The notes below the pieces were generated by a model. The model was not told the DNA's origin. It ran no database searches and was given only the letters and a program-made list of their open reading frames with translations. The position numbers and the translations under genes are program-made. A stretch of 64,000 nucleotides of DNA from Rhizobium leguminosarum. GTDB taxonomy: Bacteria; Pseudomonadota; Alphaproteobacteria; Rhizobiales; Rhizobiaceae. This document shows positions 1 to 64,000 of the stretch, one piece after another; position 1 is the stretch's first letter; each line of letters starts with the position of its first letter. The DNA lies in contig NZ_LWBS01000263.1 in NCBI RefSeq assembly GCF_001652265.1, forward strand, positions 11,015-75,014, written 5' to 3'.

Positions 1-131
1 GGATGCGTCTTATAACAATCAGTTATGCGCGCAATCACTCGATAAACGATAGACAATACTCCCGGGAAATTGTTCTTCTGGTTCGAGATGTTGCCATTCG
101 GGCAACGGTTAGAGACCAGTGAATACTATCT

Positions 132-860
132 ATGCAGCTAGTGACCCATCATATATCCCGCCGCACCTTTCTCCTTGGCTCCATGTCCGCCGCCGCCGCT
201 CTTTCCGGCTGCGCGACGAACAACCCAAGTCCGGAGCAGATGACGTTGGCGAAGCAAGTTCAATCACCTTCGCCAGTTGCATCCGATTCTGAGCTTCAAA
301 CTCGTTATGCGGCATTCGAGGATGGAGGGCACTTCGTGCCTGCCATCCCCTACCAGAATATGGACCCGAAGTATTATCGCCAGCGTGTTGCTGACCCGAC
401 GGGAGAAAAGGTTGGCACGGTGGTCGTCGATACGCCTAACCGTTTCTTATATCTCGTTGAAGAGGGCGGTACGGCCATGCGGTACGGCGTCGGCATAGGC
501 CGAGACGGGTTTGCCTGGAAGGGCGAGGGTATCATCCACTGGCGCCAGCCGTGGCCACGATGGAAACCTCCTGCAGAGATGATCGCTCGTCAGCCGGAAT
601 TGGAAATCTATTCCGTCGCGAACGGCGGCATGGATCCCGGGATCATGAATCCGCTCGGCGCGCGGGCGCTCTACATCTTCCAGAACCGGCAAGACACTCT
701 ATATCGGCTACACGGTAGTCACGAGTGGCAGTCTATCGGTAAGAGCGTCTCTTCCGGATGCGTAAGATTGATCAACCACGACATCGTCGATCTTTATGAC
801 CGAGTCCCCTATCATGCGCGGATTGTCGTGCATCAGGAACCTTTTATCAGGACGGTATAG
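132..860 (+). CDS. L,D-transpeptidase (YkuD family) lipoprotein
   Basis: Predicted periplasmic YkuD-type L,D-transpeptidase, which makes 3-3 peptidoglycan cross-links or anchors proteins to the wall. The 242-residue protein starts with a twin-arginine-like export segment (SRRTFLLG, residues 9-16), a hydrophobic stretch and a lipobox LSGC with Cys27, so it is probably a lipoprotein. The catalytic domain spans roughly residues 95-235. It shows HGSHEW with His194 and the diagnostic SSGCVRL motif with nucleophile Cys210. Family assignment is secure; the substrate is not. A small hairpin at 90-106 lies just upstream, possibly the end of a preceding transcription unit. It stands alone on the plus strand and has no obvious link to the later mobile-element genes. 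Confidence 0.93.
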   Translation: MQLVTHHISRRTFLLGSMSAAAALSGCATNNPSPEQMTLAKQVQSPSPVASDSELQTRYAAFEDGGHFVPAIPYQNMDPKYYRQRVADPTGEKVGTVVVDTPNRFLYLVEEGGTAMRYGVGIGRDGFAWKGEGIIHWRQPWPRWKPPAEMIARQPELEIYSVANGGMDPGIMNPLGARALYIFQNRQDTLYRLHGSHEWQSIGKSVSSGCVRLINHDIVDLYDRVPYHARIVVHQEPFIRTV

Positions 861-963
861 TTTCCGAGATAAGGTTCACGTGCGGGCCGGAAGGACCGTG
901 AACGCCTTTGCACGGCAAGTGGTCGAAAACGCCCGACGAGAAGAGACCACAACTATTCCCTCT

Positions 964-1027
964 GCTCATTTGCGAAAGCACAGCTTGAGCGTCATCCTGA
1001 GTGGCAGGATGTTCTTCGCAAATGAGC
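964..1027. repeat. Nested perfect inverted repeat
   Basis: A 13-bp perfect inverted repeat (GCTCATTTGCGAA at 964-976, its complement at 1015-1027) encloses a second perfect 7-bp hairpin (CATCCTG 993-999 / CAGGATG 1005-1011). It sits in the gap between the transpeptidase gene and the next open frame. It could be a transcription terminator, a palindromic repetitive element or the remnant of a small mobile element. No T-run follows either arm, so a simple intrinsic terminator is not the best reading. Confidence 0.7.
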
Positions 1028-1067
1028 GACTGCCCAGGCGCCCGGCTGCACAGCATTAGAGGATAGC

Positions 1068-1631
1068 ATGCAAAAAGAACCCCACCTATTCCAGGAGGCA
1101 GATAAGACCCTAACCGCCGCTGTCGATGAAGCTATTGAGCGCGCCGCCCAGACCGCAGGGCATGAACTTCAGGCGCTCGGTGTCGGCAGATCACCACAGG
1201 ACTACTTCGCGGACGCCGTCCTCCGCCACCTGTTCCTACGCCTGTGTGGGGCCGACTTGAGAACCAACACGGGAGGAGATCCGGAAACGGCCTGGAAAAT
1301 CCTCTATATGGGCCGCAGCGTTGCCCGTCACTGGGAAAGAGAGCGCGGCAGTTCGGCAGCACTTCGGAAGAAGAAAGACCGGCGGGTGGATATCGAAAGA
1401 GACAAGAGTGAACGACAGCAGCTGGCACTCTCCGCACAGAATTACGCATTGCAAACTGTTGTTCGCGCTCTGGTCGATCACGCCCGTGCGTCGGATCCGG
1501 AAATCACAGATCGCCTCGAAGCGGCAATCGACGCCCGCCATGCAAGGCTTGAGTCCCTCTCTGACACCGACCGCGAGTTTACCGAAAGAGCAAAAAGCTA
1601 CCTGTCGCTCCTCACCACTTCACCAGACTAG
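1068..1631 (+). CDS. Hypothetical protein, first of two tandem paralogues
   Basis: A 187-residue soluble, charged protein of unknown function. No signal peptide or membrane segment is visible. Its middle (about residues 42-90) carries the pattern LRLCGAD...GGDPETAW...VARHW, which recurs in the next gene as LMCGAD...GGDPDIAY...IARHY, so the two are diverged duplicates. The N-terminal part is rich in Ala and acidic residues and is probably helical. Beyond the shared core this copy has a basic stretch (RKKKDRR, near residue 100) and a longer helical C-terminus. The ATG start is preceded by an AGAGGATAG stretch that can serve as ribosome binding site. I do not recognise the family. Confidence 0.7.
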   Translation: MQKEPHLFQEADKTLTAAVDEAIERAAQTAGHELQALGVGRSPQDYFADAVLRHLFLRLCGADLRTNTGGDPETAWKILYMGRSVARHWERERGSSAALRKKKDRRVDIERDKSERQQLALSAQNYALQTVVRALVDHARASDPEITDRLEAAIDARHARLESLSDTDREFTERAKSYLSLLTTSPD

Positions 1632-1673
1632 GCGTAGTGGCTGCACAACCAAAATCATCAAAACTCGGAGTTA

Positions 1674-2021
1674 GTGGTGACAAATAGTTGCCCTGTTCTC
1701 ACTCCCGCCGAAAGAAAGGTCGTCGACGTCATCAAACGTCCGGACACGGCGTTGGCTGCTGCGGTCTCTCTGGTTTTGGAAAAGGCGGTCAAACAGGCTG
1801 CCGAAGACTTGCGAGCAATCGATCAGGAAGACGCCGCGCCGGTGCTGGAATATTTTGCAGGCGTCGTTCATCAGCGAATGTATTGCCTGATGTGCGGTGC
1901 AGATCCGGACACTTTTGAAGGAGGCGATCCGGATATTGCCTACCGCGTCATCCGAAACAGTCAAAACATCGCCAGACACTATTGGTCCGCGGACATCGAG
2001 CCCTACGCACCCAAGGAGTAA
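1674..2021 (+). CDS. Hypothetical protein, second tandem paralogue
   Basis: A 115-residue protein sharing the core LMCGADPDTFEGGDPD and SQNIARHYW with the preceding gene. It is shorter at the C-terminus, stopping soon after the conserved core. Two consecutive GTG codons (1674 and 1677) are the available starts; no strong Shine-Dalgarno sequence is visible. The 42-base gap after the upstream paralogue and the same orientation suggest cotranscription. Function is unknown; no catalytic motif is evident. The paired Cys in the CGAD segment is conserved between the two copies and could be structural. Confidence 0.62.
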   Translation: MVTNSCPVLTPAERKVVDVIKRPDTALAAAVSLVLEKAVKQAAEDLRAIDQEDAAPVLEYFAGVVHQRMYCLMCGADPDTFEGGDPDIAYRVIRNSQNIARHYWSADIEPYAPKE

Positions 2022-2127
2022 AGGGCGACTTATGACAACGGCGCAGGTGGCGCGACGATTTCCTCGCTCTGTTTCACTCCTTTGGCGCACGACATGTTTC
2101 AGCAGATCGGACTGCATTTATGGCGAT

Positions 2128-2814
2128 TTACGGCATGGGTGCGAAGCCAAACGCCGACGCGATGTTGTTCGCCCCGTTATAGACGCAGTGAAGGACGACG
2201 CTGGGCCAAACCGATCCCGTCGCCCGGAAGAGCATGGCGGATAGAAGACCGACCATGATCGCGACGGGCAGGATCACGCTGACGCCGTGCGCGAGACCGA
2301 ATATAATTGAGCTGAGTACGACGCCGGCAAACGCACCGTAGCGGTTGAGCGCATTCGCAATCACGCCCCTGAACAGGATTTCCTCGCCGAAGGGCGTGAA
2401 AATGGCGCCTCCCAGGAACGATAAAAGAAAAGGGAGCGGGCCGCCACGCGCCGCTGCATGCAGGATGCTTTGTGGATCACTGCGGCCGAACCACGTCTGG
2501 TATGTGAACTGTATGATCAGATTAAGACTGTATCCGATGAGTCCGACTCCAGTCGCGATCACGAGCCAGCGAGGTGAGACCGGTCGGAACCCGAAGGGGC
2601 GCAGAGCCCGTATCCGCAGGCTATATGCTGCGGCGAATGCACCGATGCCGACGAAACCTCCTGCCGTCGAGCCGACAACTCCTAGGATAACGGGATCGTT
2701 GCTGGGCAGAAGTCCCATTAGGAGTCCGAACGAAACAAGAAGCACTGCATATGCGACGAGCCCAATCAGTATTTCTGGCCAGCCGGGCCGTTGCCATCGA
2801 TCATCTGTGATCAT
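2128..2814 (-). CDS. CPBP-family intramembrane metalloprotease
   Basis: Predicted polytopic inner-membrane protease of the CPBP (Abi/CAAX-protease-like) family. The 228-residue protein has several hydrophobic helices. The conserved motifs appear in order: PFGEEILFRG (Glu144, Glu145, Arg149), FGLAHG (His176) and VVLHCVYN (His209, Asn213). I chose the ATG at 2814 because a GAGG sits six bases upstream; an upstream in-frame ATG adds 20 residues without family character. Members process prenylated peptides, anti-sigma factors or bacteriocins, but the substrate here cannot be read. The downstream neighbour on the same strand is a sensor kinase gene after a gap, so cotranscription is uncertain. Confidence 0.88.
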   Translation of the reverse strand: MITDDRWQRPGWPEILIGLVAYAVLLVSFGLLMGLLPSNDPVILGVVGSTAGGFVGIGAFAAAYSLRIRALRPFGFRPVSPRWLVIATGVGLIGYSLNLIIQFTYQTWFGRSDPQSILHAAARGGPLPFLLSFLGGAIFTPFGEEILFRGVIANALNRYGAFAGVVLSSIIFGLAHGVSVILPVAIMVGLLSAMLFRATGSVWPSVVLHCVYNGANNIASAFGFAPMP

Positions 2815-2964
2815 TATCAACCTCAAGTCTGACAAGGCGGCGCCTCGCGGTCGCAGCTCTCTGCAAACGCGCAAGACCGTCAGTTTGGATGCAGGCAGTC
2901 TGCATCGCGATCCGTCCGTGTAGATGCGCAGGGAAACATTGCGCCAACATTGGCTCAGCCGCGA

Positions 2965-4287
2965 TTAAGACACCGCAGTGAACTCTAATCGTACGATCGC
3001 GCCGCCGCTGGGGGCATCCGCAATCGTGATGCGGCCGCCATGATGTTCGACGACCTGTTTGACGAGGTTGAGGCCCAGGCCAGCACCGGAAGAGCGCGGC
3101 CGCAGCCGATGAAAGGGTTCAAGCACTCGCTCGTGGTGGTCTCCCGGTATGCCGGGCCCGTTATCCTCCACCGCCACAGAGGGAGCGTTGACCCACACGA
3201 TCACTTCGTCTCCGCCATGCTCGACGGCGTTCTGGATAAGATTTATGAGCGCGCGTTCTATCGAGCCGCTATTGCCCATGATCATTCCGGGTTTCTCAAC
3301 GATCACCTCAATCGCTTTGCCTGATGCGATCAGCACCGGCGCCAGGTCCGCAGCGACAAGCCGGGCGATCGCGACGAGGTCGATCCGGTCACTCGGCGCG
3401 CCATTATCCAAGCGGTGAAGATCGAGCAGTTGCTCGGACAGCGTCGCAAGCCGTGACACGTCCGGCAGGAGCGATCGCAGGCCCATGTCGGTCGCAGCCT
3501 CGATCTTCATTCTCAATATAGCGATCGGCGTTCGCAGCTCGTGGGCAGCCGAAGCAATGAAGCGGTGCTGACGATTATAACTTTCATCGAGGCGGTCGAA
3601 AGCTTCATTGACAGCTCGGACGAGCGGGCCGATCTCGCGTGGAACCTTGTCTGCCGAAAGACGGATGCCGCGACGCCCGGCGTCGATCCGCTCTGCTTCC
3701 TCCGCAGTCTTTATGACACCGGCCAAGGCGCGCTTGATGATCATGGGCGTCGCGACGACGGAGACGAGAGCCAGGGTGAGGAAAATGGTAGCGGCTACGA
3801 TATTGGATGCAATGGTGATGAGCGCCGTGAAGGGTTGGACCCGACCATGCGCAATGATCTTCATATCGCCTGCGGGGCCGGATTCCTGTCGAACCAGGGC
3901 GGAAAGGGTAAATGGCTCGAACTGCCCCCGCATGTCTGCCGAAGACAGTTTGTCGAGGTGGGGAACGAGGGGAGCGTACTCCGCCGGCACCTGGCCGAAG
4001 GCAACCACATTGCCGTCGTCAAGCCGGGCCGCGAACCAGAGATCCGGCGATTCTTCGCGAAGTTTCGCCAGCTCGGGCGTCACTTCCACTATTGGGGCAC
4101 CGGCAGCATCCCGGACGATCGAGTTTGCCGCGACTTTTACGACGGCCTCCTCGACATACATCCCGTCAACAGCCGAATTGACGAAAAAGATGATGAATCC
4201 GATGGCGGCGGCCGCGACCGTCAGAAACTGGAGGATCAGCTGCCTGGTGACAAGGCGCGTCTTCAATGATGGCTGACGGCGCTTCAA
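2965..4287 (-). CDS. Sensor histidine kinase
   Basis: Membrane sensor kinase of the EnvZ/OmpR class, 440 residues. Two transmembrane segments (about 15-38 and 155-181) flank a periplasmic sensing region. A HAMP linker follows, then the dimerisation domain with SAAHELRTP (phospho-acceptor His249). The C-terminal ATPase shows the N box NLIQNAVEHGG, G1 box VEDNGPGIPG and G2 box GAGLGLNLV. Its start codon overlaps the stop of the upstream response regulator by four bases (ATGA), so the pair is translationally coupled. The stimulus is unknown. A plus-strand open frame covers much of this gene but lacks family features and is disregarded. Confidence 0.93.
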   Translation of the reverse strand: MKRRQPSLKTRLVTRQLILQFLTVAAAAIGFIIFFVNSAVDGMYVEEAVVKVAANSIVRDAAGAPIVEVTPELAKLREESPDLWFAARLDDGNVVAFGQVPAEYAPLVPHLDKLSSADMRGQFEPFTLSALVRQESGPAGDMKIIAHGRVQPFTALITIASNIVAATIFLTLALVSVVATPMIIKRALAGVIKTAEEAERIDAGRRGIRLSADKVPREIGPLVRAVNEAFDRLDESYNRQHRFIASAAHELRTPIAILRMKIEAATDMGLRSLLPDVSRLATLSEQLLDLHRLDNGAPSDRIDLVAIARLVAADLAPVLIASGKAIEVIVEKPGMIMGNSGSIERALINLIQNAVEHGGDEVIVWVNAPSVAVEDNGPGIPGDHHERVLEPFHRLRPRSSGAGLGLNLVKQVVEHHGGRITIADAPSGGAIVRLEFTAVS

Positions 4288-4958
4288 TCCTTTGCCCTGA
4301 GCAAATAGCCCACCCCTCTTACCGTATGAATCTCGACACCGGCGCCGGCATCGCTGAATTTTCGACGCAGGCGTGAGATATGGGAATCGAGTGTGTTCGA
4401 CTGGATAGCGTCGTCGAAGCCGTAGACTGCTTCCTCAAGGGACTCGCGCAGGACAACGCGCCCGCGACGCCGAATCAACGCAGTGAGCACTGCAACTTCA
4501 CGCCTTTGCAGTACCAACTGCGTTCCGTGAACCCGTGCTTCGCCAAAGGCCATGTCGAATACGAGGTCACCGACGACGATCTCGTCTGGTGCAAGTTCGT
4601 TCGGGCGGCGCTGCACGGCCCGGATGCGAGCAAGCATTTCCTCCAGGTCGAAAGGCTTCACCAGGTAATCGTCGGCGCCATCATCGAGCCCGGCTACGCG
4701 GTCGCTCAGTTCCCCGCGAGCGCTCAACACAATGATAGGCACGCCCGGGTTGTCTACCCGAAGCTGTGGAATAAGGCTGAGGCCGTCGCCGTCAGGCAAC
4801 GTGCGATCAAGCAAAACGAGCTCGTGCACCTGCGACCGGGATGCTTCTCTCGCAAGCGAAATGCTAGTCACCCAGTCGGCCACGAAGCGATCACGTTCGA
4901 GGGCGCCGCGCATTGCTTTGGCGAACTCCACCTCGTCTTCGACCAGAAGTATCCTCAT
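4284..4958 (-). CDS. OmpR-family response regulator
   Basis: Two-component response regulator of 224 residues that would be phosphorylated by the adjacent kinase and bind DNA. The receiver domain begins MRILLVEDEVEF with acidic Asp/Glu residues near 8-9. The phosphorylation site is Asp51 in LLDRTLPDGDG, with VLSARG and the conserved KPFDLEE lysine following. The winged-helix effector domain occupies about residues 125-224 and ends RGVGYLLRA. I start at the ATG at 4958; the longer open frame adds 69 residues that precede the canonical receiver start. The four-base overlap with the kinase gene supports one operon. Confidence 0.94.
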   Translation of the reverse strand: MRILLVEDEVEFAKAMRGALERDRFVADWVTSISLAREASRSQVHELVLLDRTLPDGDGLSLIPQLRVDNPGVPIIVLSARGELSDRVAGLDDGADDYLVKPFDLEEMLARIRAVQRRPNELAPDEIVVGDLVFDMAFGEARVHGTQLVLQRREVAVLTALIRRRGRVVLRESLEEAVYGFDDAIQSNTLDSHISRLRRKFSDAGAGVEIHTVRGVGYLLRAKD

Positions 4959-5193
4959 GCTAGTGCTCCCGCAACGTGGGAAGGTGCGCCTTAATCCGCG
5001 AAGAGCACCTCTTGCCACCGAGTTGTACTTTCTAATACCGATACGCCGCATTTTCCCTGATTTGCCCAGATTTGACACGTATCTGGGGGCTTCGACGGAA
5101 AGCTGAGATGACGATCTTCGCTGCAGCCGCGTTATTGACTGAACTTTTTCGTGCATGAGGTGCACGGGTATGGTCAGGAAACTCCCCGGGTTT

Positions 5194-6336
5194 TCAGAGA
5201 TTGGAATTGACTAGGTCGGGATGGGACAGATGCTGGCGATGACCTGTTTCAGCGGCCTGTGTGATCGCCTCGAGCACCCGGTGACGATCGAGCGCGACCG
5301 CGAAGTCCGGCGCATCGGCGGTTCCATCGCGGAGGTCGGCGGCGAACTGGGCGTAGAGACGGGCGACACCAGCCGCGGGTGCGTCGAGTTGCAGGTCGGG
5401 AGCCGCATATGCGGGCGGGACCTGTAGCCGCTGGACAGGCTCGTTGCCGCGGCGCAAAGTAATGGTCACATCGCCGAAGTGGATGTAGCCCGATGCCGTC
5501 TCGACGCGCAGACTGCCTTCGGTGCCTTGGATCTCCCACACCATCGCCGAGCCGGCGGACTGCCCGGCACTGTAGTGCAGCGAAGTGACGATCCCGCCTT
5601 CGAGAACGCCGGCGACGACGATCTCGTCCGGCGCGTCCTTCGGGAGGGACGTGCCATCCGAGAGGCGGACACCGTCGCCTCGCTGATTGGCGACGACGGC
5701 GGACAGGCTCTCAAATGCGCCGAGTACGTGCGCGAGCGGTTGGAGCGCGTGGCCGAGCATGATGCTTAGAAGCGTGGCGCCATTCTCTGTGCGAGCCATG
5801 TACTCGAACGGCGGGTCATATCGGCCGAGCCACATGGCGTCGGTCAAATGCGCTCGGATGCTCGTACTGAGTGGCATTCCGATCACGCCCTGCCGGACGA
5901 GGTCGCGAAGGTAGCGGATCGGCGGGTGCAGGCCGCCCTGCAACCCAATAGCCGTTCGCAGCCGCCGTTCGCGGGCAAACCCCTCCAGCGCTTCCGCTTC
6001 CGATAGGTTTCGCGCGAGCGGCCATTCGCAATAGACCATCTTGCCCGCGGCGAGCGCGTCGGAAACGATCTGCTTGTGCTCCGGCACCTTCACCGCAACC
6101 ACCACCAAGTCGACCTCCGGCCGCATGACCAGCGCCTGGTGTGTGTCAAAGGCAAGATCGGCGCCTAGTCGGCTAGCGGTCGCGTTCGCACTCTCCATAC
6201 GAGTCGTGCTGACAGCGCGGATCTGGAACGCATCGAGCGCCCGCAGCGCCGGGACGTGAGCAATTCCGCCCCAGCCTCGATCAGCACTGGCGCCGACGAT
6301 GCCGACGCCGATCCGGGTGTTTGCTGAATTTGTCAT
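5194..6336 (-). CDS. Gfo/Idh/MocA-family protein, Gal80-like
   Basis: A 380-residue protein with an N-terminal Rossmann fold (GVGIVGAS near residue 10) and a C-terminal alpha/beta domain typical of Gfo/Idh/MocA oxidoreductases. In most members a catalytic lysine lies in an EKP motif; here the equivalent segment reads VYCEWPLA, with tryptophan in place of the lysine. That change is also found in Gal80-type members, some of which act as sensors rather than enzymes. The chosen ATG at 6336 has AGGAG upstream at good spacing and removes 34 non-homologous residues. A second copy lies at 8442-9545, with an alpha/beta hydrolase and an aldo/keto reductase between them, so all four may form one catabolic operon. 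Confidence 0.87.
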   Translation of the reverse strand: MTNSANTRIGVGIVGASADRGWGGIAHVPALRALDAFQIRAVSTTRMESANATASRLGADLAFDTHQALVMRPEVDLVVVAVKVPEHKQIVSDALAAGKMVYCEWPLARNLSEAEALEGFARERRLRTAIGLQGGLHPPIRYLRDLVRQGVIGMPLSTSIRAHLTDAMWLGRYDPPFEYMARTENGATLLSIMLGHALQPLAHVLGAFESLSAVVANQRGDGVRLSDGTSLPKDAPDEIVVAGVLEGGIVTSLHYSAGQSAGSAMVWEIQGTEGSLRVETASGYIHFGDVTITLRRGNEPVQRLQVPPAYAAPDLQLDAPAAGVARLYAQFAADLRDGTADAPDFAVALDRHRVLEAITQAAETGHRQHLSHPDLVNSNL

Positions 6337-6498
6337 GTAGGCGTGCTCCTGTCTGGTGCAACCCGGGCAATGCTCGCCGTGCTGCTTCAACATTGTTTCG
6401 TTTCCGGACAAATGCTTGGGCGCATAGCGGGTGACCAATCATTGCCGTTCGTGTTGCGGCTGCGTGGGTTTGAGCCCAAGTAACGCAAACGCAGGTAA

Positions 6499-7221
6499 TT
6501 AAACGTGAGTCCAATGGGCCTCGAGTTCGCGCGCGACATCGGCCGGACGCTCTATCATCGGCCAATGTGAGCTGCGCAGCTTCACGACGGCGCGTGCGCG
6601 TGTGGCATTGCCGAGCTCGTCGGCGAAGCGGTGCGGCAAAAACGGATCGTCCAGGCCCCAAATCACCAGCGCTGGCGCGGTCATGCTGCTCAAACCCGGC
6701 TTCCACTCCGCGCCGACCTCGATAGCGGAACGGTAAAGTGCGAGAATGCTTGCCCGCATAGTGGCATCGAGATGCCGAACCGATTCATCCGCCGCATCTC
6801 GCGGCATCTGCGCCTCGACGAGCTTCGCCGCAAATTCCTCAAGGTCGAGGTCCTTCATCCATTGCTCGCCTTCACCTGGCGTCTGCCAGATCTTGGCGAG
6901 ATAGTGCCATGGGTATTCTGGATCGATGGGCCCGCTGATTCCGGTCCAGGTTCGCACCAGGTCGGGGCGGATCGACGCGAGGCGCCCTGTCAGCAGGCAG
7001 CCCCAGTCATGGCCGACCAGGTCCACGGGTTCGCCGATCTGCTCGACCTGCTTGATCAACCAGTCGAGATACTCCTCCTTGGTCGAGGCGAAGCCTGATG
7101 GCAGCGGCGTGCCAAAGCCCGGGAGATCGAGTGCGACGATATCGGTGCGCGCCAGATGTGAGCGGACGGGATCCCAAAGGCGATGAGTGTCAGGAACACC
7201 GTGAACGAGGACTGCCGGCAT
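6499..7221 (-). CDS. Alpha/beta-fold hydrolase, epoxide hydrolase/dehalogenase type
   Basis: Cytoplasmic alpha/beta hydrolase of 240 residues. The oxyanion segment HGVPDTHRLW starts at residue 7. The nucleophile elbow LVGHDWGC (His71, Asp72) has aspartate as the nucleophile, which points to the epoxide hydrolase, haloalkane dehalogenase or fluoroacetate dehalogenase side of the superfamily rather than serine esterases. The acid (WGLDDPFLP) and the catalytic histidine (SSHWPMIE) are present near the C-terminus. An AAGGAG stretch precedes the ATG at 7221, so the longer open frame is rejected. The gene follows the aldo/keto reductase on the same strand and is probably cotranscribed with it. Confidence 0.9.
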   Translation of the reverse strand: MPAVLVHGVPDTHRLWDPVRSHLARTDIVALDLPGFGTPLPSGFASTKEEYLDWLIKQVEQIGEPVDLVGHDWGCLLTGRLASIRPDLVRTWTGISGPIDPEYPWHYLAKIWQTPGEGEQWMKDLDLEEFAAKLVEAQMPRDAADESVRHLDATMRASILALYRSAIEVGAEWKPGLSSMTAPALVIWGLDDPFLPHRFADELGNATRARAVVKLRSSHWPMIERPADVARELEAHWTHV

Positions 7222-7358
7222 GAATATCTCCTTGTTGAGCGTTGCGCGTTGTTGAGAAGATAATCGCCTCGATCGCGTTGCAGTAGCGGGCAGACATGAA
7301 ACATGGGGTTGCTGTTTGAGGAACCCAGGCGAACGACAGCCCATGTAACCCGCAAGGA

Positions 7359-8375
7359 TCACGAACCGCGACTGCTCGGCGCATTCAGAAGCCAGCCCGG
7401 ATACTCGACCGGCAGACGGCTGACGGAATCGAGACGCGCCATGTCGTCCGGGTCAAGCTGGACTTCTGTGGCCTGAACGTTCTCGCGCAGCTGCTCGACC
7501 CGTTTGGCGCCGATGATAACGGTCGACACCACCGGTTGTTTGAGGAGCCACGCGATCGCGACCTGCGCCGGACTGCGATCATGCTTGCGGGCAACCTCCT
7601 TGAGGACGCGGATCAGCGGCTCACCCCGGACGCGGTCGATCGGCGGGAAGTCGAGTTCGGTCTGCCGCGCGCCTTCGGGATTTCCGCCGTCGGCGTACTT
7701 TCCCGTCAGATAGCCTCCGGCGAGCGGGCTCCATACCAACAGGCCCACCTGCTCGGAGGCGAGGAGCGGCACGATCTCGCGCTCCACGTCCCGGCCGACG
7801 AGCGTGTAATAAGCCTGCAGCGAGGTGATCGGCGCCAGATTTCTCGCGCGCGCAATGCCGATAGCCTTCATGATCTGCCAGGCGGCCCAGTTCGACAGCC
7901 CGATGTAGCGAACATCGCCTGCACGAACGAGGGTGTCGAGCGCCTCCAGCGTTTCCTCAATCGGGGTCGCCGGGTCGAAGGCATGGATCTGGTAGAGATC
8001 GATATGGTCGAGACCCAATCGGCGCAGACTGGCGCGGCATTCGCTTAGGATGTGAAGCCGAGACGCGCCGCCTCGGTTCGGTCCATCGCTCATGGACGAC
8101 GCCACCTTCGTCGCGACAACCACATCGTCCCGCGCCACGCCTAAATTTTTGAGCGATCGGCCCAGGATCTCCTCGCTCCGGCCATGCGCATAGATGTTGG
8201 CCGTATCGAAGAGGTTGACGCCCGCATCCAGCGCGGCGCCGATCAGCGCATCCGCATCGTCCTGCCCCAGTTTTCCGACCTGTCCCCACAGACCGTCCGA
8301 TCCGCCGAAGGTCATCGCGCCGAAGCAGAGCTCGGACACGAACAGTCCGCTGCTGCCAAGCTTGCGCATTCGCAT
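7359..8375 (-). CDS. Aldo/keto reductase
   Basis: NAD(P)H-dependent aldo/keto reductase of 338 residues, in the large group related to YajO/Tas-like proteins. The tetrad is visible: Asp57 in NLFDTANIY, Tyr62, Lys90 in VVVATKV and His131 in DLYQIHAF. The cofactor-binding C-terminus has VSTVIIGAKR. AAGGAG precedes the ATG at 8375; a second ATG two codons later is also possible. Its place between two Gfo/Idh genes and a hydrolase gene suggests a role in breaking down a sugar-like or cyclic compound, but the substrate is not readable. Confidence 0.92.
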   Translation of the reverse strand: MRMRKLGSSGLFVSELCFGAMTFGGSDGLWGQVGKLGQDDADALIGAALDAGVNLFDTANIYAHGRSEEILGRSLKNLGVARDDVVVATKVASSMSDGPNRGGASRLHILSECRASLRRLGLDHIDLYQIHAFDPATPIEETLEALDTLVRAGDVRYIGLSNWAAWQIMKAIGIARARNLAPITSLQAYYTLVGRDVEREIVPLLASEQVGLLVWSPLAGGYLTGKYADGGNPEGARQTELDFPPIDRVRGEPLIRVLKEVARKHDRSPAQVAIAWLLKQPVVSTVIIGAKRVEQLRENVQATEVQLDPDDMARLDSVSRLPVEYPGWLLNAPSSRGS

Positions 8376-8441
8376 TGCACATCTCCTTGTCTTGCCGGCC
8401 CGGCGCGAAGAACGTGGCGTCGGGTCCGTTTGAAAATCAGG

Positions 8442-9545
8442 TCAGCCGAGATCGCGCTGCCGTTCGCCCGTTCGGGCCGCGCGCTCCACCGCAGCGACCA
8501 GGCGGCCGTTGCGAAGCGCGTGCTCGAATCCCGGCGTCTTGTAAGTGCCCGCGATCAGGTCACGGGCGAGCGAGGCGTAGACTTCCCCGACGTTGATCGC
8601 AGCGCCTGCCCAAAAATCCGCGGCGGTCGGGCCGACACCTGTCGCGATCGGCGTGTCGGGTGGCGTGAACGCGACGGTCGCCGTGAGCCTGAGATCGCCG
8701 ACCTGTGCACCGGCGAGGTGATTGCCGGTCAGGGTCAGCCGTCCCTCGCTTCCACGAATTTCGAAAGTGAAGCGCGCGTCTTCGGCCGGAACGCCGGCGA
8801 GCACCTGGACCGATACCGGCGTTCCACTCGAGGACTTGGCGATCAGGTCAAGATGATCCGGGATCTCGCGGGCCGAGATCTCCCCGGTATCGACGACCTC
8901 AATCTCGGGCCAGAGGAGCGCGACGCGAGCGTCGACCTCGGTGATGTTGCCAAGAACCGCTTCGATCACATCGAGAACATGGGCGCTCGTGATTGTCATG
9001 AAACTCGCGCCCGACGCGGCCTTGTTGAAATAGTCGTAATTGCTCGTCGTCTGAGGCCCGTAGCCGAATGTCGTCGCATCGACGCGGGCCGACAGCAAAC
9101 GTCCAAGCTTGCCGGACGCGACCAGCTCCGCGGCGCGGCGCACAGCCGGATTGTGGCGACCCTGCAATCCGATCGCGGTGTGGAGCGACTTGGACGCAGC
9201 CGCCATCGCCTCGGTTTCCGCCAAGGTCGCTCCGAGCGGTGACTCTGAATAAACCGCCTTGCCCGCTTTCAACGCCGCCATTACCAGGTCATGGTGCGCC
9301 GGAACCTTCACGGCGACGGTTACGACATCGATGCTTTCGTCGCGGATGAGTTCATAGGGATCCGCATACCAGCGCTCGGCGCCGAACGCCTCGGCCGCAG
9401 CCCTCGCGCTATCTTCCCGGCGTGTCGCCACGCCTGCCAACACCAGCGATGGCTGCGCCGCAAGCGCGGGGACGTGTGATGCGCCAGCCCAGCTCGCCTG
9501 CGTATCCGCGCCGATGATACCGACACGAAACTTCCTGTCCGTCAT
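8442..9545 (-). CDS. Gfo/Idh/MocA-family protein, Gal80-like (second copy)
   Basis: Second Gfo/Idh/MocA protein, 367 residues, clearly related to the product of 5194-6336 (shared GIIGA..., HVPALAA, VAVKVPAH and RHNPAVRRA-type segments). The EKP catalytic motif is again altered, here to VYSESPLG, with serine at the lysine position. I start at the ATG at 9545 (MTDRKFRVGIIGA); the upstream extension has no family character. It is probably the first gene of a minus-strand unit running through the reductase, hydrolase and first Gfo/Idh genes. The LysR gene just upstream, on the same strand, may regulate it. Confidence 0.87.
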   Translation of the reverse strand: MTDRKFRVGIIGADTQASWAGASHVPALAAQPSLVLAGVATRREDSARAAAEAFGAERWYADPYELIRDESIDVVTVAVKVPAHHDLVMAALKAGKAVYSESPLGATLAETEAMAAASKSLHTAIGLQGRHNPAVRRAAELVASGKLGRLLSARVDATTFGYGPQTTSNYDYFNKAASGASFMTITSAHVLDVIEAVLGNITEVDARVALLWPEIEVVDTGEISAREIPDHLDLIAKSSSGTPVSVQVLAGVPAEDARFTFEIRGSEGRLTLTGNHLAGAQVGDLRLTATVAFTPPDTPIATGVGPTAADFWAGAAINVGEVYASLARDLIAGTYKTPGFEHALRNGRLVAAVERAARTGERQRDLG

Positions 9546-9683
9546 GATTATGCTCCAGCATTGATATTCGAGCGCTCTCTGGCGCTGTCGCCGGGCATTT
9601 AAACGGGTGGGATCGATATCTTGAAATCGATATCTGATATGCATCATCATCCATCGCATGGATGACTGGACGCGAGGCCCGCC

Positions 9684-10643
9684 TCAGTAATATTGCTGTC
9701 GGAGGTCGGCGCAGACCTGTTCAGAGCCTTGCCACACGTGCGGGAAGACGCCGGAAAGGCAGCTGCGGAGCCAGCGCTGCGCCGGATGCGCGTCATTGCG
9801 GCGATGCCAATTCAGGACAAACGGCACGGGGTTCAGCCGCAACGGAAAGTCCCGCACCGCGAGTTGCTCCGAACAACCCGATCGCCTGACGACGCTCTCG
9901 AGAACGGTTGCCACCATGTCGGAAGCGGCAACCAGTTCCGGCGCGCTCGCCATATGCTGAACCGTGACTGCGACCCGGCGCTTTAGGCCCTTAGTGGCGA
10001 GCGCGGCGTCGGCCACGTCCAGCCCTTCGTTTTCCGGCGAGACCAGGATGTGTGGCAGCGCCAGGAACCGTTCCATGTCGAGCGGCTGGTTCGCCGCAGG
10101 ATGGTCCCTGCGCAGGATGCACACGAAGCGTTCCTGAAACAAACGCGCGCTCAGGATTCGGCCGGTCTCGACCGCTGGAAGTCCGACCGCCATGTCAATT
10201 TCGCCGCTGTCCAGCATCCGCGTGGCCTCCTCCCGGCTGGTATAGTCGCGGACCCGAAGGTCAACGGACGGCGCCCGGTTGGCGAGGACCCGGATCAGAG
10301 GCGGAAGAACCACGCTTTCGGTATGCCCCGAGAGCCCCAGCGAGAACGTCATCGCCGCAGCGGATGGATCGAACTCTTGCGTGAATTCCAGCGTTTGCTG
10401 AATGTTGCGCAGTGCCAGGGAGATCGGCTCCGCCAGCTCCAGCGCGCGTGGCGTGGGTTGAAGGCCGTGGGGTCCCCTGACGAACAATTCGTCCCGCAAC
10501 AATCCCCTCAGACGATTGAGGGCGGCGCTCATCGCCGGTTGCGTGCGTCCGATACGCTGGCCGGCACGCGTGACGTTCCGCTCGGCGATCAATGCGTCGA
10601 GCGCCACAAGCAGGTTGAGGTCAATGCCGTGTAAATCCATCAT
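9684..10643 (-). CDS. LysR-family transcriptional regulator
   Basis: LysR-type regulator of 319 residues. The N-terminal winged helix is typical (LNLLVALDALIAERNVTRAG then QPAMSAALNRL), resembling the NodD/LinR-like branch. A type-2 periplasmic-binding-like effector domain follows from about residue 90. The start codon overlaps the stop of a truncated oxidoreductase frame, and no ribosome binding site is evident there. Its position just upstream of the Gfo/Idh-reductase-hydrolase genes, on the same strand, makes it a likely regulator of that cluster. Confidence 0.92.
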   Translation of the reverse strand: MMDLHGIDLNLLVALDALIAERNVTRAGQRIGRTQPAMSAALNRLRGLLRDELFVRGPHGLQPTPRALELAEPISLALRNIQQTLEFTQEFDPSAAAMTFSLGLSGHTESVVLPPLIRVLANRAPSVDLRVRDYTSREEATRMLDSGEIDMAVGLPAVETGRILSARLFQERFVCILRRDHPAANQPLDMERFLALPHILVSPENEGLDVADAALATKGLKRRVAVTVQHMASAPELVAASDMVATVLESVVRRSGCSEQLAVRDFPLRLNPVPFVLNWHRRNDAHPAQRWLRSCLSGVFPHVWQGSEQVCADLRQQYY

Positions 10644-11158
10644 GTGGATGTATAGTCGTACGTGCCATCAGTGACAAGCATGGCCCAACGCGAAAGAATT
10701 GAACCGACACTGCCCGATGCGCCGAGCACGAGGATGACGTCGCCGGCGGTGATCCGGTGCAGCGCATACAACCCCATCCACGCGGTCAGGCCCTTCGCCA
10801 GGAACGTTGCCGCGACCTCGTTGGAGATGTCATAGGGCAGCCGAACCAGATTCTCTGCGGGTTTCAGTGACGCCGTGGCATAGGCCCCCTCGACGAAGAA
10901 ATAGGCGGCGCGGGCGCCCCGTTCCAATCCCGTCACGCCCGGTCCGACAGCGTCGATCACGCCCGCCGCCTCGAAGCCCAGCGTGGCGGGCAGGCGCATC
11001 GGGAAGAGCCCTGTGCGCACCATCACGTCGACATAGTTGATGCCGATCGCATCCTGGACCAGTCGCACCTGACCCGCCCCGGGTGATCCGACGTCCGTCT
11101 CGACGATCTTGAGAACGGCGGGCGTGCCGATCGACTGCATTTCGACTTTTCTGGCCAT
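10640..11158 (-). pseudogene. Truncated zinc-independent quinone oxidoreductase
   Basis: N-terminal half of an MDR-family quinone oxidoreductase (QOR/crotonyl-CoA reductase-like), about 172 residues instead of about 317. It aligns along its whole length with the intact protein at 14318-15271 (EMQSIGTPAVLKIVE, GFEAAGVIDAVG, YFFVEGAYAT, VLGASGSVGSILSRWA). Similarity stops right after the nucleotide-binding GASGSVG motif. The last dozen codons are unrelated, and the stop overlaps the LysR start. Most of the cofactor domain is therefore missing. I read it as a remnant left by a deletion that joined it to the LysR gene. The ATG at 11158 has AGGAAAAGGG upstream. Confidence 0.82.
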
Positions 11159-11211
11159 AACCCTTTTCCTTGGAGGGTGCCGCACGACAATCGCGGCGCG
11201 ACGAAACGTTG

Positions 11212-12072
11212 CTACGCGTGGGCGACCGGCCGCATCGTGCCGGCATGAGGGAACTTGCCCTGACGGTAAGCGGCATAGTAGCCGGCGAGTTCACTCGCCG
11301 ATCCCGCAATGAACGGCCCTTGCGCTACCACCTCGATGCTCTGTGGCTGCCCGGCGTAAAGCAGCACCCGCGCGCCGCGATCGCGCGCGCGCATCGTGAG
11401 CGAGCTCGTGCCATCGCCCATCGGCGCGGTCCAGCCCACCGAGCCTGTGGCCAGCTGCTCGCTGGTGACGCCAGCCTCCAGCTCGCCATCGATCAAGACG
11501 ACGAAGGCGTTGTAGGAGGCGGGCAGTTGCGGCGCGAAGGCGGCTCCTGCTTCCAGATGAATGTCGATCAAGGTGACAGGCACCGCGTTCAAGGTCGGCG
11601 CTGCCGCATCCTCCAACTGGCCGCTGTAGACTATCGCCGTGACCCCCGGCTCAGCGTGCACCGGCATATCGGCACGGCGCAGGACCTGCACCCGGGGGCG
11701 CATGTTGCGCTGCGCTTCCGGCAGGATCAGCCAGAGCTGGAACAGACGCATCCCCGTCGAGACCACCGCATTCTCCGAGTGGACGATGCCGCTGCCCGCC
11801 GTCATCCACTCCACATCGCCTTCCTCCAGCCGGCCGCCGGTATCCTCCATCGTGCCTTTGAGCATGAAGGTCACGGTTTCGAGGCCGGCATGGGGATGTG
11901 CATCGCCGAAACGTCCCTCCAGTGTGATGTTGTCGTCGGCCATCAGGAAGAACGGATCGGTCGAGGCAAGGTCGCCGGGCGCGATCACCAATGCGGCCTT
12001 GTGCCGCTCGCCGTCGAAGCCCGGGCCGAGTGGAGGTATGCTTGTGACGCGGTCAATCGATCTCTGCAGCAT
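11212..12072 (-). CDS. Pirin-family protein
   Basis: Bicupin of the pirin family, 286 residues, probably an iron-dependent quercetinase-like dioxygenase or redox sensor. The N-terminal cupin has the metal ligands DAHPHAG (His59, His61) and the GIVHSE segment (His98, Glu100), matching the known pirin metal site. The C-terminal cupin follows from about residue 150. It lies just upstream of the truncated oxidoreductase in the same direction, a common pairing in accessory regions. Reaction and partner are not determined. Confidence 0.92.
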   Translation of the reverse strand: MLQRSIDRVTSIPPLGPGFDGERHKAALVIAPGDLASTDPFFLMADDNITLEGRFGDAHPHAGLETVTFMLKGTMEDTGGRLEEGDVEWMTAGSGIVHSENAVVSTGMRLFQLWLILPEAQRNMRPRVQVLRRADMPVHAEPGVTAIVYSGQLEDAAAPTLNAVPVTLIDIHLEAGAAFAPQLPASYNAFVVLIDGELEAGVTSEQLATGSVGWTAPMGDGTSSLTMRARDRGARVLLYAGQPQSIEVVAQGPFIAGSASELAGYYAAYRQGKFPHAGTMRPVAHA

Positions 12073-12530
12073 AATTCTGGTCCTTCTCGTAACTTGGGGA
12101 CCGAGTTCGCCGCGATCGGCGCCACCTCGGCATCATCGCCAATCATCTCGGATCGGACCGGCCTCGATCAAGATAGGGGTTCGAGAACCCAGTGTTGCGC
12201 AACGAGGAACCCAAAGATGCGTGAAGAAGTGCAACCGATCGACTAGGACCAATCGACATTCAGGAATCCCAAATCACCTGATGGCTGATTCATAGGACAC
12301 CGTGTTTTGTTGGCATGCGGTCTTGCCGCTCAGTGGAAGATATCGAGACGAGGTTAATTCAGTCATTTTCTCACTCCTTTTACGTGTCTGTGGAGTGATA
12401 TTTGCCCATTCTATCCTAGAATATTAGCGTCATATCAGTTGGATCATATTCAAGCATGTGTTGAACATGGGATATTCAATGCGGTCCAACTACCACGGTT
12501 TTCAAAGAAACTAACAAGGACGTGTGGACA
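12073..12530. other. Intergenic region with no gene, AT-richer
   Basis: A stretch of about 460 bases between the pirin gene start and the end of the next LysR gene. It is visibly richer in A and T than its surroundings from about 12300 on. I see no convincing coding frame or RNA gene. The pirin promoter should lie in its first part. A short inverted repeat ACTCC/GGAGT lies near 12375-12395. Confidence 0.5.
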
Positions 12531-13460
12531 TTATCCGAGACTGCCTGCAAACCGAGCACTGAGGCGCTCGCGACGGAAATATTCAGTATAGAAGTCGATG
12601 AAAGCGCGTGTTTTTAGCGGTTGGAGCACGCGGCCTGAGTAGTAGAGCGAGATAGATCCGGCATCGGCATACCACTTCGGAAGGATACGTTCGAGCGCAC
12701 CACTTTCCATATGCGGCAGCACGTCGGGTACAGCCAGCAATGCGATGCCCAACCCCGCGATCGCCGCCTGCGCCATGGGTGCGGCGTCGCTCATCACAAT
12801 CGTCTCGTTAAGGAGCGCGCGCTCTTCGCGTCCTTGAGCGTCCCGCATCATCCATTGCCTGATCCGGCCTGAATTGGAGGACCGCATCAAGATCCCGGCA
12901 TGATCGGCCAGATCGGCAGGGCTAGTCGGCCGGCCACGTCCAGCAAAATAGCCGGGCGAAGCGACCGCGATAACGTGAACCGGTGCGATCGTCGTGGAAA
13001 CGATGCCCGGATTGAGTTCGAAACCACCGCCGATCGCGGCGTCGAAACCCTCGGCGATAAGATCGACCTTGCGGCTGTCGAAATGCCAGTCAGGTCTGAC
13101 GCCCGGGTAACGGGCCAGAAAGTCGGGCAGTGCGGGAAGAACGTATCCCATAGCGAACGTTAAACTCATGCTGAGCTTCAGAACGCCGACAGGCTCGCCC
13201 TTCGTTTGTGATGCCCCGTCGATTGCCCCCTGAAGGTGGTTCAGGCTGTCGCCGATGCTTGCCAGAAAGGACTCTCCCGCCTCGGTCAAGGTCAACTTCC
13301 GCGTCGAGCGGTGAAACAGCCGTATGCCGAGGTTTCGTTCCAGCATCGCAACGTTCCGGCTGACTGCGGCCGGTGTGAGCGAGAGACGCCGAGCAGCCCC
13401 GGAAAAGCTGCTCGCTTCCGCGCTTCGAACGAACGCTTCTAGGTTTGCCAGCGTCTCCAT
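12531..13460 (-). CDS. LysR-family transcriptional regulator
   Basis: LysR regulator of 309 residues of the CrgA/YhjC-like group. The helix-turn-helix region METLANLEAFVRSAEASSFS and LTPAAVSRNVAMLERNLG is classical. The effector domain contains the YYSGRVLQPLKTRAF-type C-terminus. I prefer the ATG at 13460 over one three codons earlier. It is divergent from the plus-strand reductase, quinone oxidoreductase and SDR genes, so the 190-base gap probably holds its operator. Confidence 0.92.
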   Translation of the reverse strand: METLANLEAFVRSAEASSFSGAARRLSLTPAAVSRNVAMLERNLGIRLFHRSTRKLTLTEAGESFLASIGDSLNHLQGAIDGASQTKGEPVGVLKLSMSLTFAMGYVLPALPDFLARYPGVRPDWHFDSRKVDLIAEGFDAAIGGGFELNPGIVSTTIAPVHVIAVASPGYFAGRGRPTSPADLADHAGILMRSSNSGRIRQWMMRDAQGREERALLNETIVMSDAAPMAQAAIAGLGIALLAVPDVLPHMESGALERILPKWYADAGSISLYYSGRVLQPLKTRAFIDFYTEYFRRERLSARFAGSLG

Positions 13461-13652
13461 AATAAGCAACCTTCAAACATTGATTGAAACTAAAACAATT
13501 CATCTATGACTTATGCTGCGTGTATTTGCCAGCCATATTCCAGTCAACAGCAGCACCGGTTTTCTGCAACGCCAACTGCATCAGGCCAAGGATGCAGCGG
13601 GAAAACCGGCCGTCGCGGATACAATTCTCACCGCACCGTAAAGGAGTGGATC

Positions 13653-14249
13653 ATGACCGTTGGAATTATCGGAGCCGGCAATATAGGGGGCGCATTTGCC
13701 ACGGCGCTCGGCAAGGCAGGAATCGAAGCCGTGATCGCAAACAGCCGTGGACCGGAAAGCCTCACGACGCTTGTTTCGAAGCTTGGCAGCACAATCCGGG
13801 CTGGAAGCGTCCAAGAGGCCGCGGCGCAAGACATCGTTCTCGTGGCAGTCCCGTGGTCAAAGATACCTGGCGCGCTCGCCGGTTTGAACTTCGACGACAG
13901 GATCGTAATCGACGCCAACAACTCCATCGAAGCGCCGCTTTACAGGCCGGCGGACCTTGGCGGTCGCACCTCTACGGATATTTTCACCGCACTTGTGCCA
14001 GGCGCGCGCGTCGTCAAGGCGTTCAACCACCTGACGCCAAAGCAACTGTCGGGCAACCCCCACTCGGAAGGCGGCAGGCGCGTCCTGTTTTATTCGGGCA
14101 ACGATATGAGGGCGAAGGCGGAGGTCGCCGCCATCATTGATCGCATCGGCTTCTTCGGGATCGATCTCGGCGCGCTTGCGGTCGGCAGCCAGTTGGTTCA
14201 GTTCCCGGGCGGCCCGCTGCCCGCTCTCAACCTCGTCAAGTTCGACTGA
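13653..14249 (+). CDS. NAD(P)-binding F420-reductase-like oxidoreductase
   Basis: A 198-residue single-domain dehydrogenase with an N-terminal Rossmann motif (TVGIIGAGNIGGAFA, GxGxxG). The family includes NADPH:F420 oxidoreductase-like and pyrroline-5-carboxylate-reductase-like proteins (VVKAFNHL, and GIDLGALAVGSQLVQ near the end). The ATG at 13653 has AAGGAG seven bases upstream, so the longer open frame is not used. It is followed by quinone oxidoreductase and SDR genes in the same direction, forming a reductase cluster opposite a LysR gene. Such clusters are often induced by electrophiles or quinones. Confidence 0.88.
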   Translation: MTVGIIGAGNIGGAFATALGKAGIEAVIANSRGPESLTTLVSKLGSTIRAGSVQEAAAQDIVLVAVPWSKIPGALAGLNFDDRIVIDANNSIEAPLYRPADLGGRTSTDIFTALVPGARVVKAFNHLTPKQLSGNPHSEGGRRVLFYSGNDMRAKAEVAAIIDRIGFFGIDLGALAVGSQLVQFPGGPLPALNLVKFD

Positions 14250-14317
14250 ACATCGCTGCGCTCCATCCGTCTGCAATCGGAAGCGCCGCAAGCCATCAGA
14301 AACCCGGAGACGATATC

Positions 14318-15271
14318 GTGTCAAAATTCATTCAAATGCAGTCAATCGGCGGCCCCTCCGTCCTGCAGATCATCGAGAAAGACCTGCGCGCGCCACGAGC
14401 CGGCGAGGTCAGGCTCATTCAGGACGCGATCGGCCTCAACTTTGTCGATACGATGATACGAAAAGGCCAGTATCCGATGGCGTTGCCGGCGGTCCCCGGT
14501 TTCGAAGCAGCCGGGACGATCACCGAGGTCGGATCCGGCGTCGAGGGGCTGTCGGTCGGCGACCGAGTGGCTTACTTCTTTTCGGAAGGTGCATATGCCA
14601 CCGAGAGGATCATTCCGACCGCGCCGCTCATCCGCCTGCCCGCCGATATCTCGAACGAGACTGCGGCGACCTTCCTGGCGAAGGGTGGGACGGCCTGGAT
14701 GGGGATGCGCGGTCTCCACGATCTCAAATCCGCCGACACGTTGCTGGTACTTGGGGCATCGGGAAGCGTGGGCGCCATCCTGTCTCGCTGGGCAAAGTCG
14801 CTGGGCGCAACCGTGATCGGCGTCGCCGGATCGCCGGACAAGTTTGACAAGGTCGCGGCCGGTGCCACCCATGCCTTCCACGCTGGCGAGCCGGACATCG
14901 CCGCCAAGATCCGTGCGATCGCACCCGACGGTGTCGACGTCGTCTATGATTTGGTCGGCCGGGCGACCTTCCCGCTTGGCGTGTCAAGCGTCCGGGATGG
15001 TGGCGTGATTGCCGCGATTGGAGCCGCGTCGGGTCAGCCAGCGCCGGCCCCCGATCTTGTGCGACGGGGGGTAGATGTCCGCAGCGGTGGTTCCCCTCAA
15101 TACGTCCGGGGACCGGCAGTCGAGATCGCAACTTCTCAGCTATGGGATGCGCTGCGCTCAGGCATTTTCAGTGATCTCGAAACCACACACTATCTGTTCG
15201 ATGAGATAGCCCGAGCGCATGACGACATGGACAACCGCCGCTTGAGCGGTCTGCCGGTCCTGATCGCGTAA
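14318..15271 (+). CDS. Quinone oxidoreductase-like MDR protein
   Basis: Full-length zinc-independent medium-chain reductase, 317 residues, of the NADPH:quinone oxidoreductase type. It has the N-terminal GroES-like domain (VPGFEAAGTITEVG), the cofactor motif VLGASGSVGAILS and the later ATVIGVAGS strand. It lacks the catalytic and structural zinc cysteines of alcohol dehydrogenases. It starts at a GTG (14318) with a GGAGA upstream. The truncated copy at 10640-11158 is its close paralogue. Confidence 0.9.
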   Translation: MSKFIQMQSIGGPSVLQIIEKDLRAPRAGEVRLIQDAIGLNFVDTMIRKGQYPMALPAVPGFEAAGTITEVGSGVEGLSVGDRVAYFFSEGAYATERIIPTAPLIRLPADISNETAATFLAKGGTAWMGMRGLHDLKSADTLLVLGASGSVGAILSRWAKSLGATVIGVAGSPDKFDKVAAGATHAFHAGEPDIAAKIRAIAPDGVDVVYDLVGRATFPLGVSSVRDGGVIAAIGAASGQPAPAPDLVRRGVDVRSGGSPQYVRGPAVEIATSQLWDALRSGIFSDLETTHYLFDEIARAHDDMDNRRLSGLPVLIA

Positions 15272-15366
15272 CCCGAAAATAATCGTACGGCGGCAGGCCG
15301 CACGGACGCCCGCCGCAAGGCGGCCGGGCGAAACATTTCCCCTGTCGATAACGAAAGGAATGATCG

Positions 15367-16104
15367 ATGAGTGAATTAGCAGGTAAACGTGCGCTTGTGA
15401 CTGGTGCGTCCCGCGGCATTGGGGCCGCGATCGCGATCGCTCTGGCCGAAAAAGGCGCCGACGTTGCGATCACGTACGAACGCGCCGCTGATCGGGCAGC
15501 GCAAGTTGTCGCAACGATCGAAGGCAAAGGGCGCAAGGCGTTGGCTATCCAGGCTGATAGCAAGGACCCCGAGGCGGTCAAGCGGTCGGTTGATCAAGCG
15601 GCGCAGGCATTGGGCGGCCTCGACATATTGGTGAACAATGCGGCTATCGCGATCTACAAGGATGTGGCGGATTTCACCGTCGCCGAGATCGACGCCCTTT
15701 TTGCTGTCAACGCTCGCTCCCCGATCCTGGCATCGCAAGCCGCGATGCCGTATCTTGGCAAAGGTGGCCGGATCGTCACAATCGGCTCCGCAGGCGCAGA
15801 ACGCATTGTCGGACCGTCGACGGTTTATTCAATGACCAAATCGGCACTTCAATCATTTACCCGCGGTCTGGCGCGAGAACTTGGCCCTCGTGACATCACT
15901 GTCAACCTCATTCAGCCGGGATCAACCAACACGGAAATGAACCCGGCCGAGGGCGAGTTCGGAGATTTCCAGCGTGCCTTAATTCCGCTCGGCCGGTACG
16001 GCGAGCCGGAGGATATCGCGGCTGCGGTAGCATTCCTCGCATCTGGTGCGGCCCGACAAATCACGGGAACCATCCTGACCGTTGATGGCGGCACGCTGAC
16101 CTAA
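15367..16104 (+). CDS. SDR-family oxidoreductase
   Basis: Classical short-chain dehydrogenase/reductase of 245 residues, most like 3-oxoacyl-ACP reductase or glucose dehydrogenase types. The cofactor motif TGASRGIG is at residues 12-19, the NNAA motif at 90-93, and the catalytic triad is Ser141, Tyr154 and Lys158 (YSMTK). The C-terminus (ITGTILTVDGG) is typical. It ends the reductase cluster. A GC-rich imperfect hairpin near 15309-15332 lies between it and the preceding gene and might attenuate read-through. Confidence 0.94.
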   Translation: MSELAGKRALVTGASRGIGAAIAIALAEKGADVAITYERAADRAAQVVATIEGKGRKALAIQADSKDPEAVKRSVDQAAQALGGLDILVNNAAIAIYKDVADFTVAEIDALFAVNARSPILASQAAMPYLGKGGRIVTIGSAGAERIVGPSTVYSMTKSALQSFTRGLARELGPRDITVNLIQPGSTNTEMNPAEGEFGDFQRALIPLGRYGEPEDIAAAVAFLASGAARQITGTILTVDGGTLT

Positions 16105-16597
16105 ACACACGCCAGCGGGTCCGTGACTTGTAACATAGGAGAGTGGGAGCTAACTACATACTACCACCTACTAGCTCTCCACTCTCATTCAACTTTGCAC
16201 CATCATCAAATAGCGTGTTCGAACGGCGTCTAGGTCGCGTGTCTTTTAGGAGCGGACCGGCCCGTCGCGCGGGGCATCGCGCCACAGCGGCGGTTCTGAC
16301 CTACGCAAAATAGACACCGCTGGCTCTTCATCGACTGGGTTGTCGGTCGATTTGGGCTTCAACCGTACTGGGATCGTGGACTGGAAAGCGTCCTCGATGA
16401 TCATGGATGATGCATGGCTGCCGCCAGCAAAAAGCTCATTCCCGGCTAACATGTCTGCGCCCGCCGACGCTGTGGGCGTCAACGGTATCGCCTTCGGTAG
16501 CCGCAATCATCAGTGGCGTTTCTTTGTTTCAGCTTTCCTCATATCCTAGCCTCTTCCGGGAATAAATCCTTTCGATGAACTACGTGATTACAGACTC
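16105..16597. other. Non-coding gap with inverted repeat
   Basis: About 490 bases without a supported gene. The notable structure is the near-perfect inverted repeat at 16139-16186 listed separately. An 86-codon minus-strand open frame (16246-16506) has no recognisable features. The end of this region should carry the promoter of the MFS gene. Confidence 0.5.
16139..16186. repeat. Long inverted repeat downstream of SDR gene
   Basis: GAGAGTGGGAGCTA (16139-16152) is complementary, with one bulged base, to TAGCTCTCCACTCTC (16172-16186), leaving a loop of about 19 bases. It follows the SDR stop by about 35 bases and could end the reductase transcript, although no T-run follows. A DNA-binding site is also possible. 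Confidence 0.55.
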
Positions 16598-18256
16598 ATG
16601 ACCCAGTTTCGCGACTTCCTGGATGATAAACCCTATGACTTTCCGGAGCATCAGCGGCCTGCTGTCGCCGGTTCGCCCGCAACCCCCTCGCAAGATCCGG
16701 CGACCAGGCTCGCCCACATCCTGGTCGCGGTGCTGGTGGGAACGACGGCGGGCCTCGGCAGCGCGCTGGTGAGCGTCAACACCGCTCAACTGCAACAGGT
16801 TCTGGGCTTGAGTGTCGAACAGGCGGCGTGGCTGACCACCAGCCATGTCATGACCGCCGTTTCGGCCAATCTGCTGCTGATCAAGATTCGCCAGCAGTAT
16901 GGCCTGCGCCGCTTCGCCCTCACTTCGCTAAGCCTCTACGCTGCTCTCGCGCTCGCTCACCTGCTGGTTTCAGACCACGGCACCGCATTGTTGCTGCGCG
17001 CGGCCAGCGGGTTCGTCTCCGTCGCGCTCATCCCGCTTTGCCTCTTCCATATGATGCAGGCCTTTCCCGAGAGATGGCGTTTGCGAGGACTGGTGCTTGG
17101 CATCGGCGTAACGCAGTGCGCAATTCCCTTGGCACGGCTCCTCTCGCCATCGTTGCTCGCCAACCAGGGCTGGCGGTCGCTTTTCCTGCTCGAAGCCGGT
17201 CTGGCCCTGCTGTCGCTCGCCGCCGTGGGGCTGCTGCGTCTGCCGCCGGCCGAGCGGGCTCGGGTTTTCCGGCCGCTCGACCTGCTGACCTTCGTGCTGA
17301 TGGGCGGCGGGCTGGCGTTGGTCGCGGCCATGCTGGGGCTCGGCCGCTGGGAGGGATGGCTCCAGGCGCCGTGGATAATTGTCTCGCTTATCGTCGCCAT
17401 CGCCGTGTTGCTGACGGCTGGCGCGATCGAAACCCGTCGCACGACGCCGCTGCTCAATCTGCGTTGGCTTGGGCGCGGCGAGGTCGCGCGGTTCGCCGTG
17501 GCCGTTTTCCTGGCGCGGATCGTTTTGGCCGAACAGGATGTCGCGATGGCTGCGGTGCGGTCGCTTGGAGGCACGACGGGTGAACTCTTCACGCTTTCGG
17601 CGGTCATGTTGACCGCTGCCGCCGCCGGTGTCTTCGCCAGCGCCCTCTCGATGAATGTCGAGAAGCTTGCGCGGCCGATGATGCTGGCCATCGGGGTCGT
17701 GGCGATCGCGGCCTTTGGTGAGAGCACCTCGGCGAATCCGCATGATCTGTGGCGCTTCTATGTATCGCAGGCAGGGATCGCGTTCGCGGGGACGTTCTTC
17801 CTGGGTCCGGCGCTACTGCTCGGCATCACCAGCGCACTCCAGTACGGTAGCAGGGAATTGATCAGTTTCATCGTGCTGTTCGGCGTCGTCAACGCACTCG
17901 GCGCGCTTGCCGGACCTGCGCTGCTGGGAAGCTACATGGACGGGCGCGTGGCAGCTGGCGCCGCTCCGCTCACGGCGCAATCGGATACGCTCCATCTCGT
18001 GGCCGCACTGGCGGCGCTCACGACGGCATATTTGGCGGTTATCCTCGCTTTACGCATCCGGCGGAAGATGGCAGAACTGCGGCTTCAGCGCAGCGCCAAC
18101 ACAATCGATCAACCCGCGGCCGCGGGCCGCCCCCATGGTGCATCGAGTGATGGTGGCTGGCAGCCGCCACGCCTTGGCCGAGGTGTTACTGCCGCACTGG
18201 CCGCGATGGCGATTGGTGGTGCGCTGCTGGTTCTGGCGGCCTGGAGATTGCCCTGA
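16598..18256 (+). CDS. MFS transporter, DHA2-like
   Basis: Inner-membrane major facilitator of 552 residues with about 12-14 hydrophobic segments, resembling drug:proton antiporters of the DHA2 group. The first helix starts near residue 38 (LAHILVAVLVGTTAGLG), after a Pro-rich cytosolic N-terminus. The pattern SVEQAAWLTTSH in the first loop is typical. No periplasmic adaptor (HlyD/EmrA-like) gene is adjacent, unlike many EmrB systems. The gene converges on a LysR gene, ending 13 bases from it. Substrate unknown; efflux of an aromatic compound would fit the surrounding reductases, but this is inference. Confidence 0.88.
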   Translation: MTQFRDFLDDKPYDFPEHQRPAVAGSPATPSQDPATRLAHILVAVLVGTTAGLGSALVSVNTAQLQQVLGLSVEQAAWLTTSHVMTAVSANLLLIKIRQQYGLRRFALTSLSLYAALALAHLLVSDHGTALLLRAASGFVSVALIPLCLFHMMQAFPERWRLRGLVLGIGVTQCAIPLARLLSPSLLANQGWRSLFLLEAGLALLSLAAVGLLRLPPAERARVFRPLDLLTFVLMGGGLALVAAMLGLGRWEGWLQAPWIIVSLIVAIAVLLTAGAIETRRTTPLLNLRWLGRGEVARFAVAVFLARIVLAEQDVAMAAVRSLGGTTGELFTLSAVMLTAAAAGVFASALSMNVEKLARPMMLAIGVVAIAAFGESTSANPHDLWRFYVSQAGIAFAGTFFLGPALLLGITSALQYGSRELISFIVLFGVVNALGALAGPALLGSYMDGRVAAGAAPLTAQSDTLHLVAALAALTTAYLAVILALRIRRKMAELRLQRSANTIDQPAAAGRPHGASSDGGWQPPRLGRGVTAALAAMAIGGALLVLAAWRLP

Positions 18257-18269
18257 CCCGGCGAACGAC

Positions 18270-19169
18270 TCAGATTTCCCGGTCGAACTTCTCGTAGAGG
18301 AAATCCACCAATGCCCGCACACGCGCGATACCGGCGCGCGCAGGCGGCATGAAGATCTGCAGGTCACCCCCTTCGTGCGGGAAATCGGGCAGGACCGCTT
18401 CGAGTTCGCCTCGCTCCAAAGGGCCTTCGACCATGAACATTGGAACAAGTACAACCCCCAGACCTGCACGCGCAGCGGCCAAGAGCATTTGCCCGTTATC
18501 GGTGCAGAACCGGGAGTTCATGCGCACGTGCTCCCAGTCTTCGCGGCCCTGAAAGCGCCAACGGCCAGCATCCAACGCGTAGAGAATCGTGTCGTGCGCC
18601 GCCAGGTCAGCAGGGGCCGCAGGGCGTCCGCGCGCATCGAGATAGGCCGGGCTGGCTACCACTGCCCAGCGAACCTTGGCGAACTTGCGGGTGATGAGAA
18701 TCGAGTCCGGAACGGCGCCGGGCCAGATCGCAAGATCATACGCCTCGGCGACCATGTCCACCTGACGATCGGTAAAGCGAACATCGAACTGGATAAGCGG
18801 ATAGAGAAGCGCGAATTCCGCCAGTAGCGGCGCCAGCAGATACTCGCCAAAGGCGGCTGGAACCTGAATTCGCAACTGGCCAGAAATCTCGCTGGTCGAC
18901 TTGCTGACGACCTCCTGCGCCGATTCCAGTTGCGATAGGCCTGCGGCCGCATGCGTATGATATTCGCGACCAATATCGGTCAACCTCGTGCCCCTCGGCG
19001 TGCGGGTCAGCAACTGAGCACCAAGAACGGCCTCGAGCCGACTGACGCGTCGGCTCACGATAGACTTGGCGATGCCAAGGCGCGCGGCGGCATTTGCAAT
19101 GCTCCCGGTCTCCACCACTCGGACGAATGCGATCACGTCCAACAAGTCAACGGGTATAGGTTCCGGCAT
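18270..19169 (-). CDS. LysR-family transcriptional regulator
   Basis: LysR regulator of 299 residues with helix-turn-helix AARLGIAKSIVSRRVSRLEA and effector domain from about residue 95. I start at the ATG at 19169, which has GGAG six bases upstream; a GTG four codons earlier is the alternative. It is divergent from the alcohol dehydrogenase gene, with about 120 bases between, so it probably controls the dehydrogenase, MBL hydrolase and aldehyde dehydrogenase genes. The 3' end nearly abuts the convergent MFS gene. Confidence 0.92.
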   Translation of the reverse strand: MPEPIPVDLLDVIAFVRVVETGSIANAAARLGIAKSIVSRRVSRLEAVLGAQLLTRTPRGTRLTDIGREYHTHAAAGLSQLESAQEVVSKSTSEISGQLRIQVPAAFGEYLLAPLLAEFALLYPLIQFDVRFTDRQVDMVAEAYDLAIWPGAVPDSILITRKFAKVRWAVVASPAYLDARGRPAAPADLAAHDTILYALDAGRWRFQGREDWEHVRMNSRFCTDNGQMLLAAARAGLGVVLVPMFMVEGPLERGELEAVLPDFPHEGGDLQIFMPPARAGIARVRALVDFLYEKFDREI

Positions 19170-19289
19170 CAGCAACTCCACGTTTCTGCCTTGGTGACTA
19201 CTGCAACACTACAGGATCGGTATTTTCGAGGAAAGGGCAGCGGAAACACCATCCGCCTCCCTTGCAGTCGAACTCCCTGGAGGCCGCCG

Positions 19290-20468
19290 ATGACAAGTTC
19301 GCGAAACTCTGAAGCAACGAATATTCCCGGCAATCCGCGTGGGCAGAGCACGATCACGCGTGCTCGTGCAGCCGTGGTCGAGCGAAAGGATGCACCCTTC
19401 GTGATGCAGGATGTGACACTTGAAACGCCCCGGCCAGACGAGGTGCTCGTCCGCATGGTCGCAACGGGGATCTGCGCGACCGATGCCCATGTCCGGCAAC
19501 AGCTGATGCCGACGCCACTACCGGCAATCCTCGGCCACGAGGGCGCGGGCATCGTCGTGCGTACTGGAGTATCGGTCGGCCACATCAAGCCTGGCGACCA
19601 TGTCGTACTTTCCTACCACTCGTGTGGACAGTGCAAACCCTGCCTGTCGTCTCACGCCGCATATTGCGAGAAAGTGTGGGAGGCCAACTTTGCGGGTGCG
19701 AGGTTGGATGGCTCCATCGGTGTCGAGCGGAACGGCGCGGACGACCTGCATGCCCATTTCTTCGGCCAATCCTCTTTTGCGACCTATGCGCTTGCGCATC
19801 AGCGCAACACCATCAAGGTGCCCAGCGACATTCCGCTGGAGATTCTGGGGCCGCTCGGCTGCGGCTTCCAGACCGGCGCCGGTGCAATCCTGAAGGCGAT
19901 GAAAGTTCCGGTCGGCGCCACTGTCGCCGTCTTCGGCGTCGGCGCGGTCGGTCTGGCCGCGATCATGGCCGCCAAGGTTGCCGACGCGGCGACGGTCATT
20001 GCCATCGACGTGAATGCGGAACGCCTGCAGCTCGCCAGGGAGCTTGGCGCGACCCACGCCGTCAACGCGGTCGCCCAGGCGGATGTATCCGCCGCGATCC
20101 GGCAGATCGAGCCGAGGGGAGTCGAGTTCGTCCTGGACACCAGCGGGCGCGCCGCCAATCTCGATGCGGGGGTTGGTGCTCTCGCGCCGATGGGACATTT
20201 CGGCTTCGTCGCCTTCAACGCCCATTCGGGCGCGATGGTGGACGCATCGCGTCTGACAGTCGGGCAGACGCTCCAGGGTATCATTCAAGGCGATGCCGTG
20301 TCGGCGCTGATGATCCCCGAACTGATCGGGCTTTACCGCACGGGTCGGTTCCCGTTCGACCGCCTGATCACCTTCTACGACTTCGCGGAGATCAACCAGG
20401 CGTTCGAAGACGTCGCCGCCGGTCGCGTCATCAAGGCGGTCCTCCGGTTCGACGCCACGGACGCATGA
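19290..20468 (+). CDS. Zinc-dependent NAD(P) alcohol dehydrogenase
   Basis: Zinc-containing medium-chain alcohol dehydrogenase of 392 residues, of the aryl/benzyl-alcohol dehydrogenase type. Catalytic-zinc ligands are visible as Cys62 (GICATDAH) and His83-Glu84 (LGHEGAG). The structural zinc site is Cys112, 115, 118 and 126 (SCGQCKPCLS...YCEK). The cofactor motif is FGVGAVGLAA. The open frame extends 113 codons further upstream across the LysR gene; the ATG at 19290 has GGAGG seven bases upstream and fits the family start. It probably oxidises an alcohol to the aldehyde used by the downstream aldehyde dehydrogenase. Confidence 0.92.
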   Translation: MTSSRNSEATNIPGNPRGQSTITRARAAVVERKDAPFVMQDVTLETPRPDEVLVRMVATGICATDAHVRQQLMPTPLPAILGHEGAGIVVRTGVSVGHIKPGDHVVLSYHSCGQCKPCLSSHAAYCEKVWEANFAGARLDGSIGVERNGADDLHAHFFGQSSFATYALAHQRNTIKVPSDIPLEILGPLGCGFQTGAGAILKAMKVPVGATVAVFGVGAVGLAAIMAAKVADAATVIAIDVNAERLQLARELGATHAVNAVAQADVSAAIRQIEPRGVEFVLDTSGRAANLDAGVGALAPMGHFGFVAFNAHSGAMVDASRLTVGQTLQGIIQGDAVSALMIPELIGLYRTGRFPFDRLITFYDFAEINQAFEDVAAGRVIKAVLRFDATDA

Positions 20469-20511
20469 GCGTCCCGCGCGACTCTCAATTTATCAGCAAA
20501 GGAAGCAGATC

Positions 20512-21591
20512 ATGTGCAACAACCATCAGAAAGCCATCAATGCCAGCGATACGCCAGCATTCTTCGCGATCGACAATTACGGCTTTCCCGTGGCGGGTGA
20601 GCATCCAGCCGATCCCCCGAACTACTATCCAGCCTATTTCACCAGCGAGCGCTTCCAGAAGCTGGGTTACCATGTGGAGGAGCTGCGCGGCGGCTTCTAC
20701 TGGGTCACCAGCGGCGGCTATGATGCGGCGTTCGTGGTGACGGACGATGGCGTGATCGCGATTGATGCCCCGCCCACGATCGGTGAGAACATGCTCGCAG
20801 CGATCGAGGGTGTCACCGACAAACCGGTGACGCATGTCATCTACAGCCACTGGCACACCGATCACATCGGCGCCGCCTCCGTGTTCGGGCCAAACGTCGA
20901 GATCGTCGCTCACGAGATCACCAAGGAACTGCTCGAGCGCTTTCCTGATCCGAACCGTCCGATCCCGACGCTGACCTTCGACAAGGAACACACGCTGACG
21001 GTCGGCGGCGTGACCCTGGAGCTGTCGTACAAGGGCGAGAACCACTGCCCCGGCAACATCTTCATCTACGCGCCGGCGCAGAAGGTGCTGACCGTCATCG
21101 ACATCATCAGCCCCGGCAGCGCCACCTTCATGCACTGCGACGCTTCGCAGAACATAACCGGCTGGTATCAGGCCCAGGAACAGCTCCTCGAGTTCGACTT
21201 CGACTTCCTCGTGGCCGGTCACCACATGAAATACGGCACGCCTGAGACGGTCAAGGCGTCGATTGAGTATTTCGCCGACGTCCTTGACGGCGCGCAAGCG
21301 GCCGTCGACCGGTTCTCGCGGTCGGATGCCCTGATCAGCATCTTGAACGGCGCCGGCTGGGACAAAGTGTTCGTCGGCACCGAGAACTGGATCAACTCGA
21401 TGGCGAACTACGCCACCAAATATGTACTCGAGAAGCGCAGCAGCAACGGCCAACTTTGGTCAGAGCGGCTCGCCGGCGTGACCACACAGACCAAGTATCA
21501 CGCCTACACGGTGCTCGAATCGATCCGTCTTGAACGCCCGCGTCCCAACTATCGCCTGCGCGGCGAAAATGCTCCGCCATTCCTGACCTGA
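20512..21591 (+). CDS. MBL-fold metallo-hydrolase
   Basis: Metallo-beta-lactamase-fold hydrolase of 359 residues. The dinuclear metal site is complete: HWHTDH (His113, His115, Asp117, His118), a further His in ENHCPGN, Asp in VIDIISPG and His in AGHHMKYG. There is no signal peptide, so it should be cytoplasmic. The reaction could be hydrolysis of a lactone, thioester or ester. It sits between an alcohol and an aldehyde dehydrogenase gene, so it may open or cleave an intermediate in the same route. The ATG follows AAAGGAAG. Confidence 0.9.
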   Translation: MCNNHQKAINASDTPAFFAIDNYGFPVAGEHPADPPNYYPAYFTSERFQKLGYHVEELRGGFYWVTSGGYDAAFVVTDDGVIAIDAPPTIGENMLAAIEGVTDKPVTHVIYSHWHTDHIGAASVFGPNVEIVAHEITKELLERFPDPNRPIPTLTFDKEHTLTVGGVTLELSYKGENHCPGNIFIYAPAQKVLTVIDIISPGSATFMHCDASQNITGWYQAQEQLLEFDFDFLVAGHHMKYGTPETVKASIEYFADVLDGAQAAVDRFSRSDALISILNGAGWDKVFVGTENWINSMANYATKYVLEKRSSNGQLWSERLAGVTTQTKYHAYTVLESIRLERPRPNYRLRGENAPPFLT

Positions 21592-21727
21592 TCCCCGGCG
21601 CGGTCTGTGCCCGCTGAAGCGAGGTCGCAGCGGACGCAAGCACGAGCAGCAGCTCTCTCTAGCAACACCAGTCCATTCACGGCGGTGGAGGGACCGTCAT
21701 GTCATGCAGCTATTTAAGGACTTTCAG

Positions 21728-23218
21728 ATGACGACTTATTCGGCCAAGAACTGGATCAATGGCGCGTTCGTTTCGTCGGCGAGCCTCAGCATCTCCATCA
21801 ATCCGGCGACCTACGAACGCATCGGCGATTATCCGGATGATGGCGGCGCGGCTGCAGGGTCCGCCATCGACGCCGCGAGCCGCGCCTTTCGAGGCACGGC
21901 CTGGGCACATGATGCCCAACTGCGAGCCAAAGTGCTTGACCAGATGGCTTTGGCGATCGAACGGAACCGCGATTTACTGATAGACATCCTCTCGCTAGAG
22001 AATGGAAAGGTTCGGGGCGAAGCCGCATTTGAGGCTGACGGCGCCCCGAGCAAACTGCGCTACTGGGCGGCGATGGCGCGAACCGAAGCGGGTCGCGCCA
22101 TGAAACCGCGACCGGGGAGCCTTTCGATCATTCTGCGACAGCCGATGGGCGTAGCGGGAATCATCGTTCCCTGGAACTCTCCGATCATTCTGGCGGTCAG
22201 ATCGTTCGCGCCGGCACTCGCCGCGGGATGCACTGTCGTCATCAAGATGCCAGGGCAGGCCGCCCAGATCGCTAGCGTGCTGGCGGAGACCCTCGCAGAA
22301 GCCTCAGACCTTCCGAACGGCGTCATCAACATTTTCGTTGAAAGCGGATCGGATGGGGCCGCGGTCCTTGTCGAAAGCGCCGACGTGCCGACGATCAGCT
22401 TCACGGGAAGCACGAAGACCGGCGTGGCGATCAGCGCGGTCGGGGCGCGCCGAATGAAACGCTTCGGACTTGAATTGGGGGGAAAGGCGCCAATGATCGT
22501 GTTCGACGACGCCGACATGGAACCCATGCTGCCCGTTCTGGAAAAGGCGCTGACGGTATTCGCCGGCCAGTTCTGCATGACGGGCTCGCGGCTGCTCGTA
22601 CAGGAAGCGATCTATGACACCGTTCGCGATCGGCTTGCCGAACGGCTGCGGAACGTGCGGGTCGGGCCCGCCTCTGATCCCAAAAGCGACATGGGACCGT
22701 TAATCGACAAACCCAACGTCGAGCGGGTAGACAAAATTGTCCAGGATGCGGTGCATGCTGGAGCCAAAGCGATTGTCCGCGGCGGACCGATCACCGACGG
22801 CCCGCTGGCGAATGGGGCGTTCTTTCGCCCGGCCATGCTCGAAGTCGCGGACAACAGCCTTCCGATTGTCCAGCAGGAAACCTTCGGTCCCGTCCTCACC
22901 ATCCAGCGGTTCGGCGAAGAGACCGAAGCCATCGCACTCGCCAACGACAGCGATTACGGTTTGTCCGCCAGCGTTTGGACGCGAGATCTGGACCGCGCGT
23001 TGCGGGCCGCTCAGGCACTGGAGGTGGGCAGCGTCTTCGTGAATGATTGGGCGAAGGTCTACGACAGCACCGAAGAAGGCGGATTCAAGCTTTCGGGATT
23101 GGGTAGGCTGAATGGTGTCGCCGCACTCGACGACTTCGTCGAATACAAACATGTCGCGCTGAAGCCCGGTCGGTCCGAACAGTCGGTCCCGAACCCGTCG
23201 CGCGATGGCCAGCGCTGA
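21728..23218 (+). CDS. Aldehyde dehydrogenase
   Basis: NAD(P)-dependent aldehyde dehydrogenase of 496 residues. The essential residues are Glu249 in GLELGGKAP and Cys283 in GQFCMTGS; the cofactor segment FTGSTKTG and the C-terminal ETFGPVL motif are present. An ATG at 21704 is an alternative start; I prefer 21728, which has AAGGA seven bases upstream. It follows the MBL hydrolase after about 135 bases and would complete an alcohol-to-acid oxidation. Confidence 0.93.
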   Translation: MTTYSAKNWINGAFVSSASLSISINPATYERIGDYPDDGGAAAGSAIDAASRAFRGTAWAHDAQLRAKVLDQMALAIERNRDLLIDILSLENGKVRGEAAFEADGAPSKLRYWAAMARTEAGRAMKPRPGSLSIILRQPMGVAGIIVPWNSPIILAVRSFAPALAAGCTVVIKMPGQAAQIASVLAETLAEASDLPNGVINIFVESGSDGAAVLVESADVPTISFTGSTKTGVAISAVGARRMKRFGLELGGKAPMIVFDDADMEPMLPVLEKALTVFAGQFCMTGSRLLVQEAIYDTVRDRLAERLRNVRVGPASDPKSDMGPLIDKPNVERVDKIVQDAVHAGAKAIVRGGPITDGPLANGAFFRPAMLEVADNSLPIVQQETFGPVLTIQRFGEETEAIALANDSDYGLSASVWTRDLDRALRAAQALEVGSVFVNDWAKVYDSTEEGGFKLSGLGRLNGVAALDDFVEYKHVALKPGRSEQSVPNPSRDGQR

Positions 23219-23453
23219 CACGCCCGCTATCCATTCCGTGCGGGGCCCCAATCCTTGGTTGCGAGGAAGCGCCGAGAGCGATGGCCAGTGGGTCGTGAAA
23301 GGACCCCTCGGAGCCTAGCACTCGACACCAGGCCCGCACGTCGCACCGCTGAGACGTCGATCTCGCAGCTGCTGAATGCCCTGTGAAAATACGTGCCGGC
23401 ATTGTCCTCAGGATGCGGCGTGCGCGCGAACTGTTCGAAAGGAGAAGTGCCGC

Positions 23454-24503
23454 TTGCCAGATATGACTCTCGATCTGCGAAATCTGCGTTGCGCGATTTC
23501 TGCTGCTGAGACCGGGAGCTTTCGGCGTGCGGCCGGAGCACTTGATCTGCCGCAGTCTTCGGTCAGTCGCCGCATTCAACTTCTTGAGCGGCGCCTCGGT
23601 TTTTCATTGTTCGAGCGCAGTCGAGCCGGGGTGCGGCTAACGCCGGCCGGCGCGGCGTTCCTCGAAAATGCGTCAGCAGGAGCTCGACAGCTGGAATTTG
23701 CCGCGCGCTACGCCGTTTCAGTGCATAGTGGCCAGCGCGGCGACATCCGGATCGGAATCTCGCCGTGGCGCACTGGAGGACTTCTCCGCGAGGTGCTTCG
23801 GCATTTTCGATCGCAATTCCCACGTATCAGCATTTCGCTCGCAGAAATTTCGCCGATGGAAGTACGCCATACCGTGGCGATGGGTGATCTCGATATCGCA
23901 TTCGTGACTCGGACCGGAGAACTTTCCGGCTGCGAGACCAAGGTCCTTTGGCGGGAAGCGATAGTCGCGGTGATGCCAGAGACACACCGCTTAGCGAAGC
24001 GCGAAAACATTACTTGGGATGACATAGGCACGGAGATATTCGTAGTCTCCAAGGGAGGCTACGGGTCTGATATCCATGATTACCTGGTCGCAAGGTTGGC
24101 AAGAATTGATCGCCTGCCTACTATCGAGGTCCATGACGTCTCCGAGACAAGTGTCTTCGATTTGGTCATGATGGGCTACGGAATTACGCTCGCCAGCGAG
24201 TCGGCGGCACGAAGGGAAAACGAAGGTTTGACGATTCGCCCCGTTGCGGGAGAATCCGATGCGTTGGCGCTCTCCGCAGTCTGGTTGGCGGGCAATGCGA
24301 ACCCGGCGGTGCTAAATCTCATCGCGATCGCGGACGCCGTCGGGCGAGGAGAAGAGCCGCCGCGTCTGCCGAAGCACAGAGGCCGTAGCCATTCCGATCA
24401 AGATGGCGAGGTTGCAGCGGAACGCGCCACCCAGCGCGGGTGGGGCATTTCGCGGTCGACCGCGATGAAGAGCTCCAGCATTGAAGCGATTAGCCGGACG
24501 TAG
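23454..24503 (+). CDS. LysR-family transcriptional regulator
   Basis: LysR regulator, about 349 residues, with a clear N-terminal domain (LDLRNLRCAISAAETGSFRR then QSSVSRRIQLLERRLG). The C-terminal tail after about residue 300 is longer than usual and low in family character. A TTG at 23454 has GGAG about nine bases upstream; the first ATG is three codons later, at 23463. It is the last gene before the trb block. LysR genes beside DUF2274/trbI are common in related ICEs, but whether this one belongs to the element core or the cargo is open. Confidence 0.88.
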   Translation: MPDMTLDLRNLRCAISAAETGSFRRAAGALDLPQSSVSRRIQLLERRLGFSLFERSRAGVRLTPAGAAFLENASAGARQLEFAARYAVSVHSGQRGDIRIGISPWRTGGLLREVLRHFRSQFPRISISLAEISPMEVRHTVAMGDLDIAFVTRTGELSGCETKVLWREAIVAVMPETHRLAKRENITWDDIGTEIFVVSKGGYGSDIHDYLVARLARIDRLPTIEVHDVSETSVFDLVMMGYGITLASESAARRENEGLTIRPVAGESDALALSAVWLAGNANPAVLNLIAIADAVGRGEEPPRLPKHRGRSHSDQDGEVAAERATQRGWGISRSTAMKSSSIEAISRT

Positions 24504-24661
24504 TCGGAAATCGCGTGACCGGATTGGGCGGACAGGAGATCACTTATGCGGCAGAATTCGCAGGCGTTCTTCGGCCTAGCGACCGTAGACGCGAGCGTGT
24601 CTCGCTTGGAATGAGCCCAACGATAGTGCCGAGTTTTGGAAGCGCCAGACCGGGACTTGCT

Positions 24662-24895
24662 TCACGATTGGCGAGAGTGCCGTAACCGTCGCGCTTTAGC
24701 AAAACCTCTGTCAGTGGCGATAAAACGTTGGACCATTGGGGCAATGAGCTTCGCTGGGTCGGTGACCGGCTGCCCCGTCTCGTGAGCCAGGACCTCAGCA
24801 TAGGCGACGAGATCCCGATGCAACGGCGCCGGCAGATCGACGGTCACCTTTACCGGTTTATCGTCGGTGATCGCGTCGAGCTTGAGCTTGGTCAT
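24662..24895 (-). CDS. DUF2274 domain protein, trb-operon tail gene
   Basis: Small protein of 77 residues that regularly follows trbI in alphaproteobacterial conjugation operons. It begins MTKLKLDAITDDKPVKVTVD and continues with a helical part (LHRDLVAYAEVLAHETG), giving a ribbon-helix-helix-like appearance. GGAGG overlaps the end of trbI and is spaced five bases from the ATG, so the two are cotranslated. Precise role unknown. The last dozen residues are Arg-rich. Confidence 0.88.
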   Translation of the reverse strand: MTKLKLDAITDDKPVKVTVDLPAPLHRDLVAYAEVLAHETGQPVTDPAKLIAPMVQRFIATDRGFAKARRLRHSRQS

Positions 24896-24896
24896 C

Positions 24897-26096
24897 TTAG
24901 CCTCCGTAAGGTTCGAGCACCAGATCGCGGGTGACGATCACGCGCACCGGGAAGCCGGGTCGGATCGTCAGCGTTGGGGCGATGTTGAGCTGGCGACGGA
25001 TGATCTGCTGGCCAGCGTCGTTGATCGTGTCCTGACCACCGTTGCGGATCGCCTGGATCAGCCGGTCGTCATCATTTGTGGCGAGTTCCGCGCCGACGCT
25101 GAGCAGCGTCGACAGACCCGCCGCCTTGGCGAGATCCCACCAGTGATAGTCCACGCCGTCTTCAAGACCGGCATAGCCTTGGGTGTCGGCGCCGGGCTGG
25201 CGTTCCAGCACGATGGAACGACCGTTCGGGAAGATCAGCCGGTTCCAGACGAGCAGGATGCGGCGCTGACCGAAGCCGACATCGTTGCTGTACTCGCCGA
25301 TGATGCGCGTGCCCTGCGGGACGAGGAGCAGCCGACCGGTCGGACTGTCGTAAATGCTCTCGGTGACCTGGGCGGTGATCTGGCCGGGGAGATCGGAGCG
25401 GATGCCGGTGATCAGCGCAGCCGGAATCACCGCACCCGTCTGCAGCAGGTAAGGCGACGCGGGTGCCATCACGCGGTCGGGCGCGACCGTGCGTCGATCG
25501 ACGCTGGCGTTGAGGAAGGCCGCTTGCCGCTCCTGCGCGGTTGGCGCGGGCTGCCCCGGTAGTCCGAGCCCGGTCAGACCGGGAAGCGCGGGAGCGCCGC
25601 CGCCGGGCATTCCCGTCGCGGCCGCCGTTCTCGTCTCGGTTTGGAAGAAAACGCGCGAGGTGCGCGCCGCTTCCTCTTCCGCGCGCCTGCGTTGTTCCTC
25701 CGGGTCGACAGTCGGCGTGGCAACGGACGGTGGAGCGACGGGCTGGCCGCGGTTCTGGGCATCGAGAATCGGCCGTCCGAGGTCGCCAGGCAGTGGTGGG
25801 CCAAGGACGGGGCCAGTGTAGTCGCGGGGCAGCCCGGAGAGCCCATCGGCCGCCGGCCGATTCTCCGTCGAATAGAGCTCTTCACCGCTCCTGCCGGCCT
25901 CGCGGGTCTGGAGCGCATAGATCAGTGCGCCGCCGAGGCCGACGGAGGCGACCAGCCCCAGACCCGCCAGCACTCTTCTCGAGAGCCGCGTTACGCGCGG
26001 CGGCTCTGCGCGGAGCCGCATCGATACCGCCGATGGCGACGGAGATCCTGTCAGCGGGACGTCGTCGCTCTCGGCCTTAGCTTCGTTCTCATTCAT
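24897..26096 (-). CDS. trbI: TrbI/VirB10 mating-pore protein
   Basis: VirB10-type protein of the conjugative type IV secretion system, 399 residues. It spans from inner to outer membrane: a cytosolic N-terminus, one transmembrane helix near residues 44-63 (VLAGLGLVASVGLGGALI), a Pro-rich periplasmic linker and a C-terminal VirB10 barrel domain (LLLVPQGTRIIGEYSNDV). It overlaps trbG by four bases. Family and position in the operon agree. Confidence 0.96.
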   Translation of the reverse strand: MNENEAKAESDDVPLTGSPSPSAVSMRLRAEPPRVTRLSRRVLAGLGLVASVGLGGALIYALQTREAGRSGEELYSTENRPAADGLSGLPRDYTGPVLGPPLPGDLGRPILDAQNRGQPVAPPSVATPTVDPEEQRRRAEEEAARTSRVFFQTETRTAAATGMPGGGAPALPGLTGLGLPGQPAPTAQERQAAFLNASVDRRTVAPDRVMAPASPYLLQTGAVIPAALITGIRSDLPGQITAQVTESIYDSPTGRLLLVPQGTRIIGEYSNDVGFGQRRILLVWNRLIFPNGRSIVLERQPGADTQGYAGLEDGVDYHWWDLAKAAGLSTLLSVGAELATNDDDRLIQAIRNGGQDTINDAGQQIIRRQLNIAPTLTIRPGFPVRVIVTRDLVLEPYGG

Positions 26097-27079
26097 GACG
26101 AGGGCCTCCCATCGGTGCGGACGATCCGGACGGTCTGCTGGCGATCCCCGCTGCCGAGCCGCAGCTCGGCGGCGCCGAAGAGCCGGTCGACGATCAGAAT
26201 ATTCTGGTAGATGCGGCTGTTGGCGATCTGTGCCTCGCCGTCTGCGCCGATGACGAAGAGCGGCGGCATCTCGCCCTGCACGATGCCGCGCGGGAACTCG
26301 ACATAGACATGCCTGCCATCATCGTAGACCGAGACGGGCCGCCACGGCGGATTGCCCCCGGTCAGGCCATAGCGGTAGTTCCGTGCCGCCATCGCCGGGA
26401 TAGCTGGCGTTGCAGGAACGGTCTGGCGCTGCGATGCCGGGGGCTGCGGATAGGCCCAGGCGACAGCCGGCATATAGGGGCGTTCGCCCGAACGCAGCTC
26501 GATCATGTAGATGCGCCTGTCTGTGGTGATCACGAGATTGGTCGAAAGATCCAGCCGTGTCGGTTTGACCAGGACATGGACCCGCCGTGTGACGCCGCTG
26601 CCGCTTTCGGTATCGCCGATGACCCAGCGCGCCGTGTCGCCGGCGGCGATCGGACCTGCACCGGTCAGGCTCTCGCCGGGTTCGAGCGCAATGTTGGTTA
26701 TCTGCCCGGGTGTTGCATAGACTTGGTAGAGGGCGCCTTCGCTCCAGGGATAGATCTGGATCGAGTTGTAGTAGCCCTCGCGGCGCGGCTCGACCCGGGC
26801 GGCGGCATTGGCGTTCTGCACACGCCCCGTTGGCGTGTTTGCTGCGGTTCCACCTTTCGCCGGCGCCCAGGCCGGAGGAGTGTGGAGCGGACGGGGTCGC
26901 TCATCCGTGACGGCGGCCGGAATGGCGGGCATTGGTGGCACATCGGCGTCGTAGCTGATCTGCGGCGGTTTCGGCGCCGTGGCGCAGCCGGCGAGCATTG
27001 TTGCGGAAAGCAGGATTGCCGCAAACGCGGGTCTACGGAAAAGCGGCTTGCCGGCACTACGGGAAGTCTGCCCGTTCAT
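26093..27079 (-). CDS. trbG: TrbG/VirB9 mating-pore protein
   Basis: VirB9-type periplasmic/outer-membrane component, 328 residues. The N-terminus has a signal peptide and lipobox (ATMLAGCATA). The VirB9 domains contain TAVAWAYPQP-like and YRYGLTGGNPPW segments. I start at the ATG at 27079; the open frame runs on upstream into trbF sequence, which is clearly another gene. It overlaps trbF and trbI by four bases each, showing tight translational coupling. Confidence 0.95.
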   Translation of the reverse strand: MNGQTSRSAGKPLFRRPAFAAILLSATMLAGCATAPKPPQISYDADVPPMPAIPAAVTDERPRPLHTPPAWAPAKGGTAANTPTGRVQNANAAARVEPRREGYYNSIQIYPWSEGALYQVYATPGQITNIALEPGESLTGAGPIAAGDTARWVIGDTESGSGVTRRVHVLVKPTRLDLSTNLVITTDRRIYMIELRSGERPYMPAVAWAYPQPPASQRQTVPATPAIPAMAARNYRYGLTGGNPPWRPVSVYDDGRHVYVEFPRGIVQGEMPPLFVIGADGEAQIANSRIYQNILIVDRLFGAAELRLGSGDRQQTVRIVRTDGRPSS

Positions 27080-27759
27080 TGGCTCATCTCCCGTGACCAG
27101 TTGATGGCGTTGACGTAGATGCCGAGCGGGTTCGCCCGGAGCCGATCGGCGTTGCGTGGGACCTGCACGACGATCGTCAGGATCGCGGTCCAGCGTTCGG
27201 TCGTAGCGAGTTGGCCGTTCTCGTAACGGCGCTCGACCCAGGCGACACGGAAGCTGTCCGGAGACGCGCGGATGACGCTGGAGATCTCGACGGCGACCTG
27301 CTGGCGGCCGACCTTGGTGAACGGGTCGTTGGCCCGCGCATAGTCGTTGAGCGCCGCCGCGCCGCGGTCGGTCGTGAAGTCGTAGGCGCGCAGCCAGTTC
27401 TGTCGTACGATGATCGCGTCGGCCGGGATCGAGCGGACCTGCTCGATGAAGCGCGCCAGATGGAAGGCGATCTGCGGATCGGTCGGGCGATAGTCGGCAA
27501 CGGCCGGAGCGATCGCCTGCGCCTGACCGAGCCGGTCGACCTGTACCACCCAGGGCACGACCGTGCCGCGCGCCGATTGCCAGACCAGGGCGGCAGCGAA
27601 GCCCGCCGACAGGATCAGCGAGCCGAAGGCCATCAGCCGCCAGTTCTTCGCCTGGACGCGCGCCGCGCCGATACGCTCGTCCCAGACCTGTGCGGCGCGT
27701 TGATAGGGCGTCTCGGGTTCGAGGGCTTTGCCATAGTGGGTGGAGGGTCGTTTGAACAT
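27076..27759 (-). CDS. trbF: TrbF/VirB8 mating-pore protein
   Basis: VirB8-like bitopic inner-membrane protein, 227 residues. A short cytosolic N-terminus is followed by one transmembrane helix (about residues 43-62) and a periplasmic NTF2-like domain (IRQNWLRAYDFTT-like VRQNWLRAYDFTTD). It nucleates assembly of the T4SS core with TrbG and TrbI. The ATG shares its A with the trbL stop (TGATG). Confidence 0.95.
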   Translation of the reverse strand: MFKRPSTHYGKALEPETPYQRAAQVWDERIGAARVQAKNWRLMAFGSLILSAGFAAALVWQSARGTVVPWVVQVDRLGQAQAIAPAVADYRPTDPQIAFHLARFIEQVRSIPADAIIVRQNWLRAYDFTTDRGAAALNDYARANDPFTKVGRQQVAVEISSVIRASPDSFRVAWVERRYENGQLATTERWTAILTIVVQVPRNADRLRANPLGIYVNAINWSREMSQ

Positions 27760-29123
27760 CAGTGGTTGCCTTCAGAAAGATTGACGGAAGAGCCGCCGCC
27801 ATGGGCGTCACCGGAGCGCACGGCATGGGCGGTCGCCTGGACGGCATGGGTCATGCGTTGGGAGCGGCGCATGCGCTGCGCCCATGCGGGCGGGCCACCT
27901 GCGGCTGCCGGAGCGGCGGAGTCGCCACCGTCGCCGGCTGCGTCGCCACCGACCGAGCCCATGGTCGAGGAGCCGCCGGTGGATTCGAACGCGACCTTGC
28001 CACCGGCATTGAAGCTTGAGCGCATGCTCGCGGCGGCGCGTGAGGAGGCACGGCGCAGCGGCGAGACGGCCGCGCTGCCGCCAGCGCGGGCGACACTGCC
28101 CAGGCCCGACGAGACGCCACTAATGCCCGACTGGCCGGCTGCGCCGAGGCTGTAGGCCGTGGATGCGCCACCCGCCATTGCGGCGCCGCCCCGGGCGGCC
28201 GCTGCGGCGCCTCCGGCAAGTGCCGCACCGCCGGATGCGACGACGCCGACCGCGCCGGCTCCGGCGGCTATCATACCGCCCGCCGCGAGGCCCGTACCCA
28301 CCGCCGCGCCGGCGCTGAGCTGCGGGCCGCCGGAGACGATGCCGCTGGCGATACCAGGGCCGAAGATGCCGAGGCCGAGAAGCGACAGCGCGGCGAGCAC
28401 GATGGCCATCGCCTGGTCGATCGAAGGGGTTGCGCCGCCGAAGCCGGCGGTGAATTCGGAGAACAGCGTCGAGCCGATGCCGATGATGACGGCCAGCACC
28501 AACACTTTGATGCCGGACGAGATGACGTTGCCGAGGACGCGTTCGGCCATGAAGGCGGACTTGCCGAACAGGCCGAACGGAATGAGGACGAATCCGGCGA
28601 GCGTCGTCAGCTTGAATTCGATGAGCGTGACGAAAAGCTGGATGGCCAGGATGAAGAAGGCGAGCAACACCAGCGCCCAGGCGAGGAACATGCAGGCGAT
28701 CTGGATGAAGTTCTCGAAGAACGACCAGTAGCCCATCAGGCCTGAGATCGATTCCAGAAGCGGACGTCCGGCGTCGAGGCCGGTCTGCGCCACCTTACCG
28801 GGCCGCAGCAGATCGGCGGTCGTAAAGCCCGTGCCGCTGGCCTTCAGGCCCAAGCCGGCGAAGCTCTCGAAGACGATGCGCGCCAGGTTGTTCCAGTTGC
28901 CGATGATGTAGGCGAACACGCCGACGAACAGCGTCTTCTTCACGAGCCGGGCGAAGATGTCGTCGTCGCCGCCCCAGGACCAGAATAGCGCCGCCAGCGT
29001 CACATCGATCACGATCAGCGTCGTGGCGATGAACGCGACTTCACCGCTCAGCAGGCCGAAGCCGCTGTCGATGTAGCGGGTGAAGACTTCGAGGAAGTGG
29101 TCGATGACGCCGGTGTTGCCCAT
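27759..29123 (-). CDS. trbL: TrbL/VirB6 mating-pore protein
   Basis: Polytopic VirB6-like inner-membrane protein of 454 residues that forms part of the DNA translocation channel. Hydrophobic segments run from about residue 25 to 300. The C-terminal third is a low-complexity Ala/Gly/Ser-rich cytoplasmic tail, as usual for TrbL. I use the ATG at 29123 (MGNTGVIDHFLEVFTRYID); the longer open frame extends into trbK. It overlaps trbF by one base. Confidence 0.95.
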   Translation of the reverse strand: MGNTGVIDHFLEVFTRYIDSGFGLLSGEVAFIATTLIVIDVTLAALFWSWGGDDDIFARLVKKTLFVGVFAYIIGNWNNLARIVFESFAGLGLKASGTGFTTADLLRPGKVAQTGLDAGRPLLESISGLMGYWSFFENFIQIACMFLAWALVLLAFFILAIQLFVTLIEFKLTTLAGFVLIPFGLFGKSAFMAERVLGNVISSGIKVLVLAVIIGIGSTLFSEFTAGFGGATPSIDQAMAIVLAALSLLGLGIFGPGIASGIVSGGPQLSAGAAVGTGLAAGGMIAAGAGAVGVVASGGAALAGGAAAAARGGAAMAGGASTAYSLGAAGQSGISGVSSGLGSVARAGGSAAVSPLRRASSRAAASMRSSFNAGGKVAFESTGGSSTMGSVGGDAAGDGGDSAAPAAAGGPPAWAQRMRRSQRMTHAVQATAHAVRSGDAHGGGSSVNLSEGNH

Positions 29124-29127
29124 GATG

Positions 29128-29490
29128 CTACCGCGTCTCAGTCGGCGGCGACACCGGCGCCGGCTGGGCGGGGACAGCCGCGTCCGCTTGCGGATGGGGA
29201 GCCGGCGCCGCTTCCGGCAGCCGCTCAGCGGGTCGAGCGCCGGGCGCGAGGAAGCGGTGGCGGTTCTCCGCCCAGGCCCGCAGGCAGGCCGCGTCGCGCG
29301 GCCCGGCTTCTCCGAGGGCCTGGCAGCGGAACAATTCGTCGCGCAAGGGGTCGGACGGGGTCGTGTTCGACCGTGACGAAGCCCAGCTTTCCGCCGGCTC
29401 CTCATTCCGGCTCATCTCGATCGCCGTCGCGGTGACGGCCACCGCGACGAACACCACCGCGCCAAGTCGGGCGAGCGTCTTGCCGTCCAT
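29128..29490 (-). CDS. trbK: TrbK-alt family putative entry-exclusion protein
   Basis: Small protein of 120 residues with one N-terminal hydrophobic segment (LGAVVFVAVAVTATAI) and a Pro/Ala-rich tail. The middle SDPLRDELFRCQALGEAG and DAACLRAWAENRHRFL motifs with paired cysteines identify the TrbK-alt family. Members are thought to block redundant transfer between donor cells by analogy with TrbK of IncP plasmids. It lies between trbJ and trbL, its normal place. Confidence 0.9.
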   Translation of the reverse strand: MDGKTLARLGAVVFVAVAVTATAIEMSRNEEPAESWASSRSNTTPSDPLRDELFRCQALGEAGPRDAACLRAWAENRHRFLAPGARPAERLPEAAPAPHPQADAAVPAQPAPVSPPTETR

Positions 29491-29500
29491 GGCCGCGCCC

Positions 29501-30268
29501 TCAGTTGCCGCTGTTAGGGAACATGCGGGCGTTGCCGGCCTGGTAGCCGGAGCCCGGCGTCAGGAAGCGGCGACGCTGCTCGCGGCCCTGCTCGGCGGCG
29601 GCTGCGCGCTCCGCCTCTGACAGCGCCTGCGCCCGACCGTTGGCGGCCACGACGGCCGTGAGGTCGGCAAGCTGCTGCGCCAGCAGCGCGAGGAGCTGAT
29701 TACCGGCCTGCGTCGCCTGCAGCGCCCCGGTCGCCCCTTGGCTTCGGCCAATCAGGGAGGACATTTCGGTGCGGTTGGTGTCGAGATTTCCGACGACACC
29801 GGCCTGGACGCGCATGGCGTCCTGAAGCCCGCCGACGGTGTTCTGCCAACGCTCGCGGGCGCCCGCCACGAGCTGCTGATCGGACGCCGACATGGAGGCG
29901 TTGCCGTAGGTGGTCTGGAACGCCTGATCGATGTTTTGAACATCGTACGCAATCCGCTGCGCCTGTTGCAGCAGCTGCTGCGTGCGTTGGACTGACTGCT
30001 GAAGTTGCTGGATCGAGGAGTACGGCAGGCTCGCGAGATTGCGGGCCTGATTGATCAGCATCGTCGCCTCGTTCTGAAGCGAGCTGATCTGGTTGTTGAT
30101 CTGCTCCAGCGACCTGGCCGCCTGAAGCACGTTCTGCACGTAGTTTGTGGGATCCTTCACGATCAACTGTGCCGCTGCAGGCGGCGCCCAGAAGATCGGC
30201 GACAAGGCAGTGGAAGCGGTGAGCAGCGCAGCGGCAAGGCGCACGCCGCGCGAACGGCGCGGGTTCAT
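29501..30268 (-). CDS. trbJ: TrbJ/VirB5 minor pilin-like protein
   Basis: Secreted VirB5-like protein of 255 residues. A signal peptide occupies about the first 33 residues, ending at PPAAAQLIV. The mature protein is Gln-rich and helical, with long coiled-coil character (LEQINNQISSLQNEA and QQLQQSVQRTQQLLQ). It should act at the pilus tip or stabilise the pore. It overlaps trbE by four bases. Confidence 0.95.
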   Translation of the reverse strand: MNPRRSRGVRLAAALLTASTALSPIFWAPPAAAQLIVKDPTNYVQNVLQAARSLEQINNQISSLQNEATMLINQARNLASLPYSSIQQLQQSVQRTQQLLQQAQRIAYDVQNIDQAFQTTYGNASMSASDQQLVAGARERWQNTVGGLQDAMRVQAGVVGNLDTNRTEMSSLIGRSQGATGALQATQAGNQLLALLAQQLADLTAVVAANGRAQALSEAERAAAAEQGREQRRRFLTPGSGYQAGNARMFPNSGN

Positions 30269-32703
30269 GAGGACGTCTCCATGTTGTCGAGGTTGGGAAT
30301 GAGATCAGCGGCCCATTCGAGGCCGCGGTGGCGCAGCCAGGCCGGCAGGAAATCCTCGCGGCCGTGCGCTGCGATCGTCTGTGCGATCGCAGCCTGATCG
30401 GTCTTTGAGGATGTCGCGCAGAGGGCGAGCGCCACGTCTGAAAGGCCGAGTTCGAACAGGCGATTGCCGCGCCGCGACTGGCAGTAATAATCGCGTTTGG
30501 GCATGGCCCGGGCGAGAATCTCGATCTGGCGATCGTTCAGGCCGAAACGGCGATAGATGGCGGTGATCTGTGGCTCGATCGCGCGTTCGTTCGGGAGCAG
30601 GATGCGGGTCTGACAGCTCTCGATGATGGCGGGCGCGATAGCAGACCCGTCGATGTCGGACAGCGACTGGGTGGCGAAGATGACGCTGGCGTTTTTCTTG
30701 CGCAGCGTCTTCAGCCATTCGCGCAGCTGACCCGCGAAGCCCTCGTCATCGAGCGCGAGCCAGCCTTCATCGACGATCAGCAGCGACGGCCGGCCGTCGA
30801 GACGATCCTCAATGCGATGGAAGAGATAGGCGAGGACCGCTGCGGCGGCGCCTGTTCCGATGAGACCCTCGGTCTCGAACGCCTGGACCGACGCCTGCCC
30901 AAGATGTTCAGCCTCGGCATCGAGCAGGCGACCATAGGGGCCGCCGACGCAGTAGGGCCGCAGCGCCTGCTTGAGATCATTGGACTGCAGCAGGACCGAC
31001 AGGCCCGTCAGCGTGCGTTCGCCGATCGGTGCGGATGCCAGCGACGAGAGCGCCGACCAGAGATGCTCCTTCACGTCCGGCGTGATGCTGATGCTTTCAC
31101 GCGCGATAATCGCGGTAAGCCAGTCAGCCGCCCAGGCGCGTTCCGCGACATCATCGATCCGGGCAAGCGGCTGAAGCGATACGCTGTCGTCGGCGCCTTC
31201 GGTGAGTCCGCCGCCGAGATCGTGCCAGTCGCCGCCCATGGCGAGGGCCGCGGCGCGGATCGAGCCACCGAAATCGAAGGCGAACACCTGGGAGCGCGGA
31301 TAGCGGCGGAACTGCAGCGCCATCAGCGCCAGCAGCACCGACTTGCCGGCGCCGGTTGGCCCCACGATCAGCGTGTGGCCGACGTCGCCGACATGGATGG
31401 AAAGCCGGAACGGGGTCGAGCCTTCGGTCTTGCCGAACAGCAGTGGGGGTGCTGCGAAGTGCTCGTCCCGTTCCGGTCCCGCCCATACCGCAGACAGCGG
31501 GATCATGTGGGCGAGATTGAGCGTGTTGATGGGTGGTTGCCGGACATTGGCGTACACGTGGCCGGGCAGCGACCCGAGCCAGGCGTCCACCGCATTTATG
31601 GTCTCGGGCATGGCGGTGAAGTCGCGGCCCTGAATGACCTTCTCGACGAGGCGCAGCTTCTCAGCCGCGATTCGTGGATCCTCGTCCCAGACAGTGATCG
31701 TCGCCGTCACATAGGCTTGACCGGCATAATCGGCGCCGAGCTCCTGCAACGCCATATCGGCGTCGGCGGCCTTGTTCGCCGCGTCGGTGTCGACCAGCAC
31801 TGACGCCTCATTGGTCATCACCTCCTTGAGGATGGCGGCGATCGACTTGCGCTTGGCGAACCACTGCCGCCGGATCTTGGTCAGCAGCTTGGTGGCGTCG
31901 GTCTTGTCGAGCAGCACCGCGCGCGTCGACCAGCGATAGGGGAAGGCGAGCCGATTCAGCTCGTCGAGGATGCCGGGCGTCGTCGCGGTCGGAAAACCGA
32001 CGATGGTGAGGACGCGCAGATGCGTGTCGCCGAGGCGCGGCTCGAGCCCCCCGGTGAGCGGCTGATCGGCCAGCAGTGCATCGAGATACATCGGTGTCTC
32101 GGGCACGCGGACGCGGTGGCGCTTCGTCGAAACGGTCGAGTGCAGGAACGTCAGCGTCTCGGCATCATCCAGCCAGGCGCATTCCGGCATGAAGGCCTCG
32201 ATGAGCTGGAGGATGCGATCGGTGCGATCGGTGAAGCCGCGCAGGACTTCGTGGGCATCGACGCCGGCGTGATCACGTCCTTCGTAGAGCCAGGTTTCAG
32301 CGCGTGCGACGTCCTCGGCCGGTGGCAGATAGAGGAAGGTCAGGAAGTAGCTCGACTCGAAATGCGCACCGGCTTCCTCGAAGTCGGCCTTGCGTTCGGC
32401 GTCGACCAGCGCGGACGCGCTGTCGGCGAACATGCTGGCGGGATAGGTCGCGGCGCCGTGCCGCTGGGCTTCGACGAAGATCGCCCAACCGGAGCCGAGG
32501 CGGCGGAAGGCGTTGTTGAGGCGACCGGCGACCGCGATCAGCTCGGCCGGCACGGCGCTGTCGAGATCGGGTCCGCGAAACCGGGCGGTGCGCTGCAAGC
32601 TGCCATCCTTGTTCAGCACGATGCCTTCGCCGACAAGTGCGACCCAGGGAAGGAAGTCGGCAAGCCGGGTGTTGCGGTTGCGATATTCGGCAAGGTTCAT
32701 CAT
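30265..32703 (-). CDS. trbE: TrbE/VirB4 conjugation ATPase
   Basis: VirB4-type ATPase of 812 residues that powers pilus assembly and substrate transfer. The N-terminal VirB4 domain (MMNLAEYRNRNTRLADFLPW) precedes the ATPase with Walker A GPTGAGKSVLLALM and Walker B SLLIVDEGWLALDD, followed by IFATQSLSDID. Two consecutive ATG codons are possible starts. It is intact in length for the family. Confidence 0.97.
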   Translation of the reverse strand: MMNLAEYRNRNTRLADFLPWVALVGEGIVLNKDGSLQRTARFRGPDLDSAVPAELIAVAGRLNNAFRRLGSGWAIFVEAQRHGAATYPASMFADSASALVDAERKADFEEAGAHFESSYFLTFLYLPPAEDVARAETWLYEGRDHAGVDAHEVLRGFTDRTDRILQLIEAFMPECAWLDDAETLTFLHSTVSTKRHRVRVPETPMYLDALLADQPLTGGLEPRLGDTHLRVLTIVGFPTATTPGILDELNRLAFPYRWSTRAVLLDKTDATKLLTKIRRQWFAKRKSIAAILKEVMTNEASVLVDTDAANKAADADMALQELGADYAGQAYVTATITVWDEDPRIAAEKLRLVEKVIQGRDFTAMPETINAVDAWLGSLPGHVYANVRQPPINTLNLAHMIPLSAVWAGPERDEHFAAPPLLFGKTEGSTPFRLSIHVGDVGHTLIVGPTGAGKSVLLALMALQFRRYPRSQVFAFDFGGSIRAAALAMGGDWHDLGGGLTEGADDSVSLQPLARIDDVAERAWAADWLTAIIARESISITPDVKEHLWSALSSLASAPIGERTLTGLSVLLQSNDLKQALRPYCVGGPYGRLLDAEAEHLGQASVQAFETEGLIGTGAAAAVLAYLFHRIEDRLDGRPSLLIVDEGWLALDDEGFAGQLREWLKTLRKKNASVIFATQSLSDIDGSAIAPAIIESCQTRILLPNERAIEPQITAIYRRFGLNDRQIEILARAMPKRDYYCQSRRGNRLFELGLSDVALALCATSSKTDQAAIAQTIAAHGREDFLPAWLRHRGLEWAADLIPNLDNMETSS

Positions 32704-32715
32704 GGCCGCGCGCCT

Positions 32716-32997
32716 TCAAACCGACAGATGACCGGGGATGCGCAGATGCCTGCGCACGACATCGACGAACTGCGGATCGCGTTTGGCGGCCCAGACGGCG
32801 GCGAAGTGACCGATCGCCCAGAGACCGAGGCCAACGAGCCAGAGGCGCAGGCCGAGCCCGAGCGCCGCCGCCAGCGTTCCATTCAGGATGGCGATCGAGC
32901 GAGGCGCACCGCCGAGCAGGATGTGCTCGGTCAGCGCGCGATGAACGGGGACCGAAAAGCCCGGCACTTCGCCTGCCGTCTCCGCCGACGTCGCCAT
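32716..32997 (-). CDS. trbD: TrbD/VirB3 mating-pore protein
   Basis: Small VirB3-like inner-membrane protein of 93 residues. The N-terminal segment GFSVPVHRALTEHILLGGAP is characteristic, and a long hydrophobic region follows at about residues 37-68. It works with TrbE. Its start touches the trbC stop. Confidence 0.94.
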   Translation of the reverse strand: MATSAETAGEVPGFSVPVHRALTEHILLGGAPRSIAILNGTLAAALGLGLRLWLVGLGLWAIGHFAAVWAAKRDPQFVDVVRRHLRIPGHLSV

Positions 32998-33329
32998 CAG
33001 ACCAGCGCTCCGCCGCCGAACGAGAAGAAGGACAGGAAGAAGCTTGACGCGGCGAAGGCGATCGACAGGCCGAAGACGATCTGGATCAAGCGCCGGAAGC
33101 CGCCCGAGGTGTCGCCGAAGGCGAGCGTGAGGCCAGTCACGATGATGATGATCACCGCGACGATCTTGGCGACCGGTCCCTCGATCGACTGCAGGATCTG
33201 CTGCAGCGGTTGTTCCCAGGGCATCGACGAGCCCGAAGCGTGGGCCGCAGGCGCGAGCGCCAAAGTGAGGAAGGTGACGGAGGCCGCCGTCGCGATGTGA
33301 CGGCGGATACGCATGGCATGGTGGATCAT
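32997..33329 (-). CDS. trbC: TrbC/VirB2 pilin
   Basis: VirB2-type propilin of 110 residues. A signal peptide ends near APAAHASGS; the mature part has two hydrophobic helices (IVAVIIIIVTGLTLAFGD and IVFGLSIAFAASSFFL). By analogy with RP4 and Ti systems the adjacent TraF-like peptidase at 41120-41665 could process it. The ATG overlaps the trbB stop by four bases, with GGAG upstream. Confidence 0.94.
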   Translation of the reverse strand: MIHHAMRIRRHIATAASVTFLTLALAPAAHASGSSMPWEQPLQQILQSIEGPVAKIVAVIIIIVTGLTLAFGDTSGGFRRLIQIVFGLSIAFAASSFFLSFFSFGGGALV

Positions 33330-34309
33330 GATGGATCTCCTGTGAGGTGCTGGTTGGCGGGGATGACGCGGTAATCGCAGTCGGGGCCGAGCCCTTCGAC
33401 GCGAGCTAGTTCGGCGAGCCGGCGCGAGGCGCCGCGGCCGGAGAGCACGGCAACCAGATCGATCGTCTCGGCGATCAGGACGCGCGGAACGGTGACGACA
33501 GCTTCCTGAATGAGCTGCTCGAGGCGGCGCAGCGCGCCGATGGCGGTGCCCGCATGAATGGTGCCGATACCGCCGGGGTGGCCGGTGCCCCAGGCCTTGA
33601 GCAGATCGAGCGCTTCAGCGCCGCGCACCTCGCCGATCGGGATACGATCAGGGCGCAAGCGCAGCGAGGACCGGACGAGATCGGACAGCGTGACGACGCC
33701 GTCCTTCGTCCGCATGGCAACGAGGTTCGGGGCGGCGCATTGGAGCTCGCGCGTGTCCTCGATCAGCACCACACGATCGGAGGTTTTTGACACCTCGGCG
33801 AGCAGCGCGTTGGCAAGGGTGGTCTTGCCAGTCGAGGTGCCGCCGGCGACCAGGATATTGCGGCGCTCGGCGACCGCGACCCGTAGCGCATCGGCCTGGT
33901 CGGCGGCCATGATGCCGGCCGTGACATAGTCATCGAGCGTGAAAACGGCGACGGCGGGTTTGCGGATCGCGAAAGCTGGAGCGGCGACCACCGGCGGCAG
34001 CAGCCCCTCGAACCGCTCGCCCGTTTCCGGCAACTCGGCGGAGACGCGTGGGCTGCCTGGATGAACTTCGGCGCCGACGTGGTGCGCGACGAGGCGAACG
34101 ATGCGCTCGCCGTCGGCCGGCGACAGCCGTTCACCCGTGTCGGACAACCCCTCCGACAGCCGGTCGATCCAGAGCCGCCCATCGGGGTTGAGCATCACCT
34201 CGACGATCGTGGGATCTTCCAGAAACTGGGCGATCGCCGGCCCAAGGGCCGTGCGCAGCATGCGCGCGCCGCGAAGGATTGCCTCCGATTTCTGGTGAGT
34301 GGCCGCCAT
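33326..34309 (-). CDS. trbB: TrbB/VirB11 conjugation ATPase
   Basis: VirB11-family hexameric secretion ATPase of 327 residues. It shows Walker [17 protein letters not shown], the Asp box [10 protein letters not shown] and the [12 protein letters not shown]is box. It is the first gene of the minus-strand trb operon, so the operon promoter should lie in the short AT-rich gap at 34310-34463 shared with the divergent cargo gene. Confidence 0.97.
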
Positions 34310-34463
34310 GTCGTCCCCGTTCTTGTGCGGGCCCGCGAAGTGCGGCCCTGGATCGGGGATGAGTAGAAGAGGCAGAAATTATGGTCTGACAACAATCATT
34401 ATGTGGTCGTCGTACTCTAGCGTACAAAGACAGGGAAACGGCGGAACACATGAATACTTCATC

Positions 34464-35333
34464 ATGTCACCGTCATCTTGGAGTAGGAGGCAGGACAAAA
34501 CGAAGTTGATTCGTATTGCGCCAGCCTATCGACAACGACATCGGGATGGGCCTTTGAATAGCAGCGCGATCATCGAGGATACGATCAGCACCCTCGCAAA
34601 CACCATGAGAATGTATGTCGAAGCGCACATGCGCTTCGGCGATTTGTTCAAGATCGATCCCGAGGAGGCGATCGACAATATCGATCGCGCCTTCGAGATG
34701 AAGCTCGAGGCCTTCCATACGCTCTATGATGTATCGAAGAAGCTCTTTCCCTATTTTGACCATGGGGACACCGCTCTGATCATCATGGTTCGAAACGCGA
34801 TCCATCATCGCGATCACCCGCTGTTTCGAAGCCTTAAGCGACGCCTGCACCTTGATGAAGGCGGAGTGGAACGCTGGCTCGGTGCCTCCTTTCTGCTGGC
34901 GAGCCACCCCACGCTTCATGGTGCTCCGGTCCTGATTTCCCATCACGTGAGAATGGACGATATAGACGCGCGCCTCGATCCTTCACGCGCATCGCCATAT
35001 CTCGACACCTTCGTGGGCGGCACGAAGGCAGCCGATCGGTTGAAGTTGATCGACCATCAGCTTGGGTTTCCAGAGATCCGCAAATTTCGTTCGCAGCACC
35101 GATACCCTGACGACCAGACCTACCTCGACCTCTTGCCAATTTTCGTCTCGGCTGTGTGCAAGGTCTTCAAAGCGATGAAGGTCGCGGGCATCAGCTTCAA
35201 AGGATTCGATGCCAGGACGTACCTGATCCCCTTCACGTCAGAACTCGAGATTGACCTCGGCAGACAGACCTTCAAGCAGTTGCGCCTGCGTGGCTGGGGG
35301 CCGCTCGACCTCATCCCCATTCCCATCGGGTAA
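34464..35333 (+). CDS. Hypothetical cargo protein with HEPN-like RX4H motif
   Basis: A 289-residue plus-strand protein lodged between trbB and the RHH gene, in the opposite direction to the conjugation operon. I do not recognise the family. The central part reads MVRNAIHHRDHP: Arg110 and His115 form the RX4H pattern used by HEPN-type RNases, within a predicted helical region. The rest is mixed, ending GWGPLDLIPIPIG. The coding stretch looks less GC-rich than its neighbours. Start choice is uncertain; ATG codons at 34401 and 34299 are in frame but have no good ribosome binding site. It could be a defence or toxin gene carried by the element; this is inference from one motif. Confidence 0.62.
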   Translation: MSPSSWSRRQDKTKLIRIAPAYRQRHRDGPLNSSAIIEDTISTLANTMRMYVEAHMRFGDLFKIDPEEAIDNIDRAFEMKLEAFHTLYDVSKKLFPYFDHGDTALIIMVRNAIHHRDHPLFRSLKRRLHLDEGGVERWLGASFLLASHPTLHGAPVLISHHVRMDDIDARLDPSRASPYLDTFVGGTKAADRLKLIDHQLGFPEIRKFRSQHRYPDDQTYLDLLPIFVSAVCKVFKAMKVAGISFKGFDARTYLIPFTSELEIDLGRQTFKQLRLRGWGPLDLIPIPIG

Positions 35334-35511
35334 GAATTGGGTGTGCTCGAATATACCTTATCGGTATGCGGATAGTGTCTCGAACGCGCGCCTTCCAAAG
35401 CGGACCAGTCCGAGTCGCTTGGAGGGAGATAGTGCTAGCTGTTGCCAGACGCTGCCGTTTGCTGTGGAGGTCGGACCGCACCAAGGTCTCAATATCTGAC
35501 GAAGCAATCTA

Positions 35512-35949
35512 TCAATCGACGGCGTCACGCGCCGGCTCGATATCCTCCGAAATTTCCTGCCTGAGCTTGGGTCCATTCGCGAGCCTGCGCCCAAGCGCGG
35601 CGACAAAGGCCTCGTAGCGCTCGCCTGCCTTGGCCCGCGCCGCCTGCGCGGCGGGCTCGGGAAGCGCCGGCGTCGTCGTCAGCCAGAAGCGGACGAAGAT
35701 GGCCAGCGTCTCGACGGAGATACCGACATCGCGCTCCATGCGGGTCATGCGCCGGTCGAGCTGGTCGAGGCGCTTGGTGATCGCCGCCTCCTGACGCTCG
35801 GCCGCGTCGGGCGACAGGAAGGATGCAATGCCGGCCTCTGCGATCAGCGACAGAGAGTGACCGCGCCTCGCGGCGTGCGCAGAGAGAGCCTTCATGACGT
35901 CGGGCTCGAGATAGACGGAGAGCCGCTGCTTCTTCGGTGATTTCGTCAT
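35512..35949 (-). CDS. CopG-type ribbon-helix-helix protein
   Basis: A 145-residue protein with an N-terminal ribbon-helix-helix (KKQRLSVYLEPDVMKALSAH) followed by a helical coiled part. It precedes traG by position but lies downstream in the transcript (eleven bases after the traG stop). In related elements this gene sits between traG and trbB and is presumed to regulate transfer genes or act as a relaxosome accessory protein. Confidence 0.88.
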   Translation of the reverse strand: MTKSPKKQRLSVYLEPDVMKALSAHAARRGHSLSLIAEAGIASFLSPDAAERQEAAITKRLDQLDRRMTRMERDVGISVETLAIFVRFWLTTTPALPEPAAQAARAKAGERYEAFVAALGRRLANGPKLRQEISEDIEPARDAVD

Positions 35950-35959
35950 CGATGGCCTC

Positions 35960-37945
35960 CTACAGCTCGATGCCGTCGTCAGGATCGAGCGAAGCCTGGC
36001 GCGCGACCTGCCGCATGTTCTGGTTCATCCGGCTGAGGCGCGCGGCGTCGTCATCGGCGTCGTCCACCGGGTCGATCTCGAACTCATTCTCGATCGGCGC
36101 CACCTTGGCGATCGGCTGCACGCGGCTCAGCTCGGGCTGGCGGCGGCGCTCGGAATCCGTCGTGTCCTCCTCATCTGGATTGGGCCCCGCCGCGGATGCC
36201 AGGATCTCCAGAGAAGGCGGCAACGCCAACTTGCTCCAGTCATCGGACGAGACCCCTTGGGGCTTGATGATCGCAGGCGGCGGCAGCACCCGTTCCTGAA
36301 ACCGGAAATCCTCGTAATAACGCGCCTTCTTCGCGCGGATCGGCGGCGTGCCCGCGACCATAACGATCTCGTCGGACGGCGGGAGCTGCATGATCTCGCC
36401 GGGGGTGAGCAGCTGCCGGGCCGTTTCCGACCGCGACACCATCATGTGGCCGAGCCAGGGCGAAAGCCGGTGGCCGGCATAGTTCTTCATCGCCCGCATC
36501 TCGGTTGCGGTGCCGAGCGCGTCCGATACGCGCTTGGCCGTCCGCTCGTCGTTGGTCGCGAAGCTGACGCGGACATGGCAGTTGTCGAGGATCGAGTTGT
36601 TCGGCCCGTAGGCCTTTTCGATCTGGTTGAGCGACTGGGCGATCAGGAAGCTCTTAAGGCCGTAGCCCGCCATGAAGGCGAGCGCGGACTCGAAGAAATC
36701 GAGCCGTCCCAAAGCCGGGAATTCGTCCAGCATGAGGAGCAGCCGGTGCCGGCCGCCCTTCGCCTGTAGGTCCTCGGTGAGACGGCGGCCGACCTGATTG
36801 AGGATCAGGCGGATCAGCGGCTTGGTCCGGTTGATGTCCGAGGGCGGCACCACGAGGTAAAGCGTGGACGGCCGCTTGCCGCCGACGATATCGGCGATGC
36901 GCCAGTCGCAGCGCCGCGTCACCTCGGCGACCACGGGATCGCGGTAGAGGCCAAGGAACGACATGGCGGTCGAGAGCACGCCAGACCGCTCGTTGTCCGA
37001 TTTGTTCAGCAGCTCTCGCGCTGCGCTGGCGATGACGGGATGCGGACCGGCCTCGCCGAGATGCGCGGTCTTCATCATTGCCGCCAACGTTGATTCGATC
37101 GGCCGCTTTGGATCGGAGAGGAACGCGGCGACGCCGGCGAGCGTCTTGTCGGCCTCGGCATAGAGGACATGGAGGATCGCGCCGACCAGCAGCGCGTGAC
37201 TGGTCTTCTCCCAGTGATTACGCTTTTCCAGCGATCCTTCCGGATCAACCAGAATGTCGGCGATGTTCTGAACGTCGCGGACCTCCCACTCGCCACGGCG
37301 CACCTCGAGCAGGGGATTGTAGGCGGCCGACTTCGGATGGGTCGGATCGAATAGGAGCACGCGGCCATGCCGTGATCGGAAGCCTGCCGTCAGCGTCCAG
37401 TTCTCGCCCTTGATGTCATGGACGATCGCCGAGCCTGGCCAGGTCAGCAGCGAGGGCACGACGAGGCCGACGCCCTTGCCGGAGCGGGTCGGCGCGAAGC
37501 ACAGCACATGCTCCGGACCGTCATGGCGCAGATAGTCGCGAGCAAGCTTGCCGAGCACCACGCCATCGGGACCGAGCAGGCCGGCGGCCTTCACCTCGTC
37601 ATCCCGCGCCCAGCGCGCCGAGCCATAGGTCTCGACGTTCTTCGCCTCGCGCGCCCGCCAGACGGACATGCCGATCGCCACCGCGATCGAGATGAAGCCG
37701 CCGGACGCCGCGATATAGGCGCCCTCGACGAAGATCGGCGGCGCATAGGCATCGTAGAAGTACCACCACCAGAAGAAGGCCGGCGGATAATAGATCGGCC
37801 AGCCGGCAAGCTCGAACCAAGGCGGACCAAGCTGGGGCTGGAAGCCGAGCCGATAGGCCGTCCACTCTGTCGCCGCCCAGGTCGTGAAGAGCACGATCAG
37901 GAAGACGGTGAGGATCTGGCCCCAGAGGATTTTGGTCGCCGACAT
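35960..37945 (-). CDS. traG: TraG/VirD4 conjugal coupling protein
   Basis: Type IV coupling ATPase of 661 residues that links the relaxosome to the mating pore. Two N-terminal transmembrane segments are followed by the ATPase with Walker A APTRSGKGVGLVVPSLL and Walker B LLLMLDEFPALGRL. I start at the ATG at 37945 with AAGGA upstream; the longer frame adds 36 residues without features. It lies just downstream of the relaxase gene (25 bases). Confidence 0.96.
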   Translation of the reverse strand: MSATKILWGQILTVFLIVLFTTWAATEWTAYRLGFQPQLGPPWFELAGWPIYYPPAFFWWWYFYDAYAPPIFVEGAYIAASGGFISIAVAIGMSVWRAREAKNVETYGSARWARDDEVKAAGLLGPDGVVLGKLARDYLRHDGPEHVLCFAPTRSGKGVGLVVPSLLTWPGSAIVHDIKGENWTLTAGFRSRHGRVLLFDPTHPKSAAYNPLLEVRRGEWEVRDVQNIADILVDPEGSLEKRNHWEKTSHALLVGAILHVLYAEADKTLAGVAAFLSDPKRPIESTLAAMMKTAHLGEAGPHPVIASAARELLNKSDNERSGVLSTAMSFLGLYRDPVVAEVTRRCDWRIADIVGGKRPSTLYLVVPPSDINRTKPLIRLILNQVGRRLTEDLQAKGGRHRLLLMLDEFPALGRLDFFESALAFMAGYGLKSFLIAQSLNQIEKAYGPNNSILDNCHVRVSFATNDERTAKRVSDALGTATEMRAMKNYAGHRLSPWLGHMMVSRSETARQLLTPGEIMQLPPSDEIVMVAGTPPIRAKKARYYEDFRFQERVLPPPAIIKPQGVSSDDWSKLALPPSLEILASAAGPNPDEEDTTDSERRRQPELSRVQPIAKVAPIENEFEIDPVDDADDDAARLSRMNQNMRQVARQASLDPDDGIEL

Positions 37946-37970
37946 GGCGGGGTCCTTTCTTGATTGCGGG

Positions 37971-39710
37971 CTACAGGCCGAGGCCGCGCTTGCGGCCAAA
38001 ACTCCAGTCGACCCCGCCATCGCCGCGGGCGACGCCGGAGACCTGCTGGCCAAGGTGCTTTTCGAGAGACGGCGACCAGGGCACGAGCTGGAAGCCGAGG
38101 CCGTCGTCGATCATGGCGAAGCGGCCCGATGCGAGAGAGATGCGCTGCCGATAGGCGCCGGCGACATATTCGCCGGTCCCGGCCTTGGCGAACGGGCGCC
38201 CGGTCTCGGCCGCGAGCTTCGCACCGACCGCTTCGATCTCGCGCTGACGCAGCGTGTCGATGAGGTTGCGGGAGAAGATGACGCTGCGGCCGTGGCGTTC
38301 GGCCAAGCGCTGCTCGATCAGATGTTCAGCGCGGCGGTCCATCGCGTCCCGCACCTTGGCACCGAACCCGCCACTGCCTAGCGCTACCGGCTCGCGGGCG
38401 ATCGCCTGCCGGTCGAGCCAGGTCGCGCCGGTCGCAGTGACCTGGGCGGAGACGTCGAGATCTGAGCGGACGGCAAGCGCGACGCGCCGCTGCCCCCGCG
38501 CATCGTCGAACCTGCGCAGCTCCACGATCGAACCCGGCCCGCTGTCGCCGGCGGCCTCAAGGTCAGGCAGCTTGATGTGATGGGTGCGGCCGTCGACCCC
38601 GTCGACAACGGCATAAGCGGTGCCCTTGAGTTCGTCGTCGAGGCCTCGCGTCACCAGACGGCCGACGACGGGATCGTTCAGGCTTTCGCCGGCGAGGACA
38701 TAGCTTGCCGCGCCGCGCTCGATGCCGCGGTCGGTCAGCGCGCGATGCATGCGCTTGATGATGTCGCCGCGTTCGCCGAGCTCGCGCAGGGTCGCCTCGG
38801 CCTTCTCCGAAATTGTCCATTGGCCGGGACCGATCTCGTCGGCGAGGCCAAGGCCTTCGAGCTTGCGGAGCCGCCCGACCTTCAGGGCGTGGAATTCATC
38901 CGGCTGCCGGTCGGAATGCGGGGCGAGATCGACGACGCCGGTCCTGTAGGCGTCGCGCGCGAGCTGACGATCGAGATTGGTCCAGCGCTCGGACTCGACC
39001 TGGCGCTCAATGGTGCGACGGATTTCCTGATCGGTGCGCGGCCCCAGCTCCTGCGTGATGAGATCGCGCGCGCGGTCGCGCATGCCCTCCTTGATGTAGT
39101 CGCGCGAGATCACGAGGTTCTCGCCCTCGTCGCGGACACCGCGCATGATCAGATGGACATGGGGATGCTCGGTATTCCAGTGATCGACGGCGACCCAGTC
39201 GAGCCTCGTGCCGAGATCCTTCTCCATCTGTCCGACCAGCTCACGGGTGAAGCCCTTGAGGTCCGCCATCTCCACCGCGTCGTCGGGTGACACGATGAAA
39301 CGGAAATGATGCCGGTCATCCTCGCACCGCTCCGCGAACGCCTTGGGATCGGCGTCATCCCCGCCGGGACCGAACAGCCGGGCCTTCTCTCCATCCCGGG
39401 TCACGCCTTCGCGGCGGAGATAATTGAGATGGGTGCCGAGCGGTGCGTTGCGCCCGCCCTGGCGCACGACGCGGGCTTTGACGACGGCGCCGCGCGAGCG
39501 GGCGGTCAGCAGCCGGTTGGCCTGCACCGCCGCGCGCTGGCCGCGACCAAAACGCGAGCGGTTGCCGGGACCGATTCTTCCTTGCCGGGATACCGCACCG
39601 CCGGCCTTCTGCGCGGCGGCAAGCGCCTGCGCGATGAAGGGCCGGGCCTGCTGGGCACGCGTCGAGCGGATGCGGCCTGGCCGGATACGGAAATCGTCCT
39701 CGGCACTCAT
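37971..39710 (-). CDS. VirD2-type relaxase (DUF3363)
   Basis: Conjugative relaxase of about 579 residues, which nicks oriT and leads the strand into the recipient. The metal-binding histidine motif is clear in DHWNTEHPHVHL (His182, 184 and 186 from the chosen start). A candidate nucleophile is the Tyr of HLNYLRREG near residue 97. The C-terminal half is the DUF3363 region. Three in-frame ATG codons lie within seven codons; I use the last. A matching nic-like site is present just upstream, at 39859-39867. Confidence 0.93.
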   Translation of the reverse strand: MSAEDDFRIRPGRIRSTRAQQARPFIAQALAAAQKAGGAVSRQGRIGPGNRSRFGRGQRAAVQANRLLTARSRGAVVKARVVRQGGRNAPLGTHLNYLRREGVTRDGEKARLFGPGGDDADPKAFAERCEDDRHHFRFIVSPDDAVEMADLKGFTRELVGQMEKDLGTRLDWVAVDHWNTEHPHVHLIMRGVRDEGENLVISRDYIKEGMRDRARDLITQELGPRTDQEIRRTIERQVESERWTNLDRQLARDAYRTGVVDLAPHSDRQPDEFHALKVGRLRKLEGLGLADEIGPGQWTISEKAEATLRELGERGDIIKRMHRALTDRGIERGAASYVLAGESLNDPVVGRLVTRGLDDELKGTAYAVVDGVDGRTHHIKLPDLEAAGDSGPGSIVELRRFDDARGQRRVALAVRSDLDVSAQVTATGATWLDRQAIAREPVALGSGGFGAKVRDAMDRRAEHLIEQRLAERHGRSVIFSRNLIDTLRQREIEAVGAKLAAETGRPFAKAGTGEYVAGAYRQRISLASGRFAMIDDGLGFQLVPWSPSLEKHLGQQVSGVARGDGGVDWSFGRKRGLGL

Positions 39711-39809
39711 GGGCATGGCCCCGCACATCGCGCGAAGCCGAGGAAATCATTGAGAAAGCGCCGCGCGCGCAGGCTGCGCCGATCAGGCGCACCTCGCGCA
39801 AACGCGCCA

Positions 39810-39890
39810 TAACCCCTTGAAAAACCACAACCGCACAAGGCCGCACATCGCGGCCCTTTATCCTGCCATCGTACGGTTGTGGTGCCTGCT
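39810..39890 (+). other. oriT: Candidate origin of transfer (oriT) with IncP-type nic site
   Basis: The gap between relaxase and transglycosylase genes holds TATCCTGCC at 39859-39867, matching the IncP/RP4 nic consensus (YATCCTG/Y), which would be cut between 39865 and 39866. A 10-bp perfect inverted repeat surrounds it (ACCACAACCG 39824-39833 / CGGTTGTGGT 39874-39883), and a perfect 6-bp hairpin GGCCGC/GCGGCC (39839-39844 / 39850-39855) lies immediately 5' of the nic. The position beside the relaxase gene fits. Cutting has not been shown. Confidence 0.8.
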
Positions 39891-39954
39891 CTTCCCACCC
39901 CTGACGCCCATTCCACGCCAGAGCCCGACAATGCCGCAGATAGTGCGAAACGCA

Positions 39955-40719
39955 TCATCGCGGCCCCGCACTGTCGTTTCGCGCCACGAACAGGCCATCC
40001 GATCGCGGTGCAGCCGGCGCCGGATCGCGCGCGGTCTCCGGCGAAGATGATGCAGCGGGGTCGCCGTCGGCCTGCCGCCGATCCGCACGCGGCCTGCTGT
40101 CAACCTGAATGATGAAGAGCGGCGCACGGGTCCAGGCGAGCGGGTCGGCGATCGCTACCGTGACGGGGGCAGCAAGCTCGCCGCCGCCGATGATTGGGAC
40201 GAGAGCGGCGACATAGGCGCGCGTCTCGGCCGGCAATGGGCGACCGATGGCGCGATATTCCTCATAGCGCCCGGGACCGGCATTGTAGGCCGCCAAGAAC
40301 CCGGGCGAGCCGTAGCGATCGTGCATCTCGCGCAGATACGCTGCGCCCGCCATGATGTTGTCGCGCGGGTCATAAGGATCGTTGCCGAGACCATATCGGG
40401 CGCGCAAATCTGTCCAGGTCGCGGGCATGATCTGCATCAGGCCCATTGCGCCCTTGGGCGAGATAGCGCGCACATCAGCGCGGCTTTCGACGCGCATGAC
40501 CGCTCGAATCCAACCCTCCGGAATGCCGAACCGGCGCGCTGCGTCCGCGATATGACCGGCATAGGGATCGCTGGGAGATGGGCGCTGCAGCGGCGCGTCC
40601 TGTGCGACGGCCGGGACCGCCGGCGGCAGGGCGGCAAGCAGGCCGGAAAGGAGGAGGAAGGCTGTGCGTCGGACGGTGGGAAACCGTCCGACGACAGCGC
40701 GATGGCGGCGGGCCGGCAT
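39955..40719 (-). CDS. Lytic transglycosylase, conjugation-associated
   Basis: SLT-type lytic transglycosylase of 254 residues, expected to open the peptidoglycan for the mating pore (VirB1-like role). A signal peptide ends near PAVAQDA. The catalytic domain has the Glu in AVMRVESRADVRA, then GAMGLMQIMPATW and LAAYNAGPG motifs. The C-terminal tail is variable and Pro/Ala-rich. It lies next to oriT and downstream of DUF736. Confidence 0.94.
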   Translation of the reverse strand: MPARRHRAVVGRFPTVRRTAFLLLSGLLAALPPAVPAVAQDAPLQRPSPSDPYAGHIADAARRFGIPEGWIRAVMRVESRADVRAISPKGAMGLMQIMPATWTDLRARYGLGNDPYDPRDNIMAGAAYLREMHDRYGSPGFLAAYNAGPGRYEEYRAIGRPLPAETRAYVAALVPIIGGGELAAPVTVAIADPLAWTRAPLFIIQVDSRPRADRRQADGDPAASSSPETARDPAPAAPRSDGLFVARNDSAGPR

Positions 40720-40722
40720 TGC

Positions 40723-41073
40723 TCAGTCCCGCTCGCTGCGCTTGGGCGGGCGGTTCCAGTGAAGGCCCCAGGCGGATTTGTCGTCGGCCGACTGGAACAG
40801 ATTGGCGCGGATCGGCTGGCTGAAGGTCGGATCGTCGAGCTGCAGCGAGACGTAGTCGCCGACCTTCTCGCCGGTGCGCTTCCAGCCAGCGCCGATCTCG
40901 GCGCCGGGTTCGTTGTTCATCCCGTCGAAGACGTGCACGCGGTAATCCGGCGCATTCTCCGAGTCGGACGGCTCGGCCGGAATGATGATGATGATGTCCT
41001 GGTGCAGCAGGAGCGTCTGCAAATGGCCGATGAAGCCGTTATCGTCGCGTGTGAATTGACCGATCAGGGACAT
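40723..41073 (-). CDS. DUF736 domain protein
   Basis: Small soluble protein of 116 residues, the DUF736 family found throughout alphaproteobacterial ICEs. It begins MSLIGQFTRDDNGFIGHLQT and ends with the family's QPIRANLFQ...WGLHWNRP pattern. Function unknown. A second, diverged member is at 46282-46608. Confidence 0.92.
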   Translation of the reverse strand: MSLIGQFTRDDNGFIGHLQTLLLHQDIIIIIPAEPSDSENAPDYRVHVFDGMNNEPGAEIGAGWKRTGEKVGDYVSLQLDDPTFSQPIRANLFQSADDKSAWGLHWNRPPKRSERD

Positions 41074-41119
41074 GCATTACCTCCGTGGATATGCGGTGGG
41101 GTTGGGAATGGGCACTCCG

Positions 41120-41665
41120 TCACCGCGTCGGCGCGCGCCAGACGAAGCGGCCATCGCCGTCCTCGTCGGTGTAGAGAGGGGTGGCTCGGCCGATCACGGC
41201 GGAGGCGGGAAGCGGGCCGAAGTAACGGCCGTCGAGGCTGTCGCGAACCTGCCAGTTCATCAGGAACAGCTCGCCCTCGGCGACGACGCGGCAGCCCTGC
41301 CAGATGGGCAGCGGATTGCCGCGACGATCGCGGTCCAGCGCATCTCCCATCGGCACAGCGTCGACGGTGATCGCGAGGCCGGTCCTGCAAACCCGCTGGC
41401 CGGGCAGCGCCACGACGCGCTTCATCAGCGGAACGCCGCGCGGGAGATAGCCGCGCTCGGCGAGGAAGCTCGCGAGCGGCTCGGGCGCGCGCACGGCGAC
41501 CAGATCGGTGACGTCCGGGGACCGGTCCGGCTCAATGGCATAGAGCCCGACCGGCGTGCTGGCCGACGCGTTCCAGATCAGCTTCGGTGCGAAGGAGACG
41601 AGCGACAGGACGCCGAGCAGCGATACGGCGGCGGTCGTGGTGACGGCGTAGCCGAACCGGGTCAT
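41120..41665 (-). CDS. traF: S26-family signal peptidase (TraF-like)
   Basis: Membrane-anchored serine peptidase of 181 residues. One N-terminal transmembrane helix is followed by the Ser nucleophile segment NASASTPVGLYAI and the general-base lysine in PLMKRVVALPGQ. In RP4 the TraF homologue matures the TrbC pilin, so the likely substrate is the trbC product at 32997-33329. It overlaps the DUF2840 gene by four bases. Confidence 0.93.
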   Translation of the reverse strand: MTRFGYAVTTTAAVSLLGVLSLVSFAPKLIWNASASTPVGLYAIEPDRSPDVTDLVAVRAPEPLASFLAERGYLPRGVPLMKRVVALPGQRVCRTGLAITVDAVPMGDALDRDRRGNPLPIWQGCRVVAEGELFLMNWQVRDSLDGRYFGPLPASAVIGRATPLYTDEDGDGRFVWRAPTR

Positions 41666-42180
41666 GCGCCGATCCTCCGCGCCAGGAGGAAGGCGCGATG
41701 GCGCTGCAGCGTGTAGGCGCGGGGCGTCTCGCCGACGGTCAGACGGTTGTGAACGTGCCGCCAGTGATCGGGCGCGACGTCGATGGGATCGATGCCGATC
41801 GCCTCGATCGCGTCGATGAGCTGGAGCATGTGCTCCACCTTCGGCCAGCCATCAACGCGCAGCAGGACGTCGCCGCCAGGCGTCACGGTCGGGATCGTCT
41901 GGCAGGCTTCGTCGGCACCGACCGCGCGTAGGATGTCGAGGCGGGAGAGCACGGTGCCATGCTCGTTCGCGGCCCAGCGCACCAGCGCGAAGGTCGTGCC
42001 GGGAGGGAAGAAGAGGATGCGGCGGCGACGGTCGAGGACCTGTTCGCGCACCTCGCGGCCGAAGCGGATCCAGTGCTCGATCTGCTTCTCGATCCAGACG
42101 AGTTCGACCTGGGTGAGATCTTCCGGCGGCGTGTGAAGGGCGCGGCCGGCGCGCGCGGATGCGGCGGCAAGGCCGGTCAT
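41662..42180 (-). CDS. DUF2840 domain protein
   Basis: A 172-residue protein of the DUF2840 family, regularly found between parA and traF in these elements. Conserved segments include LTQVELVWIEKQIEHWIRFG and GGDVLLRVDGWPKV. No catalytic function is known. I use the ATG at 42180; the longer frame runs into the small RHH gene and parA. It overlaps both neighbours by four bases. Confidence 0.9.
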   Translation of the reverse strand: MTGLAAASARAGRALHTPPEDLTQVELVWIEKQIEHWIRFGREVREQVLDRRRRILFFPPGTTFALVRWAANEHGTVLSRLDILRAVGADEACQTIPTVTPGGDVLLRVDGWPKVEHMLQLIDAIEAIGIDPIDVAPDHWRHVHNRLTVGETPRAYTLQRHRAFLLARRIGA

Positions 42181-42431
42181 CGGTCGTCTCCTTGGGATGG
42201 TGGGAATTCGCACTCGAACAGCGCGCGGAGCATGTCGGCGACGGTCTGGCCGCGTTGGAAGGCCGCGATCTTGATCCGGCCGCGCATGTCGGCGGTGACG
42301 TCGATGGTCAGCCTGGCGGTGAAGTCGGCGGCGGCATCCGCGGGCGGCGACGGACGGTCTGGCGCTTTGACCCAGCTTTCCGGATCGGCCGGGCGGGCCG
42401 CGAAGCTGCGTTTCGGGGACCGCTCGCTCAT
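42177..42431 (-). CDS. Small ribbon-helix-helix partner of ParA (ParG-like)
   Basis: An 84-residue protein with a disordered basic N-terminus and a C-terminal ribbon-helix-helix-like part (RLTIDVTADMRGRIKIAAFQ). This is the layout of ParG/ParB-like centromere-binding proteins that stimulate ParA. It overlaps parA (42428) and DUF2840 by four bases each, so all three are cotranslated. Confidence 0.82.
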   Translation of the reverse strand: MSERSPKRSFAARPADPESWVKAPDRPSPPADAAADFTARLTIDVTADMRGRIKIAAFQRGQTVADMLRALFECEFPPSQGDDR

Positions 42432-43066
42432 GGCCCGATCCCCAAGATCTCGGCGGCGAACGCGGCGATCTCCCGCGCGGCGGGCGATGTCTCGTCCTGC
42501 TCGGCCGCGAGCCGCCCGGTCTGCACGACATCAGCGAAAGCGATGCGCTGGCCGATCGTGGTGCGCAGCGGCGGCGGATCGTGGTCCGCGAGCGTCTCGG
42601 CGGTTTCGCGGGCGAGGATCGTGCGGGCCGCACAGCGGTTCAGCACGAACCGCGCCTTAAGGTCCGGTCGATAGATCCGCGCTTCGCTGAGCAACGTCAG
42701 CATCTCGGCCGACGCCCAGCCGTCGAGCGGGGACGGCTGCACCGGGATCAGCACGAGGTCCGTGGCGAGCAGCGCCGACCGCATCAGGCCGGCGACGCGC
42801 GGCGGTCCGTCGATGACGACATGATCGACGTCGCGCGCCAGTTCCGGCGCTTCGCGATGGAGCGTATCGCGGGCCAGGCCGACGACACCGAACAGCCGAT
42901 CCAGTCCCTCCCGGCTGCGCTGCTGCGACCAGTCGAGCGCTGACCCCTGCGGATCGGCGTCGATCAGCGTGACGCGCTTGCCGGCTCGCGCCCATTCACC
43001 GGCGAGATGCAGCGCCAGCGTCGTCTTGCCGACGCCGCCCTTCTGGTTGAGGAGCGCGACGATCAT
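42428..43066 (-). CDS. parA: ParA-family partition ATPase
   Basis: ParA/MinD-type ATPase of 212 residues. The deviant Walker A NQKGGVGKTTLALH is at residues 7-20, followed by LIDADPQGSALDW and the Walker B region VVIDGPPRV. It should segregate the element when it is extrachromosomal. It heads an overlapping operon that runs into the small RHH, DUF2840 and traF genes. A 17-base palindrome at 43128-43144 upstream could be its operator. Confidence 0.95.
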   Translation of the reverse strand: MIVALLNQKGGVGKTTLALHLAGEWARAGKRVTLIDADPQGSALDWSQQRSREGLDRLFGVVGLARDTLHREAPELARDVDHVVIDGPPRVAGLMRSALLATDLVLIPVQPSPLDGWASAEMLTLLSEARIYRPDLKARFVLNRCAARTILARETAETLADHDPPPLRTTIGQRIAFADVVQTGRLAAEQDETSPAAREIAAFAAEILGIGP

Positions 43067-43127
43067 GACGGTCTCCCGGGAAAAGGGGACTCGTCCACAC
43101 GGCGCGAAAAAGCCGGTTCCGTTAGAA

Positions 43128-43144
43128 AGATTCCGAAGGAATCT
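43128..43144. promoter_or_regulatory. Palindrome upstream of parA
   Basis: AGATTCC, a 3-base loop and GGAATCT form a perfect 7-bp inverted repeat about 60 bases upstream of the parA start. It may be an operator or centromere-like site for the ParA/RHH pair, or a weak terminator of repA transcription (a short T-rich stretch follows on the minus strand). Confidence 0.5.
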
Positions 43145-43203
43145 AGGTTAGATAAGTTACGGGGCTCGCAAGCTGCTGATTCAGCGTAAGGAATCGACGA
43201 TTT

Positions 43204-43270
43204 CGGTCCCCGATAGCACGAGAGTCCGGTCCCCGATGGCACGACAGTGCCGGTCCCCGATAGCACGAGA
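43204..43270. repeat. Three iterons, candidate replication origin
   Basis: Three direct copies of CGGTCCCCGATAGCACGAGA-like sequence begin at 43204, 43227 and 43251. The spacing is 23 and 24 bases, about two helical turns. The first and third copies are identical over 20 bases; the second differs at two positions. They lie just beyond the repA stop codon, between repA and parA, as expected for iterons bound by the initiator. A TATTCACA stretch next to the third copy resembles a degenerate DnaA box. Confidence 0.8.
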
Positions 43271-43274
43271 CTAT

Positions 43275-44162
43275 TCACAGCTTATTCCCAGGGCGAGTTG
43301 TCGAGCGGCGACGGCGGCGTGGAATGCCGAGCGCGTCGGGATCGGTCGGTGCAAAGGACAGGATTTCGGGGCCCCCGAGGCATTGCTCGATGGTCAGCCG
43401 GTAGCCCGGCAGCGGCTGGCGGCGGACGATGTCGCGCAGGTCGTAGGCGAAGTGCTTGAGCGGCGAGAGGCTGCCGGACTTCGCGTGGAGATGCGGGAAG
43501 TCGAAGCTCCAGCCGAACTCTTGGCGACCGCCGTGCTTGCGCACCAGGCGGTAGAGCCAGCGCTCCAGGCCGCCCGTGAGACCGAAATAGTTTCGGTCGA
43601 TTGTGAGGACGAGCGCGTCGTCCAGGACGGCGCCATAGAACCAGTCGGGGAGGATCAGCTCGAGACCGAGCGGATGGCCCCGATGGTCGGCGCGCTCCTT
43701 CCATTCATTGATCCATGAGAAGCGGTGCATCCGCCGTTCGGTCGGCTGGCGGATCGAGGTCGCGATCGTGGTCGATTGCAATCGGTCGAGTGCCGCCTTC
43801 AGGCGGTCGTAGTCGCGCAGCGACACGCCGCGGCCGATGAAGTTCAAGATTTCATAGGGGGTGGTCGCCATCAGGCGTGATGGGCGCAGGCCGACGTCGC
43901 GCGCCTCGACGATCTGCGAGGCCGCCCAGATCAAGACATCCGCGTCCCAGATCGTGGCCATGCCGTGCTCGGGCACGGCTTCGACGCGGATTTTCACCGA
44001 GCCGGCCTTGAAGTCGATCGGCGCCAGGCGCTTCGACTTGGCCAGCGAGAAGAACGGATAGGCCATGAGGTCCTGCGCATCGCGCGGCGCGAGATCGCCG
44101 GGCAGTGCCTGGAACAAATCGAGCTGTGCGCGCTCATCGTGATGGGTGTGGCGGGACGACAC
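43275..44162 (-). CDS. repA: Replication initiator protein RepA (pfam10134 type)
   Basis: Plasmid-type replication initiator of 295 residues. Family segments include LMAYPFFSLAKSKR, IWAASQIVEARD, TPYEILNFIGRG and SFDFPHLHAKSGS. Two winged-helix domains are expected. It lies upstream of parA, with iterons in between, so the element can probably replicate as a circle. The upstream neighbour is a small helix-turn-helix gene. Confidence 0.92.
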   Translation of the reverse strand: MSSRHTHHDERAQLDLFQALPGDLAPRDAQDLMAYPFFSLAKSKRLAPIDFKAGSVKIRVEAVPEHGMATIWDADVLIWAASQIVEARDVGLRPSRLMATTPYEILNFIGRGVSLRDYDRLKAALDRLQSTTIATSIRQPTERRMHRFSWINEWKERADHRGHPLGLELILPDWFYGAVLDDALVLTIDRNYFGLTGGLERWLYRLVRKHGGRQEFGWSFDFPHLHAKSGSLSPLKHFAYDLRDIVRRQPLPGYRLTIEQCLGGPEILSFAPTDPDALGIPRRRRRSTTRPGNKL

Positions 44163-44173
44163 GGCCGGCCACC

Positions 44174-44461
44174 TCAGCGCGCGAAGCGGCCGCCGACGGT
44201 GGCGGAGGATGCGGTGGTCTGGCGTTTTGCTGGCAGCACGGTCCCGCCGCGAGGATCGGAGGTCGAGGTCACGAGGCCGCGATCCGCCCAGGCTTGAAGG
44301 TCATCGACGGAATAGACGACGCGACCGCCGAGCTTGCGGTAGTTCGGGCCGGTCCCATAGGTCCGGTGCTTTTCAAGAGTGCGCTCGGAGAGACCAAGGA
44401 AGCGGGCGGCCTCCTGCGTTCTCAGGTAGCGTGGCGGTAGATTGGCGGGTTTTTCGGCCAT
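44174..44461 (-). CDS. AlpA/excisionase-like helix-turn-helix protein
   Basis: A 95-residue MerR-type winged helix-turn-helix protein (YLRTQEAARFLGLSERTLEK then KLGGRVVYSVDDLQAW). Such proteins act as excisionases or activators in ICEs, so this could control excision or repA. It is eleven bases upstream of repA and in the same direction. Confidence 0.9.
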   Translation of the reverse strand: MAEKPANLPPRYLRTQEAARFLGLSERTLEKHRTYGTGPNYRKLGGRVVYSVDDLQAWADRGLVTSTSDPRGGTVLPAKRQTTASSATVGGRFAR

Positions 44462-44587
44462 GATCGAACCTCCGTGGTCTCGCGGGCGGCCGCTTCGAAT
44501 AAGCGGCGGGTTGCGAGCACGGTGGCGCGAAGACGGCGCCTCGGACGATGTCGAAGTAAGATGCTAAAATCGACACGCGAACGGGTA

Positions 44588-45187
44588 TCAGCGATCCCGG
44601 CGTGGGCGGCGCAGCAATGTCCGGTAGCCGCCGCGAACGAGCTTCGTGCCGTCGCGGGCGAGACGGATGGTGATCTCCCGGATCGGGTCGCCGACCCAGG
44701 ACGCTGCGTCGATCTTGTACCGGGGGAAGAGATGCTCGGCGACGGTGCGGTAGATGGCGCCGCTCGCGCGCGCGTCGACAGCGCGCAGCATCTGGCGGGC
44801 GCGCTGTCGTCTTTGCGGCGTGATGCGCGGATCGGGCGGCACACGCTTTCCGAACATTGCGTGCCAGAGGCGTTCAACCGCGGTCAGCCGGTCGGGCGTC
44901 AATTCGTCGAACAGGATGAAGGCGCCGAGTGGACGTGCATCATCGACGTCGACCAGGGCCACGTCGTGGGACTCGCCCCGCACCGTAAGCCGGATCAGAT
45001 CAGGATCATGCTCGATGATGGCATGGGCGTGCAGATCCTCAACGAGGAGGCGGAGTTCTCCCGCCGGGTTCGGTCCGGCGGTGAACGGGAGTGTCGCGGG
45101 ATCGGCTTGCGGGGTCCAGAAGATCGGCTGGATGAGCGCCGAGTTGCGAGGGTCGGCGACGAAATCGCAACCCCCATTGTTCGGCAA
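44588..45187 (-). CDS. DUF2285 protein, C-terminal part of a split gene
   Basis: A 199-residue frame with DUF2285 features (QPIFWTPQADPATLP, ALVDVDDARPLGAFILFDEL, LWHAMFGKRVPPDPR). Its first codons overlap the end of the DUF6499 frame. Joining the two at 45162-45164 (removing one base of an AAA run on the plus strand) gives a continuous WGLRFVADPRN reading, the order seen in full-length DUF6499-DUF2285 proteins. So this is probably the downstream half of one regulator broken by a single-base insertion. Translation on its own from the ATG at 45187 remains possible. Confidence 0.75.
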   Translation of the reverse strand: MPNNGGCDFVADPRNSALIQPIFWTPQADPATLPFTAGPNPAGELRLLVEDLHAHAIIEHDPDLIRLTVRGESHDVALVDVDDARPLGAFILFDELTPDRLTAVERLWHAMFGKRVPPDPRITPQRRQRARQMLRAVDARASGAIYRTVAEHLFPRYKIDAASWVGDPIREITIRLARDGTKLVRGGYRTLLRRPRRDR

Positions 45188-45353
45188 ACTCCTGGGCGAT
45201 GTCTTCGGTCAGTCGCCCGACGGCTACCAGTTCCTGATATGATTTTCTGTAATCGGGATTACGACGCAAGAACTCCCAGGCAAGATCGCCGGGCGTTAAC
45301 TTGTCGATATAGTCATAGGCAGCTTCAGACTGCCAACTTTCATCCTCGGACAT
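45039..45353 (-). CDS. DUF6499 protein, N-terminal part of a split gene
   Basis: A DUF6499 transcriptional-regulator-like domain (SEAAYDYIDKLTPGDLAWEF, LRRNPDYRKSYQEL) of about 60 residues. After EQWGLRF the frame continues with about 40 unrelated, Arg/Pro-rich residues, a sign that it has left its true frame. The likely true continuation is the overlapping DUF2285 frame at 44588-45187. The ATG at 45353 has GGAGG nine bases upstream; a longer start at 45383 lacks support. Confidence 0.72.
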   Translation of the reverse strand: MSEDESWQSEAAYDYIDKLTPGDLAWEFLRRNPDYRKSYQELVAVGRLTEDIAQEFAEQWGLRFRRRPSQLGAHPADLLDPASRSRDTPVHRRTEPGGRTPPPR

Positions 45354-45471
45354 TCTCCACCGCCTCCGCGCAAGGTTGTGCAACGCGAGTTATGCAGCGA
45401 ATACGATTCCGGGTTGAACGAAGCGCGGGAAGAACGAAGTGGCCGCAACGTGATGCGGTTTGTGCATCACC

Positions 45472-45735
45472 TCAGTGCAGACGACCCTGAAGCAGCTGAA
45501 AGAAGCCGTTGGTGGTCATCCATTTCGCTCGGTCGAGATGGCTGGCGTAGATGCGTAAGGCGCGCTCCGGCTCGGCCTTGGCATCGAGGCCGAAGAGGAC
45601 CTCGACGACCTCCCTCCAGTCCGCGCTCGCCGCGTCGGCGTCGAGCAGCCGGGCATAGAGCTTCAGATGCGCCTCGTCATAGGTGGTCAATACCGCCTCG
45701 GCCGGCGGCTGATCGAGAAAATCGTCTTTGGTCAC
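45472..45735 (-). CDS. Short DUF2285 domain protein
   Basis: An 87-residue protein with the compact DUF2285-type pattern TYDEAHLKLYARLLDADAAS, VVEVLFGLDAKAEPERAL and HLDRAKWMT. Such proteins are found in ICE regulatory regions; function unknown. I use the GTG at 45735 (MTKDDFLDQPPAE), with GGGGGA upstream, rather than the ATG 25 codons earlier, because related proteins start here. Confidence 0.82.
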   Translation of the reverse strand: MTKDDFLDQPPAEAVLTTYDEAHLKLYARLLDADAASADWREVVEVLFGLDAKAEPERALRIYASHLDRAKWMTTNGFFQLLQGRLH

Positions 45736-45855
45736 AACATCCCCCGATGGCGAGATGTATCCAAACTGGAGGAGATTGTTAACCGTGATTTGACCGGAAT
45801 GATGGCGCAAGGCCCTGACGCGGGAAGAGGTGGCAGCGCCGCGACGTGTCGAACG

Positions 45856-46098
45856 TCAGGTTTCCTTCTTTGTCTCAACGAGCAGTACTCCCTTGCCCTG
45901 ATCGGAGTTCAGGAAGACGATGCCAGCGCGTTCGAAAGCCCGTCTCACCTCATCGCGCGTGCTCTCAAACACCTCGAGGCCGCTGGGGGATTCGAGGCGC
46001 TTGAGCGCGGTCAATGAGACCCGGGCCTTGTCAGCGAGCGTCTCCTGTGTCCAACCCAGCAGCGCGCGTGCGGCCCGAAACTGTCGGGCGGTGATCAT
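45856..46098 (-). CDS. XRE-family helix-turn-helix regulator
   Basis: An 80-residue Cro/C1-type DNA-binding protein (TARQFRAARALLGWTQETLA then RVSLTALKRLE). After the helix-turn-helix a short strand-rich tail GIVFLNSDQGKGVLL is characteristic of small ICE regulators. It is probably a repressor of the surrounding minus-strand genes. Its promoter should lie in 46099-46240. Confidence 0.92.
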   Translation of the reverse strand: MITARQFRAARALLGWTQETLADKARVSLTALKRLESPSGLEVFESTRDEVRRAFERAGIVFLNSDQGKGVLLVETKKET

Positions 46099-46242
46099 GC
46101 ATGATCACCTCCCACACGGACCTACGCGTACGCCAAAACTACGGCTATAATAGTCGTTCTTAGCGGGATTTTCCAGCCAGAAGTGGCTGTTTGGACTCTC
46201 TACGGTGGATTGGGGCCGCAACTGATTCGGTCGCCGCAAGCC

Positions 46243-46272
46243 GAAGGCCCCGGCCTTCCGGCCGGGGCCTTC
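46243..46272 (-). terminator. Strong hairpin after DUF736 gene
   Basis: A perfect 13-bp stem (GAAGGCCCCGGCC 46243-46255 / complement 46260-46272) with a 4-base loop starts ten bases beyond the DUF736 stop. It lacks a T-run but should stop or stabilise the minus-strand transcript. Confidence 0.7.
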
Positions 46273-46281
46273 GCGGGGGCC

Positions 46282-46608
46282 TCAGTCGCCGCGCCGCCCG
46301 TTGGGGCGGGACCAGATCAGCGAGAAGGTGTCACCTTCGTCGTCGTCGAAGAGGTTGGCGTAGATCGGGGCATTGAAGCTCGGATCGTCGAGCTTGAGCC
46401 CCAGATAGTCGCGGCCCTCGTTGGAGCGCTTGGACCAGGCGGCGCCGATCTCGGCGCGGCCGACCAGGACCCGGTGGCTGGGGGCGTTCTCGCCGGTGGC
46501 GCGCTGGTCTGGGACGATGCGCACGTTCTTGGCCTGGACGCTTAGGGTGACGATTTCGCCGGTGAACTCGTTCGAGCCGGTCATTTTGAAGGTGCCGATG
46601 GTCGCCAT
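46282..46608 (-). CDS. DUF736 domain protein (second copy)
   Basis: A 108-residue DUF736 protein (MATIGTFKMTGSNEFTGEIV, SKRSNEGRDYLGLKLDDPSF, SLIWSRPNGRRGD). It is a diverged paralogue of the one at 40723-41073. Function unknown; it is one of the most frequent ICE accessory genes and may be expressed early after transfer. The ATG at 46608 is chosen from homology; the longer frame adds unrelated residues. Confidence 0.92.
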   Translation of the reverse strand: MATIGTFKMTGSNEFTGEIVTLSVQAKNVRIVPDQRATGENAPSHRVLVGRAEIGAAWSKRSNEGRDYLGLKLDDPSFNAPIYANLFDDDEGDTFSLIWSRPNGRRGD

Positions 46609-47209
46609 TGTAAGTCTCCGTTTTCCGTTCCCGAGCCCGCACCATTGCGGCCTCGATGGCGATCGGTTGGCCGGAGGGGATCGACGGCGCACCCCTTCCT
46701 CGGGGCCCCCGGCGTGCTTGCGGGCTGGGGTGGGGATGGGGTCTGACAGCCAAGGAGGACTTTCTTGTCTCGCGAGGAATGGCGGCGCAGCCGGCAGGGG
46801 AAGAAAGTTTGATGCGGCTGTTGCGTCATAGGCTATCAAGGCGAAGCCGGCCTTCGGCCAGATCAGGCCATTGAAGAGGCCGTTTGGAGCGGTCGAGGCA
46901 CGGTCAGAGAACGGAGAAGATGGCGACCTTCCCGCACCGGCAAACCGGCGTCGCGGAAATGCTCACCGGCTTCATCTCCTCCCGGCAGGCCTACGCCGCT
47001 GCATCGTGACCCCGTCGCCAAATGGGAGATAGCCACGCCGGATGTTCGGTGTGTCGCCGTGAAATGTCTTGCCACGACAGCCACTCCGATGAAGGCCCCT
47101 TCCGGGGCTCAGCGCCTATCCGAACTCCACGCTTCGATCCCAATAACCTAAGACGACGTGGGCCACCGCTGCTATCGCTGGCCTCGCCCCGCAACGGCGA
47201 TGACGATGA
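46609..47209. other. Gene-free region upstream of DUF736
   Basis: About 600 bases with no supported gene. It contains a TCGCGAGACAA element (46765-46775, minus strand) also found upstream of the DUF2493 gene at 51048-51058, at a similar distance from the start codon, so it probably holds the promoter and regulatory sites of DUF736. Small open frames here have no recognisable features. Confidence 0.5.
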
Positions 47210-47653
47210 TCAGGCTCGCGCGAAATCCCGGTCAGAAGGGCCCGGGGCCGCCGCCATTCCTGCGACCCGCACTAAGGCGGTGATGCCGACCGCGATCGCA
47301 CCAATGACGGAGAAGGTGATCTGCCATCCCTCGGAAGGTATGAGGTGCTTCACAATGCCATGCGTGGCATGGAATCCAGCAATCGCCGCCGGCGCGACGA
47401 AGGCGATGGCCACGATCAGCTTCAGCCACGTCGGCCGGACGAAGGTGATCAGCAGGTAACCGGCCGCTAGCGTGAGGGCAGCGGCAACGGCCCCGACGAG
47501 GACCGCGCCGGGCATCTCGGCACCGGTGCCGTGCGCCCAGGCGCCCGCGGTCATGCCGACGAACGCCGGCAGCGCGAAGACGGCCAGCGTGAACAGCAGC
47601 CAGCAAAGCAGGCCGATGGCTGCGAGCGATGCAAGTATTGCGAGGATGATCAT
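47210..47653 (-). CDS. Hypothetical membrane protein
   Basis: A 147-residue protein with four or five hydrophobic segments (IILAILASLAAIGLLCWLLF at the N-terminus, later WLKLIVAIAFVAPAAIAGF and ITFSVIGAIAVGITALV). No catalytic motif. I use the ATG at 47653, which has GGAG nine bases upstream, over an ATG five codons earlier. Probably an ICE accessory inner-membrane protein; role unknown. Confidence 0.78.
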   Translation of the reverse strand: MIILAILASLAAIGLLCWLLFTLAVFALPAFVGMTAGAWAHGTGAEMPGAVLVGAVAAALTLAAGYLLITFVRPTWLKLIVAIAFVAPAAIAGFHATHGIVKHLIPSEGWQITFSVIGAIAVGITALVRVAGMAAAPGPSDRDFARA

Positions 47654-47788
47654 AGTGGTGGACTCCATGAGAAAAGTGTAACGGTCGCGCCTCCACCACC
47701 ACCACGGCGCGCTTGAACATAGCTGAAAATCGACTCCGCTGGGAGCGGAAATCGCGTGCGACTTCAGCGCGGCGGCGGTTCGCCCCGG

Positions 47789-47956
47789 TTAAGGGGCGAA
47801 GGGATCAATCTCATGGACGATCGCGGCCATGTCGCCGTCGTACTCACTTGCCGGCGTCACCGAGAGGGTGCCGTCGTCGGCCTGGAAGATGATGATGGCG
47901 ACCATCAAGGTGGTGGCGAGGCTGAAGGCGAAGGCGTGCGCGTCGTTGAGGGACAT
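47789..47956 (-). CDS. Small hypothetical ICE protein
   Basis: A 55-residue protein starting MSLNDAHAFAFSLATTLMVA, with one hydrophobic segment followed by an acidic tail (DDGTLSV...YDGDMAAIVHEID). Start at 47956 chosen over a longer frame with no family character; AGGAG lies upstream. A 6-bp GC hairpin (47781-47798) overlaps the stop and could act as terminator. Function unknown. Confidence 0.6.
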   Translation of the reverse strand: MSLNDAHAFAFSLATTLMVAIIIFQADDGTLSVTPASEYDGDMAAIVHEIDPFAP

Positions 47957-48383
47957 CGATCCGGCTCCTGTTTGAGCGGAGGACCATCCCCCGCTGACAG
48001 GCGCCCGAAGTGTCGGACTGAACGCTGCAATCACCGCGCAGGCGCAGCCGAAGCGGCGGCATGCTCGCATAGCCGACCCTTTACGGGTTTATGGCGTCAG
48101 GCGATCAGTCTGACCAAGGATCAGCGCAGCTAAGCGGGGTGGTGCTCCGAGATCAGAGCTCGATCAGCACCGCTGGATCGTTCGACATGGCAGCTCGCAC
48201 TTCCGGCGGCTCGGTAGACCAGGGAACCGTTCCGATACCGGTCGTTGCAGCAATCCACATCAGGTTTCGGGAAAGCAGACCGACCGGACGCATCGGGAAT
48301 ACCCATCCTGCGCCGGCTATTACGCAGAACCTTCCTTTAAGGAGGGCCCGTGCGGTCGCACAGACTTGCAGCTTGGGGAGGAG
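47957..48383. other. Gene-free region
   Basis: About 430 bases between a small ICE gene and the HxlR gene. No convincing gene, repeat or RNA was seen. A plus-strand open frame (48091-48516) overlaps HxlR antisense and looks like a shadow. The region may mark the junction between ICE core and the HxlR/oxidoreductase cargo. Confidence 0.45.
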
Positions 48384-48749
48384 TTACGAAGCCGCCATCT
48401 CAGATTGCTGGAACAGGTCCATGTTGGCTTCTCCCCAAGCTGAAAGGGATAGAAGGATCGGTATGAATGTCCGGCCCCGATCAGACAAGCTGTATTCGAC
48501 CTTGGGTGGCACCTGAGCATGGACGACGCGATTGATCAGTCCGTCGGCTTCCAATTCGCGCAACTGATTGGTCAAGGTCCTCTGCGTGACCCCGGACATC
48601 AAGCGCATCAACTCGTTGAAACGGACAGTACCTCTTTCCTGAAGATACCAAAGCGCAACGCATTTCCATTTTCCGTCGATCAGACTGATCGCGGCCTCTA
48701 CCGCGCAACCGGGATTGCTATCCAGACTGGTGTGGCGCCGCTTGACCAT
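48384..48749 (-). CDS. HxlR-family transcriptional regulator
   Basis: A 121-residue winged-helix regulator (CAVEAAISLIDGKWKCVALW, then GTVRFNELMRLMSGVTQRTL) of the HxlR type, whose members often sense electrophiles such as aldehydes or quinones through a conserved Cys. A cysteine (CAVE) is present near the N-terminus. It is divergent from an NADP-dependent oxidoreductase, a classic pairing. Confidence 0.94.
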   Translation of the reverse strand: MVKRRHTSLDSNPGCAVEAAISLIDGKWKCVALWYLQERGTVRFNELMRLMSGVTQRTLTNQLRELEADGLINRVVHAQVPPKVEYSLSDRGRTFIPILLSLSAWGEANMDLFQQSEMAAS

Positions 48750-48857
48750 GGCAGTATCCTTTTGTGCACCTAGGGTAAATTTTGTGCGTATTACATATGA
48801 TGTGAGTATCCACTATTAAAGCTCTTACCATCAAATGATTTTGAGAAAGGTAAGATC
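48750..48857. promoter_or_regulatory. Divergent control region, candidate HxlR operator
   Basis: The gap between the divergent genes has two direct TTTGTGC repeats at 48761-48767 and 48781-48787, twenty bases apart (two helical turns), and a perfect 7-bp inverted repeat TCTTACC/GGTAAGA (48823-48829 / 48849-48855) just before the oxidoreductase ATG. These are candidate HxlR binding sites. Confidence 0.5.
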
Positions 48858-49862
48858 ATGACCGACACCATGAAGGCGATCGTCCTCGCCAACTTCGGTG
48901 GCTTCGACGCTTTCGAGATGCGCGATGCTACTGTACCAGTCGTCGGACCTCGGCAGGTCCGGGTGCGCGTTCACGCCACCGCCATTAATCCCCTGGACTA
49001 TCAGATCCGACGTGGTGACTACGCCGACTACGTGCCGCTCCCCGCCATCATCGGTCACGACGTTTCCGGCGTCGTGGAGGAGAAGGGGGCGGATGTGAGC
49101 GAGTTCGACGTAGGCGACGAGGTTTACTACACGCCCAAAATCTTCGGCGGCCCCGGCTCATATGCGGAGCAGCACGTTGCCGATGTCGATCTGGTCGCCC
49201 GCAAGCCGCACAACATCAACCACCTAGAGGCCGCCAGCCTGACGCTGGTTGGGGGGACGGTCTGGGAAGCTTTGGTGACCCGCGCCCAGCTTGCCGTTCA
49301 CGAGACCATTCTGATCCATGGCGGTGCCGGCGGTGTGGGTACGGTTGCGATTCAGCTTGCCAAGGCGATGGGCGCGCGGGTCATCACGACGGCGCGCCGT
49401 AGCAACCATGAGTTCGTGCGTTCGCTCGGAGCGGACGAGGTAATCGATCACACGTCCGATGACTACGTCTCAGCCGTGGCGGAGCTGACGCATGGGCAAG
49501 GGGTGAACGTCGTATTCGACACCATCGGAGGCGACACCCTGACGAGAAGCGCGCTCGCCCTCGCGGACGCCGGACGGCTGGTCAGCATCGTCGACATCGC
49601 ACAGCCGCAGAACCTGATCGAGGCTTGGGGAAAGAACGCCGCCTACCATTTCGTGTTCACCCGTCAGAACCGAGGCAAGCTCGACGCGCTGACAAACCTT
49701 ATCGAACGCGGCCTGATCAAGCCGGTGATCGGCGCAGTGTTTCCTTTGGCTCGCGTAGGCGAAGCGCATGAACTGCTCGAAGGCGGAAGCTCCCGTGGGC
49801 TTCGAGGTAAGGTGGCGATCGATGTTGTTGGCCAGACTGTCGAGCTTCCCACGCCGCGATAG
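48858..49862 (+). CDS. NADP-dependent oxidoreductase (MDR family)
   Basis: Zinc-independent medium-chain reductase of 334 residues. It has the GroES-like part ([14 protein letters not shown]), a quinone-reductase-type cofactor motif [19 protein letters not shown] and the conserved strand [11 protein letters not shown]. It probably reduces quinones or enones. AAGG precedes the ATG. It is likely controlled by the divergent HxlR gene. Confidence 0.92.
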
Positions 49863-49991
49863 ATACATCTATAAGTCAGCGGTATTCTCCCAAAATACCA
49901 TCATTTTCGGGACAGCAGCTATCGCCCGTGCCGCCCGGAAGCCGGCTGTCCGCTCGCCACCAGTCCTTGCCGTAGCTGTTGAGGGCGGCGC

Positions 49992-50915
49992 TCACGCGCC
50001 GCCGAACCTCCAGACGGGAATGCCGAGCTTCTTCGCCTTGTCGGCAAGGTTGTCGTTGATGCCGGTGCCGGGGAAGTGCATCACGCCCTTGGGCAGGATT
50101 TCCAGCATCTCGTCGTTACGTTTGAAGGGCGCTGCGCGGCCGTGCTTCGTCCAATCGGGAGCGAAGCCAATCTGCGGCACGTTGCGGTTCGTCGCCCAAA
50201 GCGATGCGATCTTCTCGGCGCCTTTCGGCGACTTGCCGTGCATCAGCACCATGTCGGGATGCTTTTCGTGCACCTGATCAAGCTTGGTCCAGATCAGCCG
50301 GTGATCGTGGAAATCGAGCCCGCCGGTGACGAGGATTTTCGGACCAGGCGGAAGAAGGATCGTCTGCTCGGCCTGCCGCTTCGCTGCCAGGAAGTCGCGG
50401 CTGTCGATCATCGCCGAGGTGAGATTGCGGTGATTGACCTTTGAGCCGCTACGCGGAAGCCAAGTCTTGCCGACGTGGCGTTCGTAATGTTCGGCGGCCT
50501 GGTCGCGCATCAGCTCGAAGGCGTTCTGACGTTCGATCAGGGTCTGCCCCTCGGCGATGTGGCGCTCGAGTTCGACCGCCTTCACCTCGCTGCCGTCCTG
50601 TTCACGCTGCCCGCGGCGCTGCGCCTGCTCGTTGTCGTCAAGCTCGCGCGCGATCCGGTCGGTGGCGCGGTGGAAGACGTTGACTGTCGACCACAGGAGA
50701 TCGTCGAGATCGGGTTCGAGGCGAGTGTCCTCCAGCGTCCCGATCAGGGCGTCGAAGATGTCGGCGATGGCACCGGCGACATGGTCGCCCTCCGGAAGCG
50801 GTCGGGGATCGGGCTCATCCGCGATGGGACGGTAGCCGTAAAGCTGGAGTTCGCTAAGGACATGGTCGGTGGGGGACGAGGCGTGATGCGGTTCGTAGTC
50901 GTCGTGCTCGCTCAT
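49992..50915 (-). CDS. DUF2493 (YspA/SLOG-like) ICE protein
   Basis: A 307-residue protein. The C-terminal half is DUF2493, a SLOG/cpYpsA-related Rossmann-like nucleotide-binding domain (KILVTGGLDFHDHRLIW, LMHGKSPKGAEKIASLWA, GTGINDNLADKAKKLGI). The N-terminal half is helical and charged. It is common in ICE regions next to Toprim and ParB-like genes. Its ligand is unknown; SLOG proteins bind nucleotide derivatives. GGAG precedes the ATG at good distance. Confidence 0.9.
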   Translation of the reverse strand: MSEHDDYEPHHASSPTDHVLSELQLYGYRPIADEPDPRPLPEGDHVAGAIADIFDALIGTLEDTRLEPDLDDLLWSTVNVFHRATDRIARELDDNEQAQRRGQREQDGSEVKAVELERHIAEGQTLIERQNAFELMRDQAAEHYERHVGKTWLPRSGSKVNHRNLTSAMIDSRDFLAAKRQAEQTILLPPGPKILVTGGLDFHDHRLIWTKLDQVHEKHPDMVLMHGKSPKGAEKIASLWATNRNVPQIGFAPDWTKHGRAAPFKRNDEMLEILPKGVMHFPGTGINDNLADKAKKLGIPVWRFGGA

Positions 50916-51227
50916 CGGGATGCTCCGTCGGTTCGACCGCGACCCTCGCGGCCTTCATGGCGACGAACGCAGGCGGGCGGGCCGGACCTGCATCCGCAGC
51001 GAAGCGGAGGGCCGGAGCACAGCGGAGGATGGCGAAGGCGGGCTATTTTGTCTCGCGATGGAAAGGCCCGCAGGGCCGCCGGAAAATAGTCCGCCGCAGA
51101 CATTGCGGGTCCGGGCCGTTTGCTTGCCGATCGCCCTCTCGAAGGCCGAGGCGCGGTCCCCCTCCGACGGTTGGTGCATCCTCGCGAGCATGACGACGCA
51201 CCGCCCTTGTCGCTCTCGCGCGCCGGG
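50916..51227. other. Gene-free region upstream of DUF2493
   Basis: About 310 bases. It carries the TCGCGAGACAA element (51048-51058, minus strand) shared with the DUF736 upstream region and a GGCCC/GGGCC hairpin next to it. A 78-codon minus-strand frame here has a low-complexity product and is not called as a gene. Confidence 0.5.
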
Positions 51228-52259
51228 CTATACCGCCAGCGCCATGAACCTTGCGACGTCCTGGGGTGCAATCTGCATCCGCGACCGCTGCCGGAGATGC
51301 TCGACGCCGAGGTTGCGGAGATCCTCGTTGAGGTCGCCGAGCGCCGGCGAGATGACGATCGCCTCGATCCCGACGGCGTTGGCCCGTTCGATCAGGCTGT
51401 TACGCGCACTGTCGCCGGCCGCGTCATTGTCGCGCACGATATAGAGCCGGCGCAACGTGTCGGGGAACAGGATGGCGGCGAGATGCGTCGCCGAGAGCGC
51501 CGCCAGCATCGGCATGTCGGGAAGCACCTGTCGGAGCGACAGGACGGTCTCGATGCCTTCGCCGGCCGCCATGACCTCTCCACCGGGGCCGAAGCGCACC
51601 GCGTTGCCGAGCAGGTTGCCCATGGCTCGCCTCGGCGTGTCGATCGGCGCCTTGTCCCGCGATCGGGGATCGAGCCAGGTCCGGTGCGCGCCCGTGATCT
51701 TGCCGTCGAGATCGGTGACGGCGGCGATCATGGCCGGCCATGTCTCGGTCGGCGCGTGCTCGTCGGGCCGATAATAGCAGCGTGGATGGAAGCGAAGGTT
51801 TCCGGTTCCGCGTAAATCCGTAATGCCGCGTTCCCGTAAATACGCTTGCACGATTGTACCCGTTATCGCCTGCGACATACCGATGAGACGTCGAGCTGCT
51901 TCCGGCGAGCCGCGTGGTGCTGACCTTTGGCGCTCTTGAAATAGTGGCTCTGGCTCGGGTGGCGGCATGCTGAGGAAGGTGCGCGCCTCGTCGGCGACGC
52001 CCTTGAAGTCGACCAGACCGCAACTCTCGCGGATGATGTCGATAAGGTCACCATGCTCGCCGGTGGCAGCGTCGGTCCATTTGCCGGCAAGACCCTTGGG
52101 CGAGTCCTTGAGCCGGACATACATGGAGCGGCCCGGCGTGTTGCGCACGTCGCCGACCAGCCAGTAACGTCCCTCGCGGCGTCCGTTCGACAGATAGTGA
52201 CGGCACACGGCCTCGGCCTGAGCAGCCAGCTGTCGCGCAAGATTTGTGACAGGTTGCAT
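51228..52259 (-). CDS. Toprim-domain (DUF7146) primase-like protein
   Basis: A 343-residue protein with an N-terminal DUF7146-type zinc-free domain and a C-terminal Toprim domain. The Toprim glutamate is in AAGEGIETVLS and the DxD motif in YIVRDNDAAGDSAR. It is probably a primase-like or nucleic-acid-processing enzyme that helps the incoming single strand become double-stranded; this is inference from the family. GGAG precedes the ATG. A terminator-like hairpin sits just upstream. Confidence 0.9.
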   Translation of the reverse strand: MQPVTNLARQLAAQAEAVCRHYLSNGRREGRYWLVGDVRNTPGRSMYVRLKDSPKGLAGKWTDAATGEHGDLIDIIRESCGLVDFKGVADEARTFLSMPPPEPEPLFQERQRSAPRGSPEAARRLIGMSQAITGTIVQAYLRERGITDLRGTGNLRFHPRCYYRPDEHAPTETWPAMIAAVTDLDGKITGAHRTWLDPRSRDKAPIDTPRRAMGNLLGNAVRFGPGGEVMAAGEGIETVLSLRQVLPDMPMLAALSATHLAAILFPDTLRRLYIVRDNDAAGDSARNSLIERANAVGIEAIVISPALGDLNEDLRNLGVEHLRQRSRMQIAPQDVARFMALAV

Positions 52260-52275
52260 TGCGGACTCCGAAACG

Positions 52276-52305
52276 AAAAATGGGCCCGCCGTTGCCGGCG
52301 GGCCC
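52276..52305 (-). terminator. Intrinsic terminator/attenuator before Toprim gene
   Basis: GGGCCCGCCG (52282-52291) and CGGCGGGCCC (52296-52305) form a perfect 10-bp stem with a 4-base loop. On the minus strand it is followed by ATTTTT. It lies between the ParB-like stop and the Toprim start, so it should end the ParB transcript or attenuate read-through into the Toprim gene, whose start is only 17 bases past the T-run. Confidence 0.82.
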
Positions 52306-52329
52306 TCGGGGGACGTGTTGCTCCTTCGG

Positions 52330-54453
52330 CTATTCGGCCGCGATCACATGCATGTCGATCTCGGCTGGCTCATCTTCGATCTCCGGCTCGGTTTCCGCCA
52401 TGGCCGTTTCACCGCCATCTTCCGCCGTGTCTTCGATTTCATGATCGCCGGACTGACGAGTCTCGGCAGGCGAGGTGTCGTCTACCGCGGTGACCGGGTG
52501 GCCGGGCGTGCGCAGCGGCTCTGGCAACCAGCCGGACCCGGCGAGCAGTTCCTGCGCCTTTTCGGCCATGTCGCCCTTCTTGAGGTGCTCGATGCGATCA
52601 CCGGCGCGCGTACCCTTCACCTCGCGCACCGACGCGAGGATGCGGGCCTTGGTGACACGGCCGAGATAGGTGTCGATCGTGGGCTCCCACCCGGCTGCCA
52701 CCATGTCGAGATCGACCGCCTGGGCCAGCTGGTCGGCGTGGGCGAGCGCACGAGGCCGACGGTTGTAGGCCTCGTAGATCGCGTTGACCGACAGCGACAC
52801 GCAATGCGCAAAAAGGCAGTGGCGGCTGTCGCCGTCGAACGCCTGCAGCGCCTCCCACAGCTCGCCGGGCTCCTTGGGGAGCGCCGCCACCCACGCCTGA
52901 TGGCGGCCGTCTACTGCCAAGGCCAGGCTGCTGTCATTGAGACTTGGCGCCTGCGTGCCGAAACTGACGCTTTTCAGGTCGAACTCCAGGCAGGTATCCG
53001 AGCCATAGTGATAGAAGGCCCGAAGCGTGAGCGCATGGAGCGCGGCGAGGAAGGCGACATCGGGCCGCTCGCCGAGCGCATGGCGCAGAGCCAGCGTGCG
53101 ATGGGCGGTCAGTTCGGTCATCAAGCGGTCCGGGATCGGCTTCAGGCCGTCGTCTTCCTCAGGGTCCGGTGTCGTTTCGATGTCCGCGGCAAGGTGATCG
53201 TCCTCATGCTCGGCGCGCGCCGCGATGGTGTTGACGCCGTCCTCGATCTCGGGATCAACTTCCGGCTCAATCGGCCGTTCGTCTTCTGGGCGGACATAGC
53301 CGCGCTCGACCCGGAGGTTGCCCGATCCGTCGATGCAGACGAAAGCGCCAGCCCGCGCGATCTCCTCGGGGTCGAAGACCATCGGCCGATCGTCGAGCGC
53401 GCTGATCGCTGTCTCGATCTCCGCGAGCCGTTCGTCCACCTCGTCGGGCAGATCTTCGGCCTCGGCATAGGTTTCCTCCAGGGCGTCCAACTCGGCCTGA
53501 AGGGCGTCGCGCGTGGCCTGTTCCTCCTCGGTGAGAGGGAGTTGCTCGCCACGGAGGTGACGCAGGCCGTAGGTGTGGCCGTAGGGGAAGTCCGGCGCGA
53601 CATCGATCCACTTCCAGCCTTCGGCGGAGATCGCCTCGGACTGCTCACGCAGCTTCTCGGCCACCAGCATGTCGAGAAGACCGACATCGTGCAGCCAGCC
53701 GCCGTCGTCACCCTGGAACAGGTCGTGCATGATGACGCCCCCAGCTTCGGTGTAGGCTTCCACCCCGACGAACTGCGCACGCTTGTCGGCGGCGCGGACC
53801 GCGCCCTCGGTGAGCATCCGGCGTATGAGATGCGGTTCCTTACTGTAGGCCTGCGCAAGGCGCTCGAAGACCTGTTCCTGCCGCTCATGATCGCCGTTGA
53901 CGGTGAACGCCATCAACTGATCGAGAGTCATGCCGTCGGCGGCATAGACGTCGAGGAGCTTGGGCGAGATCGACGCCAGACGCAGGCGCTGCTTCACGAC
54001 CGAGACCGAGACGAACTGGTTGGCGGCGATCTCCTCTTCGGACATACCCTTCTCGCGGAAGGTCAGGAAGGCACGGAACTGGTCCAGCGGATGCAGCGGG
54101 GCCCGCTGGATGTTTTCGGCCAGCGAATCCTCCTCGGCCATGCCGCCCTCGCGGACGACGCAGGGGACTGGCGCGTTCTTGGCGAGGCGTTTCTGCTTCA
54201 CCAGCAGTTCAAGCGCCCGATAGCGGCGGCCGCCGGCCGGGATCTCGAACATGCCGGTCTCGTTGCCGTCCGCATCGCGCACGGGCCGCACGGTGATGCT
54301 CTGGAGGAGAGTTCGCCGGGCGATGTCCTCCGCCAGCTCCTCGATCGACACACCGGCCTTGATCCGCCGGACGTTCGCCTGGGAGATGACGAGGTGGTTG
54401 AAGGGGATGTCGCGCGACGACGACAGGGTGATCTTTTTCGCAGCAGTAGCCAT
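52330..54453 (-). CDS. ParB/RepB/Spo0J-like nuclease-domain protein
   Basis: A large ParB-like protein of 707 residues. The N-terminal ParB domain shows LVISQANVRRIKAGVSIEEL, FEIPAGGRRYRALELL and the helix-turn-helix MSEEEIAANQFVSVSVVKQR. The C-terminal 400 residues are acidic and helical, much longer than chromosomal ParB. Such proteins are typical of ICE/plasmid accessory regions next to DUF932 genes. The ATG at 54453 has GGAG nine bases upstream; an in-frame ATG five codons earlier coincides with the end of the conserved leader hairpin. It probably acts in DNA protection or maintenance after transfer. Confidence 0.93.
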   Translation of the reverse strand: MATAAKKITLSSSRDIPFNHLVISQANVRRIKAGVSIEELAEDIARRTLLQSITVRPVRDADGNETGMFEIPAGGRRYRALELLVKQKRLAKNAPVPCVVREGGMAEEDSLAENIQRAPLHPLDQFRAFLTFREKGMSEEEIAANQFVSVSVVKQRLRLASISPKLLDVYAADGMTLDQLMAFTVNGDHERQEQVFERLAQAYSKEPHLIRRMLTEGAVRAADKRAQFVGVEAYTEAGGVIMHDLFQGDDGGWLHDVGLLDMLVAEKLREQSEAISAEGWKWIDVAPDFPYGHTYGLRHLRGEQLPLTEEEQATRDALQAELDALEETYAEAEDLPDEVDERLAEIETAISALDDRPMVFDPEEIARAGAFVCIDGSGNLRVERGYVRPEDERPIEPEVDPEIEDGVNTIAARAEHEDDHLAADIETTPDPEEDDGLKPIPDRLMTELTAHRTLALRHALGERPDVAFLAALHALTLRAFYHYGSDTCLEFDLKSVSFGTQAPSLNDSSLALAVDGRHQAWVAALPKEPGELWEALQAFDGDSRHCLFAHCVSLSVNAIYEAYNRRPRALAHADQLAQAVDLDMVAAGWEPTIDTYLGRVTKARILASVREVKGTRAGDRIEHLKKGDMAEKAQELLAGSGWLPEPLRTPGHPVTAVDDTSPAETRQSGDHEIEDTAEDGGETAMAETEPEIEDEPAEIDMHVIAAE

Positions 54454-54465
54454 GGGAATGTACTC

Positions 54466-54545
54466 CATGACGGGCGGCCGAGAGCCTCTCTCTCGACCTC
54501 CAACCCGTCACGAAGCGAAGCGCCGCCCTCTTCCTCTAAAGGGGG
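54466..54545 (-). promoter_or_regulatory. Conserved structured 5' leader of ParB-like gene
   Basis: Reading the minus strand, an outer 7-bp stem TGACGGG/CCCGTCA (54504-54510 / 54468-54474) encloses a 9-bp inner hairpin (54490-54498 / 54476-54484) with loop AGAGG. The last outer-stem base is the A of an upstream ATG. The same architecture with different inner-stem bases is found before the DUF932 gene (55838-55916). Upstream of both is a GAGGAAGAGG box. Confidence 0.78.
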
Positions 54546-54628
54546 CAGCGCCACGTACCGGTGGAGCGAAGAGACACGGAAACGCAAAGCCGGAGACACG
54601 GAAAACCGCGTCCCCGGCGTCACGGAGA

Positions 54629-55825
54629 TCAGATCGCTCGGTCGAGCAGCTTCTTGGCCTTGGCCTCCATGTCGAGGCGAGCGTCCTGATGGGGTTTGTC
54701 GCGGGCGACGGCGGTGATGCCCTGCACGAAATCGAAGATGCTCTCCGGCGGGCGGCCTTCTTCGGCCAACACCGCGTCGATGATCTTGCCGGTTTCCGCT
54801 TTGGAGAAGCCGCGGCGGCGCAGGAAGTCTGTGCGATCCTCGTCGCTGCGCGCCACGATCCGCTCGCGCGCCGCCCTGATGCCGTTGACGAAAGGCAGTG
54901 GCGAGGAATTGGCAAAGTTCGCCAGCGCTGGAGCCGCCTCATGCGCAAACCGGTTGGCGGCGTATTTGCTGTGCCGGATGGTGATTTCTTCGAAATCCTC
55001 CACGCCCCACAAATTGCGATTCTGGCAGACCGCGCGCAGATAGAAGCTCGCCATACCAAGTGTCTTGGCGCCTACTTCGGAATTCCAGCAGTAGAAGCCC
55101 CGGAAGTAGAGATCCGGCGAGCCGTCCGGCAGACGGCCGGCTTCGATCGGGTTCAGGTCATCGACGAGGAAGAGGAAGACGTCCCGATCCGAAGTATAGA
55201 GCGTCGTGGTGTCTTTGGTGATGTCGACGCGGGGATTGTAGATGCCCGTCGACCAGTCGAGCACGCCGGGCACTTTCCAGCGTGTGTCGCCCGTGCCGTT
55301 GCCGGCAATGCGTTGCACGGCCTCGACCAGTTCATGATCGTAAATGCGGCCGTAGTCCGGGCCGGTGACGGCGCGCAGTTCGACACGGCCATTATCAGTT
55401 TCCAGCGTCTTGATCTGCTCGGCCCGATTGGACGTCAGGCCATATTGCAGGTTGATCGCGGCGAGCGGCGCGGGCAGCTGGCGCAGATAGGCTGCTGGCG
55501 CGCCGACCAGGCTCGCGAGTTGGCCGAAGCTCCAATGGGTCGGAGCGATGGGCGTATCCGCGCCTGGCAGGATCAACGCCAGCCGTTCCGGGTCGCTGCG
55601 GTTCGCCTCAACATGGATCAAGGCGCTTTCCACCACGCGCGTCCGGCTGCGATCGGCGCGATCACGGACGGCCCGGGCCAGCTCGGACAGCGACAGGTAG
55701 CGCTCGTCTGCGGGCCGGGAAAACCATTCCGACGAGACGCGGCCGATTCGCTCGCCGCGGCCGACATCCACTTTGTAGCCGCCGCTGGTGTCGCGGCGCG
55801 CGTCGAGAACTGAAACTTGGGTCAT
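54629..55825 (-). CDS. DUF932 domain protein
   Basis: A 398-residue DUF932 protein, a phage/plasmid-type family (YfjQ/YafZ-like). Family segments include HWSFGQLASLVGAPAAYLRQ, YLRQLPAPLAAINLQYGL and GFYCWNSEVGAKTLG. Function unknown; DUF932 proteins are often encoded with ParB-like proteins in transferable elements. I start at the ATG at 55825, which has GGAG nine bases upstream; an in-frame ATG five codons earlier overlaps the leader. Confidence 0.92.
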   Translation of the reverse strand: MTQVSVLDARRDTSGGYKVDVGRGERIGRVSSEWFSRPADERYLSLSELARAVRDRADRSRTRVVESALIHVEANRSDPERLALILPGADTPIAPTHWSFGQLASLVGAPAAYLRQLPAPLAAINLQYGLTSNRAEQIKTLETDNGRVELRAVTGPDYGRIYDHELVEAVQRIAGNGTGDTRWKVPGVLDWSTGIYNPRVDITKDTTTLYTSDRDVFLFLVDDLNPIEAGRLPDGSPDLYFRGFYCWNSEVGAKTLGMASFYLRAVCQNRNLWGVEDFEEITIRHSKYAANRFAHEAAPALANFANSSPLPFVNGIRAARERIVARSDEDRTDFLRRRGFSKAETGKIIDAVLAEEGRPPESIFDFVQGITAVARDKPHQDARLDMEAKAKKLLDRAI

Positions 55826-55837
55826 GGGACCAATCTC

Positions 55838-55916
55838 CATGACGGGCGCCGGAGACCTCTTCTCCAGCCCTCAACCCGTCACGGCAAAGCCGGTCCGTCC
55901 TCTTCCTCTCAAAGGG
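55838..55916 (-). promoter_or_regulatory. Conserved structured 5' leader of DUF932 gene
   Basis: Minus-strand outer stem TGACGGG/CCCGTCA (55875-55881 / 55840-55846) is identical to that of the ParB-like leader. The inner 8-bp hairpin (55861-55868 / 55848-55855) has different bases but pairs fully (one G-U) and has the same AGAGG loop. Spacing between stems and to the ATG-GAG and second ATG is nearly identical. It may be an RNA control element, a protein-binding RNA hairpin or an attenuator. Confidence 0.78.
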
Positions 55917-55925
55917 GCGTTGCGG

Positions 55926-56174
55926 GGCCTCCCGCAGAAGGGGTCGACCGAAACGCAAGGCTCGGACGTTGGGGAAGACTTTCCCCTTTCGGTAAATCCG
56001 TGAATGTCTGCAAGATTGCTGCGAGCATTTGCGCTACAACTGTAGAAATACTGAAATGAGTTCAAGGGTGGGATGAGTGCGCATTCGACGATTGAGGATT
56101 TCGAGTATTCGGGGGATGTCTGAGGATCGTGTGTATTTCGCCGATCATCCGCGGCACCGGCGGCGGATGGGCGC
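55926..56174. other. Divergent intergenic region before defence island
   Basis: About 250 bases between the DUF932 leader and the first plus-strand island gene. A GGGGAA/TTCCCC palindrome (55971-55986) could be an operator. The stretch from 56000 to 56120 is AT-richer and probably carries the promoters of both directions. No gene is seen. Confidence 0.45.
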
Positions 56175-57743
56175 ATGAGGGGCGCCGAATTCCCGACGCC
56201 GTCAGCACCGTCGCGTAAGATTTCCGGGGAAGACGCAAGGTCGTTGATTGAAGCCCAACTGGCCGCTCATGGTGACGGCGTTCTTGCCGTCCTTGGGCGA
56301 TATCGGCTGGCGGATGCCGTGGCTGCCTGGCACGGGACCATCCGCGCCGTCGAGGAGTTCATCAACCTTCCCCGGTTCGGCATCGACGATCCGCGTGTGA
56401 GGGCACGGCTTTGTTCGATCCCTCTCGACGATCGGCTGCTGTCCAATGTGGAGTCCGTCTTCCGGGCCGTTCGGGAGATATTGTCCCCGCGCTTCGACGC
56501 CGACGTCGTCGGCCGTTACCTCCAGACGATGTTGCAGACCGCCGCCATCGCCAGCGCGTTCAAGATGCACGGGCAGGCTTTCGGACCCGGCATTACGCTC
56601 GACACCGTGGGCGCGGCCGTTGACTATTTCCAATCGCGCCGCCGGCACATGGTCTCTTTGCTCTACACCATGCCCTTCGCGTGCAAGGGAACAGACCGGC
56701 TCGTGCCTCTCGACACACTGAATGTCCTTCTGCCCCAGGTCGAGCATAGCTGCATCACGATTACGGGCTTCCACCTGAAGCTGGCCCAATTGGACATTCT
56801 CGACGACTTCAGCCTGGAGGCTGACGGGATCGGAGCGATGGCCAGCCACGGGTTCGACACGCTCGATGAGAATTTCCTGGAGCCGGAACGGGCGTCCATC
56901 CATGTCATGGCCGAGCTTCGTCGAGATCAGATTGTGTTGCCAACGATGGAGGCGCTCGATCCGAAGAAGATTTTTTCAGCGGCCGAGCTGCGAAATTCGG
57001 TGAGGCTGATCGGCGCGACCTACGCGGCCTTCGGGCTGAACGATTCCGATTTCTCGACGATGGCGCTGTTGATGATCGCCTTCGCGCGTCATGCCCCCGA
57101 CGACTATTTCGTCGAGATCGGAAAGGCGAAATTTCAAGCGATGCTCCGGGCACAGTCGGTTCTCGACCCAGACGAACTCGAACGGCTGCTGGTGAACGTG
57201 CCCTCTGACCACGCCACCAACAGCAATGCCTATGAGCCGTTTATCGACGCTGGCGATATGGTGGTCTCGAACGTCAACCTGCTGTCGCGTTTCCTGTATG
57301 CCTTCAAGAACGTCCACCTGGGCAGCCGCCGGCGCTTTCAAATCCATGCCGGCTTCATCTTCGAGGATATGGTGAAGCGTGACCTGTCCGTCATGGGTTT
57401 CCAGGTGACTGACGTGAAGCGCATCAACCGCAAGGAATTCGACGTCGTCACTATCCACGGCGGCGTGATCTATAATTTCCAATGCAAGAACAACTGGATC
57501 GACCTGGCAAAGGTCGAGTCAAACCGGGCCCTGTTCGTCCGCTACAATCGGTCTCTGACCAACTACTATCGCCGCGCGCTTCAAAAAGAGCGCAGGCGTG
57601 AAGGTTTGCTCAAGGACAAACTGGGTCTCGATAAGGTGGAGCATTACCTTATCAGCCGCTTTCCGGTGATCGGGTCCGACGCCCGGGTCATCAACTACAA
57701 TCAGATTGACCGTTTGAAGGCGGTCGTTAGGGGCGCCGCTTGA
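56175..57743 (+). CDS. Putative PD-(D/E)xK-like nuclease protein (island gene 1)
   Basis: A 522-residue protein of no family I recognise. The N-terminal 370 residues are mostly helical. The C-terminal part has the look of a restriction-endonuclease fold: FIFEDMVKRD (Glu397), then KEFDVV (Asp423), a beta-strand and FQCKNNW (Gln436, Lys438), i.e. D-x12-QxK, the active-site pattern of Mrr/VSR-like PD-(D/E)xK nucleases. No signal peptide. It overlaps the next gene by four bases (TTGA), so the two products probably interact. First gene of a five-gene plus-strand island. Nuclease activity is inferred from the motif only. Confidence 0.72.
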   Translation: MRGAEFPTPSAPSRKISGEDARSLIEAQLAAHGDGVLAVLGRYRLADAVAAWHGTIRAVEEFINLPRFGIDDPRVRARLCSIPLDDRLLSNVESVFRAVREILSPRFDADVVGRYLQTMLQTAAIASAFKMHGQAFGPGITLDTVGAAVDYFQSRRRHMVSLLYTMPFACKGTDRLVPLDTLNVLLPQVEHSCITITGFHLKLAQLDILDDFSLEADGIGAMASHGFDTLDENFLEPERASIHVMAELRRDQIVLPTMEALDPKKIFSAAELRNSVRLIGATYAAFGLNDSDFSTMALLMIAFARHAPDDYFVEIGKAKFQAMLRAQSVLDPDELERLLVNVPSDHATNSNAYEPFIDAGDMVVSNVNLLSRFLYAFKNVHLGSRRRFQIHAGFIFEDMVKRDLSVMGFQVTDVKRINRKEFDVVTIHGGVIYNFQCKNNWIDLAKVESNRALFVRYNRSLTNYYRRALQKERRREGLLKDKLGLDKVEHYLISRFPVIGSDARVINYNQIDRLKAVVRGAA

Positions 57744-58432
57744 AGTCCGATCCAGCCAAAGTCATCCATCTCCTGTCGGAATTCACCGGGCCGGATCTCA
57801 CCCATACGCTCGGGCGAATCGAGGGGGCCGTGCGGGGGATATCGGCCGACGACTGCGACGCCTTCCTTGAAGGGGCCGGTGCTGGTCGCGAAGTGCTTGC
57901 CGCGGCCGCCGAGATGAAGCGCTTGGCGGGTCAGATCAATGTGACGATCCACGCGCTGGGCATCCTACTGTGCCTGCCGCACATTCTGGAGCCAGGCGAG
58001 AAGGTCGAATATGTCTCGCTCGGCGCCGGCAATACAGGTCGGGAATTCGATCTGGAGACAAACCTGCGGGTGGCGGAGTTCAAGTTCATCCGCTGGCGCG
58101 GCGGCGCGGAATCGATCCGACAAAACTCCGTCTTCAAGGACTATGTCCTGCTGGCGGAGCATCTGACACCCAAGCGGAAATACTTGTATTTGCTGGGCAC
58201 CGAGCATGCTCTGAAATTCCTCCACGGCGGCCGGGCGCTTTCCAGCGTGCTCAGCCGGAACGACAAACTGCAGAAGATGTTCTCCGAGCGCTTCGACGGC
58301 CAATTTCGGAAGGTTCGCGACTATTATGCTGTTCATGGAGATGCGGTGCAGATCGAGGATGTCTCGGCATGGCTTTCGGAACTGGCGGAGGTGCTGATCA
58401 TCGAGCCGGTCCCTGACGATCTCATAGAGTGA
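57740..58432 (+). CDS. Putative PD-(D/E)xK-like nuclease partner (island gene 2)
   Basis: A 230-residue protein that starts at a TTG overlapping the stop of gene 1. I do not recognise the family. Around residues 102-118 it reads REFDLETNLRVAEFKFI: Asp104 and the ExK pair Glu113/Lys115 fit the PD-(D/E)xK core (acid, beta-hairpin, ExK). The stretch YLYLLGTEHALKFL after it resembles the following strand and helix. With gene 1 this gives two nuclease-like subunits made in fixed ratio. Activity and target are unproven. Confidence 0.7.
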   Translation: MKSDPAKVIHLLSEFTGPDLTHTLGRIEGAVRGISADDCDAFLEGAGAGREVLAAAAEMKRLAGQINVTIHALGILLCLPHILEPGEKVEYVSLGAGNTGREFDLETNLRVAEFKFIRWRGGAESIRQNSVFKDYVLLAEHLTPKRKYLYLLGTEHALKFLHGGRALSSVLSRNDKLQKMFSERFDGQFRKVRDYYAVHGDAVQIEDVSAWLSELAEVLIIEPVPDDLIE

Positions 58433-58624
58433 CTGCCGCAACGTCCAAGCTCTATGAAATGCGCTCGAAGCGGATATCGCGGTCAATTCATCTTCTTTAC
58501 CCGCCTCCAAAATCTTTAAGGCGCTGAATGCATAGAACTTTGATAATCGATGCTGTAGTAGAAAAATAGGTATCAATGACGTTTTGCGTGTATTGCGTTT
58601 TATTGAAGACGGGAGAGGAAGTAA

Positions 58625-59131
58625 GTGGCGAAGACGACAGACGAGGCGCACCGGAAGACGTCGAAGAAACCATACAACGAGCGATCTGATCTTGAGAAAC
58701 TTCAATCGCAATGGAACAAACTTTCCGGCCTTCATCTGAGGGATGAACCGTCCGCTGCGATCGTGCGCTGCGCGACCGCTGCTGAAATCGCCGCGAACTA
58801 CGCCATCAGAACGGAATGGGCTCGTCAGACCGAGTTCGACGCGGCGATCGTCGATCAATTTTTGCGATGGGCCAACGGTCTCCAGCTCAAGGTCTCGCGT
58901 CTATTTGTGCCAATTTACTTCGCTCGTCCCGAGAAGAGTAAAACCGGGAAGGCGCTCATCAAATCTGCTGATCGGATCAATTCCGTGCGGAACGCTGTCG
59001 TACACCAGGGGGCGTTCAGTAATGCAGAAGAGGCCGAGGCGGCGATTTCGGAAGCGAAGACGTTCATCAACCTGATCGTCGGCCTTTCCATTCCTGGCTT
59101 CGATATCGCGGCCAAGGTGACTAGCAAGTAG
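58625..59131 (+). CDS. Putative HEPN-domain protein (island gene 3)
   Basis: A 168-residue helical protein with the HEPN signature near the C-terminus: SVRNAVVHQGAF, Arg122-x4-His127. HEPN proteins with this RX4H motif are often RNases in abortive-infection, toxin-antitoxin and CRISPR systems, or they bind such enzymes. It starts at a GTG with GGAGAGGAAG upstream. It follows a 190-base AT-richer gap after gene 2, so it may have its own promoter, and precedes gene 4 by about 20 bases. Confidence 0.68.
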   Translation: MAKTTDEAHRKTSKKPYNERSDLEKLQSQWNKLSGLHLRDEPSAAIVRCATAAEIAANYAIRTEWARQTEFDAAIVDQFLRWANGLQLKVSRLFVPIYFARPEKSKTGKALIKSADRINSVRNAVVHQGAFSNAEEAEAAISEAKTFINLIVGLSIPGFDIAAKVTSK

Positions 59132-59153
59132 CGCACGAGCTTTGGGGGGACGA

Positions 59154-60467
59154 ATGAGCGCTTTGATCTCAATGGGAGAGTTGTGGGACGTCGACGTCAC
59201 CGTCGGCCTGACCACCCATACAAAGCATCGGCACGTTCCCAGCCCGGTAACACCGCTCTTCCAGGCGCCCGGAGCCGCGCCGGCTCTGACCTTCGGACCG
59301 ATCGCGTTGGCCGCGGCCGTCGCCAGAACGGCGACGACGCGCCCAGCGCGACCGCGACTGCTCGCCGGTCTCCAGAAAAGCGCGCTCGCCCATTTGGAAT
59401 GCCTGATCTCGAACGGGTCGTCGTTCGAGCTGACACCGGACTTTGCTGACTTGGCCGACACCGAGAGAACGCTGTTCACTGCGCGCTGTGGAGCCGGGAT
59501 AACGGATCTCTATATGAACGCCTTGGGGTATGTCTGGCGCGCCAACGCAGCTTGCCTATCAAAGGCGCTCAACCCGCATGCGGATTTTCTTTATGATGGC
59601 GGGAATGTCGATGGGCACGGCGTGGTTTTGGCCGAAGCGCACGGTTCGTTCGCCGCGAACGCGACCGCAAAGACCATCGCTTCTCAGGCGAAGCGAAAAT
59701 ATGCCCGACAGGTGAAGCCCTACGTCAACACGGGGTCAACGTTTGGCCATGTCGTCCACGGCTACTCCGTTGCCTTTGGCTCGAAGCCGGGAACGACAGG
59801 CGCATTCCTGAGTGTGGCCGAGACACGGATTTCGAAGCCCAAGAAAAAGTCTCCGCCGGGGCCCTCTGGCCAATCGCCCACCGGCAGCGGGGTTTCTAGG
59901 CCGATCGCGCTGGCGACGCACCGCTCGAACTTCTTTCTTATGGGTGCGAGCCATGTCGTCGATTGGATTGACTGGATCGGCGCGCCGGGTGAGTTGCTGG
60001 TGGATTCCGGACCGGTTGCCTTTGTTCGGTTGCCCTATGCCGGGCGTTGGTATCTCGGAAGCGCCTTTTCGATCTGGCCGGCTTTACACCCCCACTGGTG
60101 GCACGACGGACTCTGGGACGATCCGATGTGGCGGCACCACGCTGTTCGCGAGGTGATGGCCAGGGGTTTCCCGGCCGAGTCGGTTGGCTGGTTCGTCATG
60201 GAGGAGACGGCCTGTGCGGCGTTCCTCAACGGTCTCACCGGTATGATCCGGAGCGGCGGCGGCGATGGTCGTCCAGAGCGGCTCGACCTACCCACCTTCG
60301 ACCCCGTCGGCTTCGGTATTGGTGAGGGTAGCCGCAGCCGGCGCGTTGATGGCTCCGAGTATAATTACGCGCTGTTTCGCGACGGCCTTGCGCTGCTGGG
60401 CGACCCTTTCCGTTCACGCAAACTCGAGATGAGACGGTGGTCGCCCAAAGAGGGATTGGAGGGCTAG
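59154..60467 (+). CDS. Uncharacterised island gene 4, altered nuclease-like motif
   Basis: A 437-residue protein of unknown family. In the middle it reads ADFLYDGGNVDGHG then VLAEAHGSF: an Asp (144), a beta-strand and E161-A-H163. In many PD-(D/E)xK proteins this segment is EAKGS; here the lysine is histidine, which would leave a weakened or specialised active site. A Lys/Pro-rich linker (ISKPKKKSPPGP, near residue 225) separates it from a C-terminal half rich in Trp and His (WYLGSAFSIWPALHPHWWHD). The ATG at 59154 has GGGGGGA upstream; a TTG four codons earlier is less likely. Confidence 0.66.
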   Translation: MSALISMGELWDVDVTVGLTTHTKHRHVPSPVTPLFQAPGAAPALTFGPIALAAAVARTATTRPARPRLLAGLQKSALAHLECLISNGSSFELTPDFADLADTERTLFTARCGAGITDLYMNALGYVWRANAACLSKALNPHADFLYDGGNVDGHGVVLAEAHGSFAANATAKTIASQAKRKYARQVKPYVNTGSTFGHVVHGYSVAFGSKPGTTGAFLSVAETRISKPKKKSPPGPSGQSPTGSGVSRPIALATHRSNFFLMGASHVVDWIDWIGAPGELLVDSGPVAFVRLPYAGRWYLGSAFSIWPALHPHWWHDGLWDDPMWRHHAVREVMARGFPAESVGWFVMEETACAAFLNGLTGMIRSGGGDGRPERLDLPTFDPVGFGIGEGSRSRRVDGSEYNYALFRDGLALLGDPFRSRKLEMRRWSPKEGLEG

Positions 60468-60534
60468 CGGCATTGCACACGATTCGACGATCGCTACACG
60501 ATAGGGTAGCGCGAAAGACAAAAACGGGGGGAGC

Positions 60535-63513
60535 ATGATTAGTCGAGGGTCGGAATGGCGCCGCTGGGAGCCACACATCCACGCGCCCGGTACGGTGATG
60601 AACAACCAGTTCACCGGCCCGACGGCGTGGGAGGATTATCTATCCGCGCTTGAGGTTGCTGCGCCCGTCATCGAGGCGATCGCCGTTACTGACTACTATG
60701 TCACCGAAACCTATCAGCAGGTGTTGAAGTACAAGGCTGCCGGGCGACTGCCGGCGGCGTCGCTGGTATTCCCGAACGTCGAATTGAGATTGGACGTCGC
60801 GACCGCCAAGGGAGGGTTCGTGAACCTCCATCTGTTCGTGTGCCCGGAAGACGCGGACCATATTGCAGAACTGCAGCGCCTGCTGTCGCGGCTGCACTTC
60901 ACCATGCAGCAGGATCGCTACGACTGTACCCGTGCGGACCTGATACGGCTGGGAAAGAAGGCCGATCCGACCATCGTCGATGACGGCGCGGCGCTGGCTT
61001 ACGGCGCGAACCAGTTCAAGGTCAATTTCAGGCAGCTACGCGAGGTGTTCGGCGAGAGCGGCTGGGCCAAGAAGAATATCGTCATCGCCGTCGCGGGCGG
61101 CGCCACCGACGGGACGTCAGGCGTGAGGGAAGCCGCCGACCAGACTATACGGAGGGAGATCGAAGGCTTCGCGGACGTAATCTTCGCCAGCAGCCAGGCA
61201 CAGCGCGAGTTCTGGCTTGGGCAGAGGGATCTGGACCCGAAGGAGATCCGCGCCCGATATGGCGGCCTGAAGCCGTGTCTCCATGGCAGCGACGCGCACA
61301 AACTCGAAGACGTTGCGACGCCGTTCGGCGATCGGTTCTCGTGGATCAAAGGCGGGCTCGAATTCGACTCCCTGCGGCAGGCCTGCATTGATCCGCGCGG
61401 ACGCGCCCATGTCGGTGCCGAGCCGCCGACATCAGCGACGCCGTCACAGGTCATCTCGGAGATTCAGATCGTCGATGCGCCCTGGCTGCAGACGCCGACC
61501 ATTCCTTTGAATGCCGGCCTCGTCGCCATCATCGGCGCGCGAGGGTCGGGCAAGACTGCGCTCGCCGACATGATCGCCGCCGGATGCGATTCCATATCGG
61601 ATGAGGCCTGGGCCGCCGACGAATGGGCGAACCCTTCGTTTCTCGTGCGAGCGCGGCCCCTGATCGGTCAAGGCAAGGTGAAGGTCAGTTGGGCGGCTGG
61701 CGATCCAAGCACGCGGTCGCTGGACGGATCGGATGCCAACGGTCCGATGAGCTATCCCCGCGCGCGCTACTTGTCGCAGCAATTCGTCGAGGAGCTGTGC
61801 TCGTCGAGCGGCCTGACCGACGGGCTGCTCCGTGAGATCGAACGGGTGATCTTCGAGGCGCATCCTGATCATGATCGGGATGGCGCCCTCGACTTCGCGG
61901 AACTGCTGGAACATCGCGCCTCACGCCATCGGTTGGCGCGCGATCGCGAGGCGGAGGCTGTCTCCCAGATATCGGAGCGCATCAGCACCGAACTCGAGAA
62001 GGAAAAACTGGTCGCAAGCTATGAGGCTCAGGTTGCCCAGAAGAAGAAGCTGGTCGACGCCTATACCGCCGATCGCGCGAAGCTTGTCTCCGCTGGGAGC
62101 GAAAAGAGGGCCCAGCGCCATACGGATATCGCCGCAGCGACCAACCACGTCAGGAGTACGTTGCGCCAGTATACGAACCGACGTCAGACGTTCCTCGCCC
62201 TTCAGGATGAGGTGAAGGACCTGCGGCGCAACCAGGCGCCGGAGGCTTTGCGACAGACGCAGTCGAGGCACACGCACAGCGGAATGTCCGAGGAGCAGTG
62301 GGCCGCGTTCATCCTCGATTATAAGGGTAAGGTCGACGATAACCTCACCGGCTACGTCAAATGGGTCGATGGAAAGATAGCCGAGTTGAAGGGGACTTCG
62401 CCGGCCCCCGGAGACCCGAACACCGCATTCTTCCCTGACGATACGGACCTCTCGACGCTATCGCAGGCGGTGTTGGAGGCCGAAATGGCGCGGCTGGAAA
62501 AGCTGGTCAGCTCCGACAAGGAGACCCAACGGCAATACACCGCGCTGTCAGGCCGGATCGCCACCGAGACGGCCGCCATGCAAACACTCACCGGCAAGCT
62601 GGATGACAGCAAGGGCGCGAAAGATCGCGCGCGGGACCTGCAGACCCAACGCGAAGAAGCCTATGGCAGGGCCTTCGACGCCCTGGTCGCCGAGCAAACC
62701 GTCTTGAAGGATCTATATGGGCCGCTGATGGCGCGTTTGGCGGCGGCGTCCGGAACGTTGAAGAAGCTGTCGTTCTCGGTGGCGCGGGTCGCCGATGTCG
62801 CGCAATGGGCGGGTCAGGCCGAGGAGGGATTGATCGATCTCCGGAAGGGCGGGGCGTTCAGGGGCAAGGGCACTCTGCTTCAGAAGGCGAACGAGGTTCT
62901 CAAGCAGGCGTGGGAGACGGGCTCGTCCGCTGAGGTGGTGTCGGCAATGGCAGAGTTTCGTCGGCTCTATCAGAAGGAATTGCTCGATCATTCGCCGGTT
63001 GCCCACACCGAGCAGGCGGAATTCCGGGCCTGGTCGAAACGGTTCGCCCAATGGCTGTTCAGCACGGATCACATCGATATCCACTATGGCATCGAGTACG
63101 ATGGTGTGGATATCCGGAAACTGTCACCTGGAACCCGCGGTATCGTCCTTCTGCTGCTCTACCTAGCGCTGGATGACGGTGACGGCAGGCCTCTGATCAT
63201 CGATCAGCCGGAGGAGAACCTTGATCCGAAATCTGTCTTCGAGGAGTTGGTGGGCCTGTTCATCGAGGCCAAATCGAACCGCCAGGTCATCATGGTGACG
63301 CACAACGCGAACCTGGTGATCAATACCGACGCCGATCAGATCATCATTGCCGAGTCGGGGCCGCATCCGCACGGCGCGTTGCCGCCGATCACCTACCTGT
63401 CAGGTGGCCTGGAGAACGCGGACATCCGAAAGGCAGTTTGCGACATATTGGAAGGTGGTGAAGGCGCCTTCCAGGAGCGGGCCCGCAGATTGAGGGTCAG
63501 GTTGGAGCGGTAA
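60535..63513 (+). CDS. PHP-domain / SMC-like ATPase, Ppl/TrlF-like defence protein (island gene 5)
   Basis: A 992-residue protein. The N-terminal PHP (polymerase and histidinol phosphatase) domain has EPHIHAPGT (His14, His16), VTDYY and HGSDAH (residues 250-255), metal ligands of a phosphoesterase. The second half is an ABC/SMC-type ATPase: Walker A GARGSGKT (334-341), a long coiled coil (about 470-740), signature LSPGTRG (863-869), Walker B PLIIDQPEENLD with Asp890 and the H-loop IMVTHN with His923. This layout matches the Ppl defence proteins of Gao and colleagues and TrlF-family ATPases. GGGGGGAG precedes the ATG. Probably senses phage DNA or its ends and cuts nucleic acid; role here is inferred. 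Confidence 0.85.
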   Translation: MISRGSEWRRWEPHIHAPGTVMNNQFTGPTAWEDYLSALEVAAPVIEAIAVTDYYVTETYQQVLKYKAAGRLPAASLVFPNVELRLDVATAKGGFVNLHLFVCPEDADHIAELQRLLSRLHFTMQQDRYDCTRADLIRLGKKADPTIVDDGAALAYGANQFKVNFRQLREVFGESGWAKKNIVIAVAGGATDGTSGVREAADQTIRREIEGFADVIFASSQAQREFWLGQRDLDPKEIRARYGGLKPCLHGSDAHKLEDVATPFGDRFSWIKGGLEFDSLRQACIDPRGRAHVGAEPPTSATPSQVISEIQIVDAPWLQTPTIPLNAGLVAIIGARGSGKTALADMIAAGCDSISDEAWAADEWANPSFLVRARPLIGQGKVKVSWAAGDPSTRSLDGSDANGPMSYPRARYLSQQFVEELCSSSGLTDGLLREIERVIFEAHPDHDRDGALDFAELLEHRASRHRLARDREAEAVSQISERISTELEKEKLVASYEAQVAQKKKLVDAYTADRAKLVSAGSEKRAQRHTDIAAATNHVRSTLRQYTNRRQTFLALQDEVKDLRRNQAPEALRQTQSRHTHSGMSEEQWAAFILDYKGKVDDNLTGYVKWVDGKIAELKGTSPAPGDPNTAFFPDDTDLSTLSQAVLEAEMARLEKLVSSDKETQRQYTALSGRIATETAAMQTLTGKLDDSKGAKDRARDLQTQREEAYGRAFDALVAEQTVLKDLYGPLMARLAAASGTLKKLSFSVARVADVAQWAGQAEEGLIDLRKGGAFRGKGTLLQKANEVLKQAWETGSSAEVVSAMAEFRRLYQKELLDHSPVAHTEQAEFRAWSKRFAQWLFSTDHIDIHYGIEYDGVDIRKLSPGTRGIVLLLLYLALDDGDGRPLIIDQPEENLDPKSVFEELVGLFIEAKSNRQVIMVTHNANLVINTDADQIIIAESGPHPHGALPPITYLSGGLENADIRKAVCDILEGGEGAFQERARRLRVRLER

Positions 63514-63826
63514 AGGGGGCCGGTTCGTCAGCGTCGGCCTCGACGTACGTGTTCAGCCAAGCGGGACGGCCATCCTGGCGACGTTGGAAATCGTAGGAGG
63601 TCGTCGTCGAGTGGAGGATCGTCATCGACGGTCCATGAACGACGTATTCCCCATCGTCCAGATGCACATGGGTTATGCCGGGAAACAGCGCTTCGTCTGC
63701 CGGGTGAAGCGCTTGTGGGTTGTGAAACAGGATAAGCTCATCGGACCACCCCTCGGCATAGGCGGGGCTCTCGACGTCAATCTTAAAAGGGACGGCGCTG
63801 GCCACGCCGGCCGCCGGATCAATCAA
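63497..63826 (-). CDS. Hypothetical protein
   Basis: A 109-residue protein with PFKIDVESPAYAEGWSDELI, FHNPQALHP and VHLDDGEYVVHGPSM; I do not know the family. The 3' end overlaps the convergent PHP-ATPase gene by 17 bases. The frame stays open 25 more codons upstream to an ATG at 63901, but that part reads through a repeat-like segment. I prefer the TTG at 63826, with AAAGGG upstream. Its 5' end may have been altered by the repeat. Confidence 0.55.
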   Translation of the reverse strand: MIDPAAGVASAVPFKIDVESPAYAEGWSDELILFHNPQALHPADEALFPGITHVHLDDGEYVVHGPSMTILHSTTTSYDFQRRQDGRPAWLNTYVEADADEPAPFTAPT

Positions 63827-63841
63827 TACGCCCTTTCGAAC

Positions 63842-63900
63842 TAGAGCGTTTCCTTGTTTGGTTGAATCGTTCCGGATTGAACGAAGCCGCTTTCGCGGCA
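63842..63900. repeat. Possible dispersed repeat
   Basis: A 59-base stretch containing AGAGCGTTTCCTTG and the tandem-like GTTGAATC/GATTGAAC words resembles short dispersed repeats common between genes in Rhizobiales. No second copy is visible in this window, so the call rests on its look only. Confidence 0.3.
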
Positions 63901-63943
63901 TTTGGAGCGCGGGATTTGCATGATGCGCTTCTGATTTGAAGGA

Positions 63944-63962
63944 TTGGGCTGTTTTAGCCCAA
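63944..63962. terminator. Hairpin near right edge
   Basis: TTGGGCT (63944-63950) and AGCCCAA (63956-63962) form a perfect 7-bp stem with a GTTTT loop, twenty bases ahead of the next start codon. It may be a terminator or a leader hairpin. Confidence 0.5.
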
Positions 63963-63982
63963 CCTTTGAACAGGAGATGACG

Positions 63983-64000
63983 ATGACAGAGATAAGCCCG
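63983..64000 (+). CDS. Start of a partial gene
   Basis: An ATG at 63983 with AGGAG six bases upstream opens a frame (MTEISP) that runs out of the window. Too short to identify. Confidence 0.4.

Follow-up and report, generated by a model that had tools for sequence, protein, structure and literature searches.

The window, the whole 64,000-nucleotide stretch analysed here, carries a cargo region (56175–63513) of five plus-strand genes, g1 to g5, all present in the window's list of open reading frames. As the first-pass annotation had reported, they run opposite to the surrounding ICE genes, and they are flanked by minus-strand genes for a DUF932-like and a ParB_N-domain protein (Table 1). The window backbone is similar to plasmid regions that carry the annotations trbE, trbB, trbL, traG and VirD2-type relaxase (a Trb-type element), so the ICE setting holds. 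The GC content is 0.54–0.60 over 56000–59500, compared with 0.63–0.67 in the backbone shown, and the contig stops 487 bases 3' of g5, at the same point as the window. Of the spacings given earlier, the 4-base overlap of g1 and g2 and the 67 bases between g4 and g5 are correct, whereas the reported 20 bases correspond to a measured g3–g4 gap of 22. The gap between g2 and g3 is possibly the start of a second transcription unit (g3–g5). Promoter and terminator scans of the locus returned chance-level matches only, including the one promoter-like match in this gap (58540–58567).

Table 1. Features of the locus and blocks of homology with related loci (window coordinates)
Feature	Position	Strand	Description
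ParB_N-domain gene	52330–54468	−	ICE backbone; domain match
DUF932-like gene	54629–55840	−	Left flank of cargo site; weak match to PF06067, 17.7 bits (cut-off 23)
g1	56175–57743	+	522 aa; N-terminal all-helical region (about 14–380), predicted C-terminal PD-(D/E)xK nuclease (396–518)
g2	57740–58432	+	230 aa; PD-(D/E)xK-like by motif; TTG start; 4-base overlap with g1
g2–g3 gap	58433–58624	+	192 bases; purine-rich stretch immediately 5' of g3
g3	58625–59131	+	168 aa; HEPN-like; R122-N-A-V-V-H127
g4	59154–60467	+	437 aa from ATG (441 from upstream TTG)
g5	60535–63513	+	992 aa; TrlF-family AAA-like ATPase; NF045780, 701 bits, residues 4–986
A. vaccinii block	57651–63823		End of g1 to past g5
Rhizobium sp. 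NZLR1 p5 (L004) block	58603–63506		g3-g4-g5 only
Shinella block	58638–60466		g3-g4
Brucella daejeonensis/Rhizobium subbaraonis (L023/L024) block	58631 to 60478 or 60471		g3-g4 only
Agrobacterium rubi pW2_73_1 (L047) block	60526–63512		g5 only
L021/L022 blocks	from 51224/51159 to 60697		Flank, g1–g4, break inside g5
Breakpoint inside g5	60697		Homology to L021/L022 stops; short g5 fragment remains there

All five genes are under purifying selection. Of 25 dN/dS comparisons (Nei-Gojobori), three were saturated and many others had dS above 1; 22 gave ratios of 0.03–0.36, which by gene were 0.16–0.17 (g1), 0.05–0.18 (g2), 0.03–0.06 (g3), 0.11–0.36 (g4) and 0.03–0.05 (g5). At E ≤ 0.001, the candidates scored included 430 homologues of g1, 2121 of g2 and 377 of g4. 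Because homologues are this numerous and dN/dS is low, g1–g5 are not chance ORFs. The ratios, highest in g4 and lowest in g3 and g5, are compatible with g4 acting in recognition and g3 in catalysis, without proving either. In a class sample of 385 genomes, including the window's own, g4 was present in five (one match marginal, E 9.8e-4) and g2 and g1 in three each. Scanning 84,980 species genomes yielded six g4 loci. Order-level surveys of g2 found it in 0 of 36 genomes around G380, 0 of 82 around G051 and 1 of 4 around G318, the last already known. Among 72,556 plasmids, g4 occurred on 9, g1 on 7, g2 on 10 and g3 on 12, several of these matches being partial.

Analysis of the predicted structure of g1, together with motif counts, placed D and E/Q-x-K on adjacent strands of an alpha-beta core, as in the PD-(D/E)xK superfamily. 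The motif residues are E397, D423 and Q436-C-K438, and D/QxK is kept in 98/98 homologues; for g1, g2 and g4, motifs were counted in the long sequences among the best 120 matches of each gene. For g2 the assignment rests on its motif D-x8-E-x-K: D104, E113, K115, R127, Q128 and N129 are invariant in 120/120 of the best homologues. These conserved motifs and the 4-base overlap bear out the earlier description of g1 and g2 as two coupled PD-(D/E)xK-like proteins, in the case of g2 by motif only.

The pairing of g2 varies among loci. Of 12 distinct g2 loci, three have g1 upstream (the window, L021 and L022), two have a gene for an ExK protein of about 170 aa (motif PDLIV-x9-LVVEVKK) overlapping g2 by 4 bases (L043) or 20 bases (L044), and seven show other partners or none (L002, L033, L034, L045, L046, L052 and L053). 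The best 120 homologues of g1 and of g2 had seven contig sizes in common, compared with 0–2 in eight shifted controls, and g1–g2 adjacency is also suggested in Bradyrhizobium SK17 and Roseitalea, where the homologues bear neighbouring locus tags. Viral contigs were found to carry homologues of g1 (one contig) and g2 (two), and none of g3 or g4. On one of them (L053:5077-6657) a g2 relative lies directly 3' of a gene for a CI-like, S24-type repressor, an arrangement as for prophage-borne defence genes.

The predicted structure of g4 (AF2 model, pLDDT 81.3, pTM 0.86) suggests a PD-(D/E)xK-like core with D144, E161-A-H163 and an invariant K182 on the next helix, followed by a C-terminal half (250–437). 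D144 is present in 109/109 and E161 in 108/109 homologues, and position 163 is H in 98/109 and R in 11/109, in place of the lysine of E-x-K; the EAH variant noted earlier for this 437-residue protein is thus real, and most of its relatives share the histidine. Profile comparisons (g2 against g1, g2 against Upx, g4 against g2) revealed no relation, so a shared ancestry of the three nuclease-like proteins lacks support. The gene g3 lies directly upstream in 8/9 loci whose g4 is at least 68% identical, the ninth (L025) being broken, and in 0/8 loci whose g4 is at most 57% identical, counts that omit the marginal match L015. The window's own genome holds a second, distant g4 relative (G000:C452:882-1818; L016, L017 and L038), which is broken (44–56% identity, internal stop). 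In two other loci (L030:7698-8678 and L032:7149-8192) a YspA-like SLOG-domain (YAcAr) gene is convergent with a distant g4, an assignment made by scanning L030, with whose gene that of L032 clusters.

As described earlier, g3 is a small protein with the R-x4-H motif of HEPN proteins and a weak HEPN match: RN-x3-H occurs in 11/11 aligned g3 sequences, of which 10 match HEPN_Swt1 weakly, the window copy scoring 16.5 bits against the Pfam cut-off of 27.5. Among 13 g3 loci, a count that leaves out the plasmid matches H31 and H35–H37, g4 follows in eight, in two (L039 and L040) the next gene encodes a 467-aa protein annotated HEPN and overlaps g3 by 4 bases, and three have neither (L041, L042 and L050), with L042 and L050 adjoining IS21. 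The g3 relatives in L041 and L042 adjoin Qat genes; small HEPN genes may be recurrent companions of Qat.

In the libraries searched (Pfam, NCBIfam and PADLOC 2.0), genes 1–4 match no named system, as had been claimed. No family match was obtained for g1 or g4 in these three (PADLOC at E ≤ 1), and g2 had no family in Pfam, PADLOC or PHROG and only a chance-level match in NCBIfam. PHROGs returned nothing for g1, g2 or g4 and a best E of 0.018 for g3, for which PADLOC 2.0 gave CARF_HEPN fragments only (E 0.03). Searches of the PDB gave nothing or chance-level matches with g1, its alignment and one distant relative, with the g3 and g4 alignments and with g5; the g2 alignment and profile search gave chance-level matches only, and structure comparison with Foldseek alone yielded no PDB match of use for either g1 or g4. 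Searches of the open-licence PMC literature on TrlF, Ppl, Upx and two-gene HEPN systems turned up no paper naming the g1–g2 or g3–g4 pair; one may still exist.

The fifth gene had been read as a PHP-SMC ATPase like Ppl and thereby as a known single-gene defence type, and both statements have to be revised. The product of g5 carries two PHP-like motifs, HIH (from 14) and GSDAH (from 251), a Walker A motif (GARGSGKT, 334), LSPGTRG (863) and a Walker B motif (IIDQPEENLD, 888). Its score against the NCBIfam TrlF family NF045780 exceeds the cut-off of 350 over nearly the full length, whereas Ppl (NF042955/PDLC02208) scores 110.9 bits against a cut-off of 1000, with the best stretch in the C-terminal ATPase part only; Ppl was therefore rejected. 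The family is presumably named after Photorhabdus TrlF. According to PMC7554251, the temperature-restricting locus of Photorhabdus is trlR-trlF-trlG and includes a RecG-like helicase, and the suppressor mutations described there fall mostly in trlG and none in trlF. Since g5 is a TrlF and Photorhabdus TrlF sits in a three-gene locus, the single-gene statement applies to Ppl and would not automatically extend to TrlF.

Alignment of the window with related loci revealed that homology blocks end at or near gene limits (Table 1). These borders separate g1–g2, g3–g4 and g5, and the proposal that all five genes are inherited together, as one unit, was discarded on this ground. The same DUF932 flank occurs in L021–L024 and other genomes. 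In L023 and L024 the shared DUF932/ICE flank ends at 55943, and g3–g4 begin about 275 bases later, so g1–g2 are absent from the same site; SIR2-HerA follows instead. The cargo thus appears to consist of three modules gained and lost separately beside the DUF932/ParB pair. The DUF932 protein was found in 8/318 genomes, the window's own included, and eight additional sites with it were retrieved, of which L070 is largely masked and L076 only 2 kb long; none of them holds g1–g5, SIR2, HerA, GajA, GajB, AbiEii or the LmuB-like protein of L021. At one, L074, type I restriction R and M genes adjoin the DUF932 site, and L075 is alike by ORF reading only. These comparisons support a variable cargo site beside DUF932, but only partly a hotspot dedicated to defence.

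Known defence genes lie near some of the homologues, in agreement with the earlier view of nuclease-like modules, here with conserved motifs, in several defence-rich settings. In the subset of neighbours scanned with PADLOC, Gabija and AbiE adjoin distant g4 copies (L005 and L031), a helicase-like defence match lies near g4 (L026), Gabija adjoins g1 (L008), an LmuB-like protein lies near g1 (L035) and SIR2-HerA adjoins g3–g4 (L023/L024); neighbours scanned in L009 and L036 had no PADLOC match, and the annotation of L007 shows no defence neighbour. In L005 (6504-9359), AbiEi-AbiEii is followed by the distant g4 with a 4-base overlap. The right cargo of the g1–g4 ICE of Sandaracinobacteroides (L021:12321-17256) comprises an LmuB-like ATPase and a PDC-S73-like protein. 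A plasmid island of Bradyrhizobium 2S1 (NZ_CP147719.1:250154-273043) combines CBASS, AbiV, HEPN/Toprim, TrlF and a distant g4 that an IS3-type insertion has split. Homologues of the five genes mostly occur apart, which counts against a five-gene unit, and where neighbours were identified they do not lie outside defence islands.

We consider the locus to be an ICE cargo site with three separable modules, namely the nuclease-like pairs g1–g2 and g3–g4 and an independent TrlF, g5, with a probability of roughly 0.6. Most likely, each pair is a two-gene, nuclease-based candidate for defence that the libraries searched do not name, and both are stacked next to the TrlF gene. We infer their anti-phage function, complex formation, sensor and effector roles and substrates as follows. 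In the first module, the translationally coupled g1 and g2 would assemble into a heteromeric DNA endonuclease and cleave the DNA of invaders; this is the simplest reading because the proteins are coupled, their motifs are intact and a second ExK gene overlaps g2 in L043 and L044. In the second, the small HEPN-like g3 would be the RNase effector, and the faster-evolving g4, without the usual lysine, either a sensor or an altered nuclease, which would release the activity of g3 when infection occurs; the opposite assignment of the two roles is also a candidate. In the third, g5 would act independently as a TrlF PHP-ATPase.

A grouping into two systems, g1–g2 and g3-g4-g5 with TrlF as motor or sensor and the HEPN and EAH proteins as effectors, seems to us rather unlikely. 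It resembles the fallback of the first-pass annotation (genes 1–2 and 3–5), which stands in so far as g3–g5 occur together on two other plasmids: the block shared with Rhizobium NZLR1 p5 comprises them as a unit, and they are together in A. vaccinii. The close spacing (22 and 67 bases) fits as well, as do a g4 (48.7%) and a TrlF (57.2%) about 11 kb apart on one Bradyrhizobium 2S1 plasmid. However, g3–g4 lack an intact g5 in five loci (intact g3–g4 without g5 in L003, L023 and L024, and a g5 fragment only in L021 and L022), g5 alone forms a block in L047, and TrlF covering at least 80% of the query occurs on 48 of the 72,556 plasmids against nine for g4, three of which are among the 40 TrlF matches listed.

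With comparable reserve, the pairs may be regarded as two defence systems without a name, whose nuclease subunits can be exchanged, with g2 changing partners and g3–g4 acting on both RNA and DNA. Here, g2 would plug into g1 or the ExK protein of about 170 aa to give heteromeric DNA endonucleases, g4 would represent a new PD-(D/E)xK class with His/Arg for lysine, K182 perhaps standing in, and g3 would be an RNase with a swappable partner.

Somewhat less probable is a role outside defence, as addictive, toxin-antitoxin-like stabilisers or as genes of ICE transfer or regulation. HEPN proteins are often toxins, and both the g4 that overlaps AbiEii in L005 and the g2 beside the CI-like repressor on a viral contig would suit such a role. 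Against this, known defence systems lie nearby in several unrelated loci, a restriction system is among the cargo at a related site (L074), and the nuclease motifs of g1 and g2 are intact, which is unusual for stabilisers. A single five-gene system of cooperating nucleases is very improbable: the five genes are co-oriented in the window, A. vaccinii keeps g2–g5 together and L021 and L022 keep g1–g4 plus the g5 remnant, but among the fetched loci only the window holds an intact copy of each of the five, the block borders lie between the modules, 192 bases separate g2 from g3, and in G318, a genome of the class sample, g2 and a distant g4 are on different contigs.

If the pairs protect, the three-module locus holds two small nuclease-based defence systems unnamed in the profile libraries searched and offers a natural case of partner-swapping nuclease subunits. 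Compared with known systems, g5 agrees with TrlF in family score and with Ppl in its PHP-like motifs and SMC-type ATPase end. Photorhabdus TrlF has trlR and trlG as neighbours, whereas g5 has g4 upstream and no trlG in the only 487 bases before the contig end. HEPN abortive-infection and toxin proteins (Swt1-like, RiboL-PSP) share with g3 the R-x4-H at the predicted active site; g3 differs in being small and stand-alone, with a window copy below the Pfam cut-off, and the next gene encodes g4 or the 467-aa HEPN protein instead of a nucleotidyltransferase antitoxin. The PD-(D/E)xK nucleases EcoRV, HincII, Mrr, Hjc, Cap4 and McrC resemble g1 and g4 in motif order and, for g4 only putatively, in predicted core, and g2 by motif only; unlike these named nucleases, g1, g2 and g4 belong to whole-protein families absent from the libraries searched. 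Where they have E-x-K, g4 has EA-H/R, a variant fixed in 109 aligned relatives that would test the limits of active-site drift in PD-(D/E)xK enzymes. The best match of the predicted g1 structure is the C-terminal half of Upx (PADLOC PDLC02221; PDB 9wuf), which, like Ppl, reportedly comes from Gao et al. 2020. Both share the helical plus PD-(D/E)xK architecture, with sequence similarity below significance, and the PADLOC Upx profile (1271 positions) finds no match in the window's own genome at E ≤ 10. Upx has 1272 residues, about 750 of them upstream of this half and lacking in g1, and it carries ExK where g1 has QxK and is coupled to g2. If g1–g2 protects, the nuclease half of Upx has a free-standing counterpart in g1.
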